Shown: positions 1 to 64,000 of the stretch, one piece after another
How the letters are laid out: each line of letters begins with the position of its first letter
Position numbering within the stretch: position 1 is the stretch's first letter
From: Sanyastnella coralliicola
Lineage (GTDB): Bacteria; Bacteroidota; Bacteroidia; Flavobacteriales_D; Sanyastnellaceae
Direction of reading: 5' to 3'
Assembly: GCF_030845195.1 (NCBI RefSeq)
Contig: NZ_CP132543.1
Coordinates: 2,249,501-2,313,500 of the forward strand
DNA length: 64,000 nt
Program-made: the position numbers and the translations under genes
The notes under the pieces: generated by a model
The model's database searches: none
What the model was told of the DNA's origin: nothing
The model's input: only the letters and a program-made list of their open reading frames with translations

Positions 1-619
1 CGCGCTGTTCTCTGTGCTGTTCATCACCTTCTTCTTTCTCCAAGACGGGAATATGGTCAACCGCATCATCCTGACCCTCACTCCCGACAAGCACATGGAT
101 GAAATGAAGAGTATTATCCTTCAAACGAAGAAACTGCTCTCTCGCTACTTTGTAGGTCTTGTGGCTCAGGTAAGCATCATCACCCTGCTCGTAACACTCG
201 GGCTTTCCATTTTCGGAGTAGAGAACGCATTCTTGATTGGCTTCTTGGCCGGACTCGTCAACCTTGTCCCTTACCTCGGACCAATTATCGGTGCATTGAT
301 CGGAATCTTTATTGCGGTGACGACTAACCTTCAAATGGATTTTAATTCAGAATTGTTGCCCCTGATACTAAGTATTGGCGGTGTATTCTTGACAGTTCAA
401 TTGATTGATAATTTCGTCATCCAACCCTTCATTTTCAGCAATAGCGTGAATGCCCATCCGCTAGAGATTTTCATCGTGATTTCGATGGCTGGAGCACTTG
501 CTGGAGTGGGTGGAATGATCTTAGCCATTCCGGCCTATACCCTAATTCGAATTATAGCGAGCGAATTCCTTTCTGGTTTTAAGGTGGTTGACTCGCTAAC
601 GCGGAATCTCGACGAATGA
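1..619 (+). CDS. AI-2E family transporter (C-terminal part, 5' end outside window)
   Basis: Polytopic inner-membrane protein of the AI-2E/UPF0118 permease family (PF01594). The reading frame is open from the first base, so the gene begins upstream; the GTG at 14 is only an internal codon. About 205 residues are visible. They contain the family's typical C-terminal layout: a hydrophobic segment, a soluble stretch, then a run of membrane helices with the conserved GLVNLVPYLGPIIGA stretch, followed by the IDNFVIQPFIF motif and a last helix with the ILAIPAYT motif. Members have been linked to autoinducer-2 or Na+/H+ transport, but the substrate cannot be read from the sequence. The gene ends 88 bp before pyrG, which has its own predicted promoter. 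The family call is secure; the function is not. Confidence 0.85.
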   Translation, partial: ALFSVLFITFFFLQDGNMVNRIILTLTPDKHMDEMKSIILQTKKLLSRYFVGLVAQVSIITLLVTLGLSIFGVENAFLIGFLAGLVNLVPYLGPIIGALIGIFIAVTTNLQMDFNSELLPLILSIGGVFLTVQLIDNFVIQPFIFSNSVNAHPLEIFIVISMAGALAGVGGMILAIPAYTLIRIIASEFLSGFKVVDSLTRNLDE

Positions 620-674
620 TCAAAATCATTCATTAAAAGATTTCCACATGGGATGCCTGCCTTAAACATTTGTG

Positions 675-707
675 TAATTTTGTTTCCCGTATTCGTAATG
701 CGGGAAA
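675..707 (+). promoter_or_regulatory. pyrG promoter -7 element and start-codon-abutting hairpin
   Basis: TAATTTTG at 675-682 matches the Bacteroidota -7 consensus TAnnTTTG exactly; no convincing -33 element is visible. It is followed at once by a perfect 7-bp inverted repeat, TTTCCCG (683-689) and CGGGAAA (701-707), with an 11-nt loop. The right arm touches the ATG at 708. A transcript starting 4-8 nt after the -7 element would begin inside CCCG, so the start base would decide whether the leader can fold. The element match and hairpin are seen; the regulatory role is inference. Confidence 0.55.
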
Positions 708-2345
708 ATGAATCAATCTACCAAATACGTCTTCGTGACAGGAGGCGTTACTTCCAGTCTAGGTAAAGGAATTATTTCGGCTTCACTAGCCAAGCTTCTT
801 CAGGGGCGCGGTTACCAAGTGACCATCCAAAAACTCGATCCATATATCAATGTGGACCCGGGTACACTTAACCCTTATGAGCATGGTGAGTGTTTCGTTA
901 CTGACGACGGAGCAGAGACCGATCTTGACCTCGGACACTACGAGCGATTCCTGAACGTCCCTACATCGCAAGCGAATAACGTGACTACTGGTAAAATCTA
1001 TCAGTCAGTCATCAACAAAGAACGTAAAGGAGAATACCTCGGAAAGACGGTACAGATCGTACCTCACATCACCGACGAAATCAAGCGTTGTGTTCAGATC
1101 CTCGGATCAAAGAGTGAATTCGATGTCGTGATTACCGAGATTGGTGGAACTGTTGGTGATATTGAGTCGCTTCCTTACATCGAGGCTGTTCGTCAGATGA
1201 AATGGGAACGTCCGAACGATGTAATTGTCGTTCACCTTACACTCATCCCTTACCTATCCGCAGCAGGCGAATTGAAAACGAAGCCAACGCAACACTCTGT
1301 GAAGCAGTTGTTGGAGTTCGGTGTACAGCCAGATGTTTTGGTTTGTCGTACAGAGCATGAATTGACACCATCAGTACGATCTAAGGTGGCTCGCTTCTGT
1401 AACGTGAAGTTGAACGCGGTGATTCAGAGTATCGATGCTGATACTATTTACGACGTACCTCTACTTATGCAGCAAGAGAAGTTCGATGAAGTAGTCATCG
1501 AAAAGCTTGGGATGAAGAAAGGACGTAAGCCTGAACTCAAGAAGTGGAACAACTTCCTTCAAAAGCACAAAAACCCAAAGCATCAAGTACGGATTGCTCT
1601 TGTTGGTAAGTACGTTGAGCTAAAAGACGCCTACAAGTCAATCGCTGAAGCCTTTGTCCATGCAGGTGCTGCGAATGAAGTAAAAGTCGATATCAAGTGG
1701 GTACACAGTGAAAGCATCAATGAACGCAACTTGGAACAACATCTAGGGGACGTAGATGGCGTGCTTGTAGCCCCAGGCTTCGGTTCCCGCGGAATTGACG
1801 GCAAACTAGAGGCCATTCAATACGTCCGTGAGAACAAGATTCCATTCTTAGGTATTTGTCTCGGAATGCAATGTGCAGTGATCGAATTCGCTCGCAACGT
1901 TCTTGGTATGGAGGAAGCGCATTCCACTGAAATCAAGGAATACACTCCACACCCTGTCATCTCTTTAATGGCTGAACAAAAGTCAATCACAACCCTCGGA
2001 GGAACCATGCGTCTCGGTTCATACCCTTGCGCACTGAAGAAAGGCTCTCACGCACACGAAGCATACAAGGAAGACCTCATCCAAGAACGTCACCGTCACC
2101 GTTTTGAGTTCAACAATGATTACCAGCAAGCCTTCGAACAAGCTGGCATGACAGCCTCTGGAATCAACCCAGAAAGCGAACTCGTTGAGGTTGTAGAGAT
2201 CCCAGACCACCCATGGTTTGTTGGGGCTCAATTCCACCCAGAATACAAGTCAACAGTTGCTGAACCTCATCCGTTGTTCCAAGCCTTCGTGAAGGCAGCA
2301 AGAACGCATGCGGAGAATGAGGATCGGGCAGCGGTTGAAGCTTAG
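708..2345 (+). CDS. pyrG: CTP synthase
   Basis: Makes CTP from UTP, ATP and glutamine, the last step of pyrimidine nucleotide synthesis, in the cytoplasm. The 545-residue length is normal. The N-terminal synthetase domain begins with the ATP/UTP-binding signature [13 protein letters not shown] (about residues 9-21) and includes the [11 protein letters not shown] motif. The C-terminal class I glutamine amidotransferase domain has the nucleophile loop GICLGMQ (Cys about 384) and the catalytic HPE of FHPEYKS near the end. The start lies 3 nt after GCGGG of the leader hairpin, with no Shine-Dalgarno sequence. A possible nucleotide-sensing promoter precedes it. It is not in an obvious operon: a heptad repeat array follows directly and the next gene is on the other strand. 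Confidence 0.99.
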
Positions 2346-2354
2346 TTTAGGGTT

Positions 2355-2569
2355 AAAGGGCTAAAGGGCTAAAGGGCGAAAAGGCTAAATGTTTCTTTTT
2401 TTAGGCGTTGGGCTTTAGGCTATAGGCGTTAGGGACTTGGAATGTTATCCTATTCACTATTCTGCTAATCATGCTATCCGCCTTAGGCGGACTGATCATG
2501 CTTGGCTGGACTAGGGACGAGAGTCTAGAGACTAGAGACCAAGAACCAACAACTAAGAGCCAAAGACCA
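2355..2569. repeat. Heptad repeat array 1 with central hairpin
   Basis: Fills the gap between the pyrG stop and the convergent transglutaminase-like gene. Left block: AAAGGGCT three times (2355-2378, an 8-nt word), then five in-phase 7-mers at 2402-2436 (TAGGCGT, TGGGCTT, TAGGCTA, TAGGCGT, TAGGGAC). Centre: a hairpin TCCGCC-TTA-GGCGGA (2477-2491) set in CTAATCATGC flanks. Right block: seven in-phase 7-mers at 2521-2569 (GAGTCTA, GAGACTA, GAGACCA, AGAACCA, ACAACTA, AGAGCCA, AAGACCA). The same architecture recurs at 12381. Confidence 0.85.
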
Positions 2570-2574
2570 CTCTC

Positions 2575-3231
2575 TTACCTCTTCAGCAAATCTGATTTAA
2601 ATTGCCCTTGATCATCAAGTAAGTGCGGGTATTCTTTTTGGAAGAGGTCAAAAACTAATTCTCTTGGGAGGTCAGCGAAGCCGCCGTAGTCTTCGAGGTA
2701 CTGCATGAAGTCTCCTCCATCTCTGTCGTAAGCTTGGAAAACGCTGTCTTCTGTGCCGTTGAATTCGAGTGGTTCTACGCCTAGTTTATCGCACAACTCT
2801 TTGTTGAATGCCGGGGTGCATTTTACCCATCGGTCTTCGAGGTACACTTCGGCGTAGCCGTGAGGTACGAGGACGTTCGTTTGAAGAATGGCCTCGAGTC
2901 TCTCTGTTCCCATATGGTTCTGAACGCGAGCCAAACCAAGACGTGCTGGGAGTCCTTCATTTCGGCAGAGGCCGATGAATACCATGGCCTTATCAATACA
3001 ATGGCCTCGATCACCTTTGACGACGTTCGAGATACGCACTTTTTCAACTTCGAAACGAATATTGAAAGGGTCGTACATCAGATCATCGCGTACGAAATTG
3101 TAGATATTGACTGCATTTTCTAAGGTCGTTGAACCTCTGCTCCATCGCTCACTGTACGACTGAAAATCAGCGTGTTGAAAGTCAATGATCTCTGTTGTCG
3201 ACAGGTATTCTGAAAAATCTTTCTGCTCCAT
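2575..3231 (-). CDS. Transglutaminase-like domain protein
   Basis: 218 residues, cytoplasmic, no signal peptide. Transglutaminase-like/papain-fold core: the presumed catalytic Cys is in RGHCIDKAMVF, the His in HGYAEVY about 50 residues later, and the third position lies in KCTPAFN, where most relatives have DPT, so the catalytic Asp is uncertain. Such proteins include bacterial transglutaminases and proteases; the substrate is unknown. I chose the ATG at 3231 over a TTG at 3282, because the longer form would leave no room between this gene and the divergent gene starting at 3283. The 51-bp gap between them must hold promoters for both. Its 3' end lies 5 bp from heptad array 1. Confidence 0.72.
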   Translation of the reverse strand: MEQKDFSEYLSTTEIIDFQHADFQSYSERWSRGSTTLENAVNIYNFVRDDLMYDPFNIRFEVEKVRISNVVKGDRGHCIDKAMVFIGLCRNEGLPARLGLARVQNHMGTERLEAILQTNVLVPHGYAEVYLEDRWVKCTPAFNKELCDKLGVEPLEFNGTEDSVFQAYDRDGGDFMQYLEDYGGFADLPRELVFDLFQKEYPHLLDDQGQFKSDLLKR

Positions 3232-3282
3232 CGGGAATACACCTTCGCTTGGTAGTCTCTCTTGTAACCAAAGATACCCCAA

Positions 3283-6200
3283 ATGCGATTAATCAAACTC
3301 TCTCTTTGTCTCCTTTTCGCCGCCCTATCTATTCAATCAATGGCGATAGATAAATTTTGGAGACCTATTGGTACACCTAACTGGAACAGTGCATTTAACT
3401 GGTCCCCTACCGGAGTTCCGAACAGCGGTGACGTTGTTCACTTTGACACCTTCGATGGAACCGATTGTACCGTGAATACGAACGTCAACGTAGCCGGAGT
3501 CATTCTTGATGCTGGTTATACAGGTGTTGTCTGGCTACAGGGAACAAATTCATTCACCGTAGGAGCCAACGGTTATGTCCAGCACGACGGAACCTTTCAA
3601 TGTGCCGATGGAACCGTCACCTTCAACGGACCATTCGACCAACAAGGTGGAGCCTTTAGCACTACCCTTGGTGATCATTATTTCAATAACACCGTCAACA
3701 TTGCCCCTGCTGCACCAGGTTTCTTCAATGATAATGGCGGTTGGATCATCTTCGGAGGTGGGAACAACGTCACACTGAATCAAAGTTATCAGTTGCTGAA
3801 TGTGCGGGTGCAAAAAACCGGAGGCTCTGTGCTGACTCTAGCAGCTGGACAACAAATCACCATCAACCAACAATTGGAATTAATCACCGGATATGTTGCT
3901 GGGCCTGGAAGACTGCGCCTCTTCGGAGACGGCTTTGTAGGATCGAGCATGAACAGTTCTTCAGCTACCCTTGAGTTGTATGGTACTGGTTCGCGTGAGT
4001 TCAAAATCAACGCATTTAACTGGGGTCAAGACGTCATCGAGATTACTAATGGAGCGAACTACTTTTTCCGCTCTGACAACTCTACCCTCAACATCTTGCA
4101 GGCCGGGGATTCATTGAAGATCCTTCTCGGACATGCCATCATGGATCACCCGAATGTCTATCTAAGACCAAATGCCGTATTCATGGCCTCTAGCGGTCAA
4201 TTCACCGCAAGTAGTGGCAACACCTACCTTGAGCGTGGATGGATCAATGAAGGTTCTGGTTTCAATGCTAACGGAGGGGTATTCTATTTGAGCGCAGGCA
4301 ATAATGCCACGATGGACCTCACTTCAGAACAGGTTTTCTATGATCTCGTTTGTGCTAAATCAGGAGGGGCTAATCTCAATCTGACAGATAACTCAAAAAT
4401 TCGTGTAAGCAACAAATACACGGCCTCTTCAGGCTACTTGAATGGTAGCAATGGTGCTGTGATCAACGCTGTTGACAGTGTGGTCATCAACTCCACTTAC
4501 GTTCAAGGAACATGTCCGCTTCACTTCGTTGGAGATCAAAACGGAACCTTCATCTACAACAGCTCATCGAATCTATTCTCTGAACTGCGTATTAAGAAAG
4601 ACGCCGTAAACGATACGGTGCATTTTGAAACGACTACGTCTACATTAAATATCGGTGACGTTTCGTCTGACCCGATTGTGGTTGAACAAGGAACGCTCGC
4701 CTTCAAAGATTATGGGAATCATGTTGATTGGAACGTGGTGAACACTACCGTGGAATCAAACGGGAAATTCGTGGCTCCAGAGGGTACGATCTACTTCAAT
4801 GGTAACTATACCGCCAACGGAGGAAGTTTCGATCACAACATGGGTACTGTGCGATTTGACAACGGTACCCCAAGAACCTGGAATGGCAACCCGACCACGC
4901 GGTTCTATAATCTCCGAATGGAGAAATCAGGCGGTGCTTCTGTCACCATTGATGGTTCAGATCAATTGATTGTCGAGAATCTCATGACTTTTGCGACGGG
5001 ATATCTCAACGGTCCTTCAGCACTTGTGGCCTGCGAAAAAGACGTATTGGTCACCAATACTTATGTCCAAGGAAATGCGCCAGTGGCTTGTGTTGGTCCG
5101 GCGGATGGTGTTTTCACATACAATAGCTCTTCGAACCTCTTCGACTTACTCACGATCAACAAAGACACCCCTTCCACGAGTGTTTCATTTGGCTCTACCA
5201 ATTCCTTCTTGAACATGGGTGATGGTGTTACCGACCCTATTGTGATTCAACAAGGTACCCTGCGCTTTGAAAATTTTGGAAGCCATGTGGATTGGGATGT
5301 TTTCTCCACTACCGTGGAACCGGATGGAACCTTTGAGGCGCCAGCGGGCACCATCTACTTCAATGGTAACTATACCGCTAATGGCGGAAACTTTGAGCAC
5401 AACATGGGCTTTGTCCGCTTCAATGATGGATCCAACCGCTCTTGGGATGGCAATTCTTCTACTCGCTTCTATGATCTGCGTATGGAAAAGAGCGGTGGTG
5501 CGAATGTGGCTATACAAGGCACTGATACGCTTATCGTAGAAAATCTGATGACCATTAGCTCTGGATACCTTAACGGTGCGACTGCCCTACTCGCTTGCGA
5601 AAAAGACCTAACGATCACCAATACCTACGTCCAAGGAAATGCTCCTGCGGCCTTCATAGGTAATGAAGCAAGTGTATTCACCTACAATAGCTCATCAAAT
5701 CTTTTCGATCTGCTCACCATCAATAAAGACACGCCAGGAGCAACGGTTAGCTTCGGTTCTACCAATACCTTCTTGAATATTGGTGATGGGGTAACCGATC
5801 CGATTGTTGTTGAACGTGGAACGCTTCAATTTGACAACTACGGTACTTACGTCGATTGGGATGTTTTTTCCATTACCGTGGAATCAGATGGTAGCTTTAT
5901 CGCTCCAGCTGGTACGATTTACTTCAACGGAAACTACACCGCGAACGGAGGCCACTTCGATCACAACATGGGTTTTGTCCGTTTCAACGATAGTGCAAAC
6001 CGCTCTTGGGATGGAAACTCTTCTACCCGCTTCTACGATCTCCGAATGGAAAAGAGTGGTGGTGCCAATGTGGTTATTCAAGGCACTGACTCTCTTATCG
6101 TAGAAAACCAGATGACCATAAGTTCTGGTTACCTCAACGGACCAAATGCGTTGTTGGCATGTGAAAAGAACATGACCATCACAAACACTTATGTGCAAGG

Positions 6201-8190
6201 TGACGCACCAGCGGCGTTCATTGGTGATGAGGCGAGCATGCTCACCTACAACAGTTCATCGAATCTATTTGACTTGTTGACCATTAACAAAGACGAAGCA
6301 CAAGACACCGTTTTCTTCGGAACGACAAATGGCTTCCTCAACATCGGTGACGCAAGCGTGGATCCCATCTTGATTCAGCGAGGAGTGCTCGCATTCCAAA
6401 ACGTAGGAAGCTACGTTGATTGGGACATCAATTCCACTACCGTAGAGGCAGATGGAACATTTGAAGCGTATTCAGGAACGACTTATTTCAACGGTCACTA
6501 CACTTCAAATGGAGGACACTTTGAACACAATATGGGTGAGTTCCGCTTTAATAACAGTAACAACCGAAACTGGAACGCCAATGGTAATGCAGTCTTCTAC
6601 GATCTGATTCAAGAGAAATCTGGAGGAGCCAACGTCAACGTAGGCAACGGTGATTCAATTATCGTGACCAACTCTCTCACGATGAATTCAGGCTACTTGA
6701 ATGGTAATGGCCGTATAGATATGCGGGGTGATGTGACAATCGGAAACTCTCATGTGAAAGGAACCCTTGATCTTCTATTCACTGGTACAAACAACACCAT
6801 GAATAACCTCAACACCGGGTTGAGCTTCGACACCTTGGAAGTTGACATGGGGGCTGGTCAATTAACCTTTATCGATGGTAACGCTGGAACAGCAAATAGC
6901 GGAAGCACTACGGCACGTTACATCCAGCGAAGCGGAAATGTTGATTTCAACACCTCTCTCCTCACCCACAACTGGAAATTCCTCTCAACGACAATAGAAG
7001 ACGGAACCTTCACTCTTCCAGTAGATGATCTCTACGTTACAGGTTCTCTGGCCTTGCTTGGAGGTAGTATGGAAGGAAATGGTGGTCGTTTGATCTTCAG
7101 TGGAAGTTCTAATGTGTCTGCTCAATTTGAAGCATCTCCTCAACTGTCATATGTCGACTTCACCAAATCAGGCGGTGCCGCGGTCACATTGAGTGGAGCC
7201 GCTCCAATGGTAGTCAACGAGATTCTGCAGTTCCTCACCGGTTATGTATACGACAGCGAAATCGTGGCTCTTGGTGACGTTAACTTGGGTAACTCACTCA
7301 ACATTGTCAGCAGCCAGGTGAGCTTTAACGGCACCACCGATCAAAACTTTGATCTGAACAACTCTCCGAATAAACTGGAAGGATTCATCGAAATCGACAA
7401 GGCTTCAGGAAACGTTGTCCTTCAGTCAAACCTGACCATTGAAGACAACTTCGCTCAATTGGTGTTGACCAATGGAAACATTACCATGGCTGATCCAAGT
7501 TACCGTGTCATCTTCGGTAATGCCGTAGACACGGGCTGGTCCGGTGGTGGAAACAATAGTTTCATTGACGGTATTGCTCGTAAGCAAGGAACCGGAACTC
7601 TTGAACTCCCTATTGGCGACAACGGATTCTGGGGGATGATCACTATCACCGGTGTGAACACGACGTCAGAATACTACGATGCGGAATTCCATCATGTGGA
7701 TCCTGCCTCCGCTGGTTTGGTTGGAACACTCGACACTGGTCTAGATCACATTTCATCATGCGAGTACTGGTCAACAACACACGTGGGCACTTTCAGTCCT
7801 TCTGTGGGCCTCAGCTTCTACGAAGATCGCTGTGGACCAATTAATGCTCCAGCAGACTTACGTGTAGCGCGTTTTGAATCTGGAACTTGGGTTAATGAGG
7901 GCTATAGCTTTCACGACTCCGACGAGGTGTTTGCGAGCAATGTAGACCCGATCATGGGAGCCTTTACCCTTGCTAGTGCTACTCCTTCTAACCCAATGGA
8001 CGGAAGCGGAGCGGCTGGTTGTCCAGAAGATTTCAATGGCGACGGCGTGGTAGCTGCGGCAGACTTATTGGAACTCCTCTCTCAATTTGGATGTATGGGC
8101 TCCTGCTCTGCGGATCTCAATGGCGACGGCCAAGTGGCCGCTGCCGACCTACTTCAATTCTTATCTGCTTTTGGAAGCAGCTGCAACTAA
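3283..8190 (+). CDS. Giant secreted repeat protein with dockerin-like C-terminus
   Basis: 1635 residues with a clear N-terminal signal peptide (hydrophobic stretch ending near SMA, residue 21). The body is rich in Gly, Asn, Ser and Thr, with beta-strand repeats of autotransporter/beta-helix character. It contains a long tandem repeat of exactly 188 residues (564 bp). A head region (about 21-340) resembles the start of many secreted proteins containing NWSPTGVPNSGD-like motifs. After the repeats comes a region with an ADGxxRKQGTGTLELPIGD-like stretch that is common in Bacteroidota surface proteins. The last 55 residues hold two EF-hand-like calcium loops (DFNGDGVVAAAD and DLNGDGQVAAAD), each followed by a DLLxxLSxFG helix, with four cysteines around them. 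There is no canonical T9SS tail, so this domain may act as the sorting or anchoring unit (inference). Likely role: surface adhesin or structural protein. Confidence 0.75.
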   Translation: MRLIKLSLCLLFAALSIQSMAIDKFWRPIGTPNWNSAFNWSPTGVPNSGDVVHFDTFDGTDCTVNTNVNVAGVILDAGYTGVVWLQGTNSFTVGANGYVQHDGTFQCADGTVTFNGPFDQQGGAFSTTLGDHYFNNTVNIAPAAPGFFNDNGGWIIFGGGNNVTLNQSYQLLNVRVQKTGGSVLTLAAGQQITINQQLELITGYVAGPGRLRLFGDGFVGSSMNSSSATLELYGTGSREFKINAFNWGQDVIEITNGANYFFRSDNSTLNILQAGDSLKILLGHAIMDHPNVYLRPNAVFMASSGQFTASSGNTYLERGWINEGSGFNANGGVFYLSAGNNATMDLTSEQVFYDLVCAKSGGANLNLTDNSKIRVSNKYTASSGYLNGSNGAVINAVDSVVINSTYVQGTCPLHFVGDQNGTFIYNSSSNLFSELRIKKDAVNDTVHFETTTSTLNIGDVSSDPIVVEQGTLAFKDYGNHVDWNVVNTTVESNGKFVAPEGTIYFNGNYTANGGSFDHNMGTVRFDNGTPRTWNGNPTTRFYNLRMEKSGGASVTIDGSDQLIVENLMTFATGYLNGPSALVACEKDVLVTNTYVQGNAPVACVGPADGVFTYNSSSNLFDLLTINKDTPSTSVSFGSTNSFLNMGDGVTDPIVIQQGTLRFENFGSHVDWDVFSTTVEPDGTFEAPAGTIYFNGNYTANGGNFEHNMGFVRFNDGSNRSWDGNSSTRFYDLRMEKSGGANVAIQGTDTLIVENLMTISSGYLNGATALLACEKDLTITNTYVQGNAPAAFIGNEASVFTYNSSSNLFDLLTINKDTPGATVSFGSTNTFLNIGDGVTDPIVVERGTLQFDNYGTYVDWDVFSITVESDGSFIAPAGTIYFNGNYTANGGHFDHNMGFVRFNDSANRSWDGNSSTRFYDLRMEKSGGANVVIQGTDSLIVENQMTISSGYLNGPNALLACEKNMTITNTYVQGDAPAAFIGDEASMLTYNSSSNLFDLLTINKDEAQDTVFFGTTNGFLNIGDASVDPILIQRGVLAFQNVGSYVDWDINSTTVEADGTFEAYSGTTYFNGHYTSNGGHFEHNMGEFRFNNSNNRNWNANGNAVFYDLIQEKSGGANVNVGNGDSIIVTNSLTMNSGYLNGNGRIDMRGDVTIGNSHVKGTLDLLFTGTNNTMNNLNTGLSFDTLEVDMGAGQLTFIDGNAGTANSGSTTARYIQRSGNVDFNTSLLTHNWKFLSTTIEDGTFTLPVDDLYVTGSLALLGGSMEGNGGRLIFSGSSNVSAQFEASPQLSYVDFTKSGGAAVTLSGAAPMVVNEILQFLTGYVYDSEIVALGDVNLGNSLNIVSSQVSFNGTTDQNFDLNNSPNKLEGFIEIDKASGNVVLQSNLTIEDNFAQLVLTNGNITMADPSYRVIFGNAVDTGWSGGGNNSFIDGIARKQGTGTLELPIGDNGFWGMITITGVNTTSEYYDAEFHHVDPASAGLVGTLDTGLDHISSCEYWSTTHVGTFSPSVGLSFYEDRCGPINAPADLRVARFESGTWVNEGYSFHDSDEVFASNVDPIMGAFTLASATPSNPMDGSGAAGCPEDFNGDGVVAAADLLELLSQFGCMGSCSADLNGDGQVAAADLLQFLSAFGSSCN
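4318..6720 (+). repeat. Tandem 564-bp coding repeat
   Basis: Inside the giant secreted protein. The YNSSSNLF codons start at 4555, 5119, 5683 and 6247, which is exactly 564 bp (188 codons) apart. Each unit contains TYVQG, YNSSSNLFDLLTINKD, VDWDV, FNGNYTANGG and FYDLRMEKSGGA in order. The outer units are the most divergent; the two central ones are nearly identical in protein but differ at many third codon positions. This indicates old duplication held in register. Confidence 0.92.
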
Positions 8191-8236
8191 CTACTCTCTC
8201 ATCTGGAATAGGCTCTTAGGTTAGAACAACCGAGTC

Positions 8237-9523
8237 TTACACTGTTAATGGAGGATCATCATCGCGATGGTCCTCTTTTGCTTTAGACGACTTTTCCTTC
8301 ACTGGGCTCTTGACGAAGAAACCGTAGAAGAAGGCTACGAATACGACTCCTGATTGCACCTCAAGGAAGCTCTCGAAGAGCATATTTAATCCCAAAATGA
8401 GTAAGAAGCTTAGGAATAGGAAATCACGTCGTTGAAGTGCTAGTCTGAATCCGAAAAAGAAGACGGCACAAAGAATTAAGAAACCAGTCCAGCCAAAGGC
8501 CACCCCTGCTTGGAGAAACTGATTGTGCGGGTTCAATCGCTTGCGCAACGCGTAGTCTTCTCCGTCGCGTTCGTAAAGTTTCATGAGTTCTGTCGTCACG
8601 TCTCCAGTCCCCACTCCCAATGGCTTATTGAGCATGATTTCAACTGAAGAACGCCATGCTACGAGTCTGCCGCCAGAACTGCTCTTGGCTTTTACTTGAG
8701 TCTCTTCTCCAGGTTCATTGAAAGCTTGCTCCAATTGTTCTTGAGAACTGGCTACTTCTTGAATACGTTTCTGACTTCCTGGAGTGAGCATGATGGTGAG
8801 CGCCAACAGCCCCATACCACTGATGATGTACACCAATCCAATCTTGGTACGACGTCTTCTGAACTCCTGCAGTGCAACGAGGAGAAGCGCCAATAAGGCA
8901 CACAAATAACCGGCACGTGAAGAAAGCAGTCCGATATGGACCATTAAAACAGCTCCTGCTAGGTGGTGAATCCATGGTTTACCGAGAGCAAAGATCTTCT
9001 TCATCTGCATTCTCCCTAACACCACTAAGCCCATCGCTTCATAGGTAGCGAGGTAGGTTGGGTGAAAGAACCACGCTAGATCAGCGTAATAGAAAGCTCC
9101 TGCGTCTTGGGTCTGTATGTACATATAGACGGCCCTGACAAGACTGATAACAACGAACGAGATACAACCCCAGACCAATGCAAGTAGGATATTCAACCGT
9201 TGCCGGAGATTCACTTGTGGGAGGAACATCCAGGTCATTGGGAAGACGAATAAGGAGGCCTTCACTTCTAGCGCAAAACTCGCGGAGGCTTGGTCTTCAC
9301 TTGAAAAGAGCCATACCGCATTGCAAACGTAATAGAGCGCCATGGCAAGGAGCGCCTGCCAACCGTTTCTTGCGTGTTGTTTTATGAAAAGAAAGAAACT
9401 CGCAATCACCCACAGGATAACCAACGGTGGTATCAATCGCTTGCTAATGGGCAACATGGCAGCAATGGCCAATGTCAACCAAGCATGGATCTTTCGGGTT
9501 TTGGAGTGATCGTTCTCTTTCAA
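8237..9523 (-). CDS. O-antigen ligase family membrane protein (Wzy_C)
   Basis: 428 residues with about ten to twelve predicted membrane helices. The large loop near residues 285-345 carries the Wzy_C/WaaL signature (PF04932): NKPLGVGTGDV, then an acidic LYERDGEDY stretch and NPHNQFLQ. This fold joins polysaccharide or O-antigen units (polymerase or ligase) at the outer face of the inner membrane; which of the two cannot be told. Translation seems to start at a TTG (9523), two bases after the upstream glycosyltransferase stop; the first in-frame ATG is at residue 23, inside the first helix. The two genes form an operon for surface glycan synthesis. The C-terminus is short, basic and cytoplasmic. 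Confidence 0.85.
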   Translation of the reverse strand: MKENDHSKTRKIHAWLTLAIAAMLPISKRLIPPLVILWVIASFFLFIKQHARNGWQALLAMALYYVCNAVWLFSSEDQASASFALEVKASLFVFPMTWMFLPQVNLRQRLNILLALVWGCISFVVISLVRAVYMYIQTQDAGAFYYADLAWFFHPTYLATYEAMGLVVLGRMQMKKIFALGKPWIHHLAGAVLMVHIGLLSSRAGYLCALLALLLVALQEFRRRRTKIGLVYIISGMGLLALTIMLTPGSQKRIQEVASSQEQLEQAFNEPGEETQVKAKSSSGGRLVAWRSSVEIMLNKPLGVGTGDVTTELMKLYERDGEDYALRKRLNPHNQFLQAGVAFGWTGFLILCAVFFFGFRLALQRRDFLFLSFLLILGLNMLFESFLEVQSGVVFVAFFYGFFVKSPVKEKSSKAKEDHRDDDPPLTV

Positions 9524-9525
9524 AT

Positions 9526-10542
9526 TCAGCGAGTTGTGCGGTATCCAGATCGCGCAGGCTTCCTTCCTAAAATTAGGAAATCAAGTATTCCCTTCGCATA
9601 TCCTAGCCCATAACCAACGTGTAAAAGGAAAAAAGATGCGATCACCCCTCCAATTTGTGCTGATCTTGACTGTGCCCAAAGTGCTCCAATCATCGCTCCA
9701 ATGAACCATAACACCAGGCCTAAGCCGAAGGCGTTCCGCGCTAGCGGGAAGAAAATAGAGAGCAAACCACCTACCACCAAAAAAGCCACAAAAAAGAACG
9801 GAATCAACTGACGAACGCTGGTAACAGCACCGTGTTTTTTGTTTACATAGACCTTCCAGTAGCCATATTGACGGTACTGTTTAAAGAGCTTTGAATAGCT
9901 GCTTCGAACGTAGTACTTCGAACGAATCTTGGGATCAAACCACACCTTAGCGCCAGAAGAAGTCAGGCGGTAGTTGAACTCATCATCTTGGTTACGTACC
10001 AGCTCTTCATCGAATAAACCAATTTGCTCGAAGATCTCTTTTCGATAGGCGCCAAAGGCCACCGTATCAACGTAAGCTGCTTTCCCTCCTGTTCGGAATC
10101 GCGCGTTACCAACCCCAAAAGGGGAAGCCATGGCCCGACCAATAATTGCAGCCGTTTCATTTTCGTTGACGTTCTCAATGACACCGCCAACACATCCAGC
10201 ATCAGGGTGTGCTTCAAGAGCTTCGATGTTCTTCGAAACAAAGTTCTCATACAATTCCGCGTGAGCGCCAAGGATAATCACCACATCGCTTGTCGAAGCT
10301 TTTATACCCAGATTCAACGCCACGGGCGTGTGTTTGATAGGGTTGTCAACGAGATGGACATTCGGATGCTCTTTGCTGTATGAACTGATGATTTCTCGCG
10401 TACCATCATCGCTCATTCCATCTGCGATGAATACATCGATACTCCCCACCGCATAATCTTGGTTGAGGATAGACTCAATGCATCGGCCGATGTAGGCTTT
10501 TTCATTGAGGCACGGAATCACAATAGCAACAGAGCTTCCCAT
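9526..10542 (-). CDS. Family 2 glycosyltransferase with C-terminal membrane helices
   Basis: 338 residues. The N-terminal GT-A domain starts with VAIVIPCLNEKAYIGRCIESIL, followed by the FIADGMSDDGT nucleotide-sugar site. The metal-binding DxD position is replaced by ILGAHAELY, as in ExoA-like enzymes, and the acceptor-site motif is RNQDDEFNYRL. The C-terminal third has three or four hydrophobic helices (about 245-320). The overall plan is like ExoA/succinoglycan-type transferases, so it probably adds a sugar to a lipid-linked glycan at the inner membrane. I start it at the ATG at 10542, not a TTG 18 bases upstream. A perfect -7 element lies 6 nt before this ATG. The ligase gene follows after 2 bp. 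Confidence 0.88.
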   Translation of the reverse strand: MGSSVAIVIPCLNEKAYIGRCIESILNQDYAVGSIDVFIADGMSDDGTREIISSYSKEHPNVHLVDNPIKHTPVALNLGIKASTSDVVIILGAHAELYENFVSKNIEALEAHPDAGCVGGVIENVNENETAAIIGRAMASPFGVGNARFRTGGKAAYVDTVAFGAYRKEIFEQIGLFDEELVRNQDDEFNYRLTSSGAKVWFDPKIRSKYYVRSSYSKLFKQYRQYGYWKVYVNKKHGAVTSVRQLIPFFFVAFLVVGGLLSIFFPLARNAFGLGLVLWFIGAMIGALWAQSRSAQIGGVIASFFLLHVGYGLGYAKGILDFLILGRKPARSGYRTTR

Positions 10543-10548
10543 CTGCGG

Positions 10549-10556
10549 CAAATGTA
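10549..10556 (-). promoter_or_regulatory. -7 element of the glycosyltransferase/ligase operon
   Basis: On the minus strand TACATTTG matches TAnnTTTG exactly and ends 6 nt before the ATG at 10542. Transcription would start at or within a few bases of the start codon. No clear -33 element. Confidence 0.4.
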
Positions 10557-10692
10557 CCAAAAGTGGCGGTGAGGAAATGCCCTACAGATCAAGGGAATTT
10601 CACTGACACTTTCATCATACACAATCCCACAGACCTCCCTTTATCACCGGCGTAACCCTAAGTGATCGAGTATCAACCTAATCTTTCGAACT

Positions 10693-12315
10693 ATGTATAA
10701 ATCAATTCTAGCTGTGGTAGCCATAGCAATATCTGCCACAGTCTCCGCTCAACAGTATCAGCAAGTGTATTCAACAGAAAGTGTTGACTTTCTAGTAGAC
10801 GCTTTGCAATTAGACGACAACGGCATGGTCATGGTCGGTTTCAGTAATGGAGCAGGTCAAGGTGGCAATGACGCTGTTATCATTCGTACCAGTGTGTATG
10901 GCGAAATTCTATGGTCACAATCCCTCGGTGGAGGTGCCAGTGATTCATTCAAGAAGATCACCCAACTCCCGAATGGCAACCTGCTCATTGCAGGAACTAC
11001 TCAATCGGTTTCGGAAACCGGGCTTCCAGATGGATTCTTATGTGAAATGGACCTCGACGGACAGGTCATATGGACCACAGTGCTTGGTGAAGCTTCCGAT
11101 GAACAAATTCGCGACATTAAAGTCACCGAAGACGAAGAGATTGTCATTACCGGCTTAACGAGTTCATTCAATGATCAAGGGAACTACGACATCTTCGTAT
11201 CAAAACTTGATATCACCGGAAACCTTCTGTGGAACAAAGTTTATGGATCGCAGCAGTACGAGGTTCCATTAGGAATTGAAGTCAGTCCAGAAGGTAAAAT
11301 CTTCGTGTGGGGGCATACCTCAGATGACACCAACAATTACAGTGCGATTCTATTGAAAATTGGCGGTGAAACCGGAGAATTAGACTGGACAAGATCATTC
11401 AACCTTGCTGAAAATGAACTCGCATGGGATATTGTCATGACCCCTGAAGGCGACTTGCTCGTCAGTGGTGATACGAATAGTCAAGGTGCTGGTTTGAACG
11501 ACATTTATGTGATCAGATTAAATCAAGATGGGGTTATCCAATGGGCAAAAACTTATGGCTCTTTCTCTCATGATCATGGAACAAACATCGAATACATCAA
11601 AAACGATCTATTTGCCGTAGTAGGTGCTTCCTCTAGCTTTGGTCAGGGAGGACTAGACTTTTCTGTTCTCTGGATTAATGATGATGGAGTACTCAAGTAC
11701 ACCTCCGCTTACGGTGGTGACAATAAAGAAGTAGCCCATGGTGTGGCAAAAACTTCAGATGATGGACTTGCCATTGTCGGGGAGTCACGCAGCTTTGGAC
11801 AAGGCTTCTACAGTGGTCTTTTGGTCAAAGTCAATCAAGACGGTCGTTGCATGTGCAACAACGCTTTTTCATCAGAATTTGAAGTATCGAATATAGAATT
11901 TGAAACAGGAAGTCCAGAGCTCCAGTTGAGAGGAGAGGAAATGGAGAGTCTGAGCTCTGACTTTCTTGTTTCGATGCAAAATGTGATCGGATCAGAAGTG
12001 ATCTGTAGCGATTCTCCACTTGAGTCAGCTCCAGTAGGATCTCCATCGCACGACATTGGCGCGGAGATTTACCAAAGACTATCTCTGTTCCCGAACCCAA
12101 CCGCAGGACAAGTAACAGCAAGCCTTAAAACAATCAAGGGTACAGTTTCGCACTTAGAAGTCTACAACTTAGAAGGAAAACTCGTTTATCGGAAGGATGT
12201 ACCCGGTACCAACGCCACCCATCAAATCAGCATCCCTGATTTGAGTACCGGAATTTTCTTAGTCCGCCTCACCACAGGCACCAAGATCGAAACTAAACGA
12301 TTGATAGTTGAATAA
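10693..12315 (+). CDS. Secreted beta-propeller-like protein with T9SS type A sorting domain
   Basis: 540 residues. A signal peptide ends at VSAQQ. The body (about 25-390) is built of repeated blades of roughly 50 residues containing DGxxxxxGxxxSFGQG and LDxxGxxxWxKxYG patterns, as in SBBP/delta-60-type propellers. After a Cys-containing linker (CMCNN...CSD), the last 80 residues form a Por_Secre_tail (PF18962): LFPNPTAGQ, then LEVYNLEGKLVYRK, and the closing GIFLVRLTTG...KRLIVE. The protein would cross the outer membrane by the type IX system, lose the tail and be attached to the surface or released. Ligand unknown. A strong terminator follows. Confidence 0.85.
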   Translation: MYKSILAVVAIAISATVSAQQYQQVYSTESVDFLVDALQLDDNGMVMVGFSNGAGQGGNDAVIIRTSVYGEILWSQSLGGGASDSFKKITQLPNGNLLIAGTTQSVSETGLPDGFLCEMDLDGQVIWTTVLGEASDEQIRDIKVTEDEEIVITGLTSSFNDQGNYDIFVSKLDITGNLLWNKVYGSQQYEVPLGIEVSPEGKIFVWGHTSDDTNNYSAILLKIGGETGELDWTRSFNLAENELAWDIVMTPEGDLLVSGDTNSQGAGLNDIYVIRLNQDGVIQWAKTYGSFSHDHGTNIEYIKNDLFAVVGASSSFGQGGLDFSVLWINDDGVLKYTSAYGGDNKEVAHGVAKTSDDGLAIVGESRSFGQGFYSGLLVKVNQDGRCMCNNAFSSEFEVSNIEFETGSPELQLRGEEMESLSSDFLVSMQNVIGSEVICSDSPLESAPVGSPSHDIGAEIYQRLSLFPNPTAGQVTASLKTIKGTVSHLEVYNLEGKLVYRKDVPGTNATHQISIPDLSTGIFLVRLTTGTKIETKRLIVE

Positions 12316-12350
12316 CCGGGATCATCCGGAATACTTACCGTTAGCGAGAA

Positions 12351-12380
12351 AAGGGCAGTCTTTAGGGCTGCTCTTTTTTT
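12351..12380 (+). terminator. Rho-independent terminator
   Basis: AAGGGCAG (12351-12358) pairs with CTGCTCTT (12368-12375, one G-U pair), followed by a T7 run. It ends the T9SS propeller gene; heptad array 2 starts at the next base. Confidence 0.8.
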
Positions 12381-12559
12381 GTAGGCAGTATGCTGTATGC
12401 TGTTTACGGTGGACAGTGGACAGTGGACAGTGGACAGACTAATCATGCTATCGCCAAAGGCGAACTAACCATACTAATCAGCCTACCGCATACAGCCTAC
12501 CGCATACAGCATACAGCATACTGCATACCGCATACAACATACAGCGCAGGCCGCAGGCC
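12381..12559. repeat. Heptad repeat array 2, inverted around a hairpin
   Basis: Eight in-phase 7-mers at 12381-12436 (GTAGGCA, GTATGCT twice, GTTTACG, GTGGACA four times). Then comes a centre with CTAATCATGC flanks and a TCGCC-AAA-GGCGA hairpin (12451-12463). Then eleven in-phase 7-mers at 12483-12559 (CTACCGC, ATACAGC, CTACCGC, ATACAGC twice, ATACTGC, ATACCGC, ATACAAC, ATACAGC, GCAGGCC twice). GTATGCT on the left is close to the complement of ATACAGC on the right, so the arms can fold together. This is the clearest example of the family. Confidence 0.9.
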
Positions 12560-12565
12560 GAACGC

Positions 12566-13093
12566 TCACATCCGCTCTTTCAGTCTGTTGAGCTGATGAA
12601 CGTGATGCTCGATATGATGCTCTAGAAAGCCTAACGTCTGTTCCAAGTTCATTCTTCCGGCGAAGGGATGGCGGAAGATTTGTTTGTCGTAGTAATCTTC
12701 GTTGAGCTCATCTAGGAAGCTGCGCATTTTACCTCGGATGTGGCTCCACTTGCCGGCCATTTCATTGAAGTTCATTTCATCTTTTGGATCAGGGAGCACG
12801 GGCGGTGCCTTCCACTGCTTGTCTGATTTCAATGCTTCATTTAGTCCGGATGAACCTTCAGCAGAATCGCTTCCGGCCACGGGAATGTCAGAGGCAGGAG
12901 CTTGTGTCTTTTTCATCAAGTAGCCTAACGTTCCGTATTCGCTGGTCATGATGTGATCAGCAATCTGAATGGCATTCCACTCCCCTTCCGGTGCCCAATG
13001 CAATTCTTCTTCACTCCAGCCTTCTAGGTTTGAAAGGAATTGCGTTTTCTGCATTTCCATTCCGCTCCAACGTTGTTTGATCTGATCTTTCAT
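12566..13093 (-). CDS. DinB family protein
   Basis: 175 residues, a predicted four-helix bundle of the DinB/YfiT-like superfamily (DinB_2 type). The putative metal-binding histidines are in ADHIM (about residue 47) and in the C-terminal EHHIEHHVHQL helix. The N-terminal helix includes the EGWSEEELHWAPEGEWN motif usual for this group. Relatives are metal-dependent enzymes, among them thiol transferases such as bacillithiol S-transferases; the actual reaction here is unknown. Its ATG overlaps the TGA of the upstream ElaA-like gene by 4 bp, so the two are translationally coupled. Heptad array 2 ends 7 bp after its stop. Confidence 0.85.
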   Translation of the reverse strand: MKDQIKQRWSGMEMQKTQFLSNLEGWSEEELHWAPEGEWNAIQIADHIMTSEYGTLGYLMKKTQAPASDIPVAGSDSAEGSSGLNEALKSDKQWKAPPVLPDPKDEMNFNEMAGKWSHIRGKMRSFLDELNEDYYDKQIFRHPFAGRMNLEQTLGFLEHHIEHHVHQLNRLKERM

Positions 13094-13536
13094 GGGGTGT
13101 ATAGCATTTCAATGTGTGGAATCCCATCTTCTAGGTAGCCATCGCCAACTGGAGTGTAGCCTAAACTCTTGTAGAAGCTTCTTAAATACTCCTGTGCGCT
13201 CAGTCTGATGGGTACTTTTCCGAATAGACGCTCGATCTCCGTCATGCCTCGCTCCATCAATTCACGACCAATGCCGCTTCCGCGATAGCGTTCATGAACA
13301 GCAACACGACCAATAGATACTTCTTCATAGCTCACACCAGGCTCTACAATGCGCAAGTAGGCTACAACGGCATCTTGGCTGTCAAGGCACCACAAGTGTA
13401 TTGATCGCTGATCTTTACCATCAAATTCTGGATAGGGACAATCTTGTTCGACCACGAAGATTCCAATGCGCAGCACGGTAAAGTCGTAGAGTTCTTCTTT
13501 CGAAAGTTCGTTCCAATGTTTTGAGATCCACTTCAC
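13090..13536 (-). CDS. elaA: ElaA-like GNAT N-acetyltransferase
   Basis: 148 residues, close in length and motif order to E. coli ElaA: VLRIGIFVVEQDCPYPEFDGKD near the N-terminus, the acetyl-CoA loop RVAVHERYRGSGIGRELM in the middle, and AQEYLRSFYKSLGY followed by EDGIPHIEM at the end. It transfers an acetyl group from acetyl-CoA to an unidentified amine in the cytoplasm. The start codon is GTG (13536). It lies 9 bp after the uup stop on the same strand and overlaps the DinB gene, so uup, elaA and dinB-like may be co-transcribed. Confidence 0.9.
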   Translation of the reverse strand: MKWISKHWNELSKEELYDFTVLRIGIFVVEQDCPYPEFDGKDQRSIHLWCLDSQDAVVAYLRIVEPGVSYEEVSIGRVAVHERYRGSGIGRELMERGMTEIERLFGKVPIRLSAQEYLRSFYKSLGYTPVGDGYLEDGIPHIEMLYTP

Positions 13537-13545
13537 GCAGACAAG

Positions 13546-15447
13546 CTACGCAATCTCACTCAACTCCAACCAGCGCATTTCCTTCTCATCGAGCTCAGAC
13601 ATCACTTTTCCCAGCTCGGCTGAAACGGCTGAAAGCCTTTCGTGATCGAGCGAAGGATCATTGAGCTTTTCCTCCAATCCTGACTTCAACACTTCAAGTT
13701 CCTCTAGTCGCTTCGTTATCTGTTCGAGCTCATACTTCTCTTTGTATGAGAGCTTCTTTGGCTTATCGCCGGAATCGGTCGCTTCCCTCTTGACCACCTT
13801 CGGCTGAGCCGCTTTGATTTCTTTGTTCAGCGCTTTGGCTTGGCGTTCTTCTTCAGAAATCTTGGCGCGATACGCGGAATAGTTCCCTGGAATATCTCTG
13901 ATCTTGCCTTCATTTCCGAAGAGCAACACGTGCTCCACAAGCTTGTCCATGAAGTATCGGTCGTGGCTCACAATAACCAAGCAACCCGGAAAATCTTGCA
14001 AGTAATCTTCCAGTACAGACAGGGTGAAGATATCTAGGTCGTTCGTAGGCTCATCGAGAATCAAGAAATTCGGATTCGCCATCAGAATGGTGAGCAGGTA
14101 AAGTCGTTTGCGCTCACCCCCACTCAATTTGCTGATGTATTGATGGTGCATTGATCGCGGGAACAAGAACCGCTCTAGCATCTGTGCTGCACTGATCTTT
14201 GCTCCTCCTTTCAATGGAATGACCTCGGCAATTTCCTTGATGGCTTCAACGACACGCTGTCCTTCTTTGAATTTGATTCCCTTCTGCGTGTAGTATCCGA
14301 AGACCACCGTTTCACCAATGACCACCTTTCCACCATCCACTTCTTCTGAACCTGTGAGCAGGTTGAGGAAGGTACTTTTCCCTGATCCGTTCGGACCTAC
14401 GATTCCCATTTTCTCGCCTTTGCGGAACATGTAATCGTAGCCATCAATCAATTTCTTCTCCCCGAATTGTTTCTTCAAGCGATGGAGCTCCACGATCTTA
14501 CCACCCAAACGGTGCGGGTTCAGTTGAAGCTTCAATTCATCTTCTTCTAGGCGAACATGGGCTGCCTTTTTCAGGTCTTTGAATGCACCTAGACGCGCTT
14601 TCGATTTAGTAGTGCGAGCCTTCGGCTGTGTACGAACCCATTGCAACTCCCGACGCATCAAGTTCCTAGCCTTTTCTCGGTTGACGAACTCTAACTCTTC
14701 GCGTTCCGCTTTCTTTTCTAAGAAATAAGAGAAGTTCCCTTTGTAGCGGTATATCTTCAAATCGTCGATCTCCAGAATCTCATCGCAGACCACTTCAAGG
14801 AAGTAGCGATCGTGCGTCACCATCAAGAGGGTCATATTGGTGCGGGCGAGGTAATCTTCCAACCACTCGATCATATCGAGATCCAGGTGGTTGGTTGGCT
14901 CATCTAGCAACAACATGTCGGGCTGAGCAATGAGCGCCTTAGCCAGCGCCACGCGGCGCTTCTCTCCACCACTCATCGTACTCACCTGCATGTTCAGGTC
15001 GTGGATATTCAGCTTCCCGAGAATCTGCTTCGCATTCGCCTCGTAGTTCCACGCATTCATTTGATCCATCCGATTGATCGCCTTTTGCAATGCATCTTGG
15101 TCAGCCTCTGCTTCATTGAGCAAAAGCTCTTCATAGACGCGAATGGCTTTTACCATCTCGTTATCTGCATCAAAAAGGTTCCCTAGGATCGACAGCTCTT
15201 CTTTGAGTCCGTGCTCTTGAGCGAGGTAGGCTAGCTTCACATCGTTGTTGTAAGTAACGCTACCGGTATCAGGAGTATCCTCTCCTGTTAGAATCTTCAA
15301 CAGCGTGGTCTTACCCGTCCCGTTGCGAGCAACCAGCGCGACTTTCTGTCCCTTATTGACACCAAAAGTGATGTCTTCAAAAATGAGTCTTTCCCCAAAG
15401 CGTCGCGACACGCCTTCTACTGACAGGTAGTTGATGATTCCTTCCAC
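13546..15447 (-). CDS. uup: ABC-F ATPase, Uup type
   Basis: 633 residues with two ABC cassettes and no membrane domain. Cassette 1: Walker A ARNGTGKTTLL, signature MSGGEKRRVALAKAL, Walker B MLLLDEPTNHLD. Cassette 2: GPNGSGKSTFLNLL, LSGGERKRL and FLILDEPTNDLD. The inter-domain linker with basic residues (about 235-300) would reach the ribosomal P-site tRNA. A C-terminal charged coiled coil (about 540-633) is the Uup hallmark. ABC-F proteins act on the ribosome; Uup is also implicated in suppressing precise transposon excision. The frame stays open upstream to 15546, but those residues merely translate a GGACGGT-type repeat array. The GTG at 15447, a few codons before NYLSVEG, gives the usual length. 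Confidence 0.93.
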   Translation of the reverse strand: MEGIINYLSVEGVSRRFGERLIFEDITFGVNKGQKVALVARNGTGKTTLLKILTGEDTPDTGSVTYNNDVKLAYLAQEHGLKEELSILGNLFDADNEMVKAIRVYEELLLNEAEADQDALQKAINRMDQMNAWNYEANAKQILGKLNIHDLNMQVSTMSGGEKRRVALAKALIAQPDMLLLDEPTNHLDLDMIEWLEDYLARTNMTLLMVTHDRYFLEVVCDEILEIDDLKIYRYKGNFSYFLEKKAEREELEFVNREKARNLMRRELQWVRTQPKARTTKSKARLGAFKDLKKAAHVRLEEDELKLQLNPHRLGGKIVELHRLKKQFGEKKLIDGYDYMFRKGEKMGIVGPNGSGKSTFLNLLTGSEEVDGGKVVIGETVVFGYYTQKGIKFKEGQRVVEAIKEIAEVIPLKGGAKISAAQMLERFLFPRSMHHQYISKLSGGERKRLYLLTILMANPNFLILDEPTNDLDIFTLSVLEDYLQDFPGCLVIVSHDRYFMDKLVEHVLLFGNEGKIRDIPGNYSAYRAKISEEERQAKALNKEIKAAQPKVVKREATDSGDKPKKLSYKEKYELEQITKRLEELEVLKSGLEEKLNDPSLDHERLSAVSAELGKVMSELDEKEMRWLELSEIA

Positions 15448-15464
15448 AGAGCGAAAGTACGGAA

Positions 15465-15631
15465 TAGACGGTAGACGGTGGACGGTGGACGGTGGACGGT
15501 GGACGGTGGACGGAATATTTCCATAAATGGAAAATTCAAAAATCATTAATCATAACTTATTATTTCCTCGGTCCACAGTCCACGGTCCACGGTCCACGAA
15601 AAAATACAGCCTACTGCATACCGCTTACCGC
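15465..15631. repeat. Heptad repeat array 3, inverted around a hairpin
   Basis: Seven 7-mers at 15465-15513 (TAGACGG twice, TGGACGG five times). A central palindrome TTTCCAT-AA-ATGGAAA is at 15518-15533. After an AT-rich spacer, nine in-phase 7-mers at 15569-15631 follow (CGGTCCA, CAGTCCA, CGGTCCA twice, CGAAAAA, ATACAGC, CTACTGC, ATACCGC, TTACCGC). The right arm is nearly the complement of the left. It lies between the divergent uup and oxidoreductase genes. Confidence 0.9.
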
Positions 15632-15659
15632 CCACGTCCAAAGGACGGTTCAGTCTTCC

Positions 15660-15667
15660 TATATTTG
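15660..15667 (+). promoter_or_regulatory. -7 element of the PaaE-like reductase gene
   Basis: TATATTTG fits TAnnTTTG exactly, 20 nt before the ATG. A GGAG sequence 4 nt before the start codon is one of the few Shine-Dalgarno-like sites in the window. Confidence 0.5.
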
Positions 15668-15687
15668 GGGCCTGCAAAAGGAGAATC

Positions 15688-16770
15688 ATGCCGCAATTTC
15701 ACACCCTCACCATTTCTGAAGTCCGCAAAGAGACGGAAGACACTGTTTCTATCGCGTTTGACGTACCGCAATCGTTAAAAGATGATTACCAGTTCATTCA
15801 GGGTCAGTACTTGACTTTACGCGCTGATATCAATGGCGAAGATGTTCGTCGTTCTTACTCGATTTGCAGTGGAACAGATGAAGGAGAATTGCGAGTAGCG
15901 ATTAAGCAAGTGGAGGACGGAAGATTCAGTACTTACGCCAACAACGAATTGAAGGCCGGTGATGAACTTTCAGTGATGACACCGATGGGGAACTTTTACG
16001 TTCCGCTCGATGAAACGAACGATAAAGACTACCTCGCTTTTGCCGCTGGATCAGGGATTACGCCAATGATGTCGATCATTAAGACGACGCTTCAGAAAGA
16101 ACCGAACAGCACATTTACTTTGTTCTATGCGAACCGTTCAAGCTCAACAATCATCTTCCGCGATGAATTGGAGGAGCTGAAGGACCGCTACCTTTCACGT
16201 CTGCGAATCTTCCATGTGTTGACACAAGAACCTACCGACATTCCTATGTTCTCAGGTAGAATCGATGCCGATAAATGCGGCCAATTCTGCGACGTACTTG
16301 TAGACGCTCCAGCAATTGATGCGGTCTTCATTTGTGGCCCAGAACCGATGATCAAAGCTGTAAGCAGTAAAATGGAAGAGCTCGGAACTCCGAAGGAGAA
16401 TATCCACTTTGAGCTTTTCACCTCTCCCGTAGCTGGTGCCTTGAAAGAGAAAAAGGCTACAGAAAAGAAACCAGAATTCGACGGCAAGACAGCCAGTGTA
16501 GAAGTAGTTCTCGACGGCAACACCCTTGCTTTCAATCTTCCATATGAAGGTGAGAACATTCTCGACGCTGCCCTCGGCAAAGGAGCAGATCTACCCTTCT
16601 CTTGTAAAGGTGGTGTATGCTGCACCTGCCGTGCCCTTCTTGTTGAAGGAGAAGTAGATATGGAAGTAAACTACAGCCTTGAACCAGACGAAGTAGAACG
16701 CGGGTTCATTCTCACCTGCCAAGCACATCCGAGGACCGAGAAGGTGGTGGTTGATTTTGATCAGCAGTAA
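15688..16770 (+). CDS. PaaE-like ferredoxin reductase (FAD, NAD(P)H, 2Fe-2S)
   Basis: 360 residues in three domains. The FAD-binding barrel (1-105) has the RRSYSICSG motif. The NAD(P)-binding domain (about 110-235) has AAGSGITPMMS, FYANRSS and CGPEPM. The C-terminal plant-type 2Fe-2S ferredoxin (about 262-360) has ligands in CKGGVCCTC (Cys 1, 6 and 9 of that stretch) and the last Cys in LTCQAHP. This order matches the phenylacetyl-CoA epoxidase reductase PaaE and other class IA oxygenase reductases. It passes electrons from NAD(P)H through FAD and the cluster to a partner oxygenase or desaturase. No paaABCD genes are present here, so the partner is unknown and phenylacetate breakdown should not be assumed. 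Confidence 0.88.
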   Translation: MPQFHTLTISEVRKETEDTVSIAFDVPQSLKDDYQFIQGQYLTLRADINGEDVRRSYSICSGTDEGELRVAIKQVEDGRFSTYANNELKAGDELSVMTPMGNFYVPLDETNDKDYLAFAAGSGITPMMSIIKTTLQKEPNSTFTLFYANRSSSTIIFRDELEELKDRYLSRLRIFHVLTQEPTDIPMFSGRIDADKCGQFCDVLVDAPAIDAVFICGPEPMIKAVSSKMEELGTPKENIHFELFTSPVAGALKEKKATEKKPEFDGKTASVEVVLDGNTLAFNLPYEGENILDAALGKGADLPFSCKGGVCCTCRALLVEGEVDMEVNYSLEPDEVERGFILTCQAHPRTEKVVVDFDQQ

Positions 16771-16785
16771 AAAGCGGAGCTTTTT
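16769..16785 (+). terminator. Short hairpin overlapping the reductase stop codon
   Basis: AAAAAGC-GGA-GCTTTTT, a perfect 7-bp stem with a 3-nt loop and a T run in the right arm. It begins within the TAA stop. It is AT-rich, so it is a weak terminator candidate. Confidence 0.4.
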
Positions 16786-16876
16786 AGGCGTAGGGCTTAT
16801 GGCGTAAGGCGTATGGCTGTGCTTCGTCTTGTACTTTCAACGTTCCACATTCAACGTTCCACATTCAACATTCAAC
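16785..16876 (+). repeat. Heptad repeat array 4, in phase up to an ATG
   Basis: Thirteen consecutive 7-nt units from 16785 to 16875: TAGGCGT, AGGGCTT, ATGGCGT, AAGGCGT, ATGGCTG, three degenerate units, then CGTTCCA/CATTCAA alternating. One base remains before the ATG at 16877. The second half uses a word family (ATTCAAC/GTTCCAC) not seen elsewhere in the window. Confidence 0.85.
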
Positions 16877-17218
16877 ATGACACCGATTCACTACATCGAA
16901 CTTTATTCTCCTGACCTTGAAAAGGTGAAGGCCTTTTACTCTGCTTGTTTCGGGTGGGAGTTTACTGATTATGGTCCTGGCTATACTGCCTTCTCGAAGA
17001 GCGGTGTTGAAGGTGGTTTCGAAAAAATTGACGGTGAAGTTGTAAATGGAGCACTCGTGGTTTTGCACCACGACAATCTTGAAGAGATTTATGAAGTTGT
17101 TCTCGCCAATGGCGGAACGATTTCCAAAGAAATCTTCTCCTTCCCAGGCGGACGACGATTTGAGTTTTTTGATCCGGTGGGGAATCTTCTTGCTGTTTGG
17201 ACGGAAATCAAGGCGTAA
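16877..17218 (+). CDS. VOC family (glyoxalase-like) protein
   Basis: 113 residues with a vicinal-oxygen-chelate fold: beta-alpha-beta units starting PIHYIELYSPDLEKVKAFYSACFGWEF, and a second half VLHHDNLEEIYEVVLANGGTI...FPGGRRFEFFDPVGNLLAVW. It is close to the short family members with FxDPxGN at the end. Metal-ligand candidates are H4 and the Glu of FEFFDP. Small VOC proteins act as isomerases, dioxygenases or drug-binding proteins; no substrate can be assigned. The frame is open upstream to 16829, but those residues translate the heptad array, and homologues begin at the ATG at 16877. The stop codon TAA is itself part of the next array (GGCGTAA). Confidence 0.85.
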   Translation: MTPIHYIELYSPDLEKVKAFYSACFGWEFTDYGPGYTAFSKSGVEGGFEKIDGEVVNGALVVLHHDNLEEIYEVVLANGGTISKEIFSFPGGRRFEFFDPVGNLLAVWTEIKA

Positions 17219-17287
17219 GGCGTAAGGCGTAAGTTGATGAGTATATAAATACTTAGGCCTTAAGCCATAGGCCATAGGCCATAAGCC
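17212..17287. repeat. Heptad repeat array 5, inverted
   Basis: GGCGTAA three times at 17212-17232; the first copy supplies the VOC stop codon. After a 20-nt AT-rich spacer there are five in-phase units at 17253-17287 (TTAGGCC, TTAAGCC, ATAGGCC twice, ATAAGCC). The right arm reads GGCCTAT/GGCTTA on the other strand, so the halves are inverted relatives. Confidence 0.88.
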
Positions 17288-17308
17288 CACAATTCCTTAT
17301 TTTCCCCC

Positions 17309-19255
17309 ATGCGTAACCTCCTAACAATCTTATTCTTACTTCCCTCGATGCTATTCGGCCAAGTGGCTGACTATGTTCTTTACAATGGGAAGATTTATAC
17401 TGCGAATGCTGAACAAGGGTTTGAGGAAGCCCTAGCTATTGACGATGGAATTCTTGTCTATGTTGGTGACAATGATGGCGTTCAGTCCTTCATTGGAGAC
17501 AACACATTGTCAGTAGATCTTGAGGGAAAACTCATTCTCCCTGGGATGCATGATGTACATAATCACTTGCTCGAAGGAAGCTCTGGTGCGGGGTCGAATT
17601 GTACGTTGAGCTCTGCAGCACAGTCGACAACTCAATTAGGTCAGCAGCTTTCCGATTGTGATCCTCAGGCCAATTCAAACGGATGGATATTTGCTTACGG
17701 ATTCTCCATTCTCACCTTGTTGGAATCAGATGAGAATCCGCGTGAGGTGTTGGACTCGTTCTTCCCTTCTACTCCGGTGGTCGCGATGGAAGAGACTTCG
17801 CATTCTGCTTGGGTCAACAGTGCAGCTTTAGAAGCATTGAGTATTGATGAAAACACTCCTGATCCTGAGGGCGGTTTGATCGTCAAAGAAAACGGTATCC
17901 CCAATGGAATTCTACTTGATGCGGCGGGTGATTTAGCCTTCGGTGCTGCCCTTGCATCCAACGAAGACATTGACCAAGCGAACTACGAAGGTTTGATCAA
18001 TTTCGGACTTCCGGCGCTAGCTGAACAAGGAATTACAAGCATCGTCGAAGGCAGAACCTACTGGAAAAGAAACTACATCGAGACCTGGCAAGAGGTTAAA
18101 GACAATGGTGAACTCACTGCCAGAGTTGTCCTAGCCCCTTGGATTTATGCCGAAGATGCTGACGAAGAGCAGATCCCACTCCTCACTGATATGTATGATG
18201 AAGGTGACGACATGCTTCGCGTCACTCAAATCAAGTGTTACATCGATGGAATAAGCTTGAACGGGACAGCTGCACTTGATCAAGACTACGTCTACAACTT
18301 CGGTTGGCCATTCACCAATGGAACGAATTACATCGACCCAGATCGCTTAGCTGACTACATCACGCAACTTGAATTGGTTGGCTACGACTTCTTCATTCAC
18401 AGTATTGGCAACAGAGGTTCAGCTGAATCCTTAGACGCCATTGAAGCCGCACGTAATGCCAATGGAGACATCGGTGCACGCCATCGCCTGACCCACATTG
18501 AATTCATGAACGAAGTAGAGTATTCACGCTTCGCTGAATTGGATGTCATTGCTGACGCCCAAGTATCAGCAAACTGGACTCAGCCAAATCAGTGGCAATG
18601 GAATGCAGACTTCGTAGGTGATGAGATCGCTGAGACCTTCATCCCGATTGGTTCTATATACGACGCCAATGGAAGAGTCACCCTCAGCAGCGATTGGGAT
18701 GTCTCAACGATGAACCCGTTCCGTTCTATTCAGAACGCTGTAACGCGTGCACCCGAGAATCTCCCAACAGTTGAAGAAGCAGTGGATGCACGCACGATTC
18801 ATTCTGCGTTCGTGATGCGACATGAAGATGTCACCGGAAGTATTGAGGTCGGCAAATACGCAGATATCATTTGCGTAGACCAAGACATCTTCGACATCCC
18901 TGTCAATCAGATTGCCCAAACCAATGTGACGATGACCATGCTCGGCGGTGAAGTGGTATTCAACGATGGAAGTTTCCCAGTCGGAATCGATGAAATCACC
19001 GTGGTAAGAACCAAGCGTTGGATCAATCCAAGTATCACGCGCGACTACGTGACTCTTCAAATCCCACCCCATGTCAACGGACTAGTCTCAGCTACCATAC
19101 TGAATTCTTCAGGTGCTCAAGTTGGATCGATAAAGGTCAATTCAATGAGCCAGCAAATAGACGTAACAAGCTGGTCAGAAGGAATGTACACCGTGGTCCT
19201 TTATTCGGAGAACGGTAACGTTATCACTAAAGAAAAAGTGATCGTGGTGAGATGA
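17309..19255 (+). CDS. Secreted amidohydrolase (YtcJ-like) with T9SS type A tail
   Basis: 648 residues. The signal peptide ends at LFGQ. The Amidohydro_3 domain (PF07969, about 25-540) starts with YVLYNGKIYTANAEQGFEEA and the metal-binding DVHNH inside LILPGMHDVHNHL; further candidates are the Lys region CYIDGISLNGTAA, HSIGNRG, THIEF and SDWDVSTMNP near the C-terminus. The family hydrolyses cyclic or linear amides using one or two metals; the substrate is unknown. The last 75 residues have the beta-strand pattern and final KEKVIVVR typical of a T9SS type A sorting domain, though the usual PNP motif is missing (INPSITRDYVTLQIP instead). Export to the cell surface is inferred. Heptad arrays flank the gene on both sides. 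Confidence 0.85.
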   Translation: MRNLLTILFLLPSMLFGQVADYVLYNGKIYTANAEQGFEEALAIDDGILVYVGDNDGVQSFIGDNTLSVDLEGKLILPGMHDVHNHLLEGSSGAGSNCTLSSAAQSTTQLGQQLSDCDPQANSNGWIFAYGFSILTLLESDENPREVLDSFFPSTPVVAMEETSHSAWVNSAALEALSIDENTPDPEGGLIVKENGIPNGILLDAAGDLAFGAALASNEDIDQANYEGLINFGLPALAEQGITSIVEGRTYWKRNYIETWQEVKDNGELTARVVLAPWIYAEDADEEQIPLLTDMYDEGDDMLRVTQIKCYIDGISLNGTAALDQDYVYNFGWPFTNGTNYIDPDRLADYITQLELVGYDFFIHSIGNRGSAESLDAIEAARNANGDIGARHRLTHIEFMNEVEYSRFAELDVIADAQVSANWTQPNQWQWNADFVGDEIAETFIPIGSIYDANGRVTLSSDWDVSTMNPFRSIQNAVTRAPENLPTVEEAVDARTIHSAFVMRHEDVTGSIEVGKYADIICVDQDIFDIPVNQIAQTNVTMTMLGGEVVFNDGSFPVGIDEITVVRTKRWINPSITRDYVTLQIPPHVNGLVSATILNSSGAQVGSIKVNSMSQQIDVTSWSEGMYTVVLYSENGNVITKEKVIVVR

Positions 19256-19261
19256 AAAGAG

Positions 19262-19330
19262 GATCGCAGAAGGCAGAACGCGGAACGCGGTAGGAGCACC
19301 CCACCGCGTTCCGCGATCTACGATCAGCAT
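19262..19330. repeat. Heptad repeat array 6 (cruciform)
   Basis: GATCGCA, GAAGGCA, GAACGCG, GAACGCG from 19262, then the complementary ACCGCGT, TCCGCGA, TCTACGA, TCAGCAT from 19303. The central 13-bp arms (19279-19291 and 19303-19315) are perfect inverted copies. It lies between convergent genes and could also act as a bidirectional terminator. Confidence 0.88.
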
Positions 19331-19338
19331 TCCATGTT

Positions 19339-19716
19339 TTATTCTTTAGGCGCTTCGGCGCTAGCCATAACAAAGGTACCGCGACCAATGGTAACGATCA
19401 TCTGATCCTCGCCTATCTCCACAAGCTTCAAGGTTTGATTTTCACCTTTGTCTGAAGCAATCTGGATTTCCATGTCGGCATAAGACCATTTCCCTAGGTC
19501 TTCGCTTCCCATGATGAATGCCTTGTAAGTTCCGTCTTCTTTAAAATGGAAAGTCATGCTTCCGAAGAAACCGGTTAGCATCTCTACAGATTCAGCATCA
19601 AGGTTCTCTTTCTCGTGAACGTCAGCGAATTTCCAAAAGCCAGCAACATCATCTGCGCTCTGAGCGAAAGTCATGCTTGAAATGGCGAAGAGGCAAAGGG
19701 TGAGTAAGAATTTCAT
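19339..19716 (-). CDS. Small secreted lipocalin-like protein
   Basis: 125 residues. A signal peptide ends at TFAQ. The mature part begins DVAGFWKFAD and alternates short beta strands, with FHFKEDGTYKAF and GKWSYADMEIQI patterns as in the small lipocalin-like barrels (PF13648 type) of Bacteroidota. No cysteine and no lipobox, so it is probably periplasmic and soluble. It may bind a small hydrophobic ligand, but nothing confirms this. It lies between heptad arrays 6 and 7, which use the same word family; the outer-membrane protein gene upstream is on the same strand, about 120 bp away with array 7 between. Confidence 0.6.
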   Translation of the reverse strand: MKFLLTLCLFAISSMTFAQSADDVAGFWKFADVHEKENLDAESVEMLTGFFGSMTFHFKEDGTYKAFIMGSEDLGKWSYADMEIQIASDKGENQTLKLVEIGEDQMIVTIGRGTFVMASAEAPKE

Positions 19717-19768
19717 GGGGTTGGTTTTATTGGTTAAGTAAACAAGCCCGCAACATACGAAAAGGTTT

Positions 19769-19838
19769 GCGGAGAGCAGAACGCGGAACGCGGTAGGCAG
19801 ACCCCACCGCGTTCCGCGATCCGCATTCCGCGTTCCTA
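19769..19838. repeat. Heptad repeat array 7 (cruciform), enters a stop codon
   Basis: Ten consecutive in-phase units: GCGGAGA, GCAGAAC, GCGGAAC, GCGGTAG, GCAGACC, CCACCGC, GTTCCGC, GATCCGC, ATTCCGC, GTTCCTA. The halves are inverted copies of each other. The last unit contains the TAG stop (19836-19838, minus strand) of the outer-membrane protein gene. Confidence 0.9.
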
Positions 19839-22265
19839 CCTAACCCTTCCTTGTTCTTCATCAGAACCACTGCCTCGGTGGGCATTCTTTTGATTCGTTG
19901 CTTTACCAAAGTTGAAAGAGAAGGCCAGAGCGAACCGACGGGTGTCACGAACGCTGTTCCAGTCTGCTTCTGTTTGTTCGAGGTTATTGATGATTCCATC
20001 ACCGCGACGCGTAAAGAGAATATCATTCACAGAGCATTTCAGGTTCGCTTTACCGTCCCACAACGCTTTCTGGAAACCAATGTTGATGCCTCCAAAGCTG
20101 CGCAGGAAGAGCTGCGAGTAGACCATGTCGCTGCGGTAAATCCCGCTAATGTCACCCTTCCACCCTTTTCCGAAATCAAAGGTGTTCGTCAGAGAGAGGT
20201 ATTGGTAATCACCACTGGCATTGAGTTGTTGGTTGTACAACGGACTGTCAAAAGTCAGGTAGGCATATTCACCGTAGAAGTTCACACGCCAGCGTTTGGA
20301 TACTGAGACCGCTCCATCAACTGAGAATGAGAAGGTTTGGCTATCAGCAATGTTACCTGGTCGACTATAGTAGATCTCATCGACGATCTCGAGTGTTTCA
20401 TTGATACCATCGATCGTATTCGAGTAGCTGAAAGTACCGTTGATCATACTCCTCCAGGTGTAGGTTAGAGAGAAATTGTTCGAGAAGGTAGGCAGCAGAT
20501 TCGGGTTCCCTGAATAGAAGGTGAAACGGTCCAGCGGACTAATAAATGGATTCAAATCCATGAAGTACGGACGATTGACACGCTTACTGTAGGAAAATGA
20601 AAGGAGGTGGTGATTTGCCGAATCAATTCTCCAAGTTGAGTAGAAGGTTGGGAATAGATTCTGGTAATCACGGGTAAAGGAACTATCTGATTGTTCCGCA
20701 TTTCCAAGTTGATTCCCTTTCAATGAAGTGGCTTCTCCACGCAGCCCCAATTGGAAGTCTACCTTTTCAAATGACTTACTAAAATTCACATAGGCGGCGT
20801 TAATCATCTCTTCGTACAAGAAGCGGTTACTAAGACCATAGTCAGGGGTTGTCACGCCATCAACAGTGTTGGTATAGATGGCTTCATTATCCGTTTCTGT
20901 ATAGGCTGATTTCACCCCAGCCTCAAACATACCGCTCCCGCCTAGAGACTTTCGGTAATCCGCCTTCACGGCATAAATATCAATGGTACTTGGAAGCTGT
21001 CCGTTGATGCGGTCTTGGTAAGTCAACACCCCAGTGCTATCATAAATGAAATTGTTAAAGACCTGGTCATTGTCCGTTTGATAGCGAACGAGGTCAGCAT
21101 CAATTGAGATTTTTTGTCCGAGCGAATCTAAATAGTGAGCAAAGTAAAGCGTGTATGCCTGACTATCGAAAGTCTCTTCTTCGTCATTGTCGGCCAACAC
21201 CTCTTGGATCAATGCTCCGTCTGGTTGCGCCACTATGGAAGTGTTATCTGTGTAACGTGTCGTCGGACTAATATTAAGGCGGAAAGAACCACCGAAGTTG
21301 GTGTTATCTGACGGATAGAGATCGATACCACTTCGCACGTTAAAGTACTTTCCACCGTGATTAATGAAAGAATTCTGCTTGAAGCTCGAGGTTGAGACAC
21401 CCTCCGCATCGCTGTAGAAACGATTGATGTTCAGGTCCTGGTAGTTCTCCCATAGACCTGCATTCACGCTGGCATATACCCCCACCTTTTCACGGTTGTA
21501 ATTCACGTTGAGATTGTTGTTGCTGTTCGCATAGGACCCCTGGCGGTATCCTGTATTGAAGTTCCCGTAGAAACCACGTAGGGCGTTTCTTTTGAGGACA
21601 ATATTGATGATTCCACCACTACCGGCCGCGTCAAATTCTGCTGGTGGGTTCTCCATGATTTCAATGCGCTGAATGGAGCCTGTCGGCAATGATCGCAAGT
21701 AGTTCTCTAGCTCTGATCCAGATAGATACGACGGCTTGTCATTGATATAAACTTGAACACCTGACCGTCCTTTCAACAGTAATGAACCATCGCTATTCAG
21801 AATGATTCCTGGCGCCTTTTCCATGATGTCTAGGGCATTGCTCCCCGCATTCGATGGAAGAGCGTCAGGGTTGACGATGACACGATCTATTTGTCGCTCC
21901 ACGAAAGGTACTTCTGTGGCTACTTCCGCTATGTCAATCGCTGTGGCATTGGCTTTTATGACTAACGTCGGAACGGATAAATCCTTCTCAGCAACGGTAA
22001 TAGAGCGTCGGGTAATGTGGTAAGAGAGCATCCGTGCCTCGATGGTATAGTCACCGCTTGATATTTGGCCTAACACAAAACTCCCGTCTTGATCGGTGTA
22101 AACCGACTTGACAATGCTTGAATCGCTGGCTGACAAGAGAACCACCATGGCGAGATCCATGGCCTTTCCTTGTTCATCTTCGACTTTTCCTGTGACTTGA
22201 AAAGTATCCTGAGCCACGCTTGGAATGGCTAGAAGAATGAGGAGAATAGTAACTACGTTTTTCAT
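19836..22265 (-). CDS. Outer-membrane beta-barrel receptor with carboxypeptidase-regulatory domain
   Basis: 809 residues. The signal peptide ends at PSVAQ. Domain order: CarboxypepD_reg-like beta sandwich (about 22-105: VTGKVEDEQGKAMDLAMV...GDYTIEARMLSY), a TonB-type plug (about 120-225; NALDIMEKAPGIIL, VYINDKPSYLSGSELENYL, ENPPAEFDAAGSGGIINIVLK), and an outer-membrane barrel of the OMP_b-brl_3 type (PF14905). It probably imports or binds a substrate in a TonB-dependent way; there is no SusD partner. The last codons (about 15) after FNFGKA are unusual for such a barrel, which normally ends in an aromatic strand. They run into heptad array 7, so the array may have displaced the original end (inference). 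Confidence 0.88.
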   Translation of the reverse strand: MKNVVTILLILLAIPSVAQDTFQVTGKVEDEQGKAMDLAMVVLLSASDSSIVKSVYTDQDGSFVLGQISSGDYTIEARMLSYHITRRSITVAEKDLSVPTLVIKANATAIDIAEVATEVPFVERQIDRVIVNPDALPSNAGSNALDIMEKAPGIILNSDGSLLLKGRSGVQVYINDKPSYLSGSELENYLRSLPTGSIQRIEIMENPPAEFDAAGSGGIINIVLKRNALRGFYGNFNTGYRQGSYANSNNNLNVNYNREKVGVYASVNAGLWENYQDLNINRFYSDAEGVSTSSFKQNSFINHGGKYFNVRSGIDLYPSDNTNFGGSFRLNISPTTRYTDNTSIVAQPDGALIQEVLADNDEEETFDSQAYTLYFAHYLDSLGQKISIDADLVRYQTDNDQVFNNFIYDSTGVLTYQDRINGQLPSTIDIYAVKADYRKSLGGSGMFEAGVKSAYTETDNEAIYTNTVDGVTTPDYGLSNRFLYEEMINAAYVNFSKSFEKVDFQLGLRGEATSLKGNQLGNAEQSDSSFTRDYQNLFPTFYSTWRIDSANHHLLSFSYSKRVNRPYFMDLNPFISPLDRFTFYSGNPNLLPTFSNNFSLTYTWRSMINGTFSYSNTIDGINETLEIVDEIYYSRPGNIADSQTFSFSVDGAVSVSKRWRVNFYGEYAYLTFDSPLYNQQLNASGDYQYLSLTNTFDFGKGWKGDISGIYRSDMVYSQLFLRSFGGINIGFQKALWDGKANLKCSVNDILFTRRGDGIINNLEQTEADWNSVRDTRRFALAFSFNFGKATNQKNAHRGSGSDEEQGRVR

Positions 22266-22368
22266 GGTTTAGCGTCTAGTTTGGACATGAGTATGGCTTT
22301 CGGAGCAATCGCCCGATGCAATTTTGTTGGTCTGTTGTGGTGATTAGTGAATCGGCAGAGCCGAGGGT

Positions 22369-24525
22369 TTAGCTATGCGTATTCCAGTTTGGAGTTGGTC
22401 TTGTCATGGTGCGAGGGGTAACGGTTGTGTGCACTTCCGCTTTTAATTCAGCGCCATATTGAACGAGTAATCTCACTAGGTCTGGGTTTCGAGATTCTAA
22501 GGCATAAGACAGCGGTGTGGCTTTGCCATCTCCCTTATAGTCAGGGTCAGCTCCGTGAGCTAGTAAAAGTCGACACAGATCTACATCCCCTCGTTTACAG
22601 GCAATGATTAACGGTGTATAGACTACTGAGCTGGTGGTAGTCATACCTTCCGTGGTGGTTGTTTCCGTTACCCGATGATAACAATCAAGGTCAACCAATC
22701 CGAGTAACTGCTCAGCGCGACTATGATCTCCCACACGGAGCGCCTCGATCAAATCTTGACAAGTGAAGTTGCTCTGACTATGGTCGATGTTCACTCGACG
22801 TTGCTTGTCTTCATCGGTGCGCATGTCGATGGCTAATCCAACGGAATACACCGTAATTCCAAGGTTGTTATGGAAGACGATATCGGCTTCAGGATAGCTC
22901 AGCGCTTTCTTGATAAAAGGAAAGTCATTCGAAACGCCATCGGTATTTAGCGGACAAGCAAATTCACGTGTCAACAATAAGTCTCGAATCAAGGGTTCGT
23001 CTTTCTTGATGATGGCTTCCGCGAGAGCGATAAAATTCGTGTCTTGACAATATCCTTTGTGGTAATCGTCCACATCGATTCTGAACCCAATCTCACTGAT
23101 CTGAAACTGACGGTAGCCAATGATATTGATGTCGGCATTGTATCTCATCAACCCACGCATCAGTGGCAAATCTTGTGAAGGACCTCCACTAGCGCTTTGC
23201 ATACACGAGAGGTCAGCAAATTGAAGCGCATGCCTTAGTTCAGCGAAATTGCCCGAGTCAAGGTAGCCTCGAATTTGATCGCAACTGGTCTCATCTACCG
23301 GCATCTCTTGATCAGCGATCATCTCCTCTAGTAGGTGGTCAATTCGGTCAGCTTCCGCTTCTAATTCCTCTTGTGACTCCGAAGGTTGATTGGTGCCCAT
23401 ACAAGCTGGATCGAGTGTTGGAAGAAGCTCACGTACTCGTTCTAAGTCGCCATCGAGAACAGCACGCTCAAACTCTTCACAGTTGGGGTTCAGCTCTTCT
23501 TTGGGCTCCTCAATTTCTGGAGGGAAGGCTGAAATCAATAGAATATTCGAAGGGTCGCGTTCAGCCTCGATCTCCTGTGACGGCAGGTTCAGTGCCATGG
23601 TTAAAATCATGAGTACTGGAATCGCGAAACCGTATTTGAAGTAGTTGAAGTTGTTCGACTTCTTCCCATTCATTCGAAGAATCCGACTCTTGATCAAACT
23701 TTGGTTGTAGTTGGTAGTAATCGCCAAGGGTGCGGTGTGACAAGCGATTTTAACCAGATTCATCTGGTAGTTCTCTTTCTGGCTTTCATTCTCAGCGACT
23801 AGCAATTGATCAGTCTGGAACTCTACGTTACGCTCGATTTCCTTGCGAAGAAGCCAAACAAACGGGTTGAACCAAAGCAGTGCAACGGCCAACTCTGCAA
23901 GAATTAAATCAACACTGTGCCACTGCTTCACATGGATTCGTTCGTGATCCAGAATCTGGTCATAGGTCTCGTAATCGTACAAGGCGGGATTGATGAAAAT
24001 GTACTTGAAAAATGAACAGGGCTCGGTCTTCCCTTCCACATTCACAATCACGCCTTCATCGGTAGCTAGTTTATCTTCATTGCGAGAAGCTTTTACAACT
24101 ACACTTACCACTTGAGCAAGGAGATTCAATAAGAGTAGCCCAGCACCAAAAGCGTACAAGTACCACAACCATTGAAAACTACTCGTTGATTCTTCTTCGA
24201 TGATGGCAGGCGCTGTAGCGCATGTTACTCCTGCGTCATCAACAGTGATGAGGTCTTCATCGGTGCCATTTTCCATGGCGAAAAATTCTTCACCTTCATC
24301 AGCAATGATCACTTCTTCAGTGGCGTCATTCTCCCAAATTGAGGCCACAAACCCTTGTTGTTCATGCCATTTCGGAAGAGATAGAAAAGGAATCATCAAG
24401 GCAAAGGCAAGGCAACTTAACAGGTACATTCGATTCACCGCGAAGAAGCTTTCTCTAGCGAGGAATAGCTTATAGAAGCAGTAAAGAATCGCAATAATGA
24501 TGGATGATTTGATCAGTAATTCCAT
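22369..24525 (-). CDS. BlaR1/MecR1-like M56 metalloprotease with Cys-stapled ankyrin-like sensor domain
   Basis: 718 residues. Two N-terminal helices (3-20, 33-50), an acidic loop, a third helix (about 118-144), then the cytoplasmic zinc protease with HERIH (194-198) in LDHERIHVKQWH and downstream Glu in ERNVEF. A fourth helix (about 298-314) puts the rest in the periplasm. Instead of the usual TonB-like or penicillin-binding domain, residues 345-620 hold four helical-hairpin modules, each bounded by cysteines (C349-C375, C415-C441, C493-C524, C589-C615). Two ordinary ankyrin repeats follow (about 637-698, HGADPDYKGDGKATPLSYAL). Known role of the family: signalling by cleaving the partner BlaI repressor. 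It lies 2 bp downstream of that repressor gene. The inducing signal is unknown. Confidence 0.85.
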   Translation of the reverse strand: MELLIKSSIIIAILYCFYKLFLARESFFAVNRMYLLSCLAFALMIPFLSLPKWHEQQGFVASIWENDATEEVIIADEGEEFFAMENGTDEDLITVDDAGVTCATAPAIIEEESTSSFQWLWYLYAFGAGLLLLNLLAQVVSVVVKASRNEDKLATDEGVIVNVEGKTEPCSFFKYIFINPALYDYETYDQILDHERIHVKQWHSVDLILAELAVALLWFNPFVWLLRKEIERNVEFQTDQLLVAENESQKENYQMNLVKIACHTAPLAITTNYNQSLIKSRILRMNGKKSNNFNYFKYGFAIPVLMILTMALNLPSQEIEAERDPSNILLISAFPPEIEEPKEELNPNCEEFERAVLDGDLERVRELLPTLDPACMGTNQPSESQEELEAEADRIDHLLEEMIADQEMPVDETSCDQIRGYLDSGNFAELRHALQFADLSCMQSASGGPSQDLPLMRGLMRYNADINIIGYRQFQISEIGFRIDVDDYHKGYCQDTNFIALAEAIIKKDEPLIRDLLLTREFACPLNTDGVSNDFPFIKKALSYPEADIVFHNNLGITVYSVGLAIDMRTDEDKQRRVNIDHSQSNFTCQDLIEALRVGDHSRAEQLLGLVDLDCYHRVTETTTTEGMTTTSSVVYTPLIIACKRGDVDLCRLLLAHGADPDYKGDGKATPLSYALESRNPDLVRLLVQYGAELKAEVHTTVTPRTMTRPTPNWNTHS

Positions 24526-24527
24526 GC

Positions 24528-24884
24528 CTATCCTTTTTTAATGATCTTGATCAATTCATCTTTCTCGGCATCCGTCAGTCGCTCTTCTTTCGCGAAGTGT
24601 GCCATCATCTTCGTCAGGGAGTTATCGAAGAACTTCTCCTTGATATTCCCCAGGTGTTCTTTTCGATACTCTTCAAAGTCTTGAACTGGACTAAACTGAT
24701 AGCTATTCGCAATCATCTCGCTCTTCAAGACTTCCTTCTTAACTAAGATTTTCACCAAGGTCGCCACCGTATTGTAGTGTGGTTTGGGATCAGGAAAAGC
24801 ATCCACGATCTCTCGTATACTTGCTGCTTTCAGCTCCCAGATGATCTCCATAATCTGGTCTTCTCGTTTGGTAAGTTTCTTCAT
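24528..24884 (-). CDS. BlaI/MecI/CopY family transcriptional repressor
   Basis: 118 residues, Penicillinase_R family (PF03965). The N-terminal winged helix is MKKLTKREDQIMEIIWELKAASIREI (about 1-70, including HYNTVATLVKILVKKEVL, the recognition helix). The C-terminal dimerisation helices carry the YRKEHLGNIKEKFFDN region, where family members are cut by the cognate M56 protease. It represses its own operon as a dimer. Three phased inverted repeats lie 27-80 bp upstream. The M56 receptor follows after 2 bp. Nothing suggests beta-lactam resistance: no beta-lactamase gene is present. Confidence 0.93.
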   Translation of the reverse strand: MKKLTKREDQIMEIIWELKAASIREIVDAFPDPKPHYNTVATLVKILVKKEVLKSEMIANSYQFSPVQDFEEYRKEHLGNIKEKFFDNSLTKMMAHFAKEERLTDAEKDELIKIIKKG

Positions 24885-24903
24885 GGTGAATGAATTGATG
24901 AAC

Positions 24904-24964
24904 CAAACGTACTAATTTTTTAGTGACATCACTAAATTTTTAGTAGCCCTCCTAAATTTTTAGG
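24904..24964 (-). promoter_or_regulatory. blaI promoter with three 20-bp-phased operators
   Basis: Three 14-bp inverted repeats start at 24911, 24931 and 24951: ACTAATTTTTTAGT, ACTAAATTTTTAGT and CCTAAATTTTTAGG. The centres are exactly 20 bp apart, two helical turns, so three BlaI-type dimers could bind one face. On the minus strand a perfect -7 element (TACGTTTG, 24911-24904) overlaps the first operator. Bound repressor would cover the promoter. Sites and spacing are seen; the repressor assignment follows from gene context. Confidence 0.8.
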
Positions 24965-24981
24965 AGTTTTTAGGAATTGAG

Positions 24982-25051
24982 GATCGCGGGGTGCGGATCG
25001 CAGAACGCGGTAGGCTAATATCACCGCGTTCCGCGATCCGCGATCCACCTT
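24982..25051. repeat. Heptad repeat array 8 (cruciform)
   Basis: Ten in-phase units: GATCGCG, GGGTGCG, GATCGCA, GAACGCG, GTAGGCT, AATATCA, CCGCGTT, CCGCGAT, CCGCGAT, CCACCTT. AACGCGGT pairs with ACCGCGTT and GATCGC with GCGATC, with one internal loop. Even the loop unit keeps the 7-nt phase. It lies between divergent blaI and serC. Confidence 0.9.
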
Positions 25052-25102
25052 CCAGATACAAACATTTCATCCACACTTCACACTTCCCTCGAATCGGTGA
25101 CT

Positions 25103-25110
25103 TACCTTTG
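25103..25110 (+). promoter_or_regulatory. -7 element of serC-serA
   Basis: TACCTTTG, an exact TAnnTTTG match 18 nt before the serC ATG, which gives a leader of roughly a dozen nucleotides. No clear -33 element. Confidence 0.5.
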
Positions 25111-25128
25111 TCCAAACATTGTCTAGGA

Positions 25129-26199
25129 ATGGCTAAAAAACACAACTATTCTGCGGGTCCGTGTATTCTACCGGACAGCGTTTTTAAAGAAGCTTCAGAA
25201 GCTGTTTTGAACTTTAACGGGATCGATCTTTCGATTCTTGAGATCTCTCACCGAAGCAAAGATTTTGTAGCGGTGATGGAGGAAGCACGTAGCTTGGTTA
25301 AGGAGTTGTTGAACCTCCCTTCGAACTACGAAGTATTGTTCCTTCAAGGTGGAGCAAGTCTGGCCTTCCTCACGACAGCATACAACTACCTTCCTGAAGG
25401 TGGGAAAGGTGCTTACATTGATACCGGTACTTGGTCATCAAAAGCAATTAAAGAAGCAAAACACTGCGGTTCAGTTGACGTGATCGCCTCTTCAAAAGAG
25501 AGCAACTACAATCATATCCCAACTGGTTACACGGTGCCTTCTGATGCAGACTACCTGCACTTCACTTCGAACAACACAATCTTCGGAACGCAGTTCCAAG
25601 ACTTCCCTAGCCATGAGAACCTCATCTGTGACATGTCATCAGATATTTTCTCACGTGAATTCGACGCGAGCAAGTTTACCATGATCTACGCCGGAGCGCA
25701 GAAGAACATGGGACCTGCAGGTACAGTGCTCTACATCTTTGACAAAGACAAATTGGGCAAGACTGGAAGAGACATTCCATCATACCTTGACCTAGGAGTT
25801 CACCTAGCGAAGGATAGCATGTTCAATACACCTCCAGTATTCTCTGTTTATGTGAGCATGTTGACACTCCGTTGGATGAAAGAAATGGGCGGTATTTCAG
25901 CCATTCAAGCACGTAACGATGCGAAGGCCGAATTAATCTACAAAGCCATTGACGAAAATCCATTGTTCACAGGTCACGCGCAAGAAGACAGCCGTTCGAA
26001 AATGAACGTGACATTCCGTTTGACGGATGACTCACTTGCTGACGACTTCAACAAGCTGTGGCAGGATGCTGGAATCAACGGATTGAAAGGTCACCGTTCA
26101 GTGGGCGGTTATCGTGCTTCTATGTACAACGCTCTTCCTATTGAAAGTGTGAAGGTGTTGACAGAAGTAATGGACGAATTTGCACGCGTTAAAGCATAA
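25129..26199 (+). CDS. serC: Phosphoserine aminotransferase
   Basis: 356 residues, class V aminotransferase fold. Converts 3-phosphohydroxypyruvate and glutamate to phosphoserine (serine synthesis) and acts in pyridoxal phosphate synthesis in some bacteria. Visible signatures: KKHNYSAGPCILP at the N-terminus, FLQGGASLAF, and the PLP lysine in YAGAQKNMGPAG (K192). The C-terminal GHRSVGGYRASMYNA motif contains the substrate-binding residues. The frame is open to 24991, but the extra 46 codons translate heptad array 8 and lie upstream of the -7 element, so the ATG at 25129 is the start. serA follows after 11 bp, forming a serine operon. Confidence 0.97.
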   Translation: MAKKHNYSAGPCILPDSVFKEASEAVLNFNGIDLSILEISHRSKDFVAVMEEARSLVKELLNLPSNYEVLFLQGGASLAFLTTAYNYLPEGGKGAYIDTGTWSSKAIKEAKHCGSVDVIASSKESNYNHIPTGYTVPSDADYLHFTSNNTIFGTQFQDFPSHENLICDMSSDIFSREFDASKFTMIYAGAQKNMGPAGTVLYIFDKDKLGKTGRDIPSYLDLGVHLAKDSMFNTPPVFSVYVSMLTLRWMKEMGGISAIQARNDAKAELIYKAIDENPLFTGHAQEDSRSKMNVTFRLTDDSLADDFNKLWQDAGINGLKGHRSVGGYRASMYNALPIESVKVLTEVMDEFARVKA

Positions 26200-26210
26200 C
26201 AAATAGCATC

Positions 26211-27179
26211 ATGAAAATTCTTGCGAACGACGGAATTTCACCGTCTGGAAAAGCAAAACTAGAAGCTGCAGGATTCACTGTAGTTACTGATACCGTAGCT
26301 CAAGATGAGCTCGAAGCAGCCATCAACAACGAAGGCTACATCGGACTGCTTGTCCGCAGTGCAACAAAAGTTCGACAGCCATTGATCGATGCCTGTCCGA
26401 ATCTTAAAATGATCGGACGTGGCGGTGTTGGAATGGATAATATCGACGTTGATTACGCTCGCAGTCAAGGACGCGAAGTCTTCAATACGCCAGCATCTTC
26501 TTCGCTATCTGTAGCTGAGATGGTCATGACACAGCTCTTCACGCTCGCTCGCTCGGTATATGACAGCAACCGTCAGATGCCTGATAACGGTGTTTCCGAA
26601 TTCAAAGCATTGAAGAAGAAATACGGAAAGGGATCTGAGCTAAGAGGTAAGACTCTTGGTGTGATCGGATTTGGTCGTATTGGTCGTGCCGTAGCAAGCT
26701 ACGCCTTGGGAGCTGGAATGAAAGTAGTGGCGTATGACCTCTACCCTTCCGATGCACCTATCGAATGGCATATTGAAGGACACGGAACCATCGCGATTAA
26801 ACCAAACATGGTAAGCATGGATGAGTTGCTGGCTCAATCAGACTTCATCACGCTTCATGTACCAAAGCAAGATGGTGGAACAGCCGTTCTTGGAGCAGAT
26901 GAGCTGGCTAAATGCAAAGACGGGGTCATGATGGTCAACACCGCTCGCGGTGGATCTATCGATGAAGATGCTTTGATTGCTGCCCTAGACTCAGGTAAAG
27001 TTGCCTGCGCTGCCCTCGACGTATTTGAAAACGAACCCACGCCACGCGAAGATTTGATGAAGCACCCAAAGCTGTCATTGACACCTCACATCGGCGCTGC
27101 CACACTAGAAGCTCAAGATCGCATCGGTTTGGAGCTTGCTGATAAGATTATCTCAATCACAGCAGTAGCTAACAGCTAA
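26211..27179 (+). CDS. serA: D-3-phosphoglycerate dehydrogenase (short form)
   Basis: 322 residues, D-2-hydroxyacid dehydrogenase family. Oxidises 3-phosphoglycerate to 3-phosphohydroxypyruvate with NAD+, feeding SerC. The Rossmann motif is GVIGFGRIGRAVA (about residues 150-163). Catalytic residues are in NTARGGSIDEDAL (Arg), DVFENEPTP (Glu) and LTPHIGAAT (His). It ends after the dehydrogenase core and lacks the C-terminal ACT or ASB regulatory domains of E. coli-type SerA. It should therefore not be inhibited by serine through an ACT site (inference). This short type beside serC is common in Bacteroidota. A terminator and a heptad array follow. Confidence 0.95.
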   Translation: MKILANDGISPSGKAKLEAAGFTVVTDTVAQDELEAAINNEGYIGLLVRSATKVRQPLIDACPNLKMIGRGGVGMDNIDVDYARSQGREVFNTPASSSLSVAEMVMTQLFTLARSVYDSNRQMPDNGVSEFKALKKKYGKGSELRGKTLGVIGFGRIGRAVASYALGAGMKVVAYDLYPSDAPIEWHIEGHGTIAIKPNMVSMDELLAQSDFITLHVPKQDGGTAVLGADELAKCKDGVMMVNTARGGSIDEDALIAALDSGKVACAALDVFENEPTPREDLMKHPKLSLTPHIGAATLEAQDRIGLELADKIISITAVANS

Positions 27180-27191
27180 CGATTCACGTGA

Positions 27192-27250
27192 GCAGTAGGC
27201 AGTAGGCTGTAAGCAGCTTACCGCATACTGCCTACAGCATACGGTATACC
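27192..27250. repeat. Heptad repeat array 9 (imperfect hairpin)
   Basis: Eight in-phase units from 27192: GCAGTAG twice, GCTGTAA, GCAGCTT, ACCGCAT, ACTGCCT, ACAGCAT, ACGGTAT. The first half pairs with the second over about 19 bp with a few mismatches. It lies directly before the serA terminator hairpin. Confidence 0.88.
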
Positions 27251-27253
27251 GAG

Positions 27254-27280
27254 AAGACTCGCGATTGCGGGTCTTTTCCA
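27254..27280 (+). terminator. Terminator of serC-serA
   Basis: AAGACTCGC (27254-27262), loop GATT, GCGGGTCTT (27267-27275), a 9-bp stem with one G-U pair, followed by TTCCATTTTT. Confidence 0.75.
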
Positions 27281-27322
27281 TTTTTACTACTTTGTGAATG
27301 AGACCTTTAGAACTCTCTAACC

Positions 27323-30300
27323 ATGCCTTCAACTAAACTTATCGCACTTTTCTTGGCGTTCTGCCTTCCTTTGGTCGCCTCAGGCCAATTTGACGATGAG
27401 GCGTACATCGACACCAACCAAGGATATGGAAATAATGAGGTCATCGATTTAGATGGTGATGGGGACTTAGACATTCTCTTGTCACAGAGTCGGACAAATA
27501 CCATTATATGGCACGAAAACCTTGGAAATGGTGAGTTCAGCTCAAAACAGGTCTTGGTCAATCTAGAAACCGCCATGGACGTCAAAGCAGGCGACATGGA
27601 TGGTGATGGTGACTTCGATTTGATCGGATCAGCCTGGCAAGGAGAATTGATGTACTTCGAAAACCTAGGGGAGATCCAGTTCGCTGAAGGGGTGCTTCTT
27701 CATGACGAACAGAATAACTACGCCAGTGTTCGCCTTGCAGATCTAGACCAAGATGGTGATTTAGATGTTATCAAAGGAGCTGGAAACTGGTTTGAAGGGG
27801 TATCATGGTTCGAGAACTCGGGAGATGGAACTTTCTCAGAAAGCATTCCAATCCTATCAGGGTCATATAACATACGAGACATCCAAGTAGCCGACCTCGA
27901 TGGTGACTCCGACCTAGATGTGGTATTTGCGGGATACTACTCCCATACATTGGGCTGGCTCGAAAATCTTGGCGGAGAAGTATTTTCTGAGCTACAAGTC
28001 GTGTCTTACAATGAATCTCATTTCTACAATACAGTATTAGCTGAAGACCTGAATGGCGATGGAGTGTTAGAACTTATCGCCAGTACAAATTTCTCTGACC
28101 ACATCTTCTTATTCGAGATTCAAGACAATGACTTGTTCGATTTTGGTTCTTTCGGATATGGCAATGGACTTATTGCAACTACAGCATTTGATTTTGATGG
28201 AGACAACGACATTGATGTTCTTGCTTCGAAAGACGATGAAATTGTATGGTACGAGAATCTCGGAGGAACTGAGTTTTCAGAGGAACAGACCTTCTCTCAA
28301 ACGGCTCATGGTCCTTATGATTTCGGACATGGTGACTTTAACGGAGACGGATACGACGATCTTTTGTGGTACGGGGATTGGGCGAATGCTTCTGGCTGGG
28401 TCGAAAACCTAGTTGGCGTGGACTTGGGATCAAACCACTTCCTATACAGAGGTACAGAAGGACCTGTCGGAACCGGGTTTGGGGATTTCGACGGTGATGG
28501 TGATCTCGATGTCGCTGCATTTAGCTCCAATCGCAGAACAACGTGGTATGAGAACCTCGGAGACGAACAGTTTTCAGAAGAAATCGTGATCCTGGATTAT
28601 TCCGAACTCGGTTATGTTAACGTTGAATCTATGTTCTCAGAAGATTTCGACGGAGACGGAGATCCTGACTTGGTTGTTTTTGGTGGACCTGAAACAACCT
28701 TTACGCTTCTTGAAAACGACGGGAATGCCCAATTCACAGAAATCCCTTTTGGATACTACATTCCAGGTGTGCGTTCTTCAAAGACGATTGATATCGATGG
28801 TGATGGAGATCTCGATATCTATGGTCTTTCTACCGTTGATAACAATGACTTGGTGTTCTATTGTCTCAATGAGGGTAATGGAGTGTTTTCCCTCGAAACC
28901 TTCGTGAATATTAGCTCGTCTCAAACGAAGGATGTCATTGTTTTCGATTTGGACAATGATGGTGACCTGGATATCATTACCAGCAATAGCGAAGAAGAGA
29001 TCATTCTATATTTCGAAAATCTCGGTGATTACAACTTCCAAGAAGCCGTAACCATACTGGAAAACTACCCTATCAATAACATCGCCGAAGGAGACCTCGA
29101 TAATGATGGTCTTTCAGACTTAATCATTCCGATGACGGCTTCAATGCAAATCCATTGGAAAAGAAATCTAGGGAATGGAATGTTCTCAGATCTAGTTCAA
29201 ATTGTTGATATCCTCTATGTTCAAGAAGATGCCGATATCAGTCCTACTGATTTAGACAATGACGGGGATCTCGACTTACTCATGCTAACAGAATATTCTT
29301 CTGATAGAGGAATTGCTTGGTGCGAAAATATCGGAGATGGTTCCATGATATTCGGTTCCCAAATGTCTCTTGGAAACACTTATGAGGGATGGATGGATGT
29401 GGAAGACCTCGACAATGACGGCTTCTTAGATGTGCTTTTCTGCGCAAAGAAATACGACGAGCTCGTTTGGTATCGAAACCTATTTGGACAAGGATGCACC
29501 GATAACGCAGCATGTAACTATAATGAACTCTCAACTGAAGAAGACGGGAGCTGTTGTTACGACACTTGTGGATGTACGGACGAAGAAGCAGAAAACTACA
29601 ATCCTGAAGCCATTTGTTCCGACGGCAGTTGCTCTTATAGCATTGCTGGGTCTGTATTTTTTGATGCGAACTCAAATGGTTATTGGGAAGATTACGAAAT
29701 CCCTTTGGCGAACCGGGAAATTGTCATCTCGCCTCAACAAATTATAGCCTACACCAACGATGAGGGACATTACTTCGTGGATGGATTGAACGAAGGGCAG
29801 TTCAACGTAAGTCACGTAATGACGGACGAATTTCCATTCGCTACTACACCGAATCCTATAAACTGGAACAACGTCAATCAACCTTGGAATTTCTCTGAGA
29901 ACAACGGTGTATTTGGTGTGAGTGATCTGGCTCCGTTAAATGACATTAGCGTGTACCTCTATCCCGATGCCAACACGTATCCATGTGATGATTGGGTAAC
30001 GCATCATATAGTATTCACCAATGAAGGAAACAATGAAATCTCCGGGCAAATCTCCTTGGTCTTCGACGAACTCTTTCAAGACTACATTGAAGTCAGTCCG
30101 TTAGAATCAGCAAATGACAATGTGCTCATTTGGACTTTCGAAAATCTTCTCCCCGGTCACACGGAATCAGTCGAAGTAGAGCTCAAAACCCCAACGGTTG
30201 ATTTTATTGGAGAAGTGCTTGTCTCTGAGGTATCCATTTTTGGATTCTATTTCTGGGAATTGGTGGCACAAGGCGAGTCAACCTTAGTCCAAGAACTAAC

Positions 30301-31162
30301 ATGCGCTTACGATCCGAATGATAAACAGGCCTTTCCTTTAGGATACAGTGAAGATCACCTCATGCTAAATGGTACAGAATTGGATTATCTCATTCGCTTT
30401 CAAAATACAGGAAACGCACCAGCCACAGATGTTCTTGTGACCGACACAGTCAGTGAGTATCTCGACTTAACGTCTTTCGAACTCATTGATGCCACTCATT
30501 CAGTAATGGTTTCGATTGATCCTGATCAGCGAGTAATTAAGTTCTTCTTTGAAAACATTATGCTTCCTGATAGCCTGAATGACGAACCAAATAGTCATGG
30601 TCATTTCCTGTTCAAAATAAAACCACTTGACGATCTTCAACCGGGTACGGTGATTTACAATGAGGCCAACATATTCTTCGATAACAACCCGCCAATCATC
30701 ACTAACACCACATGGAATACCATTCACGAATGTGGCGGTGAGGCTGAATTCTCACTTGATAGTGAAGCTTATTGCACTGGGGTGCATATTGATTTCGAAG
30801 CGACTCATCCATACATTGAAGATGTGTCTTGGAGTCTCGATGTCGTATCTATTTCGACTGCTGTGAGTGATGACTTTTTCGTATCTGACCAAGGTGAATA
30901 TGAACTCTTTTTAGTTGCCAGTAACCCTCTCTGTGAGGCCAGTTCCAGTCAGATTATTGAAGTGGAAAATCTGAGTGATGCACCACCATGTATTGGAGAC
31001 TTTGATTGTAACGGACAGCGAAGCACCAATGACTTGATCTTGTTTCTTTCAGGATATGGTTGCAGTGGAGATTGCCAGTTTGACATTGATGGCAATGGAA
31101 TCACTTCCGTTGAAGACCTCATTGTGTTCCTTTCGGTTTTTGGCATCGATTGTTTTGAATGA
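27323..31162 (+). CDS. Secreted VCBS/FG-GAP repeat protein with dockerin-like C-terminus
   Basis: 1279 residues. A signal peptide ends at ASGQ. Residues about 40-700 hold fourteen calcium-binding loops of the DLDGDGDLDI type, one per blade (VCBS/FG-GAP repeats, PF13517), probably two seven-bladed propellers. Next come a Cys-rich GCTDNAACNYN...DGSC double motif common in marine Bacteroidota, a carboxypeptidase-like Cna-B region (GSVFFDANSNGYWEDYE), and a DUF7619-like domain (CAYDPNDKQ...LDYLIRFQNTGNAPATDV...IFFDNNPPI). The last 57 residues repeat the dockerin-like module of the 3283-8190 protein, with a degenerate first loop (DFDCNGQRSTND) and a good second loop (DIDGNGITSVED). Probably surface-exposed; the ligand is unknown. 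Confidence 0.85.
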   Translation: MPSTKLIALFLAFCLPLVASGQFDDEAYIDTNQGYGNNEVIDLDGDGDLDILLSQSRTNTIIWHENLGNGEFSSKQVLVNLETAMDVKAGDMDGDGDFDLIGSAWQGELMYFENLGEIQFAEGVLLHDEQNNYASVRLADLDQDGDLDVIKGAGNWFEGVSWFENSGDGTFSESIPILSGSYNIRDIQVADLDGDSDLDVVFAGYYSHTLGWLENLGGEVFSELQVVSYNESHFYNTVLAEDLNGDGVLELIASTNFSDHIFLFEIQDNDLFDFGSFGYGNGLIATTAFDFDGDNDIDVLASKDDEIVWYENLGGTEFSEEQTFSQTAHGPYDFGHGDFNGDGYDDLLWYGDWANASGWVENLVGVDLGSNHFLYRGTEGPVGTGFGDFDGDGDLDVAAFSSNRRTTWYENLGDEQFSEEIVILDYSELGYVNVESMFSEDFDGDGDPDLVVFGGPETTFTLLENDGNAQFTEIPFGYYIPGVRSSKTIDIDGDGDLDIYGLSTVDNNDLVFYCLNEGNGVFSLETFVNISSSQTKDVIVFDLDNDGDLDIITSNSEEEIILYFENLGDYNFQEAVTILENYPINNIAEGDLDNDGLSDLIIPMTASMQIHWKRNLGNGMFSDLVQIVDILYVQEDADISPTDLDNDGDLDLLMLTEYSSDRGIAWCENIGDGSMIFGSQMSLGNTYEGWMDVEDLDNDGFLDVLFCAKKYDELVWYRNLFGQGCTDNAACNYNELSTEEDGSCCYDTCGCTDEEAENYNPEAICSDGSCSYSIAGSVFFDANSNGYWEDYEIPLANREIVISPQQIIAYTNDEGHYFVDGLNEGQFNVSHVMTDEFPFATTPNPINWNNVNQPWNFSENNGVFGVSDLAPLNDISVYLYPDANTYPCDDWVTHHIVFTNEGNNEISGQISLVFDELFQDYIEVSPLESANDNVLIWTFENLLPGHTESVEVELKTPTVDFIGEVLVSEVSIFGFYFWELVAQGESTLVQELTCAYDPNDKQAFPLGYSEDHLMLNGTELDYLIRFQNTGNAPATDVLVTDTVSEYLDLTSFELIDATHSVMVSIDPDQRVIKFFFENIMLPDSLNDEPNSHGHFLFKIKPLDDLQPGTVIYNEANIFFDNNPPIITNTTWNTIHECGGEAEFSLDSEAYCTGVHIDFEATHPYIEDVSWSLDVVSISTAVSDDFFVSDQGEYELFLVASNPLCEASSSQIIEVENLSDAPPCIGDFDCNGQRSTNDLILFLSGYGCSGDCQFDIDGNGITSVEDLIVFLSVFGIDCFE

Positions 31163-31215
31163 CCCCCTCCAACACCCGCTCCATAGTCCAATAAAAACCC
31201 TTCTTCGCGACAACA

Positions 31216-31240
31216 CCCCCTTCTCAGAAAGGGGGTTAAT
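31216..31240 (+). terminator. Terminator after the VCBS protein gene
   Basis: CCCCCTT (31216-31222) pairs with AAGGGGG (31229-31235) around a 6-nt loop, followed by a T-rich stretch to 31260. A second CCCCCTTTTCC (31270-31280) repeats the left arm. Confidence 0.6.
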
Positions 31241-31320
31241 GAAATGTTTTTATCTTTTTAAGCAGAACACCCCCTTTTCCTTCGTATATTCGTAGTGCTG
31301 AGTTTATTTTCAGTTAAACA

Positions 31321-31501
31321 TTCCAGGTAAACGACTCACATGCGAGCAATGTCTTCCTCGTGTTTGCCTTTGCAACAGTTCAATGACCAACTGTGCTGGA
31401 ATTACACCTGACAGTCCTTTCTGTCGACCTGTAAATACCACACCTCCGGAAGAATGAAACCCTTTCGGAACACAGTTTTCTCCAGGGCCAATGCATCCCT
31501 G
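31321..31501 (+). promoter_or_regulatory. Hairpin-rich leader upstream of amt (candidate structured RNA)
   Basis: The 362-bp gap before amt has a terminator and then about 180 nt that can fold into successive helices: TTCCAG (31321-31326) with CTGGAA (31396-31401), ACAGTT with AACTGT (31375-31380/31389-31394), GACAG with CTGTC (31410-31414/31421-31425), CCGGAA with TTTCGG (31446-31451/31463-31468), and CAGGG with CCCTG (31483-31487/31497-31501). Leaders elsewhere in the window are 10-30 nt. It matches no riboswitch I recognise. Short stems can arise by chance, so confidence is low. Confidence 0.3.
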
Positions 31502-31524
31502 ATCACTTATTTAATAGACTTACT

Positions 31525-32802
31525 ATGGGCAAGAAGATCAACTTCATTGCACTCGCGATCCTTGTTGTGATCAGCATCGCTTTTGGTTCGAACTATCCTG
31601 AACTGACTTCAAGCATTGACAAAGGAGACACGGCTTGGATGCTTGTATCAAGCGCCTTTGTGCTTTTAATGACTCCCGGACTTTCCTTCTTCTATGGAGG
31701 AATGGTCAACAAGAAAAATGTACTCTCTACGATGCTCCAAAGCTTTGTGGCTCTTGGGGTCATCTCTGTACTGTGGGTTGTTGTTGGATTCAGTCTCGCC
31801 TTCGGCGATAGCATTGGAGGTATTATCGGAAATCCCTTGACCTATTTGAATTTTAAAGACGTCGGACTTGAACCAAATCCTGACTACTCGGGGACGATTC
31901 CTTTTCTGCTCTATGCGCTCTTCCAACTCAAATTTGCCATTATCACCCCGGCCTTGATTACCGGGAGCTTCGCTGGACGTGTCCGATTTAGGAGTTACAT
32001 CTTCTTCATGGTCCTTTTTTCCATCTTCATTTATGCACCGTTGGCCCATATGACCTGGCATCCTGAAGGACTTTTCCGCAATTGGGGGGTGCTTGATTTC
32101 GCAGGAGGGACAGTCGTGCATATGTCTGCTGGATTTGCTGCACTAGCAGGAGCGATTTACCTCGGGAAACGCAAAGAAGTGATTGAAGAACATGCGAATA
32201 TCCCATACGTCTTGTTCGGTACCGGACTATTGTGGTTTGGATGGTTCGGATTCAACGCTGGATCTGCTCTAGGCGCAAATGGTGATGCCGTGATTGCCTT
32301 TGCGAATACAAATATTGCATCTGCTACAGCCATGATTACTTGGTTGTTCTATGAACGTATGCTCGGAAGAAAAATGTCGACGGTTGGTGCTTGCATTGGT
32401 GCGGTGGTTGGTTTGGTTGCCATCACACCAGCAGCCGGATTCGTGAATATTAGTCAATCGATGTTCATCGGATTCATTGCAGCCCTCATCTCGAACTGGA
32501 TGATCTATCTCAAAAACCGTTCTGCAATCGATGATACCCTTGATGTCTTCCCTAGCCACGGCGTGGGAGGCATCGTGGGTATGATTCTTACTGGAGTGCT
32601 TGCCAACGAAGTTGGACTTGTTTATGGTGAGACTGATACCTTCCTCTACCATATGATTGCTTTGGTCATTACAGCCATTTTCACCTTTGGTGGAAGTTGG
32701 GTTCTCTTCAAAGTCGTTGATCGCTCATTGACCATGCGGGTACGAGAAGACCAAGAAGAAAGAGGCCTTGATTTGAGTCAACATGGTGAACAGGTGAATT
32801 AG
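31525..32802 (+). CDS. amt: Ammonium transporter (Amt/MEP/Rh family)
   Basis: 425 residues, eleven expected helices after an N-terminal hydrophobic segment that may be a signal sequence. Family motifs: GDTAWMLVSSAFVLLMTPGLSFFYGGMV near residue 31, the DFAGGTVVHMSAGFAAL signature, FGFNAGSALGANG, and the twin pore histidines in VHMSAG and FPSHGVGGIVG. Moves ammonium/ammonia across the inner membrane under nitrogen limitation. No glnK (P-II) gene is adjacent, unlike many amtB loci. The leader upstream is unusually long. A good terminator follows. Confidence 0.97.
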   Translation: MGKKINFIALAILVVISIAFGSNYPELTSSIDKGDTAWMLVSSAFVLLMTPGLSFFYGGMVNKKNVLSTMLQSFVALGVISVLWVVVGFSLAFGDSIGGIIGNPLTYLNFKDVGLEPNPDYSGTIPFLLYALFQLKFAIITPALITGSFAGRVRFRSYIFFMVLFSIFIYAPLAHMTWHPEGLFRNWGVLDFAGGTVVHMSAGFAALAGAIYLGKRKEVIEEHANIPYVLFGTGLLWFGWFGFNAGSALGANGDAVIAFANTNIASATAMITWLFYERMLGRKMSTVGACIGAVVGLVAITPAAGFVNISQSMFIGFIAALISNWMIYLKNRSAIDDTLDVFPSHGVGGIVGMILTGVLANEVGLVYGETDTFLYHMIALVITAIFTFGGSWVLFKVVDRSLTMRVREDQEERGLDLSQHGEQVN

Positions 32803-32850
32803 GGGTACATTCCTCGATTACACTTCTCAATCGAATAAATATGATGAACA

Positions 32851-32880
32851 GATAGCCCTCCTCACGAGGGCTATTTGCTT
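32851..32880 (+). terminator. Terminator of amt
   Basis: ATAGCCCTC (32852-32860), loop CTCAC, GAGGGCTAT (32866-32874), a perfect 9-bp stem followed by TTGCTTTCC. Confidence 0.75.
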
Positions 32881-32948
32881 TCCTTGTGAGTTGAAAGCGA
32901 AGGTGTTCCTCTGATTTTTCTAATCTTTGATCACCAACACTAAACACC

Positions 32949-34031
32949 GTGATCAAATCACTCTCACTCTCATTCTTAGTCTCATTCTTATTCTTCCTCT
33001 CTTGTTCGCCTCCAGCTGAAACTACCAATACGGAGCCGGTTCAGGAAACGGTAGAGACGATCGAATCGGTTGCCGAGCAGATCGATGAGTACGTCGTTGA
33101 ATCATTCGAAGACTCAAAAGGGAATCTGTGGTTTGGAACCTTAAGCAAAGGAGCTGCGAAATACGATGGTGAGTCCTTAAAGTACATCACTACAAAAGAC
33201 GGACTCATCGGAAATGCAGTCATCATGATTCATGAGGCATCAGATGGTTCACTTTGGTTTATTACACAATCAGGAATTTCAATCTTTGACGGAACGGAGT
33301 TTAGAAACTTCAATGAGAAAGACGGACTCAACACGAGCAGCGTTTCTCAGTTCTTCATTGATTCAAAAGACAGAATCTGGATCGGGACCTGGCAAGGTGT
33401 ATGTTTGTTTGACGGCGAAACATGCACTGAATTCCCTTTACCGATTCCTGATGTGGAACTACTGCCATACCAGGCAACTGTAAACTGGGTTACTGAAATC
33501 AGCGAAGACCTTGAAGGCAATATCTGGTTTGGAAGAGACGGTTATGGTGCGTGCAAATGGGACGGCGAAAACTTCAGTTTCATTACGGAAGACGACGGAC
33601 TCTACTCCAACAATATTCAAGTGATTCACCAAGACGATAAAGGTCAATTCTGGTTCGGTACCCGTCGGGCAGAAATGGACCATCCAGATCCTAGTGAACG
33701 CCATGGAAAAGGTGGATTGCAGGTATACGACGGTCAACGAATGAACGGGTTCACGCTACCCGGGTTGCAGAACAATGACTTCTATTCGCTCTATGAAGAC
33801 CGAGATGGCAATTACTGGATTAGTGCCTTAGGGATTGGCTTGTACAAATACAACGGGATCACTTTCGATTTGGTAGAAGTCAATGATGACTACGGGAAAC
33901 CAGTGGCCGTTCAAAACATTCTTCATGATAGCCACGGCACCTACTGGTTCGGTTGCTCAGGCGGCTTGTACAGAATGGACGACGGAGTTGTGCGCAACGT
34001 CACCGTTGAAGGTCCTTGGCAAATCGATTAG
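32949..34031 (+). CDS. Lipoprotein with seven-bladed two-component-regulator propeller
   Basis: 360 residues starting at GTG. The signal peptide ends in a lipobox FFLSC (Cys 19), so it is lipid-anchored. Residues 45-355 contain seven Reg_prop blades (PF07494), marked by NLWFGT, SLWFIT, RIWIGT, NIWFGR, QFWFGT, NYWISA and TYWFGC, each preceded by xxDxxG. This gives a single complete propeller. Such propellers normally sit at the N-terminus of hybrid sensor kinases. This one is free-standing, with no kinase or membrane helix, so it may be a periplasmic ligand-binding partner or simply an adhesive protein. Two small secreted paralogues follow. Confidence 0.82.
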   Translation: MIKSLSLSFLVSFLFFLSCSPPAETTNTEPVQETVETIESVAEQIDEYVVESFEDSKGNLWFGTLSKGAAKYDGESLKYITTKDGLIGNAVIMIHEASDGSLWFITQSGISIFDGTEFRNFNEKDGLNTSSVSQFFIDSKDRIWIGTWQGVCLFDGETCTEFPLPIPDVELLPYQATVNWVTEISEDLEGNIWFGRDGYGACKWDGENFSFITEDDGLYSNNIQVIHQDDKGQFWFGTRRAEMDHPDPSERHGKGGLQVYDGQRMNGFTLPGLQNNDFYSLYEDRDGNYWISALGIGLYKYNGITFDLVEVNDDYGKPVAVQNILHDSHGTYWFGCSGGLYRMDDGVVRNVTVEGPWQID

Positions 34032-34080
34032 GGCAGCCCTGGCCAACATTGTATGTATTGTATAACAACACCTAAACGAC

Positions 34081-34869
34081 ATGCGACTCTTCTTATCTCT
34101 CCTCGTATTGTCTTTGACAATATCAGCTCCTGCTCAAGAATACGTCCCTTTCATTTCAACTGCCGATTCCAGCGATAGCTGGACAGAAGTCAATAGTTGC
34201 AGTGACTTTCAATGTTTCACTACTTATACTCATGGTTATACCATTGATGGTGATACCGTTTTGAATGGCGTAACCTATGCCAAGTTGATGTCGCTTTCAG
34301 TTACGATTCAAGGAGCGGTGAGCAGCGAATGGTGCACCATTGATACGAGCAGCTACTACTACTATTACGGAGGGATTAGAGAAGAAGACAAGCGCATTTA
34401 TCTTAAGCGCACATTCGAGGAAGAATATATAGTCTACGATTTCAATCTCAACATTGGAGATACAGTTCCATCGCCTGCAGGAATTGCGGGTTTAGAGCAA
34501 TGGCGTGTGATTGAGTCTATCGATGAAATAGAGGTGAATGGAACTTCAAGGCAACGGTATCAGCTGACAGGAAACACCTACCTCGTGGAAGGCATAGGCG
34601 CGTCTTCTGGGTTATTCAATTCAGTCCAACCAGTCCAAGGTGATTGCTGGTTCGAGATGATTTGCTACCGTGAGGAAGGAGAAAGCCATCACTTCACCTC
34701 GAATTGCGGGTTGAGTCTCTCTGTTGATGACTTCACAATTAGCTCATCCAAGAAGGAACTGCTCAAAATCGTCAATCTACAAGGACAAGAAGTCGAACCT
34801 CAACCCAACCAGATTCTCATCTACCTCTACTCCGACGGTTCTGCTGAAAAGATGGTTCATATCGAGTGA
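34081..34869 (+). CDS. Small secreted protein with short T9SS-like tail (paralogue A)
   Basis: 262 residues. A signal peptide ends at SAPAQ, then EYVPFISTADSSDSW. The body has pairs of cysteines (CSDFQC, CTID) and beta-strand repeats with NGTSRQRYQL and VEGIGASSGLF, a motif set common in short Bacteroidota secreted proteins of unknown function. The end, LKIVNLQGQEVEPQPNQI followed by YSDGSAEKMVHIE, is a shortened T9SS type A tail. The neighbour at 34933 is a clear tandem paralogue with the same architecture. Function not recognised. Confidence 0.72.
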   Translation: MRLFLSLLVLSLTISAPAQEYVPFISTADSSDSWTEVNSCSDFQCFTTYTHGYTIDGDTVLNGVTYAKLMSLSVTIQGAVSSEWCTIDTSSYYYYYGGIREEDKRIYLKRTFEEEYIVYDFNLNIGDTVPSPAGIAGLEQWRVIESIDEIEVNGTSRQRYQLTGNTYLVEGIGASSGLFNSVQPVQGDCWFEMICYREEGESHHFTSNCGLSLSVDDFTISSSKKELLKIVNLQGQEVEPQPNQILIYLYSDGSAEKMVHIE

Positions 34870-34932
34870 TCATATTGACTTATTGTTTGATAGTTAGCGT
34901 ATCTTTCTGAACGAAGCTAACATCAAGAATGA

Positions 34933-35715
34933 ATGCGTTTTATCCTAATCATGCTAGGGATTTGTTGCTTATTACAAAGTAACGGGCAAGAATACGTTCC
35001 CTTTATCTCTACACAAGATTCCAGTGATACTTGGTCAGAAATAGTCCACTGTATAGATCAAGAATGCTTCATAACTACGCGAACCTCATATTCCATAGAT
35101 GGCGACACCATCATTAACGAGTTAGAGTATAGCAAGGTGCTTCTTTTCTTAGAAAGAATCGAAGAACCGATGGAGGGAGGTACATGTGAGGCCGATACGC
35201 TTAGTTACTTTTCCCATTACTATATGAGAGAAGAAAACAAGCGGATCTATGTGATCATTTCCTTCTTCAATGAATCGCTTTCGTATGACTTCAATTTGTC
35301 AGTGGGTGATACCGTACCTAATCCTGCACTAGGCCCGTCAAATGAGGACGCACGCATCATTGATGCTATCGATGAAATTGAAATTAACGGCACTATTCGT
35401 CAACAATTTCACCTTAGCGGAGGTGCCTACATCATCGAAGGCATTGGGGCTTCTACAGGGTTATTCTCTAGAGTTAGCGAGGAAAATGGTTGCTCAAGTG
35501 AAATGACCTGCTACCAAGAAGAAGGAACAACTTTCCATTTCAATTCCGACTGTGATTTCTATTTGAACGTTGAAGAAGAACTCGCTCCAGCACTGGAGAG
35601 GGAACTGATTAAAATCGTCAATCTTCAAGGACAAGAGGTCGAACCTCAACCCAACCAGATTCTCATCTACCTCTACTCTGACGGCTCTGCTGAAAAGAAA
35701 GTCTATATCGAGTAA
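34933..35715 (+). CDS. Small secreted protein with short T9SS-like tail (paralogue B)
   Basis: 260 residues, tandem duplicate of the preceding gene: signal peptide ending NGQ, EYVPFISTQDSSDTW start, the same cysteines, DFNLSVGDTVPNPA, IIEGIGASTGLF and the same tail. The proteins differ over most of their length, but the last 102 nucleotides are about 91 percent identical (9 differences counted). This suggests recent gene conversion or selection on the export tail. Function not recognised. A copy of the dispersed 13-mer TTCCGCGCTAGCG begins 4 nt after its stop. Confidence 0.72.
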   Translation: MRFILIMLGICCLLQSNGQEYVPFISTQDSSDTWSEIVHCIDQECFITTRTSYSIDGDTIINELEYSKVLLFLERIEEPMEGGTCEADTLSYFSHYYMREENKRIYVIISFFNESLSYDFNLSVGDTVPNPALGPSNEDARIIDAIDEIEINGTIRQQFHLSGGAYIIEGIGASTGLFSRVSEENGCSSEMTCYQEEGTTFHFNSDCDFYLNVEEELAPALERELIKIVNLQGQEVEPQPNQILIYLYSDGSAEKKVYIE

Positions 35716-35719
35716 ACCA

Positions 35720-35732
35720 TTCCGCGCTAGCG
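35720..35732 (+). repeat. Dispersed 13-mer TTCCGCGCTAGCG (intergenic copy)
   Basis: Exact copies at 9734, 35720, 39240, 53404 and 59439, plus a one-base variant at 60009, all in the same orientation. It contains the 8-bp palindrome CGCTAGCG and the heptad-array word TTCCGCG. Confidence 0.8.
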
Positions 35733-35776
35733 AAATTCAAAACCGTATATTAGGCATACATATCATTTGAACGCCT

Positions 35777-36313
35777 ATGTCGATTTACCAGCGCCTAGCG
35801 AAGATTAGTACGAAGATCATACCTCAAAAGAAGATGTTTAAACATGGGTTCAACCTCTCTCCCATGTATAGAAGATCTACGGCTCGTGTGATTGACGTTT
35901 CTGATGATCTGCATGAAGTGCGCGTTAAATTGAAGATCAGCTGGAAGAACCGCAACTACGTGAATTCTATCTTCGGTGGTAGTATGTTCTCAGCGGTTGA
36001 CCCCATTCCAATGGTTCAACTCATCAACATTCTCGGGCCTGATTATGTGGTTTGGGATAAGTCTGCTGAAGTCAGATTTAAACGACCGGCCAAAGAGCAT
36101 CTCTACGCGCAATTCACTTACACCGAAGAGGAAGTAGCAGATATCAAGCGGCAAGTAGCCGCGCATCAAGAAATTGAGATTCATAAACTAACGGCCTTAA
36201 CCAATCACCAAGGCGACACCGTTTTCTGTGAGGTAAATAAGTTGATTTACGTAGCTGATAAATCATTCTATCGCGAAAAGCGCAAACGGAAGACTGAGAA
36301 AAATCATGGCTAG
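35777..36313 (+). CDS. DUF4442 (hotdog-fold, thioesterase-like) protein
   Basis: 178 residues, no signal. Matches the DUF4442/YiiD-C type of hotdog proteins: SPMYRRSTARVIDVSDDLHEVRVKLK, then NYVNSIFGGSMFSAVDPIPMVQL at the start of the central helix, and SAEVRFKRPAKEHLYAQF after it. Hotdog enzymes often hydrolyse acyl-CoA thioesters. The central helix has the Gly-Gly and Asp positions usual for the family, but the substrate and even activity are unproven. A basic KRKRKTEKNHG-like C-terminus is present. Not in an obvious operon. Confidence 0.8.
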   Translation: MSIYQRLAKISTKIIPQKKMFKHGFNLSPMYRRSTARVIDVSDDLHEVRVKLKISWKNRNYVNSIFGGSMFSAVDPIPMVQLINILGPDYVVWDKSAEVRFKRPAKEHLYAQFTYTEEEVADIKRQVAAHQEIEIHKLTALTNHQGDTVFCEVNKLIYVADKSFYREKRKRKTEKNHG

Positions 36314-36397
36314 GTATTTGATGATGGGGAGGTGTTAAAATCAAACAAAGACATAACTTTCAACACTGGTTATACGTCACCCTTGAAACCAACCATC

Positions 36398-37006
36398 ATG
36401 AAAAAGATTCTCAGCTTTTTTGCCGCCGTTCTATTGCTCGCTTCTTGTGTTGTCGAGAACGATATCTACTTCGACAAGGACTTCTCTGGTTATTCGGAAA
36501 CGAAGCTTGATCTGTCTACCCTTTTCACCGCTATGGCAGAATTAGAGGGTGATACTGTTTACACAACTCAAGCTGATAAAGACCAAGCAGTGCGCAAGTT
36601 CATGATCGAATTCATGGAGGATAGCGATGAGCTATTCACTGAAATCGAGAAAGAAGTGGGCAAAGACAACTTCACTTTCACGGTAGACACGCTGAATTTG
36701 AAATTGAACATGAAGATCACCTTTGATGATTTAGAGTCACTGAATACCATCATGGCCAATAGCTATGACCCCGAAGAAGGCAACATGCCTGAATCATTTG
36801 TTTCGAAAGACGGCAAGACCCTACGGATGTGGGTTCGTCAAGGGGAAGCCGGTGAAAAAGAACTGCTTCGTGAGATCAACACGTTACACTTCAAGCATAA
36901 AATCAAGAGCTGCAACCTCGATGTAGCAAAGGTTTCAGACCACACGATCACCTACGACACCGGAGATGTGAAAGAAGGGATGATGATGGAGATTGTGCTG
37001 AAGTAA
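36398..37006 (+). CDS. Hypothetical lipoprotein
   Basis: 202 residues. A lipobox (LLLASC) puts the acylated Cys at position 17. I use the ATG at 36398; the frame extends upstream to 36332, but those residues would bury the signal peptide. The mature protein has an acidic, helix-rich region (DQAVRKFMIEFMEDSDELFTEIEKEVG) and a beta-rich C-terminal half. I recognise no family. It ends back to back with the next gene: its TAA (37004-37006) directly abuts the convergent TAA at 37007, so the two transcripts must share or overlap terminators. Confidence 0.65.
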   Translation: MKKILSFFAAVLLLASCVVENDIYFDKDFSGYSETKLDLSTLFTAMAELEGDTVYTTQADKDQAVRKFMIEFMEDSDELFTEIEKEVGKDNFTFTVDTLNLKLNMKITFDDLESLNTIMANSYDPEEGNMPESFVSKDGKTLRMWVRQGEAGEKELLREINTLHFKHKIKSCNLDVAKVSDHTITYDTGDVKEGMMMEIVLK

Positions 37007-37435
37007 TTACGGACATTGCAACTCTGGCTGCAGCGCATTCTTTTCTGGATCGTGAATCGCGATTTTGACTATCACACATTCTCCTTCGTGGAACATGCCC
37101 GTTAAACGGTCAGAAATGAACTTACCTTCATAGGTTTGTCCTTCGTATTCAAATTGATAATACACGCGAAGGAAATAGCCTCCTCCATGCCTCGTCCAAG
37201 TGGTCCTGTCTACTACTGCATGAACAATTCTTGTTTCCCGTCCAATAAATTGAAGCTCACCACTGTCTTGGAGTCTCCAAGCAACAAAGGGGCCCAATAA
37301 AATCACCGTCGCAACTAGGAATTGCAACACCCTAGTTCTTGTTTCTTTACGATGTCTCTGTTGATAGCGATCCCGCCATTCAAGGTAACGCTCCAATTCT
37401 TCATCATGTGGTTTTCCTTTAGGATCGGATTCCAT
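37007..37435 (-). CDS. Hypothetical single-pass membrane protein
   Basis: 142 residues. A charged N-terminal cytoplasmic stretch (1-38, very rich in Arg, Glu and Lys) is followed by one membrane helix (about 39-56) and a C-terminal extracytoplasmic domain of beta strands (YFLRVYYQFEYEGQTYEGKFISDRL) reminiscent of DUF3592-type domains. Function unknown. Tail to tail with the lipoprotein gene with no bases between the stops. Confidence 0.55.
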   Translation of the reverse strand: MESDPKGKPHDEELERYLEWRDRYQQRHRKETRTRVLQFLVATVILLGPFVAWRLQDSGELQFIGRETRIVHAVVDRTTWTRHGGGYFLRVYYQFEYEGQTYEGKFISDRLTGMFHEGECVIVKIAIHDPEKNALQPELQCP

Positions 37436-37480
37436 TTGATTACATCCAGTTTCGGTACGATAGTTGTTTAAATGTACAAC

Positions 37481-37771
37481 ATGCGAAGTACCCTGTTTAT
37501 CATCTGTCTTTCTTTTCTCTTTACCTCATGTGATTTCATGTGCGCCTACGGAGATCTTGTGGTTGAAAATCACACCGATTGCACCTTTTACATATACTCC
37601 GGTGATGATTACCTGGGTTCTATAGACGCCTACGAATCTGACTCGTATTACATCACCACCGGCACACATCACATTCGTGCAGAGGAATCTGGACTATTCG
37701 GAAGCGAACACTACTACAACGTTGACGTGACTTGTTTCAGTGAATCTATCATCAATTTAGACTCACATTAG
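37481..37771 (+). CDS. Small hypothetical lipoprotein
   Basis: 96 residues, lipobox FLFTSC at about 12-17. The mature part, GDLVVENHTDCTFYIYSGDDYLGSI, is a short beta domain like those that bind or present a peptide on the cell surface, with several Tyr, Asp and Ser residues and two further cysteines (possible disulfide). Start taken at 37481; an in-frame ATG at 37472 adds three residues. No family recognised. The TPR lipoprotein follows in the same direction 38 bp later. Confidence 0.6.
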   Translation: MRSTLFIICLSFLFTSCDFMCAYGDLVVENHTDCTFYIYSGDDYLGSIDAYESDSYYITTGTHHIRAEESGLFGSEHYYNVDVTCFSESIINLDSH

Positions 37772-37809
37772 TCAGTTTTTGATTGATGCTCAATTGCGAT
37801 CTTCGCAAC

Positions 37810-38418
37810 ATGAGAAACATCTTTCTTCTTGTCTTAGCGACTCTATTTTTCGCCTGCGGCGGAACCGAATCCAACGACAAACCATCGTACCACCCTGATG
37901 CTATGTCGCTTCAAATTGAGGCCATGAAGGTGTATCACCGTAAGCCCGATAGCGCGCTCGCTGTGCTCGACAAGGCCATCCAAATGGACGAATCTTACTA
38001 CCTGGCTTATAACTCAAAAGCCTTGGTTTATATAACGAAGCAAGAATATGATCGCGCTATCGCGGAATTGTATAAATCGTTGAGATGGAATGACTCCCAG
38101 GCCGAAGTTCACCTTCAACTTGGCGTTCTCCATGACGAAGTAGGTGCCGCAGAACCGGCGCAAGACGCCTATCAAGAAGCACTCGCACTCTTCGACATGC
38201 GCATCGCCGAAGGAAGCGACTTCATTCTCCAAGATCGAACCAACCGAGCCGTCTCACTAATCATGACCGGACAAGAAGAAAAAGGAGTCTCCTTACTTCA
38301 GAGTCTACATAACGAGAACGGTAAAGACCCCTTACTCACCAAAATCATGAGCGAAGTGTCTGACTCTACTCCACTGACGAAGGCTTACTTAGTGGAGCTG
38401 TTGTTCTTAGATAATTAG
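37810..38418 (+). CDS. TPR-repeat lipoprotein
   Basis: 202 residues. Lipobox LFFAC (Cys about 14). Residues about 35-130 contain three TPR-like helical pairs (KPDSALAVLDKAIQMDESYYLAYNSKALVYITKQEYDRAI is the clearest region), so it likely holds a protein partner in the periplasm or at the membrane face. I use the ATG at 37810 rather than 37783 because the signal peptide starts MRNIFLLVLATLFF. The partner is unknown. Heptad array 10 begins 8 bp after its stop. Confidence 0.75.
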   Translation: MRNIFLLVLATLFFACGGTESNDKPSYHPDAMSLQIEAMKVYHRKPDSALAVLDKAIQMDESYYLAYNSKALVYITKQEYDRAIAELYKSLRWNDSQAEVHLQLGVLHDEVGAAEPAQDAYQEALALFDMRIAEGSDFILQDRTNRAVSLIMTGQEEKGVSLLQSLHNENGKDPLLTKIMSEVSDSTPLTKAYLVELLFLDN

Positions 38419-38426
38419 GGGTGACT

Positions 38427-38689
38427 TATTCCGGCGTCCGGCGTCCGGCGTCCGAAAAAACTAAATCACCGCATTCCGCGATCCTTATCCCGGCGTCCGG
38501 CGTCCGAAAAAGCTAAATCACCGCATTCCGCGATCCGCGATCCTTATCCCGGAGTCCGGCGTCCGGCGTCCGGCGTCCGAAAAAAACAAATCACCGCATT
38601 CCACAATCCGCGATCCTTATTCCGGCGTCCGGCATCCGGCCTCCGAAAAAGCTAAATCACCGCATTCCGCAATCCGCGTTCCGCATTCC
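38427..38689. repeat. Heptad repeat array 10: four composite units
   Basis: Fills the 314-bp gap before the PEGA gene. Four tandem units start near 38427, 38485, 38543 and 38617. Each has the same order: TTATTCC or TTATCCC, then GGCGTCC-type 7-mers (3, 2, 4 and 3 copies), an A run, AAATCACCGCATTCC, and CCGCGAT-type 7-mers (1, 2, 2 and 3 copies, counting variants). Units differ mainly in the copy number of the 7-mers, which points to slippage plus whole-unit duplication. About 40 nt of unique sequence remains before the next gene. Confidence 0.9.
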
Positions 38690-38732
38690 ATTTTGGTACA
38701 AGAATTGCTTAATTTTATCCAAACACTTTGTC

Positions 38733-39227
38733 ATGCACAGAACGGCCCGTTTCCTATATATCCTACTGGTTGCCATCACCTTGGCTTCATGTTCTAGCAA
38801 GACAATGATTACCTCTTCTCCGAGTGGAGCGAAGCTCTACGTTGATGGAAACATGGTAGGCAAGACGCCCTACAAACACCGAGACGCCAAGGCTTCCTTC
38901 AGCAAGACATTCATTCGAATGGAAATGCCTGGTTATGAGACCTTGAATGCCGAAATTGTCAAAGACGATGACGTGCACGTAGGAGCGGTGATTGGAGGCT
39001 TCTTCTTTCTTATCCCTTGGATTTGGGCGCTCGAATATGATAGCAACTATCACTACGAACTTCAGCCGGTGAGTCCTGACCATCCGGAATGGGAGCTGCA
39101 GCAGGCGAATCGTCCGAAATCAAAGGTGGAGCGACTCATCGAGTTAAAAGCACTTCTAGACCAAGGAATCCTGACGCAGGAAGAGTTCGAAAAGGAGAAG
39201 AAGAAGATTCTCGAAGAAGACGATTAA
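38733..39227 (+). CDS. PEGA-SHOCT lipoprotein
   Basis: 164 residues. Lipobox TLASC (Cys about 20). A PEGA domain (PF08308, about 27-75: SSPSGAKLYVDGNMVGKTPYKH, then a conserved Tyr in MPGYETL) leads into a hydrophobic segment with GGFFFLIPWIWALEY, probably a membrane hairpin. The C-terminal 30 residues (VERLIELKALLDQGILTQEEFEKEKKKIL) are a SHOCT motif (PF09851), a short helix pair often at the ends of membrane proteins. It is probably an envelope-stress or wall-associated component; the ligand is unknown. This domain order is common in Bacteroidota. Confidence 0.8.
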   Translation: MHRTARFLYILLVAITLASCSSKTMITSSPSGAKLYVDGNMVGKTPYKHRDAKASFSKTFIRMEMPGYETLNAEIVKDDDVHVGAVIGGFFFLIPWIWALEYDSNYHYELQPVSPDHPEWELQQANRPKSKVERLIELKALLDQGILTQEEFEKEKKKILEEDD

Positions 39228-39239
39228 CATCCTATCCTA

Positions 39240-39252
39240 TTCCGCGCTAGCG
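39240..39252 (+). repeat. Dispersed 13-mer TTCCGCGCTAGCG (intergenic copy)
   Basis: Exact copy lying between the PEGA-SHOCT and aspartylglucosaminidase genes, same orientation as the other copies. Confidence 0.8.
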
Positions 39253-39272
39253 AAAAGAAACACAGGAATGCT

Positions 39273-39280
39273 TACATTTC
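39273..39280 (+). promoter_or_regulatory. -7-like element of the aspartylglucosaminidase gene
   Basis: TACATTTC, seven of eight matches to TAnnTTTG, ends 4 nt before the ATG. It would give a leaderless or nearly leaderless transcript. Confidence 0.3.
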
Positions 39281-39284
39281 AAGC

Positions 39285-40256
39285 ATGTCGAATAGAAGAT
39301 CATTCCTGAAACGTTCGGGCGCTGCATTGGCCGGTCTAAGCCTCGCCCCTCTTGTTAAAGCTCAGCCCATTAAGAAAGACCCTGTTCCTTATAAAAAGGG
39401 ACTGGTTATCAGTACTTGGTGGCATGGATTAGCTGCAAATGATGAGGCACATAAGATCATCGCCAATGGCGGAACCGCGGTAGACGCAGCGGAAATGGGC
39501 GTGCGCATTACCGAGGCTGATGCTACCGGACAAAGCGTGGGAGTTGGTGGATTGCCTGATCGCGATGGAAATGTCACCCTTGACGCGTGCATCATGGATT
39601 CTAAAGGCAATGCTGGTTCGGTATGCTTTCTTCAAGATATTCTACACCCTGTATCTGTCGCTCGAAAAGTGATGGATGATACGCCACACGTCATGTTAGC
39701 CGGCGAAGGCGCACGTCGATTCGCATTGGATAATGGCTTTGAAAAGACCAACCTCCTCACTCCAGAATCTGAAAAGGCATGGAAGGAATGGCTGAAGGAG
39801 AAAGAGTACAAGCCTATTATTAACATTGAGAATCACGACACAATCGGTCTTCTTTCAATGGATCAAGCTGGAGACATTGCTGGAGCATGCACCACAAGTG
39901 GGTTGGCTTATAAAATGCACGGACGCGTTGGTGATAGTCCTATCATTGGAGCCGGACTATTCGTTGACAATGAAGTAGGTGGTGCTACTGCCACAGGTCT
40001 TGGTGAATTGGTGCTTCGCACCTTGGGTTCATTCTTGATTGTTGAATTAATGCGTCAAGGTGCTTCTCCTCAAGAAGCATGTGAAGAGGGTGTTCGTCGC
40101 ATCGCCAAGCGTAACAATGTGAAGGATATGCAGGTTGGATACCTCGCTGTGAATAAGGCAGGTGAAGTGGGGGCATACGCTATACACCCCGGTTTCAATT
40201 ACGCGTTACATCGCGATGGACGCAACGAGATGATCGATGCGAAATCTATGCTGTAA
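39285..40256 (+). CDS. Aspartylglucosaminidase (N4-(beta-GlcNAc)-L-asparaginase), Ntn hydrolase
   Basis: 323 residues. An N-terminal Tat-like signal (RRSFLKR followed by AALAGLSLAPLVKA) suggests export folded. The Ntn-hydrolase core has the self-cleavage site HDT (Thr 186 becomes the nucleophile) in NHDTIGLLSMDQ, then the substrate-binding HGRVGDSPIIGAGLFVD and GGATATGLGE, all diagnostic of glycosylasparaginase rather than plant-type asparaginase. The enzyme cuts the GlcNAc-Asn bond of N-glycans, so it would help use glycoproteins. It is processed into alpha and beta chains. Its last 11 bp overlap the convergent small gene. No glycan-uptake genes are adjacent. Confidence 0.92.
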   Translation: MSNRRSFLKRSGAALAGLSLAPLVKAQPIKKDPVPYKKGLVISTWWHGLAANDEAHKIIANGGTAVDAAEMGVRITEADATGQSVGVGGLPDRDGNVTLDACIMDSKGNAGSVCFLQDILHPVSVARKVMDDTPHVMLAGEGARRFALDNGFEKTNLLTPESEKAWKEWLKEKEYKPIINIENHDTIGLLSMDQAGDIAGACTTSGLAYKMHGRVGDSPIIGAGLFVDNEVGGATATGLGELVLRTLGSFLIVELMRQGASPQEACEEGVRRIAKRNNVKDMQVGYLAVNKAGEVGAYAIHPGFNYALHRDGRNEMIDAKSML

Positions 40257-40569
40257 ACCCGAGGGCTCCGTGCACCTCGCTTAAGATGGTTGCTGGTCCT
40301 CCGTAGTGCTCTACAACACGTACTTCAGGCTTGTGTGATTGAATATATTCGATGTACGCTAGACGGCTATGTGGTTCAATACCACCACCGATCAGTAACA
40401 GATCAAAATCTTCTTCGCGTAGCATCCGCATGATCCTTTCCGGATCAGAAGAACCGAGTGTCCCGAATTTGGCCAGTTTAAGAATGCCTTCGAGTTTCTC
40501 GATAATGTAGTCATGCTTCCCTACGATCATGACTCTTTTCGTTAGTTCAGATGTTTGATTTTCGCTCAT
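40246..40569 (-). CDS. Degenerate receiver-like protein
   Basis: 107 residues, starting at the ATG at 40569 rather than a GTG three codons upstream. The pattern alternates strands and helices as in a response-regulator receiver: RVMIVGKHDYIIEKLEGIL, then DFDLLLIGGGI, where the phosphoacceptor Asp should follow, and RVVEHYGGPATILSEV near the Lys strand. The phosphoacceptor strand ends in GGG and no DD pair is visible at the N-terminus, so it cannot be phosphorylated in the usual way. It may be a pseudo-receiver protein-interaction domain. Convergent overlap of 11 bp with the glucosaminidase gene. Confidence 0.6.
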   Translation of the reverse strand: MSENQTSELTKRVMIVGKHDYIIEKLEGILKLAKFGTLGSSDPERIMRMLREEDFDLLLIGGGIEPHSRLAYIEYIQSHKPEVRVVEHYGGPATILSEVHGALGFTA

Positions 40570-40681
40570 AGTCTCCACTTGTCGCTCTAATCTAAGACCA
40601 AAAGTTGAGCACTTTCACCTCCTTCGACAAGAACAATTCCACACATTATTAACAGACAAATCTTTCAACGATTGTGCGGAA

Positions 40682-40715
40682 TTGACCTTTTTCAGGGAAG
40701 CATTTGGTAGGTTTG
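40682..40715 (+). promoter_or_regulatory. Promoter of the UbiA-family gene
   Basis: TTG at 40682-40684 as a -33 element and TAGGTTTG at 40708-40715 as an exact -7 element, 23 bp apart. The -7 element ends 4 nt before the ATG at 40720, so the transcript is predicted to be leaderless. Confidence 0.5.
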
Positions 40716-40719
40716 CGGT

Positions 40720-41694
40720 ATGAATTCCACCCTGGGTTTCATAAAGCTACTTCGTCCGGTCAATTTGCTCATCATTGTTTTCACGATGTATGCGATGCGC
40801 TGGGGCGTACTTCACGCGATTGCTGATCACCATGGATTGGTCCAAGGCTTCCTTCTCGAAGAATGGAAATTTGGCCTGATGGTATTAGTGATGGTGCTGC
40901 TCGCGGCTGCGGGAAATATGATCAACGACTATTTCGATTTGAAAGTTGATCGCGTCAATAAGCCAGAGAAAGTCATTGTTGGTCGCGTGGTGAAGCGCCG
41001 TGTGGTGATGGCCGGTCATCATGCTTTCAACGTACTCGCCACATTGATTACCGTTTGGTTGGCTTGGGACCAAAACGACTGGCGATTGATTCTTTTTCCA
41101 GTGACCATGGCGGCCTTGTTGTGGTTCTATTCCCTCCTCTTCAAAAAGCAGGTTTGGATCGGCAATTTTGTAGTCTCGCTTTTGGTGGCGGTAGTTCCTG
41201 TTTGGGCTGGTTTCATTGAAGTTCCGAAGTTGGCGCATGCTTTCACCCTCACGGGTGGGAACGGCAATGCCTTCTCCTTTGACTCATGGCAGTGGTTAAT
41301 AGGATATGCTGGTTTCGCTTTCTGGACCACTATGATCAGAGAAGCTCAAAAAGACATTGAGGATACAGAAGGAGATAAAGCCGGAGGATTTACGACCATC
41401 CCTATCGCTTGGGGCGAAAAAGGTGCTAAGCGATACATCATCGGACTATTTACAGTGCTTTTTGTCGCCATTGCCATTACACTCTGGGCTATTCGAGGCT
41501 ATGTTCCAAACGAAACAAGCTTCTTCATTTTTGCGGCGATGGTCGTTGCCGCCATCTTTATTCCTGCCCTCGTAAGTCTGCGTTTTACATGGATTGCTCG
41601 CAAAAAAGCTCATTATGGCGTAGCAAGTAAATGGTCAAAGATTCTAATGGCCGGTGGATTGATCATTGGAGCATTGATGCCACTCTGGCTTTAA
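40720..41694 (+). CDS. UbiA-family prenyltransferase
   Basis: 324 residues, about eight or nine membrane helices. The first Asp-rich motif, NDYFDLKVDRVNKP (near residue 68), and the second, DIEDTEGDKAGGFTTIP (about 213), bind the prenyl diphosphate through Mg2+. Bacteroidota members with this length and motif are usually called geranylgeranylglycerol-phosphate geranylgeranyltransferases. That reaction is known in archaea but uncertain here; menaquinone or haem prenylation are alternatives. The usual menaquinone genes are absent. A hairpin and TTAACA boxes follow its stop, before the phosphoesterase gene. Confidence 0.8.
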   Translation: MNSTLGFIKLLRPVNLLIIVFTMYAMRWGVLHAIADHHGLVQGFLLEEWKFGLMVLVMVLLAAAGNMINDYFDLKVDRVNKPEKVIVGRVVKRRVVMAGHHAFNVLATLITVWLAWDQNDWRLILFPVTMAALLWFYSLLFKKQVWIGNFVVSLLVAVVPVWAGFIEVPKLAHAFTLTGGNGNAFSFDSWQWLIGYAGFAFWTTMIREAQKDIEDTEGDKAGGFTTIPIAWGEKGAKRYIIGLFTVLFVAIAITLWAIRGYVPNETSFFIFAAMVVAAIFIPALVSLRFTWIARKKAHYGVASKWSKILMAGGLIIGALMPLWL

Positions 41695-41699
41695 TACAG

Positions 41700-41738
41700 T
41701 TAACACCTGATTCACAGGTGCTTAACATTCTGCTCACT
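41700..41738 (+). promoter_or_regulatory. 11-bp-phased TTAACA boxes upstream of the phosphoesterase gene
   Basis: TTAACA at 41700, TTCACA at 41711, TTAACA at 41722 and the weak CTCACT at 41733, exactly 11 bp apart. This arrangement resembles PhoP/PhoB boxes. The same bases also form a hairpin (CACCTG with CAGGTG, 41704-41709/41715-41720) that could be the UbiA gene's terminator, though no T run follows. Confidence 0.4.
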
Positions 41739-41824
41739 ACTGCTCAAATCAATTAAGATTCACATAATTCAAGGGTAACTCCCAACACAATTTGACGCGC
41801 TTATTTTGAAGTAAACCTTCGGAC

Positions 41825-42622
41825 ATGAAGCGTAATGTGGACATCTTGGTCTTGAGTGACCTACACCTTGGAACATTCGGATGCAAAGCTCGAGAGCTCA
41901 ATCGCTATCTCAGTTCTGTTGAACCTGAAATGGTGATTCTTAACGGAGACATCTTCGATATGTGGAATTTCAAGAAGCGCTACTTCCCAGAGACCCACAT
42001 GCGGATCGTGAAGCAGATCATCCGATTTTCAGAAAAGGTTCCGGTATACTACATCACAGGAAACCACGATGAGGCATTACGCAGATATGCTGAATTTTCG
42101 ATTGGGAATCTCCACCTGGTGAATCAACTTGAATTACGCATCGAAGGCAAGAAGTACTGGTTCTTTCATGGAGATATTTTCGACGCTTCCATGCAGTACG
42201 CAAAGTGGCTGGCTAAACTAGGTGGTTGGGGTTACGACCTCTTGATTGCGACAAACAACATAGTCAACGCAGTGCTTCAGCTATTCGGTCGTCCGAGAAT
42301 GTCGTTTTCTAAACGTATTAAGAACAGTGTGAAGAAAGCGGTCAAATACATCAGCGATTTTGAGACTACTGCAGCTGAGATTGCCATTGAAAATGATTTC
42401 GACTTCGTTGTTTGCGGCCACATTCATCAACCGCAACGCCGAACCATTGAACTCGATGGGAAAGCGGTCAACTACATGAACTCAGGAGATTGGATAGAAA
42501 ACCTCAGTGCGCTAGAATTCGTTGATGGGGAATGGAATCTCTATGCCTACGAGTCGGAAGAGTTTGCCGAGCAAGAGATTATTGATCGTTGGTCGTCGTT
42601 ATTGAAGCGAGTTCCTGCATAA
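41825..42622 (+). CDS. LpxH-like metallophosphoesterase (UDP-2,3-diacylglucosamine diphosphatase family)
   Basis: 265 residues, calcineurin-like phosphoesterase. Metal-binding motifs in order: SDLHLG (residue 11), NGDIFD, TGNHDE, HGDIFD and GHIHQP (about residue 199). The arrangement fits the UDP-2,3-diacylglucosamine diphosphatase group that makes lipid X in lipid A synthesis; its helical insert carries WLAKLGGWGYD and RPRMSFSKRIK, which are typical of the Bacteroidota type. It is probably a peripheral inner-membrane enzyme. The exact substrate is not proven. Preceded by three TTAACA-like boxes and no near upstream gene. Tail to tail with the degenerate phosphatase gene 6 bp away. Confidence 0.85.
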   Translation: MKRNVDILVLSDLHLGTFGCKARELNRYLSSVEPEMVILNGDIFDMWNFKKRYFPETHMRIVKQIIRFSEKVPVYYITGNHDEALRRYAEFSIGNLHLVNQLELRIEGKKYWFFHGDIFDASMQYAKWLAKLGGWGYDLLIATNNIVNAVLQLFGRPRMSFSKRIKNSVKKAVKYISDFETTAAEIAIENDFDFVVCGHIHQPQRRTIELDGKAVNYMNSGDWIENLSALEFVDGEWNLYAYESEEFAEQEIIDRWSSLLKRVPA

Positions 42623-42628
42623 CGAGAG

Positions 42629-43420
42629 CTATTGATTACTCAGATTGATGAATGCTCCTTGGTTGATAAGTGCAGAGTGAAGCTTGCCATTGGTGGCCAC
42701 AACGAACTCAGAACTTGGAGACACTTGGGCGCCTTGAAGATCGGTCACCTTCCCCCCTCCTGCCTCTACCAAGAATATACCTGGTCCAATCAGATCAAGA
42801 TCAGGGGTGGCTAAAATCATTCCACCCAAATTGCCATTGGCTACCAAAGTGAGACCGTAAAGATCACTTCCAGGGATCATCGTACGAACCGGTTGACGCA
42901 TGATGTTGAATAGCGTATTCAACCGCTTCATTCCATTGGAGTCGTATTCTCCTCGGTAGCTAAAACCTAAAAAGCTCTCTTCAATTGAGTATACGTCGTT
43001 GACCTGAGTAACGATATTGTTCCTCTTCACTTGCGTCAAATCCTCGGCAAAGAAGAGCTCTTTGTAGTAAGGATTAAAAACGCCAGACATCTTAGTAATT
43101 CCTTCTACAACGAAGGATATCGCTAAGCTAAAGTTTGGTTGTCCGTAAATGAAACACTCTCTACCGTCGAGATGAACCAAATGAATTTCTCCTGAGGATA
43201 CTTTCAGTCGAGTGAAGTGGTCATTCCCTGAAGTCTCTTGGATTTGGAGGTAGTCATCAATCACCTGAATCATGTGATCTCTACTTGAAAGGGAAATCAG
43301 AGTGGACACTTCCTTCATTCCCCCTGTGCTCAACGGATCTCGTTGAAAGCGATCAATCACATATTTACCAGCAGTGATCACTGCTTTGCGTGAAATCCTC
43401 TTGATGAAACCTTGGTTCAT
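42629..43420 (-). CDS. Degenerate inositol-monophosphatase-like protein
   Basis: 263 residues. The overall layout follows the IMPase/CysQ family: an N-terminal helix pair, a metal-site region, HLDGRECFIYGQPNFSLAISFVVEGITKMSGVFNPYYKELFFAE in place of the usual block after DPxDGT, then SFLGFSYRG, SDLYGLTLVANGNLGG and VEAGGGKVTDLQG near the end. But the first metal-site Asp is replaced (VHLDGRE instead of DPxDGT), no GEE motif can be seen, and WDxAAG has become LDLIGPG. So one metal site is damaged and the protein may be a pseudoenzyme or have a changed reaction. Start taken at the ATG at 43420; a TTG lies 5 codons upstream. Confidence 0.6.
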   Translation of the reverse strand: MNQGFIKRISRKAVITAGKYVIDRFQRDPLSTGGMKEVSTLISLSSRDHMIQVIDDYLQIQETSGNDHFTRLKVSSGEIHLVHLDGRECFIYGQPNFSLAISFVVEGITKMSGVFNPYYKELFFAEDLTQVKRNNIVTQVNDVYSIEESFLGFSYRGEYDSNGMKRLNTLFNIMRQPVRTMIPGSDLYGLTLVANGNLGGMILATPDLDLIGPGIFLVEAGGGKVTDLQGAQVSPSSEFVVATNGKLHSALINQGAFINLSNQ

Positions 43421-43457
43421 AGATGAGCAAAGCAAAAGAATCCATCTTGTGAGAGTG

Positions 43458-43485
43458 TTAGGGTCGTGTTAACAAAAGCCTAACA
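43458..43485. promoter_or_regulatory. 11-bp-phased TTAACA-like boxes upstream of the degenerate phosphatase gene
   Basis: TTAGGG at 43458, TTAACA at 43469 and CTAACA at 43480, spaced 11 bp. They lie 38-65 bp before the minus-strand phosphatase ATG and almost 300 bp before the beta-helix gene. The first hexamer is poor, so this set is the least convincing. The rest of this 342-bp gap, 43486-43672, shows nothing I recognise. Confidence 0.3.
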
Positions 43486-43672
43486 TGAAGTGGCCTCATG
43501 ACTATTTCCGAATTCTAACGGCAATGCGGTTCGAATAAGGAGTCTGCAGAGTCTCGAAGGGATCGTTCACAGAAAATCGCAGTGACTAAGTCGTGATCCA
43601 TTGCTCCCACTACCTTCTGATTATCAACACTTCAACATCAAATACCGTCATTATTATGGCCTGGTTTCGATG

Positions 43673-43742
43673 TTAACTTACACGTAACACTGAAGTAACC
43701 ATACAGTAGCATCCCTGAGCAAATTTTGCAGCGTTAAGTTTC
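43673..43742 (+). promoter_or_regulatory. Four 11-bp-phased boxes and -7 element before the beta-helix gene
   Basis: TTAACT (43673), GTAACA (43684), GTAACC (43695) and GTAGCA (43706) are at exact 11-bp intervals, one face of the helix. TAAGTTTC (43735-43742, seven of eight -7 matches) follows, 24 bp after the last box, and the ATG is 20 bp further. The layout is that of an activator bound next to the promoter, as for PhoB- or PhoP-type regulators. The identity of the regulator is inference. Confidence 0.5.
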
Positions 43743-43762
43743 TTCCATTAATCAATTTAGCA

Positions 43763-46700
43763 ATGACTACACTTTTACGCTCAAGCATGATGCTACTAGC
43801 AATCCTCTTCGCAGGATCAATTAGCGCTGCTGACATCATCGTAACAGACGATGGTTCTGGTACAGGTACAACAACCTGGACCAACGACAACACTTACTTC
43901 CTAGACGGATTCGTATTCGTAAATAGCGGACAGGTTCTGACTATTGAAGCGGGAACAGTAATTAAAGGTATCGCTGGAACTGGAGCAGATGCATCTGCGT
44001 TGGTTGTAGCACGCGGTGGACAAATCTTCGCAAACGGAACGGCAGACGCTCCGATTGTGTTCACATTCGAAGAAGATCCTCTTGATGGTTCTATTCCATT
44101 CGACACACGAGGTCAATGGGGTGGTGTTATCGTTCTTGGAGCCGCAGAATTGAACTCTGAGCCAGGTGAAACACAGATTGAGGGAATTCCTGAAACTGAA
44201 GAGCGTGGACTCTACGGAGGAAGCAACAATACTGACAACTCTGGCGTGATTCAATACATTTCGATCCGTCACGGAGGTACTGATATTGGTGCTGGAAATG
44301 AGATTAACGGACTGACACTAGGTGGTGTTGGTTCTGGTACTGTTATCGAGCACGTTGAAGTTATTTCAAATGCGGATGACGGCATTGAATTCTTCGGAGG
44401 AACAGCCAACATCAAGTGGGCATCTGTTGCCTTTTGTGGAGATGACTCTTTCGACTACGATGAAGGGTGGCGCGGATACGGACAGTACTGGTTCTGTGTA
44501 CACGACGTTGAAGGTGGTGAAGGTGATCGTGGTGGAGAACACGACGGAGGTACCAACCCTGAAGACGGTATGCCTTTCGGAACTCCAGTAGTATACAACG
44601 CTACGTACATTGGTCGCGGAATCGACGCTGGAAAACGTGCAATCACAATGCGTGATAATGCCGGTGGTCAGTACCACAACTCAGTATTCGCAAACTGGGG
44701 TCGCGGAATTGATATTGAGAACCTAGCATCTGGAGAAGATAGCTACGAGCGTTTCCTCGATGGTTCTTTAGCCTTTGCAGGTAACGTATTCCAAGACGTT
44801 GTTATGGATGGTGACCTTTGTTCTGGACAAGATGCAACTGCATCTGACCTATTCAAAATTTCAATGGGGTCAGGATGGGCTTCAGAATCAGATTCTACAA
44901 ATGCACTGAATGCGTCTACTGAAGCTTTCGTAGCATCATTCGAAGGAAACAACAACCAGGTGGCTGACCTAGGACTAGAATATGAAGTGATCCCTAACTC
45001 AGAAGGGTTGAACCCAGTACCTGTAACAAACTTTGGTGGAGGTACTCCTGCGACTTTGGATTGGTTCGATGCTGTTTCTTTCAAAGGAGCATTTAACCCA
45101 GATCAAGAAAACTGGCTATTTGGCTGGACTATGCTCGATCAATACGGTTTCTTGAGCAGCGCTGATAATGATGATTGCGATCAAACAATCGTAGTATCAG
45201 ATGACGGTTCTGGAACAGGAACTACTACATGGAAAGCTTGTAACACATACGTACTTGACGGTTTCGTATTCGTGAATGACGGTCAGTGTTTGACAATCGA
45301 ACCTGGAACTGTCATCAAAGGTATGGCTGGAACAGGTGCTGATGCATCTGCGTTAGTAGTTGCTCGTGGTGGAAAAATCTTCGCTGAAGGTACTCCAAAC
45401 AACCCTGTAATCTTCACTTTCGAAGCAGATCCACTAGACGGTTCAGTTCCGTACGACACGCGTGGTCAATGGGGTGGTTTGATCGTTCTTGGAAATGCAG
45501 AATTGAACTCTGAGCCAGGAGAAACACAGATTGAGGGAATTCCTGAAACTGAAGAGCGTGGACTTTACGGTGGTACAGACAATGAAGATAACTCTGGAGT
45601 TATTCGTTACATCTCTGTGCGTCACGGTGGATCAGACATTGGTGCTGGTAACGAAATTAACGGTATCACGCTAGGTGGTGTTGGATCTGCAACAACCATC
45701 GATTACGTAGAAGTTGTATCAAATGCAGATGACGGTATCGAATTCTTCGGGGGAACTGCTCGTGTGAAACACGCTGCTGTTGCCTTCTGTGGCGATGATT
45801 CTTTCGATTACGACGAAGGATGGCGTGGACAAGGACAGTTCTGGTTCACTGTTCATGATGATACTGATGGTGAAGGTGACCGAGGTGGTGAGCACGATGG
45901 TGGTACGAACCCAGAAGATGGTGCTCCTTACGCTACTCCAATGATCTACAATGCAACTTACATGGGGCGTGGTATGGATGCTGGAAAGCGTGCATTAACA
46001 TTCCGTGACAACGCAGGAGGTCAGTACCACAACTCTATCTTCTACAACTGGGGACGTGGTGTTGATATCGAAAACCTTCCTTCAGGACAGGATAGCTACC
46101 AGCGATTCCAAGACGGTGAATTGGTGATTGCGAATAGCTGTTTCTATGATGTTGTTTCTGCTGACGCTACCGCGGAAGATATCTTCAAGATCTCTATGGG
46201 ATCTGGATGGGCTTCTGAATCAGACTCGACAGAAGCACTGAATGCTTCAACAGCTGCCTTCCAAGCATCATTCGCTTCGAATGGTAATGAAGTTGCAGAC
46301 CCACAATTGAACTACGAAATTGAAGAAGGTTCAGAAATGTTGATGGTGAAGCCGGAAGGGAACGTTGATGCTGATCCTGCAGAAGGAGATTGGTACACAG
46401 CTGCAGCTTACAAAGGTGCATTTGATCCATCTGAGGAATGTACTTGGCTACACGGTTGGTCATTCCTTGATGAGCGTATGTTCCTAGGTTGTGTAACTTC
46501 TATTGAAGAAGAAACGGTATTCGCTACCGCGGAAGCACTGTCAGTATTCCCTAACCCGAACACTGGAATCTTCAATGTACGTTTCAACAACAACGTTGAT
46601 ATCGCAACACTTTCTGTAATGGACATGACAGGACGTACTGTTGCTGCACTTCCATTGCAAAACCTACCTGCTGGAGCTCAAGTCGAAGTAAACCTAGATC

Positions 46701-46777
46701 AATTCGGATCTGGACTTTACCTCGTGCAGTTCGAGCAGAACGGAATGGTGAAAACAGCGCGTGTAATCGTACGCTAA
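43763..46777 (+). CDS. Secreted duplicated beta-helix protein with T9SS type A tail
   Basis: 1004 residues. The signal peptide ends at ISAA. Two near-identical halves of 451 residues follow: each starts IIVTDDGSGTGTTTW or a close variant, has the GTVIKGMAGTGADASALVVARGG, TRGQWGGVIVLG and NADDGIEFFGGTA blocks, and repeats strand patterns of a right-handed parallel beta helix. The last 90 residues are a canonical Por_Secre_tail (LSVFPNPNTGIF, then LYLVQFEQNGMVKTARVIVR). It is exported by the type IX system. Codons such as GTA, CGT, GGA and TTC dominate, which suggests strong expression (impression only). The TonB receptor downstream is probably its functional partner: in other Bacteroidota similar pairs seem linked, but the ligand is unknown. 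Confidence 0.8.
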   Translation: MTTLLRSSMMLLAILFAGSISAADIIVTDDGSGTGTTTWTNDNTYFLDGFVFVNSGQVLTIEAGTVIKGIAGTGADASALVVARGGQIFANGTADAPIVFTFEEDPLDGSIPFDTRGQWGGVIVLGAAELNSEPGETQIEGIPETEERGLYGGSNNTDNSGVIQYISIRHGGTDIGAGNEINGLTLGGVGSGTVIEHVEVISNADDGIEFFGGTANIKWASVAFCGDDSFDYDEGWRGYGQYWFCVHDVEGGEGDRGGEHDGGTNPEDGMPFGTPVVYNATYIGRGIDAGKRAITMRDNAGGQYHNSVFANWGRGIDIENLASGEDSYERFLDGSLAFAGNVFQDVVMDGDLCSGQDATASDLFKISMGSGWASESDSTNALNASTEAFVASFEGNNNQVADLGLEYEVIPNSEGLNPVPVTNFGGGTPATLDWFDAVSFKGAFNPDQENWLFGWTMLDQYGFLSSADNDDCDQTIVVSDDGSGTGTTTWKACNTYVLDGFVFVNDGQCLTIEPGTVIKGMAGTGADASALVVARGGKIFAEGTPNNPVIFTFEADPLDGSVPYDTRGQWGGLIVLGNAELNSEPGETQIEGIPETEERGLYGGTDNEDNSGVIRYISVRHGGSDIGAGNEINGITLGGVGSATTIDYVEVVSNADDGIEFFGGTARVKHAAVAFCGDDSFDYDEGWRGQGQFWFTVHDDTDGEGDRGGEHDGGTNPEDGAPYATPMIYNATYMGRGMDAGKRALTFRDNAGGQYHNSIFYNWGRGVDIENLPSGQDSYQRFQDGELVIANSCFYDVVSADATAEDIFKISMGSGWASESDSTEALNASTAAFQASFASNGNEVADPQLNYEIEEGSEMLMVKPEGNVDADPAEGDWYTAAAYKGAFDPSEECTWLHGWSFLDERMFLGCVTSIEEETVFATAEALSVFPNPNTGIFNVRFNNNVDIATLSVMDMTGRTVAALPLQNLPAGAQVEVNLDQFGSGLYLVQFEQNGMVKTARVIVR
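43838..46500 (+). repeat. Tandem 1353-bp coding duplication
   Basis: Two copies inside the beta-helix gene. The GGT of GSGTGTTTW lies at 43853 and 45206, and the GDDSFDYDEGWRG Asp codon at 44441 and 45794: both offsets are exactly 1353 bp (451 codons). The copies differ mostly at third codon positions. Confidence 0.92.
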
Positions 46778-46799
46778 CAACATAATCAAGCAAGTAGAA

Positions 46800-46829
46800 A
46801 GAGGGCGTTCCAGCGATGGGACGCCCTCT
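46800..46829 (+). terminator. Terminator between the beta-helix and TonB receptor genes
   Basis: A 12-bp stem: 46800-46811 pairs with 46818-46829 (AGAGGGCGT with ACGCCCTCT at the base) around a 6-nt loop. The T run after it is weak, so it may only reduce read-through into the receptor gene. Confidence 0.65.
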
Positions 46830-46904
46830 TACATTTTCCATAGCGTTCCCGTAACATTCCCATAACAATATCACCTGACCTTTGCACTCAGAATGTTCGT
46901 CCAA

Positions 46905-49900
46905 ATGAAAAATGTAATTCTAACACTTACCCTAGCACTAGGAGCCTTAAGCGCTCTGGCACAGGGAACTATCCGCGGTAAGGTTACCGACGGAGTCTCC
47001 GGAGATGTACTCTTCGCCAACGTGGTGATTGAGGGCACTTCTAAAGGTGTAATGGCTGATCTAGATGGAAACTTTTCCCTCGAAGATCTTGATCCTGGAA
47101 CCTACACGTTGAGCTGTAGTTTCATCTCTTACGAGACGGTAAAGAAGAGTGATGTCGTTGTAACAGATGGTGAAGTAACCATCGTCAACTTCACTTTGAT
47201 GCCGGCTACATTCGTTATCGAAGATGCAGCTGAAGTCGTGACAAAAGCTGACCGTTCTCGTGATACCTACATGGAGAATATCAAGAAGAAGAATCCATCG
47301 ATGATGGATTACATCTCTTCTCAGCAAATCAAGAAAACAGGTGACTCTGATGCCGCTGGTGCATTGAAGCGTGTAACAGGAGTTAGTACAGTAGGAAACT
47401 ACGTTTTCGTTCGTGGTCTTTCTGATCGTTACTTGAAAACAACTCTGAACGGTGCAGAAGTTCCTTCTTTGGATCCAAAGCGCAACGCTGTTCAGATGGA
47501 TATCTTCCCTACCAACTTGATTGACAACTTGGTGGTGGTAAAGACACTTCAAGCAGATCTTCCAGCTGATTACTCTGGTGCCTACATCAACGTCATCACA
47601 AAAGATTTTCCTGATCAGTTTCAATTCCGTTACTCAGGCTCATTCGGGTACAACACCAATTCAACTTTCAATGATGATTTCCTGACAAGTACAGGGTCTG
47701 ATACCGATTGGATTGGATTCGATAATGGATTCCGTGACGCTCCTTCTATCGTTACTGACGCTAGCGAGATTCCACAGCAAAATTTCTCGAATTACTACGA
47801 GGCACTTGTAGAAGCAGGATACGAGAATGACCTTACTGCACTTGGAATTACGTCTTCTTCAGACATTGGAAATGGCGCTGACCAAACATCAATAGGTGAT
47901 ATCGTTAACGCAATTGAGGGGATTGAGTCTGTGAGCTACGTAAACAACACGCTCCTTCCCCAAGTTCGAGAGGTGAAGAACAAAGAGCTTTCTGATATGG
48001 GCCGTGCATTTGAAAACACATGGGATCCTAAGAAACAAGCTCCATTCCTCGACATTACTCAGTCTTTGAGCTTCGGTAACCAAGGGAAACTTTTTGGTCG
48101 TCCACTCGGATATGTGTTCGGAATCCAGTACAAGCAACAAAACCGTGGTTACGAAGCGGGACAAACTGGACGATACACATTGACAGGTGATGAGAATGAA
48201 ATCAACAACCTGAACACAGAGCGCTTACTTACTGACAACCTTGGTCGTCAGTCAACTTACATCTCTGCGTTGTTGAACCTAAGCTATAAGCTATCTCCGA
48301 ACAACAAGATTGGTTTGACTTTCATGCCTAACGTTAGTGGTGTGAACACTGCGCGCTACCAAGATGGTATCAACCCAAGTGATGAAATTGGTCTTGGTCA
48401 AGAGCAACGCTCTCAGCGTTACCTAGAGCGTCAAATGAACATCTACCAGCTTCGAGGAGAACACGTTCTTAAAGACAAAGGGAACATCAAAATCGATTGG
48501 CTAGGAAGCTACACTCGCGGAGTGCAGCGCACACCAGATCTACGTGTATTCATCAATAGCTACAACGAAGTACCAGGTGGAACCTTCTACTTCGATGCAG
48601 AAGGAAATGATATCACTGATGACGCCAACGCTCTGCTTGCTGACGGAGAAAACTTGGAAGAATACTACCCAGGATTTACTGTTCAACAGCAAGAAGGCAC
48701 AACATTGAACTACGACATCCTAGACAACCTCTACCCTTCTCCAACACGCTACTACCGTGAAATGGTTGACAACACGCTTGATCTTAAACTCAATGTGGAG
48801 ATTCCATTCACCAACGCAACTGGATTGAAGAACCGTGTTCGTCTTGGAGGATCATACGTAAGCAAAACACGTGATTACACTGAACAGCGCTACAGCTTCA
48901 TCAGCACAGGACTTGACTACAACGGTAACCCGAACGACTATTTCTCTCAGGACAACTTCACAGTAGTTCCTGGAGGACAAGACGGATACCTCTTCCTACG
49001 TGATGACACAGACATCCAGAACAGCTACGATGCTAGCATGGACGTACTTGGTGCTTACGGTATGGTTGACTGGAACATTACTTCACGTCTACGTATTAAC
49101 GCTGGTGCACGTCTAGAGACAACGGATATGCTTCTAGAATCACGCATTCTACAAGCAGAGCAGATTCAAGACAGCCTACAATTCAACTTCCGTGGGCAGC
49201 TTGACTTGGTAGACATCCTTCCGTCATTTAACATGACTTACCTACTTCGTCAATACGACCTTGCAGTCACGAACCTTCGTATTTCTGCTAGCCAGTCGGT
49301 TGCTCGTCCAATGTTCCGTGAAAAAGCGCCTTACTCTGTATTCGACTTCGAAGTACAGGAGCAGCAAACTGGTAACCCTGAGCTAGGACGTACGTTGATC
49401 AACAACTTCGACCTTCGCTTGGAGCATTTCCCAATGCCAGGAGAATCATACTCTGTTAGCTTATTCTACAAGCAGTTCGACGATCCAATCGAGCAGGTCA
49501 TCATTGCTACTGCAGCAAACACAGAGATTACTTGGAAGAACGTTGACCAAGCGGTACTATTTGGAGCTGAGTTCGAAGTACGCAAGTCACTTGCCTTCCT
49601 TGGTGAGCGTTTCGCACCATTCGGAGTTGGAGCTAACGTGACACTCGTTCAGTCTGAAACATCAATTGATGAGGCAGAGCTAGAAGTGATCCGCGCAACT
49701 GACCTCGATCACGAAGATACGCGCCCGATGTTCGGTCAGAGCCCGTACATCATCAACGGTATCCTGACTTACGATAATGACTCAATCGGATTGAACATGG
49801 CGTTGACTTACAACGTTCAAGGTCCTAAGCTAGTCTTGGTAACTACTGGAGGAACACCTGACATCTACGCTCAGCCAACTCCAAACCTTGACTTCTCAGT

Positions 49901-50060
49901 ATCGAAGTCACTAGGAGATCGTTTCTCGATCCGCTTTAAAGCAAGAAATCTACTCAACCCTGAATACCGTTCAACTTATGAGTTCAAGGGTGAGGAATAC
50001 GTATTCCAGAGCATGCAATGGGGACGAACATTCAGCTTTGGATTTAGCTACGATATTTAA
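46905..50060 (+). CDS. TonB-dependent receptor
   Basis: 1051 residues, starting at the ATG at 46905 so that the signal peptide is MKNVILTLTLALGALSALAQ; an in-frame ATG lies four codons upstream. Order: CarboxypepD_reg domain (about 22-105; IRGKVTDGVSGDVLFANVVIEGTSKG), plug (about 110-230; SSQQIKKTGDSDAAGALKRVTGV, VRGLSDRYLKTTLNGAEVP, DIFPTNLIDNLVVVKT), then a barrel ending with an aromatic strand (RTFSFGFSYDI). The closing Phe/Tyr/Ile signature suits outer-membrane insertion. Substrate unknown. No SusD gene is adjacent; the T9SS beta-helix protein upstream is the likely partner. The codon style is as in that gene. Confidence 0.93.
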   Translation: MKNVILTLTLALGALSALAQGTIRGKVTDGVSGDVLFANVVIEGTSKGVMADLDGNFSLEDLDPGTYTLSCSFISYETVKKSDVVVTDGEVTIVNFTLMPATFVIEDAAEVVTKADRSRDTYMENIKKKNPSMMDYISSQQIKKTGDSDAAGALKRVTGVSTVGNYVFVRGLSDRYLKTTLNGAEVPSLDPKRNAVQMDIFPTNLIDNLVVVKTLQADLPADYSGAYINVITKDFPDQFQFRYSGSFGYNTNSTFNDDFLTSTGSDTDWIGFDNGFRDAPSIVTDASEIPQQNFSNYYEALVEAGYENDLTALGITSSSDIGNGADQTSIGDIVNAIEGIESVSYVNNTLLPQVREVKNKELSDMGRAFENTWDPKKQAPFLDITQSLSFGNQGKLFGRPLGYVFGIQYKQQNRGYEAGQTGRYTLTGDENEINNLNTERLLTDNLGRQSTYISALLNLSYKLSPNNKIGLTFMPNVSGVNTARYQDGINPSDEIGLGQEQRSQRYLERQMNIYQLRGEHVLKDKGNIKIDWLGSYTRGVQRTPDLRVFINSYNEVPGGTFYFDAEGNDITDDANALLADGENLEEYYPGFTVQQQEGTTLNYDILDNLYPSPTRYYREMVDNTLDLKLNVEIPFTNATGLKNRVRLGGSYVSKTRDYTEQRYSFISTGLDYNGNPNDYFSQDNFTVVPGGQDGYLFLRDDTDIQNSYDASMDVLGAYGMVDWNITSRLRINAGARLETTDMLLESRILQAEQIQDSLQFNFRGQLDLVDILPSFNMTYLLRQYDLAVTNLRISASQSVARPMFREKAPYSVFDFEVQEQQTGNPELGRTLINNFDLRLEHFPMPGESYSVSLFYKQFDDPIEQVIIATAANTEITWKNVDQAVLFGAEFEVRKSLAFLGERFAPFGVGANVTLVQSETSIDEAELEVIRATDLDHEDTRPMFGQSPYIINGILTYDNDSIGLNMALTYNVQGPKLVLVTTGGTPDIYAQPTPNLDFSVSKSLGDRFSIRFKARNLLNPEYRSTYEFKGEEYVFQSMQWGRTFSFGFSYDI

Positions 50061-50082
50061 CGGTTGTTCAATATCGAGAATT

Positions 50083-50107
50083 GGGGGAGCTTCGGCTCCC
50101 CTTTTTT
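50083..50107 (+). terminator. Terminator of the TonB receptor gene
   Basis: GGGGAGC (50084-50090), a UUCG tetraloop, GCTCCCC (50095-50101), then T6. The clearest terminator in the window. Confidence 0.92.
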
Positions 50108-50111
50108 GTTG

Positions 50112-50177
50112 GTAACCAAAGCTTCACCCAAATTTTCCAAAAACCACAGATACAGGGTGTTCCTTTGAGTAACTTTC
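50112..50177 (+). promoter_or_regulatory. Possible phased boxes and -7 element upstream of the olsF-like gene
   Basis: GTAACC (50112) and TTCACC (50123) are 11 bp apart; a third position (TTTCCA, 50134) is poor. TAACTTTC at 50170-50177 is a seven-of-eight -7 match, 20 nt before the GTG start. The same two words occur upstream of the beta-helix and phosphoesterase genes. Confidence 0.3.
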
Positions 50178-50197
50178 ATTGAAGCTTACTCAACTAC

Positions 50198-51952
50198 GTG
50201 GAAAAACTAGTATCAAAAGAGCAGGTAGCCCAAGCTGCCAAACTGAAAAGCTCCAACCCCTTAGTTGGCATTCTATATCGCTTAAGCGGTATGGAGAAAG
50301 TCAATGATTTCTATGAGCGTATCTCTCATCTAAAAGACCTTGAATTTGTAGCTAAAAGTCTCGAGCATATCGGACTTCAAGTTGAGGTAGACCCTGAAGA
50401 ACTGAAGCACATCCCAGAAGACGGATCCTTCATCACCGTTTCAAATCATCCCTTTGGTGCGATAGACGGTATCGCGTTGATGCATGTTTTGGGAAATGTT
50501 CGTCCTGATTTCAAGGTATTGGTCAATTTCCTTCTTCAAAACATCGAACAGATTGAAGGCCGGTTGATTGGCGTGAACCCGTTTAACGACCACCAATCAT
50601 CTAAATCAAATCTCGGCGGAACAAAAGAGGCGATTCAACACATTCGAGACGGACACCCACTGGGCATATTTCCTGCAGGTGAGGTAAGTTCTTTCAACCC
50701 GGAAGAAAGAACCATCGCTGATAGCCAATGGAGCCCTCAGGTAGTCAAGTTGATCAAGCATTCGAATGTTCCTGTGATCCCTATTTATTTCGATGGACGA
50801 AATAGTCGATTATTCCACTTACTCGGAGTGATTCATCCATCCCTTCGCACTTTGCGATTGCCTGCAGAGTTCAGTAATAAAAGAGGAAAAACGCTCAAAC
50901 TGAGAATCGGAAAACCCATCAAAGCCAAAGATCTTCAAGGATTCGAAAACACCGCTCAACTTGGACGTTACTTGCGATCGAAAACATACGCTTTAGGTAC
51001 TCCGCTGGATGTAAAACGAGAACATTTCAAAGGACTCAAATTCCCGAAGAAACCCAAGGAGGTTATTCCTGCTGTAGACAAGAAACTCTTGATCGAAGAC
51101 ATTCGTCGCAGTGCAAATGACAAGCTCTTCGACTATCAAAATTTCGAGTGTTATTTGCTGAATGCCTCTTCCAACCCACATGTTTTAAGGGAGATTGGCC
51201 GATTAAGAGAAATTACCTTCCGAAGTGTTGGTGAAGGCACGAACAAAGCGATCGATATCGATGAATACGACTTCTACTACTACCACCTCGTTCTTTGGGA
51301 TAAAGTGGAAAACAACATCGTTGGTGCCTACCGCGTCGGGAAGGGTGAAGAGATCATGTCGCGCTACGGGAAGAAAGGATTCTACACCAATTCCCTATTC
51401 AAAATGAGCTCAGGCATGAAGCCGATCCTCAACCAGTCAATTGAGCTGGGCAGGAGCTTTATCACCCAAGAGTATCAACGACAACGCATGCCGCTATTCT
51501 TGCTTTGGAAAGGTATTTTGGTTGTGCTCATTAAAGAACCCAACTACCGATACTTGACTGGTCCTGTGACTATCAGTGGAGCCTACCAAGAGGTTTCAAA
51601 GGAGCTGATAATCGAATTCGTCAAGCGACATTACTTTGATCACGAATTAAGTGCGCTCGTAAAGCCGCGTACACCGTATTCTATCAAGACCAAGAAGATA
51701 GATCAGGATGCCTTGCTGAATGCTACTGAGAATGACATGAAGAAGCTTGATCGCTTGATTAGTGAGATTGAACCCAGTTCTTACGCCATTCCTGTGCTAT
51801 TGAAGAAATACTTGCACCAGAATGCGAAGATCCTCGGATTTAACTTGGACCCTCAGTTTAACAATGCTTTGGATGGATTGATTTTATTGGATGTTCATAA
51901 TCTTCCAGCGGATACGGTAGAGAATTTACAGCGAGAGTTTACCTCGTCTTAA
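50198..51952 (+). CDS. olsF: OlsF-like bifunctional acyltransferase (ornithine or other aminolipid synthase)
   Basis: 584 residues starting at GTG. The N-terminal half is a PlsC/LPLAT acyltransferase: SNHPFGAIDG (His and Asp catalytic pair, about residue 87), FPAGEVS (substrate-binding motif) and VIPIYFDG. The C-terminal half (about 310-570) is an OlsB-like GNAT domain: LREITFRSVGEGTNKAIDIDEYDFYYYHLVLWDK, YRVGKGEEIM, and SIELGRSFITQEYQ. Enzymes of this fusion type make ornithine lipid in two steps, N-acylation then O-acylation; the glycine-lipid pathway uses related but separate proteins. Such phosphorus-free membrane lipids rise in phosphate starvation in several bacteria. The amino acid acceptor cannot be read from the sequence. 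It overlaps the convergent sensor gene by 4 bp. Confidence 0.82.
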   Translation: MEKLVSKEQVAQAAKLKSSNPLVGILYRLSGMEKVNDFYERISHLKDLEFVAKSLEHIGLQVEVDPEELKHIPEDGSFITVSNHPFGAIDGIALMHVLGNVRPDFKVLVNFLLQNIEQIEGRLIGVNPFNDHQSSKSNLGGTKEAIQHIRDGHPLGIFPAGEVSSFNPEERTIADSQWSPQVVKLIKHSNVPVIPIYFDGRNSRLFHLLGVIHPSLRTLRLPAEFSNKRGKTLKLRIGKPIKAKDLQGFENTAQLGRYLRSKTYALGTPLDVKREHFKGLKFPKKPKEVIPAVDKKLLIEDIRRSANDKLFDYQNFECYLLNASSNPHVLREIGRLREITFRSVGEGTNKAIDIDEYDFYYYHLVLWDKVENNIVGAYRVGKGEEIMSRYGKKGFYTNSLFKMSSGMKPILNQSIELGRSFITQEYQRQRMPLFLLWKGILVVLIKEPNYRYLTGPVTISGAYQEVSKELIIEFVKRHYFDHELSALVKPRTPYSIKTKKIDQDALLNATENDMKKLDRLISEIEPSSYAIPVLLKKYLHQNAKILGFNLDPQFNNALDGLILLDVHNLPADTVENLQREFTSS

Positions 51953-54900
51953 ACACGCACACCCAGAACGATGATATCGTCAATCTGCGGGTGATGTCCT
52001 TTCCATTCGAAGTAACGTTGATGAAGCATGCTCCGCTGTACATCCAAACTCAGATTGTGTATTGAGTCAAAGATTTGCATGAGACCGCTCTTCTTAAGTT
52101 TCTTACCATTCTCTCCTCCGAATTGATCTGATATTCCATCGCTAAATTGATAGAAGATATCTCCTGGTGAAAGCTTCATTTGATGCAAGGTGAAGCGTTT
52201 ACCCATCCCGAGTCCTGTGCCTCCAACTGAGTGACGGTCACCCTTGATTTCAGAACGCACTCCATCGCGGTAGACCACGACTGGTCGTTTTGCTGAACTG
52301 AATCGAAGCATGCTGGTATCATGATCATACTCTACAATGGAAATATCCATACCATCACGCACGGTGAATGGACTATTCTCATTGTACAACATCTCAGTCA
52401 GCTCCTTGTCAAGGTTGTAAAGTAGTTCGTCGGGTGACCAAACGTTATGCTTCTTACTCACATCTTTCAAAAGCACCGTTCCAATCATCGACATGAAAGC
52501 CCCTGGTACTCCGTGTCCGGTGCAGTCAGCGCATGCGATGAGCACTTTGCTTCCAAACTTCTCTACCCAATAGAAATCACCGCTCACGATGTCACGTGGC
52601 TTATAGAAAACAAAGGAATCTCTAAAGTGGCTTTGCAAAGAGTCTGGCTCAGGAAGAATAGCCTTCTGAATGTTCTTGGCGTAGCGAATACTGTCGGTAA
52701 TGTCTTTATTGGTTATCTCCAGTAGCTCTTTCTGTTTAACCACCTCACGCGTTCTGACGTCCAGTTCTTTCTGCAGACGTTCTTGATTCTGAACCATGAC
52801 GAATTCTCGCCGCTTCACCACGATTCGCGCTGTAATGAAGACCACAAAAATCACAAAGAAGAAGAACCACCACTCTTTCCAAAATGGTTTAGCAATGTAG
52901 ATGTTCAACTGAGCTTCTTCCCCATTCGTTTGTCCGCTTTCATCCAGAGCACGCACCCTAAATGTATAGCTCCCATGATCCAATCGAGGATAACGAACGT
53001 GCGACTCCTCTACGGGATCTGACCAGCTGAGATCATGTCCATCAAGGAAGTATTCGTAGCGGACCTGGTCAGAATTTAAAAAGCTAATTCCAACGAATCC
53101 GATATCAAATCGGTAAGATCCAGAAGGCAGTTCAATCGCTGAGTTCAACGGATACAAGCTATCGCTGATGCTGACCATCGTAAGGTTGATGAGAGGTGCT
53201 ACTTGATCCGTCATATCTTCTACCGGGTTGTATGAAAGTAATCCTTGATCAGACGCGAAGAGTATACGTCCGTAGCGATCACCGCCTACTGAATTCGGTG
53301 TGAATGACTCCAGTCCAAGTTCGTTTGTTGCGAAGGTTCGGATTTGTCCCTCCTCAATTCCAATACGAGATATTCCTCCTTTGTGCCCAGTCCAAACAAA
53401 CCCTTCCGCGCTAGCGTGAATAGCATAGCAATAATCAGAGAATAAACCCGAACTGCGATCAAAAGTGTGCACTCCCCTCTCATCAATCTTCAAGACACCA
53501 CCTCCACTGGTTCCAATCCAAACATCTCCTATTTGATCCTCGTCAATACACAAGACGTCAATGAGCTGTTCTTGGTTGAGATCAATAGCTTGCATGACAC
53601 CGCTTTCAATCTTAACCAAGCCGTTGTTGCGCGTCCCAATCCATATCGTTCCATCGGTCGATTGAAACAGGGTTTTTACCACGTTATGCGGAAGTCCAGA
53701 CTGCATAGTCAAGTGTGAAATCACACGATTTTCTCGAATCTGATATACCCCGAAATCCGTAGCTACGTACGTAATGGCACCAACGTTCAGAATATCATTA
53801 ACACGCTGATTTAAGCGGTCATCAGAAAGTCGAACTTTCTCGAATTTTCCTTCTTCGTGATCATAACAGTAAAGACCATGGTCTTCAGTACCCAACCATA
53901 AATGATAGCTATCATCAAGGGATAGTTGACTAACAGAAGCAGAGTCAGGCAAGGCCACCATTGCTGTGGTTTCAGTCATCTCAGTGTTCCACTGCAAAAG
54001 GCCTTTGTCGCTAGCCAACCAACAAGAGTTTTGTTGCGTAAGAATGTCATTGATCTGATAATTCCCGCCAAGACTTTCCAATCTAAACACGTCATCAGAC
54101 AGCATCATTAACCCTTCGCCATTGCTACCTATCCAAAGGTTTTCTTCTCTATCGAGGAATAGCACACCCGTACTATTCACGGGGTTCTTCAAGCCTTTGT
54201 TTACTTCGATAGCTCGTTGGTATTCTCCTTTGAACTGCTCATCAAGGCGGAAGAGTCCTTGCTTATTCGTTGCTACCCATAAGGCATTGTGACGGTAGCA
54301 CATATCGGTGACCTCCCAAGAAGCGGTGGTCGAATTCAAATACAACGGGGTAAACTCGCTCAAGGTGGGGTCGTAGCTAACGAGTCCGAATCCTGCCATA
54401 GCTACTGCTATGGCCCCTTGATTTGTCGAATGCAGCGCTGTAATGTCATTGCCGTCCAAAGCGCTTTCCCAAGAAAGACTAGAAGAGGAAAAATCATACC
54501 TAGCCAAACCAAGATCTGTGGCAATAAAAACATCATTATTCAGGCCTAATAAGCAATCCTTCGGCAATGCGCCATCCAATGAAACTTCAATGATCTCGGT
54601 CACACCCTCGATATTGATGTTCACGAGTGTTCCGTTCTGACGCAGGAAGAGGATATGCTCTGCATTATGAGCAGAGGCTACCACACGTTCATTATTCGCA
54701 CCCCCCGGGTACACCAAATGATACTGGGTTCCATCCGTCTTACTGATCGCACCATCGAAATGTCCGAAATAGACATGATCTCCTACCCTTTCTGAAGCAG
54801 TGATGAAGCTATTTGGAAGTCCGTCAGAAGTATCAGCGATGCTAAATGAGTTGCCATCAAATCGATAAAGTCCATTAGCCGTACCCGCGAGTAAGTATCC

Positions 54901-55038
54901 GTTGGGCGCCTGTTCTAGCGAATAGATAAAACGCTCAAAGAGTCCGTCGGACTCTTTAAATGTGCGCTGATCAAAGCTCTGGCTATAAACACCAGACGAG
55001 ATGCACAAAGTCAATATGACAATGGCAATCTTTCTCAT
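51949..55038 (-). CDS. Propeller sensor with SpoIIE-type serine phosphatase output
   Basis: 1029 residues. The signal peptide ends at GVYSQ. Two seven-bladed Reg_prop propellers (about 25-650, many NLWIGS, TIWIGT, DVWIGT blades) are followed by a Y_Y_Y domain (about 660-735), one membrane helix (EWWFFFFVIFVVFITARIV, about 745-765), a coiled coil, and a cytoplasmic SpoIIE/PP2C phosphatase (about 805-1029). The latter has GDFYWVEKFGSKVLIACADCTGHGVPGAFMS, the metal-binding Asp residues, and DGISDQFGG near the end. Known for the family: the phosphatase dephosphorylates an anti-anti-sigma-like protein or another regulator. No such partner gene is near. Its ATG overlaps the stop of the upstream secreted protein (4 bp), so it is the last gene of the adhesin operon. 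Confidence 0.88.
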   Translation of the reverse strand: MRKIAIVILTLCISSGVYSQSFDQRTFKESDGLFERFIYSLEQAPNGYLLAGTANGLYRFDGNSFSIADTSDGLPNSFITASERVGDHVYFGHFDGAISKTDGTQYHLVYPGGANNERVVASAHNAEHILFLRQNGTLVNINIEGVTEIIEVSLDGALPKDCLLGLNNDVFIATDLGLARYDFSSSSLSWESALDGNDITALHSTNQGAIAVAMAGFGLVSYDPTLSEFTPLYLNSTTASWEVTDMCYRHNALWVATNKQGLFRLDEQFKGEYQRAIEVNKGLKNPVNSTGVLFLDREENLWIGSNGEGLMMLSDDVFRLESLGGNYQINDILTQQNSCWLASDKGLLQWNTEMTETTAMVALPDSASVSQLSLDDSYHLWLGTEDHGLYCYDHEEGKFEKVRLSDDRLNQRVNDILNVGAITYVATDFGVYQIRENRVISHLTMQSGLPHNVVKTLFQSTDGTIWIGTRNNGLVKIESGVMQAIDLNQEQLIDVLCIDEDQIGDVWIGTSGGGVLKIDERGVHTFDRSSGLFSDYCYAIHASAEGFVWTGHKGGISRIGIEEGQIRTFATNELGLESFTPNSVGGDRYGRILFASDQGLLSYNPVEDMTDQVAPLINLTMVSISDSLYPLNSAIELPSGSYRFDIGFVGISFLNSDQVRYEYFLDGHDLSWSDPVEESHVRYPRLDHGSYTFRVRALDESGQTNGEEAQLNIYIAKPFWKEWWFFFFVIFVVFITARIVVKRREFVMVQNQERLQKELDVRTREVVKQKELLEITNKDITDSIRYAKNIQKAILPEPDSLQSHFRDSFVFYKPRDIVSGDFYWVEKFGSKVLIACADCTGHGVPGAFMSMIGTVLLKDVSKKHNVWSPDELLYNLDKELTEMLYNENSPFTVRDGMDISIVEYDHDTSMLRFSSAKRPVVVYRDGVRSEIKGDRHSVGGTGLGMGKRFTLHQMKLSPGDIFYQFSDGISDQFGGENGKKLKKSGLMQIFDSIHNLSLDVQRSMLHQRYFEWKGHHPQIDDIIVLGVRV

Positions 55039-56006
55039 CTGCGCTGAATAGGTTTAGCAACGGCTTTTCCCTGGTAACGAGGCACTCCACCGATAGGCAC
55101 CGTGTAGAATGGTAGCAACTCACCGTATTGGTTTGTCACATAGAACACCACGTTATTATTGTTGATCTGAAGCGATTCGTCTTTCGTGAATTGAATGTCA
55201 AGCGACTTGCCTCGTTCCTCGTCTTTAATCGTGTACTGATTGCGAGCCCAGTTGTTATCTCCTGAGGTCTCGAGCTCCTCAGCAAAAGACACTACGCTAT
55301 AGATGCGAATGTAGCCGTCATCATCCCAGTCAAAGTTTGACTGCGCGAGATAAACCACCGCATCATCGATGTACGGGTACACATGCGAAGTCTGCCAAGA
55401 GTCGGCATGAAGGCGGAAAGTATATTCGAAAGTGAAGGCATTCCCTCCTTCCACGCTTTCATTGGCGTCAGGTGAGTTTGATAGGTAATACTTGTAGAGG
55501 TTTCCATCGTCTCCGCGTACCCCTTCGCAAATCATTTTGAAAATGTAGCCGCCATACTTTTCTGAAAGCTCTCCTTCGACCGGGTTAAATGGTCCGAAGG
55601 TGTACCACTTCTCATCGTATTCGGCTTGACCACCGAAGGTCTTTGAAGCCAACAATGTTCCGCTCTTGTAATTCCCAATAGGATCAACTGAACGGGCATC
55701 ATCGTCGGTGATACAGCTCTTTCCACCAAAAACAGAGAAACGTGTCATGGTGTTGAAGGTCTCCTTCATTTCATCAATCTCACCCCCACAATCAGGATCG
55801 TAGACGCGGATGTAGAAAGGCGTCTTTTGGTCTGAAGGGATGGAAAAGAAAAAGGTCTGGCAATAGTCATCGTCTCCCCAAGAGGGATCGGCATTCTTAC
55901 CGAAAGTGACCAAGTACGGAATGTTCTCTTCCTCAGCGGGAACAGGTTGTGCGAAAAGGCCAAGGGCCAAGAGGCTGCAGAAACAAAATAGTATGGCTGT
56001 TTTCAT
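55035..56006 (-). CDS. Secreted protein of unknown function in the adhesin operon
   Basis: 323 residues, signal peptide ending FAQ. The body is acidic, rich in aromatic residues, with cysteines at YDPDCGGE, SCITDDD and MICEGV and many beta-strand segments (YIRVYDPDC, YGGYIFKMICEG, FTFEYTFRLHAD, VVFYVTNQYGELLPF). It is like a jelly-roll or carbohydrate-binding fold in layout, but I recognise no family. It lies 71 bp after the OmpA-like gene and overlaps the sensor phosphatase by 4 bp, so it is probably a periplasmic accessory of that sensor (inference from context). Confidence 0.6.
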   Translation of the reverse strand: MKTAILFCFCSLLALGLFAQPVPAEEENIPYLVTFGKNADPSWGDDDYCQTFFFSIPSDQKTPFYIRVYDPDCGGEIDEMKETFNTMTRFSVFGGKSCITDDDARSVDPIGNYKSGTLLASKTFGGQAEYDEKWYTFGPFNPVEGELSEKYGGYIFKMICEGVRGDDGNLYKYYLSNSPDANESVEGGNAFTFEYTFRLHADSWQTSHVYPYIDDAVVYLAQSNFDWDDDGYIRIYSVVSFAEELETSGDNNWARNQYTIKDEERGKSLDIQFTKDESLQINNNNVVFYVTNQYGELLPFYTVPIGGVPRYQGKAVAKPIQRR

Positions 56007-56077
56007 CTCCTAGTCAGTTCATTTGTAGGAACCTACTGTCAGCCATTACTTACGGGAAGTGTAAGATTTTGGTTACA

Positions 56078-58183
56078 TCACTCCTCTTGGAAGATTAATC
56101 TGAACTCTACGCGTCGGTTTTGTTGACGACCACGTTCTGTGGCATTCGAAGCTACCGGACGTTTATTTCCGTATCCTGCCGAGAAGATTCGACTTTCAGC
56201 TATGCCTTGTTCTGTCAGGTAAGCCACCACCGCAGCCGCGCGCTCTTCTGATAACTTTAAGTTGTACTCTTCAGAACCAGAGTTATCGGTATGAGCATCC
56301 ACTTGCAAATGAAGGCCTTCATCCTCTTTCAGAAGTTGGGCCACGAACTCCAGGTTCTCCAAAGAAGCATCTTGAATTTCAGCGCTATTCACAGCGAATT
56401 GAATGTCGGCGAGTGTACCTACATATCGATTCATCTCGATTTTCTCTTCATCTGAATAGTACTTGCCTCGCTTGACCGTTGACTCTTCAAAATTGGTAGG
56501 CAGTTCGTCTTTGACAAGTACGTCATGATAACCACTTTCAATCATGGTTTCTCGCACCTGGTAAAGATCTAGCAGCTCTTCTCCTTCCCCAACACTGTAG
56601 TGATAGAGGCTGTCCATACGTCGGAATCGTTCTGTGATTTCGAAAGGAACATGCTCGAAGTAAGGGTCGTTCAAAGTCATCTGAATTGGACTCTGATGGA
56701 ACTCTACGAAGTAGACACGTTCATCTTCATTTTCAGTCGTTTCATTTTCACGTTTAGCTTCAGGAATGACTGCTTCAAATGCTACCTTCTCGGTCAATAG
56801 CTCAGGAGAACGTGGGTCATACACCACTATTTTTCGTGTTGCACATTGATGGTAGGTTTGACCATTCCTTGGCATGGCCATGGCTCCCAATGACAGGTCA
56901 TAGACTCCTGGTGCGGCGTAGCTCAACTCCCACTCTGTTCCTTTGTGTTTTCTTCCATCTCCTGAATTCCAATAGAGGTCTTCTAGCTCCATTCTTCCCA
57001 GTTCAGAAAGGTCTGCACCGAAGGCTACCGGCTCATTGACTTCAATCGAATCAATACCAGTGATGAATGGAATACGCGCCATCTCGATTTGAACCCGAAG
57101 CTCAGATACTCGTCCAAATTGAGCTCCAGTGATGGTGTCAAAAATATTCAGAGCAACGTCATAGGTTCCCACTCCAGGGAAACAGTGCTCGTTACTCAAT
57201 CCACGCGCGGTGGTTCCATCTCCAAAATCCCATTCGTAGTAGACAGGGAGGGTGTCGTTATGAGTAATTTCTGTCTCCTCAATCAAGTAACACGTTGGTT
57301 CTGGGAACGAAGGCTTGCAGCTTTCAAAAGTTGGTAGTTCTCGGGTGAACTCCCAAATATCGCTGTCTCCTCCCTTACGATCTGTGCTGAAGAAGCCGTG
57401 AATCTCGTCTTGGTCAAAAACCATATGGTAATCGTTTCCTTTCGAGTTGATTGGTGCCTTCAGACGTTGTGGTTTTGACCATGCGCCTTGCTCTGGGTAA
57501 GAGAAGTATATGTCTAGCATTTCTGCTCCTGGCAGGCTGTCTGAAGAGAAGTACAACCAACCATTTGGTGCGAAGACAGGGAAGTATTCATTTCCTGGAG
57601 TATTCAATCGGTCGATCAATTCAGGTTGTGACCATTCTCCATTTCCACGGACTGAATAGTATAGATCTGCACCACCTTTTCCTCCTGCTTTGTCTGAACA
57701 GAAGACAAGTGTATCGCCTGTCAAACTAAAAGTTGGGTGCGCTGTATTGTATCCGGCATTGGTGCTATTCCAAGGGAAGTATTGGTGTTGGCTTTGCTTT
57801 TGCCCCTTGCCGATGAATTGAATGCCGAGCACTTCTGTTTTCTGGCCTTCGGCCGAAATATTCACCGTACATGCAATTTCATTCCGAAGATGATCTACGT
57901 CGAATGGCCCTAAGTGATGGGAAGCAGGCGACGCATAACCGTCAGGAATGGATACCTCTCCTTCTTCATCAAACCAATGTACCGGGAGCTGTCCTGATTC
58001 ATCTTGAACCGTAATTAAGCTTTGAGTTCGTCGATCACTGCAGAAGTATCGTTGTCCATCAATTTCCTGAATCGCAAAGTCATTGGCAGGGGTATTCACC
58101 TCAGCTTTTTGAATACTGAAGTCTTGTGCCAAGCCAGATAGGCCAGACAGCAGCAAGACGATATGTATCCAAATCTTATTCAT
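56078..58183 (-). CDS. OmpA-family protein with PD40 and PKD domains
   Basis: 701 residues. The signal peptide ends at LAQ. PD40-type propeller blades (about 150-290: AHPTFSLTGDTLVFCSDKAGGKGGADLYYS, LYFSSDSLPGAEMLDIYFS, GFFSTDRKGGDSDIWEF), two PKD-like domains (YYEWDFGDGTTARG and a second near YWNSGDGRKHKG), and a C-terminal OmpA domain (about 595-701: FAVNSAEIQDASLENLEFVAQLL, HTDNSGSEEYNLKLSEERAAAVVAYL, NRRVEFRL) that binds peptidoglycan. This domain set matches PorE/SprE-like components of the type IX system, which tie the translocon to the wall. Its start overlaps the SprF-like gene stop by one base. Confidence 0.88.
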   Translation of the reverse strand: MNKIWIHIVLLLSGLSGLAQDFSIQKAEVNTPANDFAIQEIDGQRYFCSDRRTQSLITVQDESGQLPVHWFDEEGEVSIPDGYASPASHHLGPFDVDHLRNEIACTVNISAEGQKTEVLGIQFIGKGQKQSQHQYFPWNSTNAGYNTAHPTFSLTGDTLVFCSDKAGGKGGADLYYSVRGNGEWSQPELIDRLNTPGNEYFPVFAPNGWLYFSSDSLPGAEMLDIYFSYPEQGAWSKPQRLKAPINSKGNDYHMVFDQDEIHGFFSTDRKGGDSDIWEFTRELPTFESCKPSFPEPTCYLIEETEITHNDTLPVYYEWDFGDGTTARGLSNEHCFPGVGTYDVALNIFDTITGAQFGRVSELRVQIEMARIPFITGIDSIEVNEPVAFGADLSELGRMELEDLYWNSGDGRKHKGTEWELSYAAPGVYDLSLGAMAMPRNGQTYHQCATRKIVVYDPRSPELLTEKVAFEAVIPEAKRENETTENEDERVYFVEFHQSPIQMTLNDPYFEHVPFEITERFRRMDSLYHYSVGEGEELLDLYQVRETMIESGYHDVLVKDELPTNFEESTVKRGKYYSDEEKIEMNRYVGTLADIQFAVNSAEIQDASLENLEFVAQLLKEDEGLHLQVDAHTDNSGSEEYNLKLSEERAAAVVAYLTEQGIAESRIFSAGYGNKRPVASNATERGRQQNRRVEFRLIFQEE

Positions 58184-59094
58184 CAGAAGAAGCGCGGGTT
58201 ACTGGCAGCACGTTCAAAGACCAAGTCATAACGCAAGGTCAATTCGTGGGTTCCTGATTGGTAGGAAGCAATGGCAGACATCCAATGATCGTAAGCATAA
58301 GCCAGACTCAACTGACCATTAACGTGGTATCGAATCAACCCAACTACTGCCCGCTGCGTTCGATATGAAGCACCAATATCAAGTCGATTGTCATATCGGA
58401 AAATGACATTGAAGTCGGTTTGTTGAATTCCTTGTGAAGAGGCAATGAGCATTGCTGACGGACGCAAGGCAAGCATGGGTGTTAGCTTAAGCTCACCTCC
58501 AATATTGAGGTAGGTAGGAACAGATTCCATCTCGAATTCAGCCACGTAGCCCTCTCCTGATCTATAGCTTCTTGTCAGCAACGAAGGCACCGAGAAACTT
58601 AAGTAGGCAGATTGCCTTTCGTAGTACAACCCAAATCCTGCATCGGGAAGTCCAAAAGTCTGGTTTCCTCCTACGAATTGAGGGTCATTTTCTTCGGTTG
58701 TAATGACTTCACTCCATTGATCAGTACCAAATACCCAATGAATGGCCAGTCCTAAACTCAAGGTCGCATTGCGTGTCGGCATTCTGTATGCAAAGGCACC
58801 TCCGACTTGGGTAGATTTTGAAACCCCGAACTGATCGTTCCAAGCGGTCAATCCAATTCCGAGTTTTCCATTCTGAGCTGGAGCATGAGCTGATAGTAGA
58901 TGCGTTCTTGGTGCATCGCTAAAGCCCGCCCATTGCTTACGGTATCCTAAGGCGAATGTGGTTGATTCAGCAGATCCTGCGAATGCCGGATTCAGCGGCA
59001 ACGCATGATGCATGTACTGAGAAAGCACAGGTGATTGCTGACCAACTACCCCATTCATCAGGAGCAAAAACGCTATGACGATTAATCCTCTCAT
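58183..59094 (-). CDS. PorP/SprF family outer-membrane protein
   Basis: 303 residues, signal peptide ending GVVGQQ. The PorP/SprF signature follows at once: SPVLSQYMHHALPLNPAFAGS, YRKQWAGF, and LGIGLTAWNDQFGVSKSTQVGGAFAYR. Beta-barrel strands run to the end. SprF-type proteins are needed to export type B cargo. Here the gene is directly downstream of a giant type B cargo (ATGA overlap) and upstream of an OmpA-like protein (TGATG overlap), the same order as sprB-sprF pairs. It should be the dedicated partner for that adhesin. Confidence 0.93.
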   Translation of the reverse strand: MRGLIVIAFLLLMNGVVGQQSPVLSQYMHHALPLNPAFAGSAESTTFALGYRKQWAGFSDAPRTHLLSAHAPAQNGKLGIGLTAWNDQFGVSKSTQVGGAFAYRMPTRNATLSLGLAIHWVFGTDQWSEVITTEENDPQFVGGNQTFGLPDAGFGLYYERQSAYLSFSVPSLLTRSYRSGEGYVAEFEMESVPTYLNIGGELKLTPMLALRPSAMLIASSQGIQQTDFNVIFRYDNRLDIGASYRTQRAVVGLIRYHVNGQLSLAYAYDHWMSAIASYQSGTHELTLRYDLVFERAASNPRFF

Positions 59095-62000
59095 TCGTAC
59101 TTAATGATCAAAAATTGGGTGTGAACCTGACCTTGCATTTCCATCACGGCATAGTAGGTAGCCGCTGGTAATTTGTTTCCTCTGCGGTCTGTACCATCCC
59201 AACTGTTGTCGTAGTGATCGTTGGCGTAAACGAGGTTTCCGTTTTTGTCAAAGACGTTCAAAGAAACTACCCCTAGCTCATCCAATCCTCGGATGACGAA
59301 TTCATCGTTGATTCCATCTTGATCGGGAGAGAAACCGTTAGGTACAAGGAAGTCTTTCACCATAACACGTAACGAGTCGCTCATGGTAGGGCAAGGTTCG
59401 TTCGATACGGATACAATGAGCATGTATTCTCCTGGCGTTTCCGCGCTAGCGAAGAAAGTATCACCGTCAAACGAAGCATTCAGATCAATAAACTCCCACT
59501 CCATTTCTCCAACCCCATTGTATTCATATGGCACTTCAAAAGAGCGTGGAGAATCGAGGAACATATCTTCTCCCAAATCCACAGGTAACGGAGCTTCCAC
59601 AAAGGTGACTAACACTGCATCTTGATTTACACACCCCATGGTAGAGGTCACCGTCAAATTCAGTTCGAATTCACCGTAAGTATCTGTTTCAATGTCAGGT
59701 GAGCTTGTTCCTTCCCCATCAAGGGTCATGATTTCATTCGGCATGTCCCATTCCATGACCGCGCCATCTGTGAAGGCTTCAAGTGAGGCGTTCATGCCAC
59801 AAACCACAAGGTCATCTCCCGCATTTACTTCAGGCAATGCGTACACGTTCATGGTAATGGAGGCATTTCCTCCGCATTCACCAAGAGCGACTTCAATCGT
59901 GACCTCATCACTTCCCGCAATTGCAGGATCATAAATTCCAGAAGGTGCATTTGACGACCAGGTCAATTGATCTGCATTCGTCTGCAATAGCTCAGTAAGA
60001 TCTACCGATTCCGCGTTAGCGCATACATCAACTTCAGCAGTACTGAAAGACACTTCAACCGCATCAAGAACCGTGATTTCAAACTCGCAGACTTGTGAAT
60101 TTCCGTGAATGTCAGTCACCTTGTATTGAAGAACTGAAGTACCGATTGGGAAAGAATCACCCGATTCAAGCGTCAATTCATCAATGCGCTCCACTTGTGC
60201 CACTCCGCAATTATCTGATGTCTCAGGAGCTGTGAATGTAACCACAGGGTTACAGCTAGAAATATTTTCAGGACAAGTGATCTCAGGGAGAACCATGTCT
60301 TTAATTTCAATGGTTGTTGTGCACTGCAATTCTTGTTCAGCCACTTGAGCGCTCCATACCACTTCGTAGACTCCAGGAGCTAAGAAATCTCCTATTTCTG
60401 GTCCTGAAACTTGCGAAAGGACAGGCTCGGCACACGGGAATTCAGCGCTTGGTAAGGTGTAATCCAATTCAGCGCCACATGAAAGCGGATCCACCGCCTC
60501 GATGATCACCGACTCCTGGCATTCCAGGATCAATTCAACTTCGTAAGTAATTTCAAGTTCTTGTACACATTGTGAAGTTCCGTAGAGGTCTTCTATTGTG
60601 AATGTCACTTCAATCAATTCATCGGTCACTTGCGTTCCAGGAGCAGGTTCCTGTGAAACAGAAACAGCATCTCCACATGATTCAAGAATCGAAACATTCC
60701 CTGTGTAATCTGGCATCACGTAGAAACACGCATCAACGCTCACTGGATTCAGCACCGTGCACTCAATCTCTGGATTCACTGTAGCGACTATCGTGATTTC
60801 AGTGGTACACATGGATTGGTTGTCAAAGGCATCCACAGCCACGAAATCGATCATGTGTACTCCTGGATGGAGAACTTCACCAGCCAAAATAGACTGTGAG
60901 AAGTCGACGAGCGAACAGTCGTTGATGATCACCTCGTCGGTGAGATCTTCTAGTACGGTTGTACAATTGGTGATCTCGAAGGTCATGTCTTGTGGACAAT
61001 CGAGAATCGGGTTCGAATCATCAACCACGGTCAACACTAGACTGCATTCTGAGCTTAGTCCATTGACGTCAGTAATTTCGAAGTTGATGGTATACTCACC
61101 GATAGTCAATTCAGTTCCTGCAGCGATTGACTGGTCAATAGAAGCGATTTCGCAGTTATCAAAAGCGGAAATCAATGAAGTCAGATCTTCTAGAAGATAG
61201 ACACAGTCGCCACTGATTGCACGTACAATCTCATCTCCACAGTCAACCACGGGTGCCATTTCATCTGATACTTGGATATCGAAATCGTACGATTGCGCAT
61301 TACCATAGATGTCTTCAGCATAAATGGTGATCACATGAACTCCAGCGCTTAACGCGGTTCCTGGGGTTGGTGTTTGAGTTGCGAATTGAATCGCACAATT
61401 GTCTTCAACAGAAGCGATGGCAATGAAGTCTGGGGTGCTGAACTCGCAGGCATCAGACAAGTTGAACGACGTTTCTCCAGAGTAGCTAATCACTGGAGAT
61501 TCTGAGTCTTCTACCTCCAATTCAAAGCTGCAGGTTTCTTCATTTCCATTTTCATCCTGAATCAGCAATTCAATGGTATGGAATCCGGCATTAAGTTGTG
61601 TCCCCAGTGTAGGGTTCTGGCTGATTGTGAAACTACCACACGACTCTATGACACTCACGTTATCTGTGAAGTCTTCAAGGGTATACCAGCAGTTGCCGGC
61701 AGTCCAACGAATGGTGTTACCCGGACAAGAAACGCTCAATCCACTTGCTCCAGTCACTTGGACTTGGAAGCTGCAAGTGACCATACCGTCGTAGTCGTCG
61801 GTAGCCGTCATTGTAATTTCGTGTGTCCCTACAGATAACTCCGTTCCTGGCAGAGGTGACTGTGTGATAGTCAAGCTTCCGCACCCTGTGGATGCGACAA
61901 CATCTGCAGTAAAATCTTCCAAGATGTATAGGCACTGCGCATTCGAAACTACCGATTGATCATCAGGGCAATCCATTATTGGAGTTCCGGTGAAGACCAC

Positions 62001-64000
62001 CTCTATCGTAGTAGAACACGTGGTTAGATTGTCATAGCTATCAGTCACGTTAAATTCGATCGTGTGCGACCCCATTCCTAAAAGCGTTCCTGCGATTGGA
62101 GATTGTGTTACCGTTACAGAATGACAATCACTTACCCCAACTGTGTTCGTCAAATCAGGCAGCTCATAGGTGCATCCTGAGATGTTTTCCGTGAAAGGTT
62201 CCACGCAAATGATTTGAGGTGCTGTGTCATCGATAACGTCCAGTGTAAAGCTGCATGTACTTTCATTTCCATGGACGTCCAATACTGTGAATTCGATCGT
62301 GTACACATCTACATCGAGCGGCAACCCTGGAGAAGGATCTTGTGTAATCGACTGAATACCGCAAGGATCTTCCGCATTTACTAAGGCTGTAAAGTCTTCT
62401 AAAACATAAGCACAGTCGGCCGCAATTGATCGTTGAGCATCACTTGGGCAAATCACCACCGGTGCTGTTGTGTCTTGAACTGTAATGGTCCATTCAATTT
62501 GATCTGAATTTCCCGCCGCATCTTCCACGTGAATGGTGCACGTATGATCTCCGATATCAAGTATCGAACCTTGAACAGGAGTCTGTTCTATTAGCGTAAC
62601 CCCGCAGTTATCATCAAACAGGGCATCAAGGGTGAAGTCAGGCACTTCGAATTCACATTCTTCATTCACTTCGAAAAAGAAGCCGCCGTTGTATGCAACA
62701 GCAGGGGCTTGATTGTCTTGAACCGTCAAGTCAAAATTGCATACGGATTGATTGTTAGACTCATCTGTAATGGTAAGCTCAATGGAATGAGTTCCAGCAG
62801 TCAATTCTACACCAATAGCTGGTGTTTGCTGAATCGTGACGTTTCCGCATGTTTCGATGTAGATCAATGAAGCGCTGAAATCTTCTACGAAGTAGGTACA
62901 GTCATTAGAAAGACTGCGCACGGCATCTGAAGGACAAATAACATTCGGCGCAGTCGTGTCGTTCACGGTGATCTCGAAGGAACAATCTGCGCTATTTCCC
63001 AAGAGATCAGTTGCCTCCAAGGTAATGGTGTGCGTCCCAATTCCAAGATCAGTTCCCGGTGACGGAGTTTGAGTTATTGAGTACGAACCGCATGGCTCAT
63101 AAACAAGCGCACTCACGGTGAAATCGGGAAGTTCATAAGTACACGCCGCTGAAGCATCTACCGTCAGATCGCTTGGGCAGGTAATCACAGGTGCCACTAT
63201 ATCATCAACTGCCACTTGGAATGTACATTCACTCTCGTTGCCGAAAGGGTCAATTCCTGTGATGGTAATTTGGTGCAATCCATAGTTCAAGATGGTTCCA
63301 GGTCCTGGAGACTGGGAATATGAACCATCATCACATCCTGAAGAAGAAGACAGTCCAAGGGTATAGTCTGGCAATACGAATTCACAGTCTGCATTGGCGA
63401 AATGGAACTGATCATTCGGACAGTTAAAAACAGGAGCTTGGGTATCAGACACGACCAAACTAGAAGTACAACTATCACTATTCCCTCCGTCGTCTGTTGC
63501 GGTGAACGTGATTGCATAGCTACCCGGTGTCAATTCTGTTCCAACAGGAATAGATTGTGTTACCACAAAACTGCAATCATCGGTGACAGAAGGCAATGAC
63601 GTCAGGTCTTCCATTGTATACGTACATGCTCCGTTCGTTGATTTATCAATCTGAACTACGCAGGCTACAAGTGGAGCTGTTGTGTCAGAGGCAAAGAGTT
63701 CGATTCCAGCAGAGGTAGAACATCCATTCGCATCGGTGATATTTAATTGGTATTCACCCGCGCTGAGGTTATTGAAGGTGATCAGCCCTGAGTTCGGTGC
63801 TACACCTGAGTAGGCTGCCGGGAGATTGAATCCATCAGCAACCGTAATTTGTGTGAATGAGTAGTTGTAAGGACCTGTTCCTCCAGTAATCTGGAAGGTA
63901 GCACTCCCATCAGCAGACGCACAGCTCGGTGAAGTGACCGATTGCAATGCGACAACCAGTGCCTCTGGTTCCGTGACTGTTACATCAAATTCTGAAATGC
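59091..64000 (-). CDS. Giant HYR-repeat adhesin with type B T9SS (CHU_C) tail, 5' end outside window
   Basis: At least 1635 residues; the frame runs off the window, and the TTG at 63947 is internal. The visible N-terminal part is a SprB-type repeat (VTEPEALVVALQSVTSPSC...GSATFQITGGTGPYNYSF). About fifteen HYR-like modules of about 81 residues follow, each with VICPSD, TYELPDFT, SITQTPSPGT, GTHTITLEATD and CSFEITV. Modules 3-7 and 8-12 form a five-module superrepeat of exactly 403 residues. Then two further beta domains and a CHU_C gliding-type tail (PF13585; LVPNGFSPDQDGINDEF, LNVFDKNGNLVYANDHYDNSWDGTDRRGNKLPAATYYAVM, ending FLIIKYE). It is exported by the T9SS with SprF help and probably works as a motility or surface adhesin. 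Confidence 0.93.
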   Translation of the reverse strand, partial: ISEFDVTVTEPEALVVALQSVTSPSCASADGSATFQITGGTGPYNYSFTQITVADGFNLPAAYSGVAPNSGLITFNNLSAGEYQLNITDANGCSTSAGIELFASDTTAPLVACVVQIDKSTNGACTYTMEDLTSLPSVTDDCSFVVTQSIPVGTELTPGSYAITFTATDDGGNSDSCTSSLVVSDTQAPVFNCPNDQFHFANADCEFVLPDYTLGLSSSSGCDDGSYSQSPGPGTILNYGLHQITITGIDPFGNESECTFQVAVDDIVAPVITCPSDLTVDASAACTYELPDFTVSALVYEPCGSYSITQTPSPGTDLGIGTHTITLEATDLLGNSADCSFEITVNDTTAPNVICPSDAVRSLSNDCTYFVEDFSASLIYIETCGNVTIQQTPAIGVELTAGTHSIELTITDESNNQSVCNFDLTVQDNQAPAVAYNGGFFFEVNEECEFEVPDFTLDALFDDNCGVTLIEQTPVQGSILDIGDHTCTIHVEDAAGNSDQIEWTITVQDTTAPVVICPSDAQRSIAADCAYVLEDFTALVNAEDPCGIQSITQDPSPGLPLDVDVYTIEFTVLDVHGNESTCSFTLDVIDDTAPQIICVEPFTENISGCTYELPDLTNTVGVSDCHSVTVTQSPIAGTLLGMGSHTIEFNVTDSYDNLTTCSTTIEVVFTGTPIMDCPDDQSVVSNAQCLYILEDFTADVVASTGCGSLTITQSPLPGTELSVGTHEITMTATDDYDGMVTCSFQVQVTGASGLSVSCPGNTIRWTAGNCWYTLEDFTDNVSVIESCGSFTISQNPTLGTQLNAGFHTIELLIQDENGNEETCSFELEVEDSESPVISYSGETSFNLSDACEFSTPDFIAIASVEDNCAIQFATQTPTPGTALSAGVHVITIYAEDIYGNAQSYDFDIQVSDEMAPVVDCGDEIVRAISGDCVYLLEDLTSLISAFDNCEIASIDQSIAAGTELTIGEYTINFEITDVNGLSSECSLVLTVVDDSNPILDCPQDMTFEITNCTTVLEDLTDEVIINDCSLVDFSQSILAGEVLHPGVHMIDFVAVDAFDNQSMCTTEITIVATVNPEIECTVLNPVSVDACFYVMPDYTGNVSILESCGDAVSVSQEPAPGTQVTDELIEVTFTIEDLYGTSQCVQELEITYEVELILECQESVIIEAVDPLSCGAELDYTLPSAEFPCAEPVLSQVSGPEIGDFLAPGVYEVVWSAQVAEQELQCTTTIEIKDMVLPEITCPENISSCNPVVTFTAPETSDNCGVAQVERIDELTLESGDSFPIGTSVLQYKVTDIHGNSQVCEFEITVLDAVEVSFSTAEVDVCANAESVDLTELLQTNADQLTWSSNAPSGIYDPAIAGSDEVTIEVALGECGGNASITMNVYALPEVNAGDDLVVCGMNASLEAFTDGAVMEWDMPNEIMTLDGEGTSSPDIETDTYGEFELNLTVTSTMGCVNQDAVLVTFVEAPLPVDLGEDMFLDSPRSFEVPYEYNGVGEMEWEFIDLNASFDGDTFFASAETPGEYMLIVSVSNEPCPTMSDSLRVMVKDFLVPNGFSPDQDGINDEFVIRGLDELGVVSLNVFDKNGNLVYANDHYDNSWDGTDRRGNKLPAATYYAVMEMQGQVHTQFLIIKYE
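60785..63203 (-). repeat. Five-module, 1209-bp superrepeat in the HYR adhesin
   Basis: Module starts at 63203 (module 3), 61994 (module 8) and 60785 (module 13), both intervals exactly 1209 bp (403 codons). Modules 4 and 9, 5 and 10, 6 and 11, and 7 and 12 resemble each other more than their neighbours. Modules 5 and 10 both lack the first and last Cys and start YNGG or YSGE instead of CPSD. Confidence 0.85.

Follow-up and report, generated by a model that had tools for sequence, protein, structure and literature searches.

What might a membrane protease of the BlaR1 type sense when its C-terminal tail is built of cysteine-bounded helix pairs and ankyrin repeats? M56 receptors are known mainly as beta-lactam sensors, and the question is posed by one gene of Sanyastnella coralliicola in the window, by which is meant the whole stretch of 64,000 nucleotides that was analysed. 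The answer that we regard as probable is that the gene encodes the receptor of an autoregulated BlaI-M56 envelope sensor, in which a periplasmic, disulfide-capped ankyrin tail would sense an envelope ligand and trigger the cleavage of BlaI. The initial annotation gave the extent of the reading frame correctly as 22369-24525, but the strand is minus (24525->22369), the plus-strand reading being full of stops. The receptor and the parts of its protease domain are as follows.

22369..24525, minus strand: M56-ankyrin receptor, 718 aa, an ORF from ATG with Pfam M56 and Ank matches above the cut-offs
23578..24525, minus strand: M56 membrane metalloprotease domain, residues 1-316 (Pfam match at 12-282, predicted model, VIA-align)
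23932..23946, minus strand: HExxH zinc motif (HERIH) at residues 194-198, without variation among the 33 M56 proteins aligned
23809..23823, minus strand: ExxxD gluzincin motif, residues 235-239 (alignment; BlaR1 spacing)
24172..24372, minus strand: acidic loop EL1, residues 52-118 (1 K/R, 18 D/E), periplasmic by homology

The Peptidase_M56 family (PF05569) matches residues 12-282 with 44.7 bits, against a curated Pfam cut-off of 31. H194, E195, H198, E235, D239, Y253, and R281 are invariant in an alignment of 33 proteins (the window's and 32 M56 relatives), and E195 and R281 are kept in 79 of the 80 rows formed by the window protein and the 79 loci of an alignment-seeded M56 scan. The distance from HExxH to ExxxD is 41 residues, from H194 to E235 here and from H201 to E242 in BlaR1, whose zinc motifs are given as H201EXXH and E242XXXD in PMC9834060. 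The predicted structure of the receptor was built with an alignment of 32 rows that holds M56 relatives only, so that a single sequence underlies the model of the tail; an earlier fold without an alignment was poor (pLDDT 40) and was set aside. Overall the model has a mean pLDDT of 69 and a pTM of 0.48, with the protease mostly at 83-98 outside EL1, at 73-79 over residues 261-280, and in the 40s in EL1 itself. Foldseek places two BlaR1 structures, 8exq and 8exp, at the top (E-values of 1.4e-4 and 1.9e-4, with a low whole-model TM-score of 0.24 when normalized by query length), followed by ankyrins with E from 1.2e-3, and VIA-align superimposes model residues 1-279 on S. aureus BlaR1 8ext_A with a Z of 16.4 and an rmsd of 3.9 over 216 aligned residues. 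The description of the protein as a BlaR1-like M56 receptor is thus borne out by the Pfam match, the motif spacing, the predicted fold, and, as described below, a BlaI neighbor.

The tail carries the features that set this receptor apart.

23401..23481, minus strand: Cys module 1, C-x25-C, residues 349-375 (by spacing; model helices 347-358 and 361-370)
23203..23283, minus strand: Cys module 2, C-x25-C, residues 415-441 (by spacing; model helices 415-424 and 427-436)
22954..23049, minus strand: Cys module 3, C-x30-C, residues 493-524 (by spacing; model helices 496-506 and 510-519)
22681..22761, minus strand: Cys module 4, C-x25-C, residues 589-615, modelled as an ankyrin cap repeat (model, DARPin overlay)
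22618..22677, minus strand: long beta-hairpin finger, residues 617-636, leading from the cap to the first canonical repeat (model strands 617-625 and 628-636)
22438..22623, minus strand: two canonical ankyrin repeats, residues 635-696 (Pfam; model)

Ten of the 15 cysteines of the receptor lie in the tail. Eight bound the modules (349, 375, 415, 441, 493, 524, 589, and 615), with 25, 25, 30, and 25 residues between the partners of modules 1 to 4, and two more, 643 and 651, lie inside the first canonical ankyrin repeat. Positions, gaps, and predicted helices therefore agree with the original description of four cysteine-bounded helix-pair modules, three of them with exactly 25 residues between the cysteines, and the two ordinary ankyrin repeats said to follow are matched by Ank_2 at residues 635-696 with 47.5 bits against a cut-off of 27.3, the sole Ank_2 match in a genome of 4.10 Mb that is a single contig and 99.87% complete. 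The cysteine spacing is more than chance, because random placement of eight cysteines gives at least three equal gaps among the four consecutive pairs in 0.10% of trials, or in 0.015% if the gap is confined to 20-35; because the interiors of the three exact modules align with a score of 48, against a shuffle mean of -67 (s.d. 21) and with none of 20000 shuffles as good; and because the exact spacing is repeated in relatives. There is weak support for a larger internal repeat with units at 411-492 and 489-588, the units being equalled in 0 of 1000 shuffles and the spacers in 18 of 5000. Other pairings of units were equalled by 0 to 340 of 1000 shuffles.

The ankyrin-like character first ascribed to the cysteine-stapled sensor is supported, for module 4 by its predicted fold, and module 3 is of the C-x30-C form. 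Model residues 585-699 superimpose on many DARPins with a Z of about 15 and a best rmsd of 1.3 on about 95 residues, and residues 586-695 overlay the DARPin fusion 5lw1_G with an rmsd of 1.3 over 95 residues, which makes module 4 the first, or cap, repeat of the ankyrin stack in the model. The pLDDT of its block is 78-87 from residue 591 on, that of the hairpin block 69-81, and that of the ankyrin repeats 76-92 up to residue 690. Modules 1-3 are predicted helix pairs of varied confidence outside the span of the fold matches, with blocks at 65-88 for module 1 and at the moderate values of 61-71 for module 2 and 64-77 for module 3, the last dropping to 45 at 521-530; most spacers between modules fall below 50. 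Set against the ankyrin consensus, the first cysteine of a module stands where canonical repeats have the residue preceding TPLH, and the second where they have the N of GADVN. In the one-module relatives L083, L092, and L166 the Ank_2 match starts at residue 342-343, just inside the module.

Proteins with the same architecture were found in other genomes, as the initial annotation had proposed to look for, although all counts for the family are lower bounds. The window protein alone returned no fusion relative in 114 family genomes, in 399 order genomes with at most two to three candidates scored in each, or in genome contigs, and the other 113 family genomes gave no full-length match and four partial ones. 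The tail alone revealed no family in viral contigs, and its matches in 395 phylum genomes were confined to the ankyrin end. A scan that started from an M56 alignment of four rows and used one degenerate pattern yielded 79 loci, from the best 80 of 521 relatives, and among them nine full-length relatives (L083-L089, L091, and L092) match the window protein from residues 1-6 to residues 694-699. They come from Croceivirga, strain ALC-1, Lacinutrix, Winogradskyella, Ulvibacter, and other Flavobacteriaceae. Every one of the nine has at least one exact C-x25-C in its tail and four have two; their tails contain three to five cysteines only, and by a rough motif count the one or two modules are followed by about 4 to 15 ordinary repeats. 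None of the 70 other loci of the scan has a C-x25-C beyond residue 300, a count that includes some short frames (L142, 294 residues; L156, 302; L146, 340), and the absence of ankyrins from these 70 was judged by tblastn extent and tail ends, with Pfam applied to L090, L095, L098, and L133. On an M56-domain tree of 91 rows, the window protein and the nine relatives form one clade (support 99/90) next to Pontibacter L090, and the ankyrin tail requires a single change, which recurs in 98% of bootstrap trees and is as low in none of 500 label shuffles; the tree has long branches among its distant rows, and the interior of the clade consists of three lineages of open order.

A later search applied a profile to 397 genomes belonging to one family (E <= 1e-60, at most two candidates scored per genome) and matched in 17 of them. 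Three of the nine relatives came up again, and six receptors were new, L165, L166, and L167 with one module each and L168, L169, and L170 with none. The search also gave three further M56 proteins and five ankyrin proteins that stand alone and are 320-337 residues long (L172, L173, L176, L177, and L178). All five stand-alone proteins have an apparent signal peptide followed by C-x25-C, a proportion biased by the inclusion of the module in the profile that found them, and four have no other cysteine. The module is thus carried by 13 of 16 receptors and by the five stand-alone proteins, 24 modules in 18 proteins, with the shared consensus CxxLLxAxxxxDxxxVKxLLxxxDPNC. In control sets, it is present in none of 19 ankyrin frames from the tail search of 395 phylum genomes (10 of the 29 loci gave no usable frame) and in none of the 29 frames that another phylum search, whose profile included the module, supplied from 30 loci; the two sets have several contigs in common and are not additive. 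Not every ankyrin-tail receptor has the module, which is missing from three of the six later ones. The cysteine-capped ankyrin receptor is a real, conserved, and uncommon receptor type.

The exact conserved spacing, the location of the pairs, and their recurrence in apparently secreted proteins make it likely that the paired cysteines are disulfide-bonded. Each C-x25-C module would be an ankyrin-type helix pair with one cysteine just before helix 1 and the other just after helix 2. Since the start of helix 1 and the end of helix 2 of an antiparallel helix pair lie at the same side, a disulfide between them would clamp the exposed first repeat, which is where a soluble ankyrin needs a cap. An alternative is that the cysteines are kept for metal binding or as structural free thiols and form no disulfide. 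It gains from the genome of the window, in which neither VKOR nor DsbB was matched, and from those of the nine near relatives, of which five have a VKOR and four gave none, some of them being metagenome bins of unstated completeness. The missing VKOR and DsbB count against easy disulfide formation, but the search for thiol oxidases covered these two only, and two cysteines per module at a fixed distance, presumably at the same end of a helix pair and with few other cysteines in the tail, make the alternative unlikely.

The same absence of DsbB and VKOR, by which oxidation may be limiting, bears on another reading, in which the pairs are themselves the switch, periplasmic reduction or mis-oxidation opening the cap and thereby signalling thiol stress or a defect in thiol oxidation. 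The cysteines are indeed placed so that opening the cap would loosen the first repeat, and the window protein has four modules. However, the one or two modules and about 4 to 15 repeats of the nine relatives exceed what a switch needs, three receptors have no module, and stand-alone ankyrins that have no protease carry the same cap, so that a redox switch appears rather improbable beside a ligand sensor whose cap is stabilized by its cysteines.

BlaR1 is described in PMC9834060 as N-out/C-out, with four TM helices and a re-entrant element. A hydropathy scan of the receptor finds five hydrophobic stretches, the fourth of which, residues 208-226 with the motif WFNP, directly follows HExxH and should, by its likeness to BlaR1, be the re-entrant part. 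Averaged across 16 receptors, the content of K+R per residue amounts to 0.182, 0.125, and 0.186 for the three stretches on the cytoplasmic side, to 0.083 for EL1, and to 0.025 for residues 315-340 just past TM4, where D+E averages 0.20 per residue. Were 208-226 a true TM helix, as its passing of a simple hydropathy scan along with the other four would allow, the ankyrin tail would be cytoplasmic; this is very improbable, because BlaR1 itself combines four TM helices and a re-entrant element with an N-out/C-out topology (PMC9834060), because W218, N220, and P221 are invariant in the 32-row M56 alignment, which assigns the stretch to the common M56 protease, and because the residues that follow TM4 are acidic with hardly any K or R. 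Moreover, M23, LysM, and plug domains, all of which act outside, form the tails of some related proteins. The periplasmic location first proposed for the tail accordingly finds favor: from BlaR1 homology and from the agreeing pattern of loop charges, the C-terminus and the ankyrin tail most likely lie on the periplasmic side, with the five stretches of the scan as evidence to the contrary.

Around the receptor gene lie the following parts.

24528..24884, minus strand: BlaI/MecI-type repressor of 118 aa, upstream of the receptor gene at a distance of 2 bases (PF03965, 97.5 bits)
24911..24964, no strand assigned: likely BlaI operator (predicted), three dyads at a 20-bp period of the ACTAAnnnnTTAGT type, by motif matches
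19836..22265, minus strand: outer-membrane beta-barrel protein (OMP_b-brl_3), 809 aa, downstream of the receptor (PF14905, 315 bits)

A blaI gene adjoins the M56 gene in all 10 near relatives, L090 included, with 54-67% identity to the window's repressor, and precedes the receptor in L165-L170 as well, with 59-66% identity. The predicted operator region holds two overlapping matches, with 0 and 2 mismatches, and 100 shuffles gave none at <=3 mismatches. The dyad pair ACTAAnnnnTTAGT, 20 bp apart, is exact at 24911-24944, and the third dyad of the window is divergent; the exact pair also stands before blaI in each of the nine near relatives, as it does in L165-L170 (15/15). It is found too at the second BlaI-M56 locus in the genome of the window and at some other M56 loci, and thus marks BlaI-M56 pairs more widely than the ankyrin receptor alone. 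That genome has one other M56 gene, preceded by a blaI-like gene, with a tail that we take to be TonB_C. At <=2 mismatches the motif occurs at two places in the genome only, before its two BlaI-M56 pairs, with no occurrence of the reversed pattern, so no distant regulon is visible at this threshold and the operon is the predicted target; the two pairs may cross-talk.

The barrel gene begins 103 bases beyond the receptor on the same strand and is a candidate co-regulated gene. The downstream gene is co-directional in all nine near relatives, but its identity differs. Six have an amidohydrolase of ~690 residues (62-80% identical mutually; PF01979 scanned in two), two a beta-lactamase-fold serine hydrolase (PF00144 in L083, with L085 88% identical), and in L092 the downstream gene has no Pfam match. 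Among the later receptors, L165 is followed by the start of the same amidohydrolase, L166 by the serine hydrolase, L169 by a frame 29% like the serine hydrolase over 177 residues, and L167 by other co-directional frames; no co-directional gene is evident close by in L168 and L170. By tblastn, at loci with short flanks, the barrel gene is found downstream elsewhere only after the M23-tailed M56 gene of L015. That no single downstream target gene is conserved among the relatives counts against the reading of the locus as an envelope sensor.

At this locus in the window, a 5.7-kb block lies between copies of a palindromic repeat and is flanked by an amidohydrolase gene and serC. In the sister species G048 these two genes (each 95% identical, the former at the protein level) are adjacent with a single palindromic repeat between them, and a broken BlaI/M56 remnant, 74% identical in DNA, lies at another site; in G047, the stretch around serC contains neither the flanking amidohydrolase nor BlaI/M56. 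The block may have been gained in the lineage of the window or lost in G048, either being possible. The broken remnant of G048, its lack of the 5.7-kb block here, and the want of more than four partial matches in the other 113 family genomes might suggest a decaying accessory gene without present function, but with BlaI, receptor, catalytic residues, and operator all intact in the window, and the base composition of the locus ordinary, there is hardly any likelihood of it.

The envelope sensor that we favor would thus be a one-component system with a periplasmic ankyrin solenoid in place of the penicillin-binding sensor of BlaR1. Its gene order, catalytic residues, conserved module, and operator motif are read directly from sequence, and its topology, protease fold, and the ankyrin fold of module 4 are taken from homology and prediction. 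The tail would bind a periplasmic partner, probably a protein or an envelope polymer, and binding would shift the tail relative to the membrane and EL1, rendering the cytoplasmic zinc site active. The activated site would then cleave BlaI, and the departure of BlaI from its tandem dyad operator would derepress the operon, perhaps together with an adjacent gene for an exported protein, here the barrel, through presumed read-through.

The BlaI-M56 part of this system is known. The sensor type had been thought undescribed in the M56 family, and the literature agrees as far as searches go, with no M56 ankyrin-tail receptor and no C-x25-C ankyrin cap described among the matches listed (titles and abstract openings) in open-licence PMC. 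With BlaR1/MecR1-BlaI/MecI of S. aureus the receptor shares the HExxH...ExxxD protease, a C-terminal domain that is extracytoplasmic by homology, an adjacent BlaI-type repressor, and, in its model, the fold of 8ext, 8exq, and 8exp. It differs from BlaR1 and MecR1 in a tail without a Pfam penicillin-binding or class D match, in which only Ank families exceed their cut-offs, and from BlaR1 in the cysteine modules of that ankyrin tail; for the NCBIfam model blaR1_generic it reaches 19.9 bits, where the cut-off is 400. Other M56 proteins of Bacteroidota share the BlaI-M56 gene pair and the same protease but have tails of M23 (L015), M23 with LysM (L133), plug/CarboxypepD_reg (L098), or a 29-residue IHG repeat that has no name in Pfam (L090 and L095). 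M56 tails thus look exchangeable in Bacteroidota, and a BlaI-M56 operon with protein-binding repeats on the outside suggests that the same switch senses proteins or the state of the envelope in this phylum.

The cysteine-rich proteins of Helicobacter (Hcp, Sel1-like) are secreted helix-pair repeats, each bridged by a disulfide, but belong to another repeat family; the receptor has no Sel1 match in Pfam at E up to 10. Canonical ankyrins and DARPins overlay modelled residues 585-699, and the tail matches Pfam Ank above the cut-off; they differ from the receptor in its cysteine-bounded cap, the long hairpin finger after the cap, and a site that is periplasmic by homology. It is tempting, if speculative, to suppose that some Flavobacteriaceae and the lineage of the window possess a separate class of extracytoplasmic, disulfide-capped ankyrins, in which the receptor sensor and the free secreted form would have one class of envelope or foreign proteins as their common target, the number of repeats (2 in the window protein and about 4 to 15 in its relatives) would set specificity as in DARPins, and the cap cysteines would serve as an oxidation checkpoint before signalling. 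The exact C-x25-C cap provides a simple sequence mark for extracytoplasmic ankyrins, and possibly a natural ankyrin-cap staple.

A cysteine (C170) stands immediately N-terminal to the SFF motif in the cytoplasmic protease of the window receptor (gene 24525-22369, minus strand). Cysteine occupies this position in all ten ankyrin receptors of our alignment (the window protein and its nine near relatives) and in the related Pontibacter receptor L090, and the other 69 M56 loci, taken from the best 80 of 521 relatives, carry phenylalanine (66) or tyrosine (3).

The 5.7-kb block that bears the operon is bounded and split by palindromic GC-rich repeats, with copies at the following window positions:

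19283-19318, palindromic GC-rich repeat copy
19786-19821, palindromic GC-rich repeat copy
25003-25038, palindromic GC-rich repeat copy

In the sister species (G048), a single copy of the palindromic repeat is found at a site without the 5.7-kb block (locus L081, ~3650-3700). A second locus of that species, L012, holds a broken BlaI-M56 remnant with interrupted frames (~2190-2800), which is 74% identical in DNA to window positions 24350-24922; no match to the ankyrin part of the window receptor was found in the 9 kb examined there.

A second site resembling the BlaI operator, containing TTCGTT and two mismatches from the pattern, recurs in four genomes at places other than the receptor locus:

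G792, C7:827857, operator-like site with TTCGTT
G795, C1:222777, operator-like site with TTCGTT
G796, C5:66105, operator-like site with TTCGTT
G1017, C9:231783, operator-like site with TTCGTT

At three relatives, L083 (4637-6046), L085 and L166, a gene for a serine hydrolase of the beta-lactamase fold, assigned by Pfam in L083 and by identity in L085 (88%) and L166 (68%), lies 3' of an ankyrin receptor that is itself without a penicillin-binding domain. Ankyrin proteins also occur as stand-alone products of 320-337 residues (L172, L173, L176, L177 and L178), each with a C-x25-C module, the predicted Cys-bounded helix pair, immediately after an apparent signal peptide; neither BlaI nor M56 genes were found within ~1.5 kb of these five.

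Related M56 receptors carry other tails. Tandem 29-residue IHG repeats are present in those of L090 (2998-5373), L095 (2989-5499) and L093; no repeat family spanning the repeats of L090 and L095 scored above its Pfam cut-off, and L090 gave one UBA_3 match barely above its own. The tails of L015 and L133 are M23 peptidases, accompanied by LysM in L133, and each of these receptors joins its protease to a cell-wall hydrolase within one protein.
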